Source of the DNA: Pseudomonadota bacterium
GTDB taxonomy: Bacteria; Pseudomonadota; Alphaproteobacteria; Sphingomonadales; Sphingomonadaceae
Reading direction: 5' to 3'
DNA length: 6,364 nucleotides
Assembly: GCA_023427285.1 (NCBI GenBank)
Contig: JAEZBH010000024.1
Coordinates: forward strand, 1 to 6,364
Below, one piece after another: positions 1 through 6,364 of this stretch. Each line of letters begins with the position of its first letter. The first letter of the stretch is position 1. A program made the position numbers and the translations under genes. The notes under the pieces are model-generated. The model had not been told where the DNA came from. It did not search any database and saw only the letters and a program-made list of their open reading frames with translations.

Positions 1-1104
1 TTATTGGTCTTCTCCGTGTGGAACGGGGTTAGGCGCAGCCGAGGCAGCTGCTGGCCCGCCATCGCCAGCGCCCGCCTCCTGCATTTGCCGGACCAGGTAG
101 ATGGGGCGGCGCTTTACCTCTTGGAAGATAAAGCCTACATATATGCCAATGAAACCCAGCAGGATCATTAATATACCGCCAATAAACAGCAGGATAAACA
201 TCAGCGAGCTCCAGCCGGGTGCCAGGCTGGCCTGGCTGCCGGTGACCCAAAAGCGCAGCACGTAAATCACCTCTGCAAAGGCCGCCAGCAGCATCAGCAG
301 GCCGAGCGAAATGCCGACGTAGAGTGGAACCAGCGAAAACGAGAAGATGGCATTAGCAGCCAGCCGCAGCATCTTCTTGAGCGTGTATTTAGACTTGCCT
401 GCCAGCCGGATGGGGGGTGTGTAAGGTAAGATCACCGTGCGAAAGCCCATCCACGAAACCATGCCGCGCAGGAAGCGGTGATACTCGCGCATCTGCTTAA
501 GCGCGTCCACTACTGTGCGCGACATCAGACGGAAGTCGGCCCCGCCCGGCAGGATTTCGGTATCGCCCACGCGGTTGATCAGCCGGTAAAATATCTCGGA
601 GGTGCGCTGCTTGAAGGAATGCCCGCCTACCTCATCGGCGCGCTGCGTCAGCACCAGGTCGTAGCCCGATTCCGCCAGCCGCAGCATCTCGGGGATCAGC
701 GCGGGCGGGTGCTGCCCATCGCCGTCGAGGCTGATGACGTAATCACCCTGGGCAGTATCCAACCCGGCGGTGAGGGCGGCCTGGTGCCCAAAGTTGCGGC
801 TCAGCTCGATGGTGGTCACGCGCCCGTCATCGCACGCCAGGCTGCGCAGCGCTTCGGCGGTGCCATCCGATGAGCCGTCGTTGACGTAGTAGATGAGGAA
901 CCGGTAAGGCAGCGAGGAGAGTGTTTCGCACAACTGGCGGTGGAACGCCGGGAGCGCTTCTTCCTCGTTGTACACAGGGACGACGATGCCGATGGTTTTC
1001 TGGTGTGGTTGGGATGCAAACACGGAATGTCTATGGTTTCCGCAAGCGCCGGGCGGGGCGCATGCGGAAGGTGGGTTATTTTCGGATGCGGTAGAGGAAC
1101 TCAC
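1..1104 (-). CDS. Polyprenyl-phosphate glycosyltransferase, family GT2, with two C-terminal membrane helices
   Basis: This is a GT-A fold glycosyltransferase of the DPM1/GtrB/ArnC type. Such enzymes move a sugar from a nucleotide donor to an undecaprenyl/polyprenyl phosphate carrier at the inner membrane face. Visible motifs are PVYNEEE (43-49), NDGSSDGT (75-82), SRNFGHQAAL (102-111), the metal-binding region LDGDGQHPP (126-134), ADFRLMSR (189-196), YHRFLRGMVSWMGF (208-221) and GKSKYTLKKM (236-245). Two hydrophobic helices (about 254-283 and 300-326) anchor the C-terminus, followed by an Ala/Pro/Gly-rich tail. Family members often read LDADLQDPPE; here the Asp-x-Asp is DGDG. The GTG at 1104 overlaps the upstream LarA-like gene by 29 bases and has no clear Shine-Dalgarno. 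A second in-frame GTG at 1023 (340 residues) starts just before the conserved domain and may be the true start. It is probably co-transcribed with the LarA-like gene. The sugar donor cannot be told. Confidence 0.9.
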   Translation of the reverse strand: MSSSTASENNPPSACAPPGACGNHRHSVFASQPHQKTIGIVVPVYNEEEALPAFHRQLCETLSSLPYRFLIYYVNDGSSDGTAEALRSLACDDGRVTTIELSRNFGHQAALTAGLDTAQGDYVISLDGDGQHPPALIPEMLRLAESGYDLVLTQRADEVGGHSFKQRTSEIFYRLINRVGDTEILPGGADFRLMSRTVVDALKQMREYHRFLRGMVSWMGFRTVILPYTPPIRLAGKSKYTLKKMLRLAANAIFSFSLVPLYVGISLGLLMLLAAFAEVIYVLRFWVTGSQASLAPGWSSLMFILLFIGGILMILLGFIGIYVGFIFQEVKRRPIYLVRQMQEAGAGDGGPAAASAAPNPVPHGEDQ

Positions 1105-2326
1105 CGGCGCGCGGTACGACCAGCACGCCCTCGTCTTCCCGGTTGGTCCATTCTTCCATGCGGATGGAAGCCGGGTCGCAGTAGCCCAGGTTAACGGCGC
1201 GGCAATCCGCTTCGGGGATGCCGGTAGCCAGCGTCACGTGGATGCGCGGGTGTTCCACGCCGTTCTCATAGGTGCCGATGCCGCGCAGGTGCGTAGAGTG
1301 CGCCAGCACGCCCCACGGATAATCCTTAAAGCGGTCCCACTGCTTTACAAAGTAATCGCGTACGTGGTAGCCGATCTCGCGGATCACCTTGCCGTGGGTC
1401 TCACTGAACCGCTTGATATGCGGGGCGTAGATGATCACCTCGCCGCCGTCGGCGATGACCGGCTCCATCTTGTACATGCCCTTCGCGCCTACCCAAATCT
1501 CATCGTACATTTCGGGCAGCACCGAAAGCACGCGCTGGTAGGGCTTTGAGACCCAATGGACGTGTACCTGGGCTGAAAGATCGGCGGCTTCGGAGTAGGC
1601 TTCTTCTGGCGTGCCAAAGAACACGCCCGAGATGCCTTCGTGCGTCACCACGCTGCACAGGGCGTGCCGCTGCACGGGGATCATCGCGGCGGCGCGGTTG
1701 ATCACCCGGCGCATGGGCGTTTCTTTGGTACCGATCGCCTCGTAGGAGGTGATCAGCGCGCCGAGCCAATGGGTGAAGTCGATAATATCGGGGCCGGCTA
1801 TGCCGGGGAAGAAATACTTGTTGCCGCCCGAAAAACCGACAACCTCGTGGGGGAAGACCGGCCCGCAGATTATGATCTGATCGTAATCGAGGATGCGGCG
1901 GTTGAGCCGCACGGGCACTTCCATTTCCAGCAGCCCGTTGCTCAGCTCCAAAATGTCGCTGCTGGGGATAGCGCCAAGGACGGTGAGTGACTGAGGATCC
2001 TTCCATGCGTGGTTGAAGAAGTTCACATTGGCGTATTGGGTCGCCTTTTCTTCGGCGGTGATGCCTACCTGCTTGTAGATCGCTTCGTTGCTCATCGGTA
2101 CGTGCGTACCGAGGGCGATGAGGAAGTCGAGCTGCTTCACCTTGCCCAGCAGGTGCCTGGTGAGCTGCCGGAAGAACATGGGCATGGGCATAGTGCGGGT
2201 GCTGTCCGGGATCAGCACGAGCACGCGCTTGCCCGCCAGATTCAGGCTGTCCAGCCCTTCCACCACCGATTCAACCTGCGTTTCGCTGAGGAAACCATGC
2301 GGGGTAGACGTTCCAATGACGCTCAT
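1076..2326 (-). CDS. LarA-like nickel-pincer-cofactor racemase/epimerase (DUF2088 family)
   Basis: The 416-residue product is a full-length homologue of lactate racemase LarA, which interconverts 2-hydroxyacid stereoisomers using a covalently bound nickel-pincer nucleotide. All main signature residues are visible: DSTR (41-44), GTHVP (73-77, His75), PHEVVGFSGGNK (159-170, His160 and Lys170) and His186. The spacing His160-Lys170-His186 matches His174-Lys184-His200 of Lactobacillus plantarum LarA exactly; there the lysine tethers the cofactor and the last histidine ligates nickel. LarA homologues also act on malate, phenyllactate, gluconate and other 2-hydroxyacids, so the substrate here is unknown. 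The cofactor genes larB, larC and larE are not in this window. The ATG is supported by a Shine-Dalgarno GAAAGGA (2334-2340, seven bases upstream) and a TACAAT -10 box further up. The stop TAA lies inside or just before the glycosyltransferase start. Confidence 0.9.
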   Translation of the reverse strand: MSVIGTSTPHGFLSETQVESVVEGLDSLNLAGKRVLVLIPDSTRTMPMPMFFRQLTRHLLGKVKQLDFLIALGTHVPMSNEAIYKQVGITAEEKATQYANVNFFNHAWKDPQSLTVLGAIPSSDILELSNGLLEMEVPVRLNRRILDYDQIIICGPVFPHEVVGFSGGNKYFFPGIAGPDIIDFTHWLGALITSYEAIGTKETPMRRVINRAAAMIPVQRHALCSVVTHEGISGVFFGTPEEAYSEAADLSAQVHVHWVSKPYQRVLSVLPEMYDEIWVGAKGMYKMEPVIADGGEVIIYAPHIKRFSETHGKVIREIGYHVRDYFVKQWDRFKDYPWGVLAHSTHLRGIGTYENGVEHPRIHVTLATGIPEADCRAVNLGYCDPASIRMEEWTNREDEGVLVVPRAGEFLYRIRK

Positions 2327-2333
2327 GTTTTCA

Positions 2334-2340
2334 TCCTTTC
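2334..2340 (-). promoter_or_regulatory. Shine-Dalgarno of the LarA-like gene
   Basis: On the minus strand GAAAGGA lies seven bases upstream of the ATG at 2326. It supports that start. Confidence 0.7.
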
Positions 2341-2380
2341 AGGAGATACTCCACGCGAAGGGATCGCGCCCTATGCGATA

Positions 2381-2412
2381 ATTGTACTCGAAAAGTCTGC
2401 ACGGTCTTCTTC
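2381..2412 (-). promoter_or_regulatory. Candidate sigma-70-type promoter for the LarA-like/glycosyltransferase pair
   Basis: The minus strand carries TACAAT (2381-2386), one mismatch from TATAAT. A weak -35-like AAGACC lies about 16 bases upstream. Transcription would begin near 2374, giving a leader of about 48 bases that includes the Shine-Dalgarno. The -10 box is convincing; the -35 is not. Confidence 0.45.
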
Positions 2413-2462
2413 TGTTTTTCTGCCCACGCAGGAGGGCCATATTTCGTATGTTTATTTGGAAT

Positions 2463-2493
2463 TTGGCCGATCCACGCAAAACTCTAGTAAAAT
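2463..2493 (+). promoter_or_regulatory. Candidate promoter for the small membrane protein and the downstream redox genes
   Basis: On the plus strand a TTGGCC (2463-2468) is followed by TAAAAT (2488-2493), with a 19-base spacer; the alternative -10 TAGTAA (2485-2490) has a 16-base spacer. Transcription would start around 2500, only a few bases before the ATG at 2506, so the message would be leaderless or nearly so. That fits the absence of a Shine-Dalgarno. No better promoter is visible before the peroxiredoxin gene. Confidence 0.4.
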
Positions 2494-2505
2494 TTATCCA
2501 ACGGA

Positions 2506-2733
2506 ATGAAGAATCGTTTTCTCACGTTTCAGTATACGGTAAAGCTGCTGTGGAGCATGACGCACGCGGCATTGCGCGTGGTTGCGCTGATTTTTCTGGC
2601 AGTGGCGGTCGTGCTGATCGCTACGTCACGCGACCCGGTGGGGTGGGGGCTGTTTTGCGGCTTCCTGCTGGTTTTTCTGGTGATCAGTTCCATGGTCATT
2701 TACCGTATGATTTCCAAAGAGCTGGATAAGTAA
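2506..2733 (+). CDS. Small two-helix membrane protein, function unknown
   Basis: The 75-residue product is not one I recognise. It has a short basic N-terminus (MKNRFLTFQYTVK), a first hydrophobic helix at about residues 22-41, a short polar turn (SRDPVG, about 41-46) and a second helix at about 47-67, ending in a charged tail (SKELDK). The helical hairpin suggests an inner-membrane protein. It has no cysteines near the catalytic pattern of its neighbours apart from one (Cys51) inside the second helix. The ATG has no Shine-Dalgarno; a -10-like box ends 12 bases upstream, so leaderless translation is possible. ATG at codon 18 (2557) is an alternative start, but it would remove the basic N-terminus. 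The gene stands 8 bases before a very long hairpin and 97 bases before the selenoprotein gene. Confidence rests on the coherent hydrophobic pattern and clean gene spacing. Confidence 0.65.
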   Translation: MKNRFLTFQYTVKLLWSMTHAALRVVALIFLAVAVVLIATSRDPVGWGLFCGFLLVFLVISSMVIYRMISKELDK

Positions 2734-2741
2734 CCATCAGC

Positions 2742-2803
2742 GTTTGTTTTCGGTGTCGTTTGGGTTATGCAACTGCATCGCCCGAACGACACCGAAAACA
2801 GAC
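2742..2803 (+). repeat. Very long near-perfect inverted repeat / RNA hairpin
   Basis: Arms 2742-2765 and 2780-2803 pair over 24 positions. Twenty-one are Watson-Crick and three (2744:2801, 2761:2784, 2765:2780) are G.U when read as plus-strand RNA. After one mismatch (2766:2779), five more pairs (2767-2771 with 2774-2778) continue to a two-base loop. The structure starts 8 bases after the stop of the small membrane gene and ends 27 bases before the peroxiredoxin ATG. A U-run does not directly follow the stem, so it is not a standard intrinsic terminator. It could be an RNase III or mRNA-stability element, an attenuator, or a palindromic repeat of mobile origin. Confidence 0.85.
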
Positions 2804-2822
2804 CCCTACTTTTGAGGGGAGG
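2803..2822 (+). promoter_or_regulatory. Shine-Dalgarno of the peroxiredoxin gene within a small hairpin
   Basis: GGGGAGG (2816-2822) lies eight bases before the ATG at 2831 and is a strong ribosome site. It fixes the start of the selenoprotein upstream of the in-frame TGA. CCCCT (2803-2807) can pair with AGGGG (2815-2819) around a seven-base loop and could mask the site. The base at 2803 is also the last base of the long hairpin, so the two structures compete only at their edge. Confidence 0.6.
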
Positions 2823-2830
2823 CATTTTCG

Positions 2831-3637
2831 ATGAATTTGAAGATAGGACAGAAAGCGCCCAATTTTTGCCTGCCAAGCCACCTGGGTGGAAAGGTGAGCC
2901 TGGTCGACTTCCGGGGGAAGAACCTGGTGCTGGCCTTCTTCCCGCTGGCCTGGACGCCCATATGAACGAACCAGATCCCGTCGTACGAGACCGAGAAGGA
3001 ATCGTTCGCGGGATTAAATGCCCAGGTTCTGGGCATCAGCGTCGATCATGTGCCTTGTTTGCAGGCCTGGGCCGAGAGCCTGGGCGGTATTAGCTACCCG
3101 CTGCTGAGTGATTTTTGGCCGCACGGCGAGGCCTCGCAGCAGTATGGCGTCTTTCGCCAGGGCGATGGACACTCGGAGCGCGCCATTTTTGTACTCGACC
3201 GGGTAGGCATCATCCGCTACATTGACGTTCACGCCATCGACGACCGCCCAGATAACGAGGAGGTGCGCAAGGTGCTGCGCGCCCTGGAGGCGGAATATAA
3301 AGCTGAGGCGAAGAAAGAGTCGGAGGCCGCGACGTCGCTGGCGTCCGCCGGGGTCTATGCCGGAGAAGAGGATGCGGTCGCCATCCCTGAAGGCGATGTG
3401 GTGCTGTACTGCGCCCGCTGGTGCAAAGACTGCCGCAAAGCGAAGGCGTGGCTGGAAGAGCACGGGGTAGCATACGTGGAAGTCGATATCGACTTCAACT
3501 TTGCCGCGCGTTCTCAGGTGCGCAAATGGGCCAATGGCTCGCTGGTCACCCCGGTGATTCTATTCGACGAGACGGTGATCCTCGATTATGACGTGCCCAG
3601 GCTGGAAGAAGCCTACCGGCGAAGGCAAAGTCGATGA
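2831..3637 (+). CDS. Selenocysteine peroxiredoxin fused to a glutaredoxin/mycoredoxin-like domain (TGA at codon 45 read as Sec)
   Basis: The 268-residue product combines an AhpC/TSA-type peroxiredoxin (about 1-153), an Ala/Glu/Lys-rich linker (about 154-187) and a glutaredoxin-like domain (about 188-265). The catalytic PxxxTxxC motif appears as PLAWTPI-U-TNQIP, with in-frame TGA (2963-2965) at residue 45 in place of the peroxidatic cysteine. Pro38, Thr42 and Arg117 of the active site are intact. Cys76 (VPCLQAW) is a candidate resolving residue. The second domain has WCKDC (197-201) and the cis-proline pair Thr240-Pro241. It should reduce hydroperoxides in the cytoplasm, with the fused domain recycling the oxidised selenium. 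The start has a strong Shine-Dalgarno, and a SECIS-like hairpin follows the TGA. The gene ends in TGA inside an ATGA overlap with the next gene. Without recoding, a caller would see a 44-residue stub and a fragment from GTG 3050. The alternative is a recent nonsense mutation. Confidence 0.87.
2963..2965 (+). other. In-frame TGA, putative selenocysteine codon (Sec45)
   Basis: The codon falls exactly at the peroxidatic residue: seven after Pro38 and three after Thr42, as in PxxxTxxC. It is the only in-frame stop between the ATG at 2831 and the end at 3635. Sequence on both sides is typical peroxiredoxin in the same frame, with no frameshift. Confidence 0.85.
2974..3015 (+). promoter_or_regulatory. 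Putative bacterial SECIS hairpin
   Basis: Starting 8 bases after the TGA, ATCCCG (2975-2980) pairs with CGGGAT (3009-3014), extended by a G.U pair 2974:3015. After a bulged U2981 come pairs 2982-2983:3007-3008, a U.U, and 2985-2988:3002-3005. A purine mismatch pair follows, then CC:GG (2991-2992:2998-2999) closing the loop GAGAA (2993-2997). The loop begins with G and lies 27 bases beyond the TGA. This agrees with the published bacterial SECIS model (small apical loop with a G among its first two bases, 16-37 bases from the UGA). The pairing was done by eye, without energy calculation. Confidence 0.6.
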
Positions 3638-4077
3638 CAACTTGGAAAGAATTTGCGCAGCAAGCGCCTGAACTGGCTGAATTTGGCAAGAAACGTTTCG
3701 CCAGCGCAGTGGCTTATTTGGCAACAGTACGCCCAGATGGCAGCCCGCGCGTGCATCCGGTGACGCCAATCATCGGCGAGCAGTTGTTCCTGTTCATGGA
3801 GCCTACTTCACCCAAGGGGAAAGATCTTCAGCGGGATGGACGCTACGCGCTACACTGCGCGGTGGAAAATTCAAACGGGGGTGGGGGAGAGTTCCATGTG
3901 CGGGGCCGCGCTGTGTTCACCAGCGATCCAGCGTTACGGGCGCAGGCAGTGCGGGCGGCCAGCTATGAACCGGCAGAACGCTATATCCTGTTTGTGCTGT
4001 CGATAGAGGCTGCCTTTAAAAATACCTATGATGAAACTGGCAGCCATCCGGTGCGCTGGCAGATACAGCAGGACTAG
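3634..4077 (+). CDS. Pyridoxamine 5'-phosphate oxidase-like FMN/F420-binding split-barrel protein
   Basis: The 147-residue protein has the split-barrel opening typical of the pyridoxamine-phosphate-oxidase-like superfamily: a helix, then VAYLATVRPDGSPRVHPVTP (26-45), and a strand LFLFMEP (51-57). Lys61/Lys63 and the following helix match the usual 'SPKGKDLQRDGR' phosphate-contact region. Members bind FMN, F420 or haem and include reductases, oxidases and stress proteins; the ligand and reaction here cannot be read from sequence. It is short for a true PdxH. The ATG overlaps the peroxiredoxin stop as ATGA, with GAAGG (3621-3625) eight bases upstream, so translation is probably coupled and the two proteins made together. 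Co-production with a peroxidase suggests a redox or detoxifying role, which is inference. It ends in TAG, 12 bases before the stop of the opposing gene. Confidence 0.85.
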   Translation: MTTWKEFAQQAPELAEFGKKRFASAVAYLATVRPDGSPRVHPVTPIIGEQLFLFMEPTSPKGKDLQRDGRYALHCAVENSNGGGGEFHVRGRAVFTSDPALRAQAVRAASYEPAERYILFVLSIEAAFKNTYDETGSHPVRWQIQQD

Positions 4078-4089
4078 GAGAATCCGCCG

Positions 4090-4893
4090 CTAAACTTCAC
4101 GCTCGCAGCGGCAGTAGCGGTAGGCGCGGCCTTTACGCCCGTTCTGCTCGATCAGCCGCATCTTTCGCAAGCAGTAGATCATCTTATGGGCCAGCCAGGT
4201 GGGCTGGCCCATTGCTTTTGCCAGCTCACGGGCGGTAAATGCCTCTGCGAGTGTGCCGGGCAGCAGGGCAGCCAGCTCTTCGGGGGTGGTAAACACGCGA
4301 CGGTCTACTACTTCCACCAGGCGGCGGTCGTCGGTCACCCAGCCTTTGCGCCGCCACCCTTTCTTGCCGTCGAAATGGCGCACTTCTTCCTCATGTGTCA
4401 GCAGCACTTCGAGGGTGAAGTTGGCGTGCTCCATTAAAAAGGGGATGTACACCAGCTCGCGGAACACGTGCTCCACCCGCCCGCGCCACGGCGAGCGCCG
4501 CCGGTGGGGCGCTTCACCTTCCTGCGCGAGCTGTAAAATCCACTTTTCGCGCGGGATGGGAAATACCAGCCGCACCGGGTGTGTCTCAACCAGCTTTGCC
4601 AGCTTGCGCTTGAGCGGGCTAAAGCTGCCCGTCTGAATTTCGATCAGCAGGTCCCCGCGCACCAGGTCAATCACGTAGCCGTCGACCGGCACTTCCATCT
4701 GATCGCCTGCCTGGGCGTACCACTGCTTGAGCGCGGCGTGGAGTGACTTTTCATTAAAGGTATTGATGCCATTCGCAATGGCCTCGAGCGGAATCTTCTC
4801 ACCCTCGAAGCCATTGCCAACTGCTTCGAGCGGTATCTTTTCAGGCTCTGCTGAATTGGGCTCCACCTCTACCGGTTTGGTTCGTCTTGCCAT
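4090..4893 (-). CDS. Unrecognised protein: PD-(D/E)XK nuclease-like core plus C-terminal winged helix
   Basis: I do not recognise a named family for this 267-residue protein. After a low-complexity N-terminus with a 14-residue tandem repeat (18-45) comes a helix (NEKSLHAALKQWYA, 47-60). Then follow strands with VDGYVIDLVRGDLLIEIQTG (70-89) and a Lys/Arg-rich helix (KRKLAKL, 95-101). The order helix, Asp76, Glu85-x-Gln87 and basic helix resembles the PD-(D/E)XK nuclease fold with Gln in place of the usual Lys. The C-terminus (about 202-262) reads as a winged helix-turn-helix (FTARELAKAMGQPTWLAHKM within 219-238), so DNA binding is likely. The ATG at 4893 is chosen because the frame remains open upstream only as a shadow inside the rhomboid gene. 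A TATAAT box lies seven bases before it, implying leaderless transcription. It could also be read with the rhomboid gene, eight bases upstream. Confidence 0.75.
   Translation of the reverse strand: MARRTKPVEVEPNSAEPEKIPLEAVGNGFEGEKIPLEAIANGINTFNEKSLHAALKQWYAQAGDQMEVPVDGYVIDLVRGDLLIEIQTGSFSPLKRKLAKLVETHPVRLVFPIPREKWILQLAQEGEAPHRRRSPWRGRVEHVFRELVYIPFLMEHANFTLEVLLTHEEEVRHFDGKKGWRRKGWVTDDRRLVEVVDRRVFTTPEELAALLPGTLAEAFTARELAKAMGQPTWLAHKMIYCLRKMRLIEQNGRKGRAYRYCRCEREV
4759..4842 (-). repeat. Two tandem 42-base coding repeats
   Basis: Positions 4801-4842 and 4759-4800 encode EKIPLEAVGNGFEG and EKIPLEAIANGINT, adjacent 14-residue copies near the N-terminus of the unrecognised protein. The DNA copies have diverged, mainly at third positions in the first half. 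The duplication is therefore not very recent, or is kept at protein level. The block lies before the nuclease-like core and may be a flexible tail. Confidence 0.8.
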
Positions 4894-4900
4894 GCCCCGA

Positions 4901-4906
4901 ATTATA
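4901..4906 (-). promoter_or_regulatory. Perfect TATAAT -10 box with leaderless spacing
   Basis: The minus strand reads TATAAT, then seven bases, then the ATG at 4893, so transcription would begin at or next to the start codon. No Shine-Dalgarno is present and no good -35 is seen at 16-18 bases. The box overlaps the TAA stop of the rhomboid gene (4902-4904). Confidence 0.5.
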
Positions 4907-5594
4907 CTGGTTCGTTGCTCAAATAGCGGGCAAATGACTCGTGCCGCAGGAAGAACACAATGAACACGCTGGCAAAGAAACCGCCCAGGTGCGCCCAGTA
5001 GTTGATGCTGTAATTGGCTTCGAAAAACGCGCTGATAAAGGCCGAAATCATCTGCATGCCGATCCAGTAGATGAGGAACCAAAAGGCGCGGATGCGGGGG
5101 AACGTGGGCACGACGCCGAGCAGCAAGAAAGCGCGGATGCGCCCGCCGGGGAAGAGAATCAGGTACGCGCCCAGCAGCCCGGCAATCGCGCCGCTGGCTC
5201 CGATGCCGGGGATCATCTCTTCGTAGCGGATGAGCGTGCTGAGCAGGTCCGCGCACATGCCGCAGAACAGGTAAAAGACCAGGTAGCGCCAGGGCCCGCA
5301 GGCATCTTCTACGCGCTTGCCAAATACCCACAAGAAGAGCATATTGCCGCCCAGGTGAAATATGTCGGCGTGCAAAAAGGTGGAAGTGAGGCTGGCGAGT
5401 GCCCCGCCGCCCTGCCCCTGAACAATCATCTGCGGCACCGATCCATACAGCCGGAAAAAATGATTGGGGAGCATGCTCCACAGCACGGGCGTAATGGTAA
5501 AAATCAACAAATTCAACAGGATAAGGGTCAGCGTCATCAGCGGCGGGCCGCCGTAGCGGTTGGATTCGGTATCGTTTAGCGGCAGGAACATCAT
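4902..5594 (-). CDS. Rhomboid family intramembrane serine protease
   Basis: The 230-residue polytopic membrane protein carries all rhomboid hallmarks. These are a HxxxN motif in FHLGGNMLFLWVFG (79-92, His80 and Asn84), the catalytic serine in GIGASGAIAG (130-139, Ser134) and the catalytic histidine in WAHLGGFFAS (200-209, His202). About six hydrophobic segments are visible, starting at about 20-40. Rhomboids cleave membrane-spanning helices within the bilayer; the substrate here is unknown. The start is a double ATG (5594 and 5591), and GGAGGAA sits eight bases upstream of the first. The gene follows the TPR membrane protein by 18 bases in the same direction, so they probably form one operon. 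Its stop overlaps a -10 box of the next gene. Confidence 0.95.
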   Translation of the reverse strand: MMFLPLNDTESNRYGGPPLMTLTLILLNLLIFTITPVLWSMLPNHFFRLYGSVPQMIVQGQGGGALASLTSTFLHADIFHLGGNMLFLWVFGKRVEDACGPWRYLVFYLFCGMCADLLSTLIRYEEMIPGIGASGAIAGLLGAYLILFPGGRIRAFLLLGVVPTFPRIRAFWFLIYWIGMQMISAFISAFFEANYSINYWAHLGGFFASVFIVFFLRHESFARYLSNEPV

Positions 5595-5612
5595 CGCGGT
5601 GCTTCCTCCACC

Positions 5613-6364
5613 TTATTGGCCCAGCATCGAGGATTGCAGCGTGACCAGCCGCTGCCCGGCATCCATCAGGAACATGGTGTAGGGAGCCAGCAGCAGCGCC
5701 CAGCCCAGCAAACGGATACCTTTGCGCATTTCTGGCTCTTCACCGGCGCCCGGCCTGCCAAATAACTTTACCCAGGCCGGATGTACGGGCCGCATCTCGG
5801 TAATGGAGACCATCAGGCTGCCTGCGGCAACGCTGGCGATGCCGAGCAGCGAGAGCAGGGGCGTATGCAGCGGGTTGAGCCCGCTCTGCACAAACACCAT
5901 GATGATAAACAACAGCACCGGGCCGGTTGCCAGCCGCAGCAGGTTGAGCGTCGGGTGGACGCGCTGAATTTTGTCCGCTTCCTGACGGGTGCGGATGTCC
6001 TCAATGCGGCGGGTGGCCTCTACGCGTTCGGCGGGCGAGCGCGAGTAAGTGATGACGGTATTATAGATTTCGATGGCCGCCTCGAATTTGCCCCGGTCCT
6101 CCAGTATTTTTCCGCGCTGAAGCAGGAAGGGCATGGATTCGCTGGGCGGGCCGGTCTTCCGATCGGTGTACGCCGGAACCCGGTTTGACTCTTGCCCGGA
6201 AAGCTCACGGCGCAGGCTTTCTAACCGCTCTTTAAACATAGAATTTTCAGGGCAAAGGGCAACCGCGTGTTCCAATGCGTGCATGCGCTCTGGAAGATTG
6301 GCGGCAACATCACTGTACCATACCCATGCGGCCAGGTTGGCTGGATCATCTCGCAGTACCACGC
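5613..6364 (-). CDS. TPR-containing membrane protein, N-terminus beyond the window
   Basis: The frame runs off the right edge, so the protein is partial; the visible 250 residues are the C-terminal part. Two tetratricopeptide-like stretches are seen: NLAAWVWYSDVAANLPERMH with HALEHAVALCPENSMFKERL (about 9-48 of the visible part), and SMPFLLQRGKILEDRGKFEA with AIEIYNTVITYS (about 76-107). A basic segment follows, then three hydrophobic helices at about 141-160, 165-187 and 216-234. The layout suggests a soluble TPR domain for protein contacts, anchored by a C-terminal membrane bundle. The first visible Val (GTG at 6362) is not evidence of a start, since TPR sequence is already in progress. It sits 18 bases upstream of the rhomboid gene and may act with it, for example in substrate recruitment, which is speculation. 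Confidence 0.8.
   Translation of the reverse strand, partial: VVLRDDPANLAAWVWYSDVAANLPERMHALEHAVALCPENSMFKERLESLRRELSGQESNRVPAYTDRKTGPPSESMPFLLQRGKILEDRGKFEAAIEIYNTVITYSRSPAERVEATRRIEDIRTRQEADKIQRVHPTLNLLRLATGPVLLFIIMVFVQSGLNPLHTPLLSLLGIASVAAGSLMVSITEMRPVHPAWVKLFGRPGAGEEPEMRKGIRLLGWALLLAPYTMFLMDAGQRLVTLQSSMLGQ

Follow-up and report, generated by a model that had tools for sequence, protein, structure and literature searches.

Within the 6,364 nucleotides analyzed here (the window), a peroxiredoxin reading frame is interrupted by a single TGA at the codon where the catalytic cysteine is expected. The locus raises the question of whether this TGA ends a protein, marks a gene in decay, or is read as an amino acid, and, in the last case, what kind of enzyme is produced. 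The original prediction, based on the letters of the window, proposed a hidden selenoprotein.

The gene, its domains and its truncated calls

The features of the window that bear on this question are the following.

2815-2822, + strand: Shine-Dalgarno-like sequence AGGGGAGG, 8 nt 5' of the ATG (sequence reading)
2831-3637, + strand: AhpE-type peroxiredoxin-glutaredoxin fusion gene, 268 codons plus terminal TGA, as judged from translation, Pfam and structure matches
2843-3223, + strand: AhpC-TSA (peroxiredoxin) domain, residues 5-131 (Pfam PF00578, 132 bits)
2963-2965, + strand: in-frame TGA at codon 45, the peroxidatic position; predicted selenocysteine (TGA also in 38/38 further loci)
2974-3015, + strand: candidate SECIS stem-loop (folding z-scores), with apical loop GAGAA at 2993-2997, 27 nt past the TGA
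3050-3637, + strand: 195-aa ORF from a GTG (table 11), which lacks the catalytic position; the database protein P0002 has the same start
3056-3058, + strand: codon of Cys76, a candidate resolving cysteine suggested by its conservation in the fusions
3398-3580, + strand: glutaredoxin domain, residues 190-250, with C194, C198 and C201 (WCKDC) (Pfam PF00462, 48.2 bits)
3634-4077, + strand: PNPOx-family gene (Pfam PF01243), which overlaps the end of the fusion gene by ATGA and is possibly co-transcribed with it

Translation of 2831-3637 gives 268 residues in which the TGA at 2963-2965 is the sole internal stop, the terminal TGA lying at 3635-3637; the claim that one in-frame TGA splits the peroxiredoxin frame was thus confirmed. 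Its placement at the catalytic position of a PxxxTxxC motif was also borne out, because the codon 45 context reads FFPLAWTPI-U-TNQIPSYE and P38, T42 and U45 match the motif. The frame is closed on its 5' side by an in-frame TGA at 2813, and the Shine-Dalgarno sequence said to precede the ATG was found. Standard gene calling had been expected to lose the catalytic half: under table 11 this frame yields a 44-aa ORF and the 195-aa ORF from GTG 3050, and the catalytic half of the fusion would be invisible to such calls. Four points go beyond the original prediction: the glutaredoxin domain at the C-terminus, the assignment to the AhpE subfamily, the RNA structure that follows the TGA, and the truncated ORF at GTG 3050.

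All of the seven best solved structures found by sequence are Mycobacterium tuberculosis AhpE (top match 3.6e-27), and a Foldseek search with an AlphaFold2 model returned AhpE at ranks 1-12, with 39-40% identity and a TM-score by target of 0.89-0.94. By these closest sequence and fold matches the peroxiredoxin half is of the AhpE type, with a predicted peroxidase activity. The model, built on a 78-row alignment, has a mean pLDDT of 93.5 and a pTM of 0.65, the latter making the arrangement of the domains uncertain; residues 175-178 fall below a pLDDT of 50. The C-terminal domain passes the curated PF00462 cut-off of 22.9 bits, and its CxxC is formed by C198, kept in 78/78 aligned rows, and C201, kept in 77/78. 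Against NCBIfam, the glutaredoxin half scored 53.3 bits with a YruB-type model, below the cut-off, and 40.7 bits with the mycoredoxin model TIGR02200, whose cut-off of 89.5 was not reached, and so the resemblance to mycoredoxin is claimed in a works-like sense only. No NCBIfam model reached its cut-off among the 25 of 28 matches listed.

Codon 45 in related genes and proteins

The original prediction held that a chance nonsense mutation at exactly this codon was unlikely, and the DNA of related genes agrees. Codon 45 is TGA in the window and in every one of the 38 further loci whose DNA was read (L003 and L089, which are the same place, were counted once). In the tblastn matches, which comprise 40 rows (the window and 39 loci, with the same shared place), the codon 45 TGA is the sole stop within the match in 39; in the remaining row (L097) a second TGA, which is that gene's own stop, falls close to the end of the match. 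Furthermore, conservation on the 5' side of the TGA equals that on its 3' side in height.

The comparison of codon 45 with homologues was extended by a scan of species-genome contigs, from which 80 of 194 loci were kept. Opposite codon 45 these 80 have 11 TGA and 69 cysteine codons. TGA is present in each of the nine best loci (L001-L009), and in eight of them (L001-L008) the match extends to the glutaredoxin CxxC; L009 is cut by a contig end, so that its fusion is unproven. The matches of the 69 cysteine loci, mostly from Streptomyces, all end before the glutaredoxin CxxC. According to the record titles, L008 and L009 come from Coriobacteriia and L001-L007 from Chloroflexi or Anaerolineae groups. 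The same TGA also occurs in single-domain AhpE-like peroxiredoxins with no glutaredoxin domain (L015:6001-6483 and L020:406-894), from a Chloroflexi MAG and a Terriglobia MAG.

A larger sample was obtained by drawing 396 genomes from the class of G003, an Anaerolineae MAG. At a threshold of 1e-45, 53 of them have a match, and in 34 this is a long fusion (a match reaching at least position 177 of 251), always with an in-frame TGA (34/34). The 30 best of these long fusions were read as loci and have TGA at codon 45 in every case; of the other four it is known only that the TGA falls inside the match. The same search also gave further short matches with an in-frame TGA. Because 13 of the 30 genes read (L089-L118) also end in TGA, the codon serves both as stop and as sense in these genomes. 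Thus, an in-frame TGA is aligned with the catalytic cysteine of homologues and TGA-containing homologues exist in other organisms, two properties by which selenoproteins are recognized. This conservation of the TGA among related genes underlies the prediction that the codon is translated as selenocysteine.

Protein records tell how such genes are annotated. A protein search scored 7999 candidates, 7178 of them over threshold, and the figures given here are from the 120 listed. In 59 of these the alignment begins only at residue 49-77, and the others have Cys (32), Trp (28) or Arg (1) at position 45. With 59 of the 120 lacking the catalytic position, the likely activity of the family is hidden in annotation. 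The nearest database protein, P0002 (4 member sequences), has 94% identity over the matched part and starts at the place of the window's GTG 3050. The Cys forms indicate that selenocysteine is not essential to the fusion; they are present among the listed proteins and absent among the fusions from the genome searches. P0005, P0006, P0012 and 25 other listed proteins have tryptophan recorded at the peroxidatic position, which is likely a gene caller's code-4 reading of the TGA; if so, protein databases carry a false tryptophan in a catalytic site.

A tree was built from 34 TGA rows, all 32 listed Cys proteins and 12 of the 59 truncated calls. The window clusters with all 12 truncated calls (support 100/100), P0002 being the nearest, and the Sec and Cys rows are intermixed. 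The labels require 7 changes in all, but on branches with good support just 2 changes of the Sec label and 1 of the Cys label are unavoidable. Residue 76 is Cys in 39/40 TGA rows (Ala in L009) and in 21/32 of the Cys45 fusions; a Fisher test of this association with Sec/Cys type on the 34 + 32 tree rows gives p 1.2e-4, uncorrected for kinship.

The surroundings of the fusion gene are less uniform. The ATGA overlap suggests translational coupling of the PNPOx-family gene with the fusion; its best NCBIfam match is an F420-dependent subfamily, below cut-off. Neither this gene nor the rhomboid gene of the window has a match near the 39 related loci at 1e-6. The window's glycosyltransferase is matched only in L092 (74% identity) among these loci, and the LarA-like neighbor has a close relative only in L108 (59%), where it adjoins the fusion, and a distant one in L089/L003 (25%). 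Hence, no conserved neighborhood of the fusion was found across the 39 loci. The LarA-like protein itself (Lar_N, 1076-2326) has nickel-pincer hexonate epimerase as its best NCBIfam match, with 193.7 bits and a cut-off of 500. A long, near-perfect inverted repeat at 2742-2802 lies just 5' of the fusion gene, between a 75-aa ORF and the Shine-Dalgarno sequence; it is possibly a terminator or a regulatory hairpin, and no T-run follows it directly. Rfam families were considered for the window and rejected, as the six matches all remain below their gathering scores, the best three being microRNA models placed on this hairpin.

Downstream RNA and the decoding machinery

In the published model (available part of PMC13188914), a bacterial SECIS has a loop of 3-9 nt with G within its first two places, located 16-37 nt after the TGA, an upper stem of 4-16 bp and an MFE of at most -7.5. 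The 55 nt at 2963-3017 fold with -21.1 kcal/mol and a z of -3.5 against dinucleotide shuffles; three other cuts around the candidate gave z values from -1.3 to -2.7. A loose form of the SECIS rule is satisfied by the window and 28 others (29 of 39 genes), but also by 458/1159 control codons of the same genes. In all 29 the apical loop begins 26-28 nt past the TGA.

A second test kept the protein and permuted synonymous codons, in 39 genes and at 46 positions. The mean z reaches its minimum over the 46 positions, -1.83, at nt +13 to +57 after the TGA, where the window itself has -1.92. Neighboring windows have -0.5 to -1.05, and most others are within 0.4 of zero, with -0.75, -0.66 and +0.51 as the largest exceptions outside the peak. 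The position of the peak fits, because a bacterial SECIS should lie there, and the structured region is considered a candidate SECIS.

Regarding its precise shape, RNAalifold gave no consensus structure for the downstream sequences. Pair counts compared with letter shuffles gave 25 doubly changed cells against 15.3 expected, reached by 2/500 shuffles; on covariation in the full set, the drawn model (0.141) is outscored by a one-base slide (0.199). In the subset L098-L118 (21 sequences), picked because most of them fit one register, 79.7% of the cells are paired, which 0/500 shuffles reach, and the covariation score is reached by 1/500, with the -1 slide nearly equal (0.147 vs 0.149). Single folds lead us to think that the downstream sequences use two stem registers one base apart. 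This would explain the higher-scoring slide, as would an imperfect drawn model.

Decoding also requires the selenocysteine machinery, which was searched for in relatives. SelB is over the cut-off in 10 of the 11 genomes behind the TGA loci of the 80-locus set, and in 31/34 fusion genomes versus 314/396 in the whole draw; because selenocysteine decoding is common in the class, these counts and those for SelA and tRNA-Sec check a necessary condition and do not express an association. SelB is missing in three fusion genomes. For G272 and G313 the same search gives no EF-Tu-sized match either, which suggests assembly gaps, and in G070 the match is limited to a 184-aa fragment where a contig ends. 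Of the 14 genomes tested, 12 have a SelA match (G010 and G313 do not) and 10 have a tRNA-Sec match at 1e-8 (G002, G008, G009 and G313 do not); the RNA search was also positive in 5/14 control genomes. In G008 the selA match is cut by a contig end and in G009 selB directly follows selA, so selB may sit just beyond the G008 contig. In the fusion genome G010, SelB is matched twice over the cut-off and a tRNA-Sec is present, with no SelA match. The genomes nearest to the window by its LarA-like protein are G190, G106, G078, G150 and G042 (the five best rows, 69-71% identity); none of these five is among the 53 of 396 with a match at 1e-45, and SelB was found in four, not in G078.

Alternative readings and relation to known systems

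The conserved TGA, the truncated calls grouped with the window in the tree, the downstream structure and the sel genes of relatives support the selenocysteine predicted at codon 45, which we regard as very likely. One alternative is that a cysteine peroxiredoxin gene is decaying and that the TGA is a nonsense mutation or a sequencing error. The existence of Cys forms of the fusion (32 of the 120 listed proteins) would be compatible with this, but the same codon is TGA, and never TAA or TAG, in all the further loci from many genomes, both gene halves are conserved with no further stop before the gene end, and P0002 begins at the same post-TGA place; decay is thus very unlikely, and it is the least credible of the explanations. 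That TGA is an ordinary sense codon of the organism, for instance tryptophan in genetic code 4, with no involvement of selenium, is hardly more believable. The 28 Trp45 protein records speak for it, if they are not, as is likely, products of code-4 gene calling, while TGA is also the terminal stop of the fusion gene, at the place where its homologues end, and 13 of the 30 genes L089-L118 end in TGA as well. Seven other genes read here are not decisive on the meaning of TGA, as they end in TAA or TAG. To our knowledge, given established peroxiredoxin chemistry, tryptophan could not act at the peroxidatic position, which counts against this explanation as well. It is also improbable that the TGA is a regulated stop and that the internal GTG purposely starts a separate glutaredoxin-like protein. 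Such a product would be without the initial strands of the peroxiredoxin fold and without its active site, and the conservation before the TGA matches that after it. Moreover, the 59 homologues annotated from a start past codon 45, which might be taken as examples of this product, vary in their starts (best alignment from residue 49-77), as expected if gene callers choose the next available start.

The reading preferred here is that the AhpE-glutaredoxin fusion is a selenoprotein in which selenocysteine 45 attacks peroxides and is then reduced within the chain. We hold this full mechanism with good confidence, lower than that for the selenocysteine itself. In this scheme, the host's own SelB and Sec-tRNA-Sec would decode the TGA, aided by the stem-loop that starts about 8 nt past it. 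In reducing a hydroperoxide, the selenolate of U45 would be converted to a selenenic acid, which Cys76 and/or the fused glutaredoxin domain (C198/C201) would reduce within the same chain. The last step would mirror the action in trans of mycoredoxin-1 on AhpE.

The step most exposed to an alternative is this reduction, which might be carried out on an otherwise identical selenoprotein by an outside thiol, thioredoxin or hydrogen sulfide. In view of the pTM and the low-confidence residues 175-178, the two domains may not be oriented towards one another, TGA peroxiredoxins devoid of a glutaredoxin domain do exist (L015 and L020), and hydrogen sulfide has been proposed as a reductant of Prx6-type enzymes (available part of PMC12697902). 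On the other side stand the retention of C198 and C201 in nearly every aligned row and the precedent of the glutaredoxin-like mycoredoxin-1, which reduces AhpE (available part of PMC4360819); an outside reductant is considered rather unlikely. According to the available part of PMC12697902, thioredoxin, glutaredoxin and glutathione all fail to reduce many oxidized Prx6-type enzymes, so that a built-in reductase is informative.

For 1-Cys peroxiredoxins, those of the AhpE type included, the reductant is a standing question, and a natural fusion of an AhpE with a glutaredoxin domain, carrying a predicted selenocysteine at the catalytic position, suggests one answer. A broader proposal, which appears on balance plausible, is that these fusions are widespread, unannotated and self-contained selenoperoxidases, ranging from genomes of the Anaerolineae class to Coriobacteriia and hidden by truncated calls. 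They would combine a Sec AhpE with its own mycoredoxin-like reductase, by way of a U45-C76 selenenylsulfide handed to the CxxC, and would have switched between Sec and Cys more than once. The intermixed Sec and Cys forms on one tree also offer a natural set of comparisons for finding out what advantage selenium brings to a peroxidase.

Among known systems, M. tuberculosis AhpE (Rv2238c), a 1-Cys peroxiredoxin, is the closest by sequence and by fold, and it shares the DFWPHG stretch with the fusion. It differs in having Cys instead of Sec, a non-cysteine residue opposite Cys76, and a reductase, mycoredoxin-1, that is a separate protein, whereas the fusion carries its own glutaredoxin domain. 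On oxidation AhpE forms a sulfenic acid, and mycoredoxin-1 reduces this either directly or by way of mycothiol (available part of PMC4360819).

Of the original proposal of a selenocysteine peroxiredoxin exemplified by PrxU of Eubacterium acidaminophilum (NF040737), the selenocysteine peroxiredoxin stands and the identity with PrxU does not. PrxU, according to a review table, likewise has Sec at the TxxU position; the fusion scores 68 bits against its curated cut-off of 270, and the PrxU model has no glutaredoxin part. Identity with the thiol peroxidase Prx-SUH (NF045827) was rejected as well (27.7 bits vs a cut-off of 298); this family also contains Sec, and it is listed with a CxxU rather than a TxxU motif. 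The C-terminal domain resembles the glutaredoxin-like part of Uxx-star (NF041212) and of HUGP/GUXX-star (NF045501), the latter a fusion selenoprotein too, with 39 and 38.3 bits, far below the cut-offs of 66 and 325. Unlike these, the window's fusion has Cys in its glutaredoxin motif and Sec in the peroxiredoxin half. Peroxiredoxin and glutaredoxin also occur in one chain in the hybrid Prx5 of Haemophilus influenzae, a Prx5-type Cys enzyme.

Families of selenocysteine peroxiredoxins (TxxU) and of selenocysteine glutaredoxins are already established, according to the available parts of PMC13188914, PMC9312934 and PMC1794560. In the open-access literature searched, as far as its accessible text extends, no description of a selenocysteine AhpE-glutaredoxin, or peroxiredoxin-glutaredoxin, fusion was found. 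Judged from sequence, what appears to be new is the joining of a Sec AhpE to a glutaredoxin, Sec peroxiredoxins and Sec glutaredoxins each being known already.
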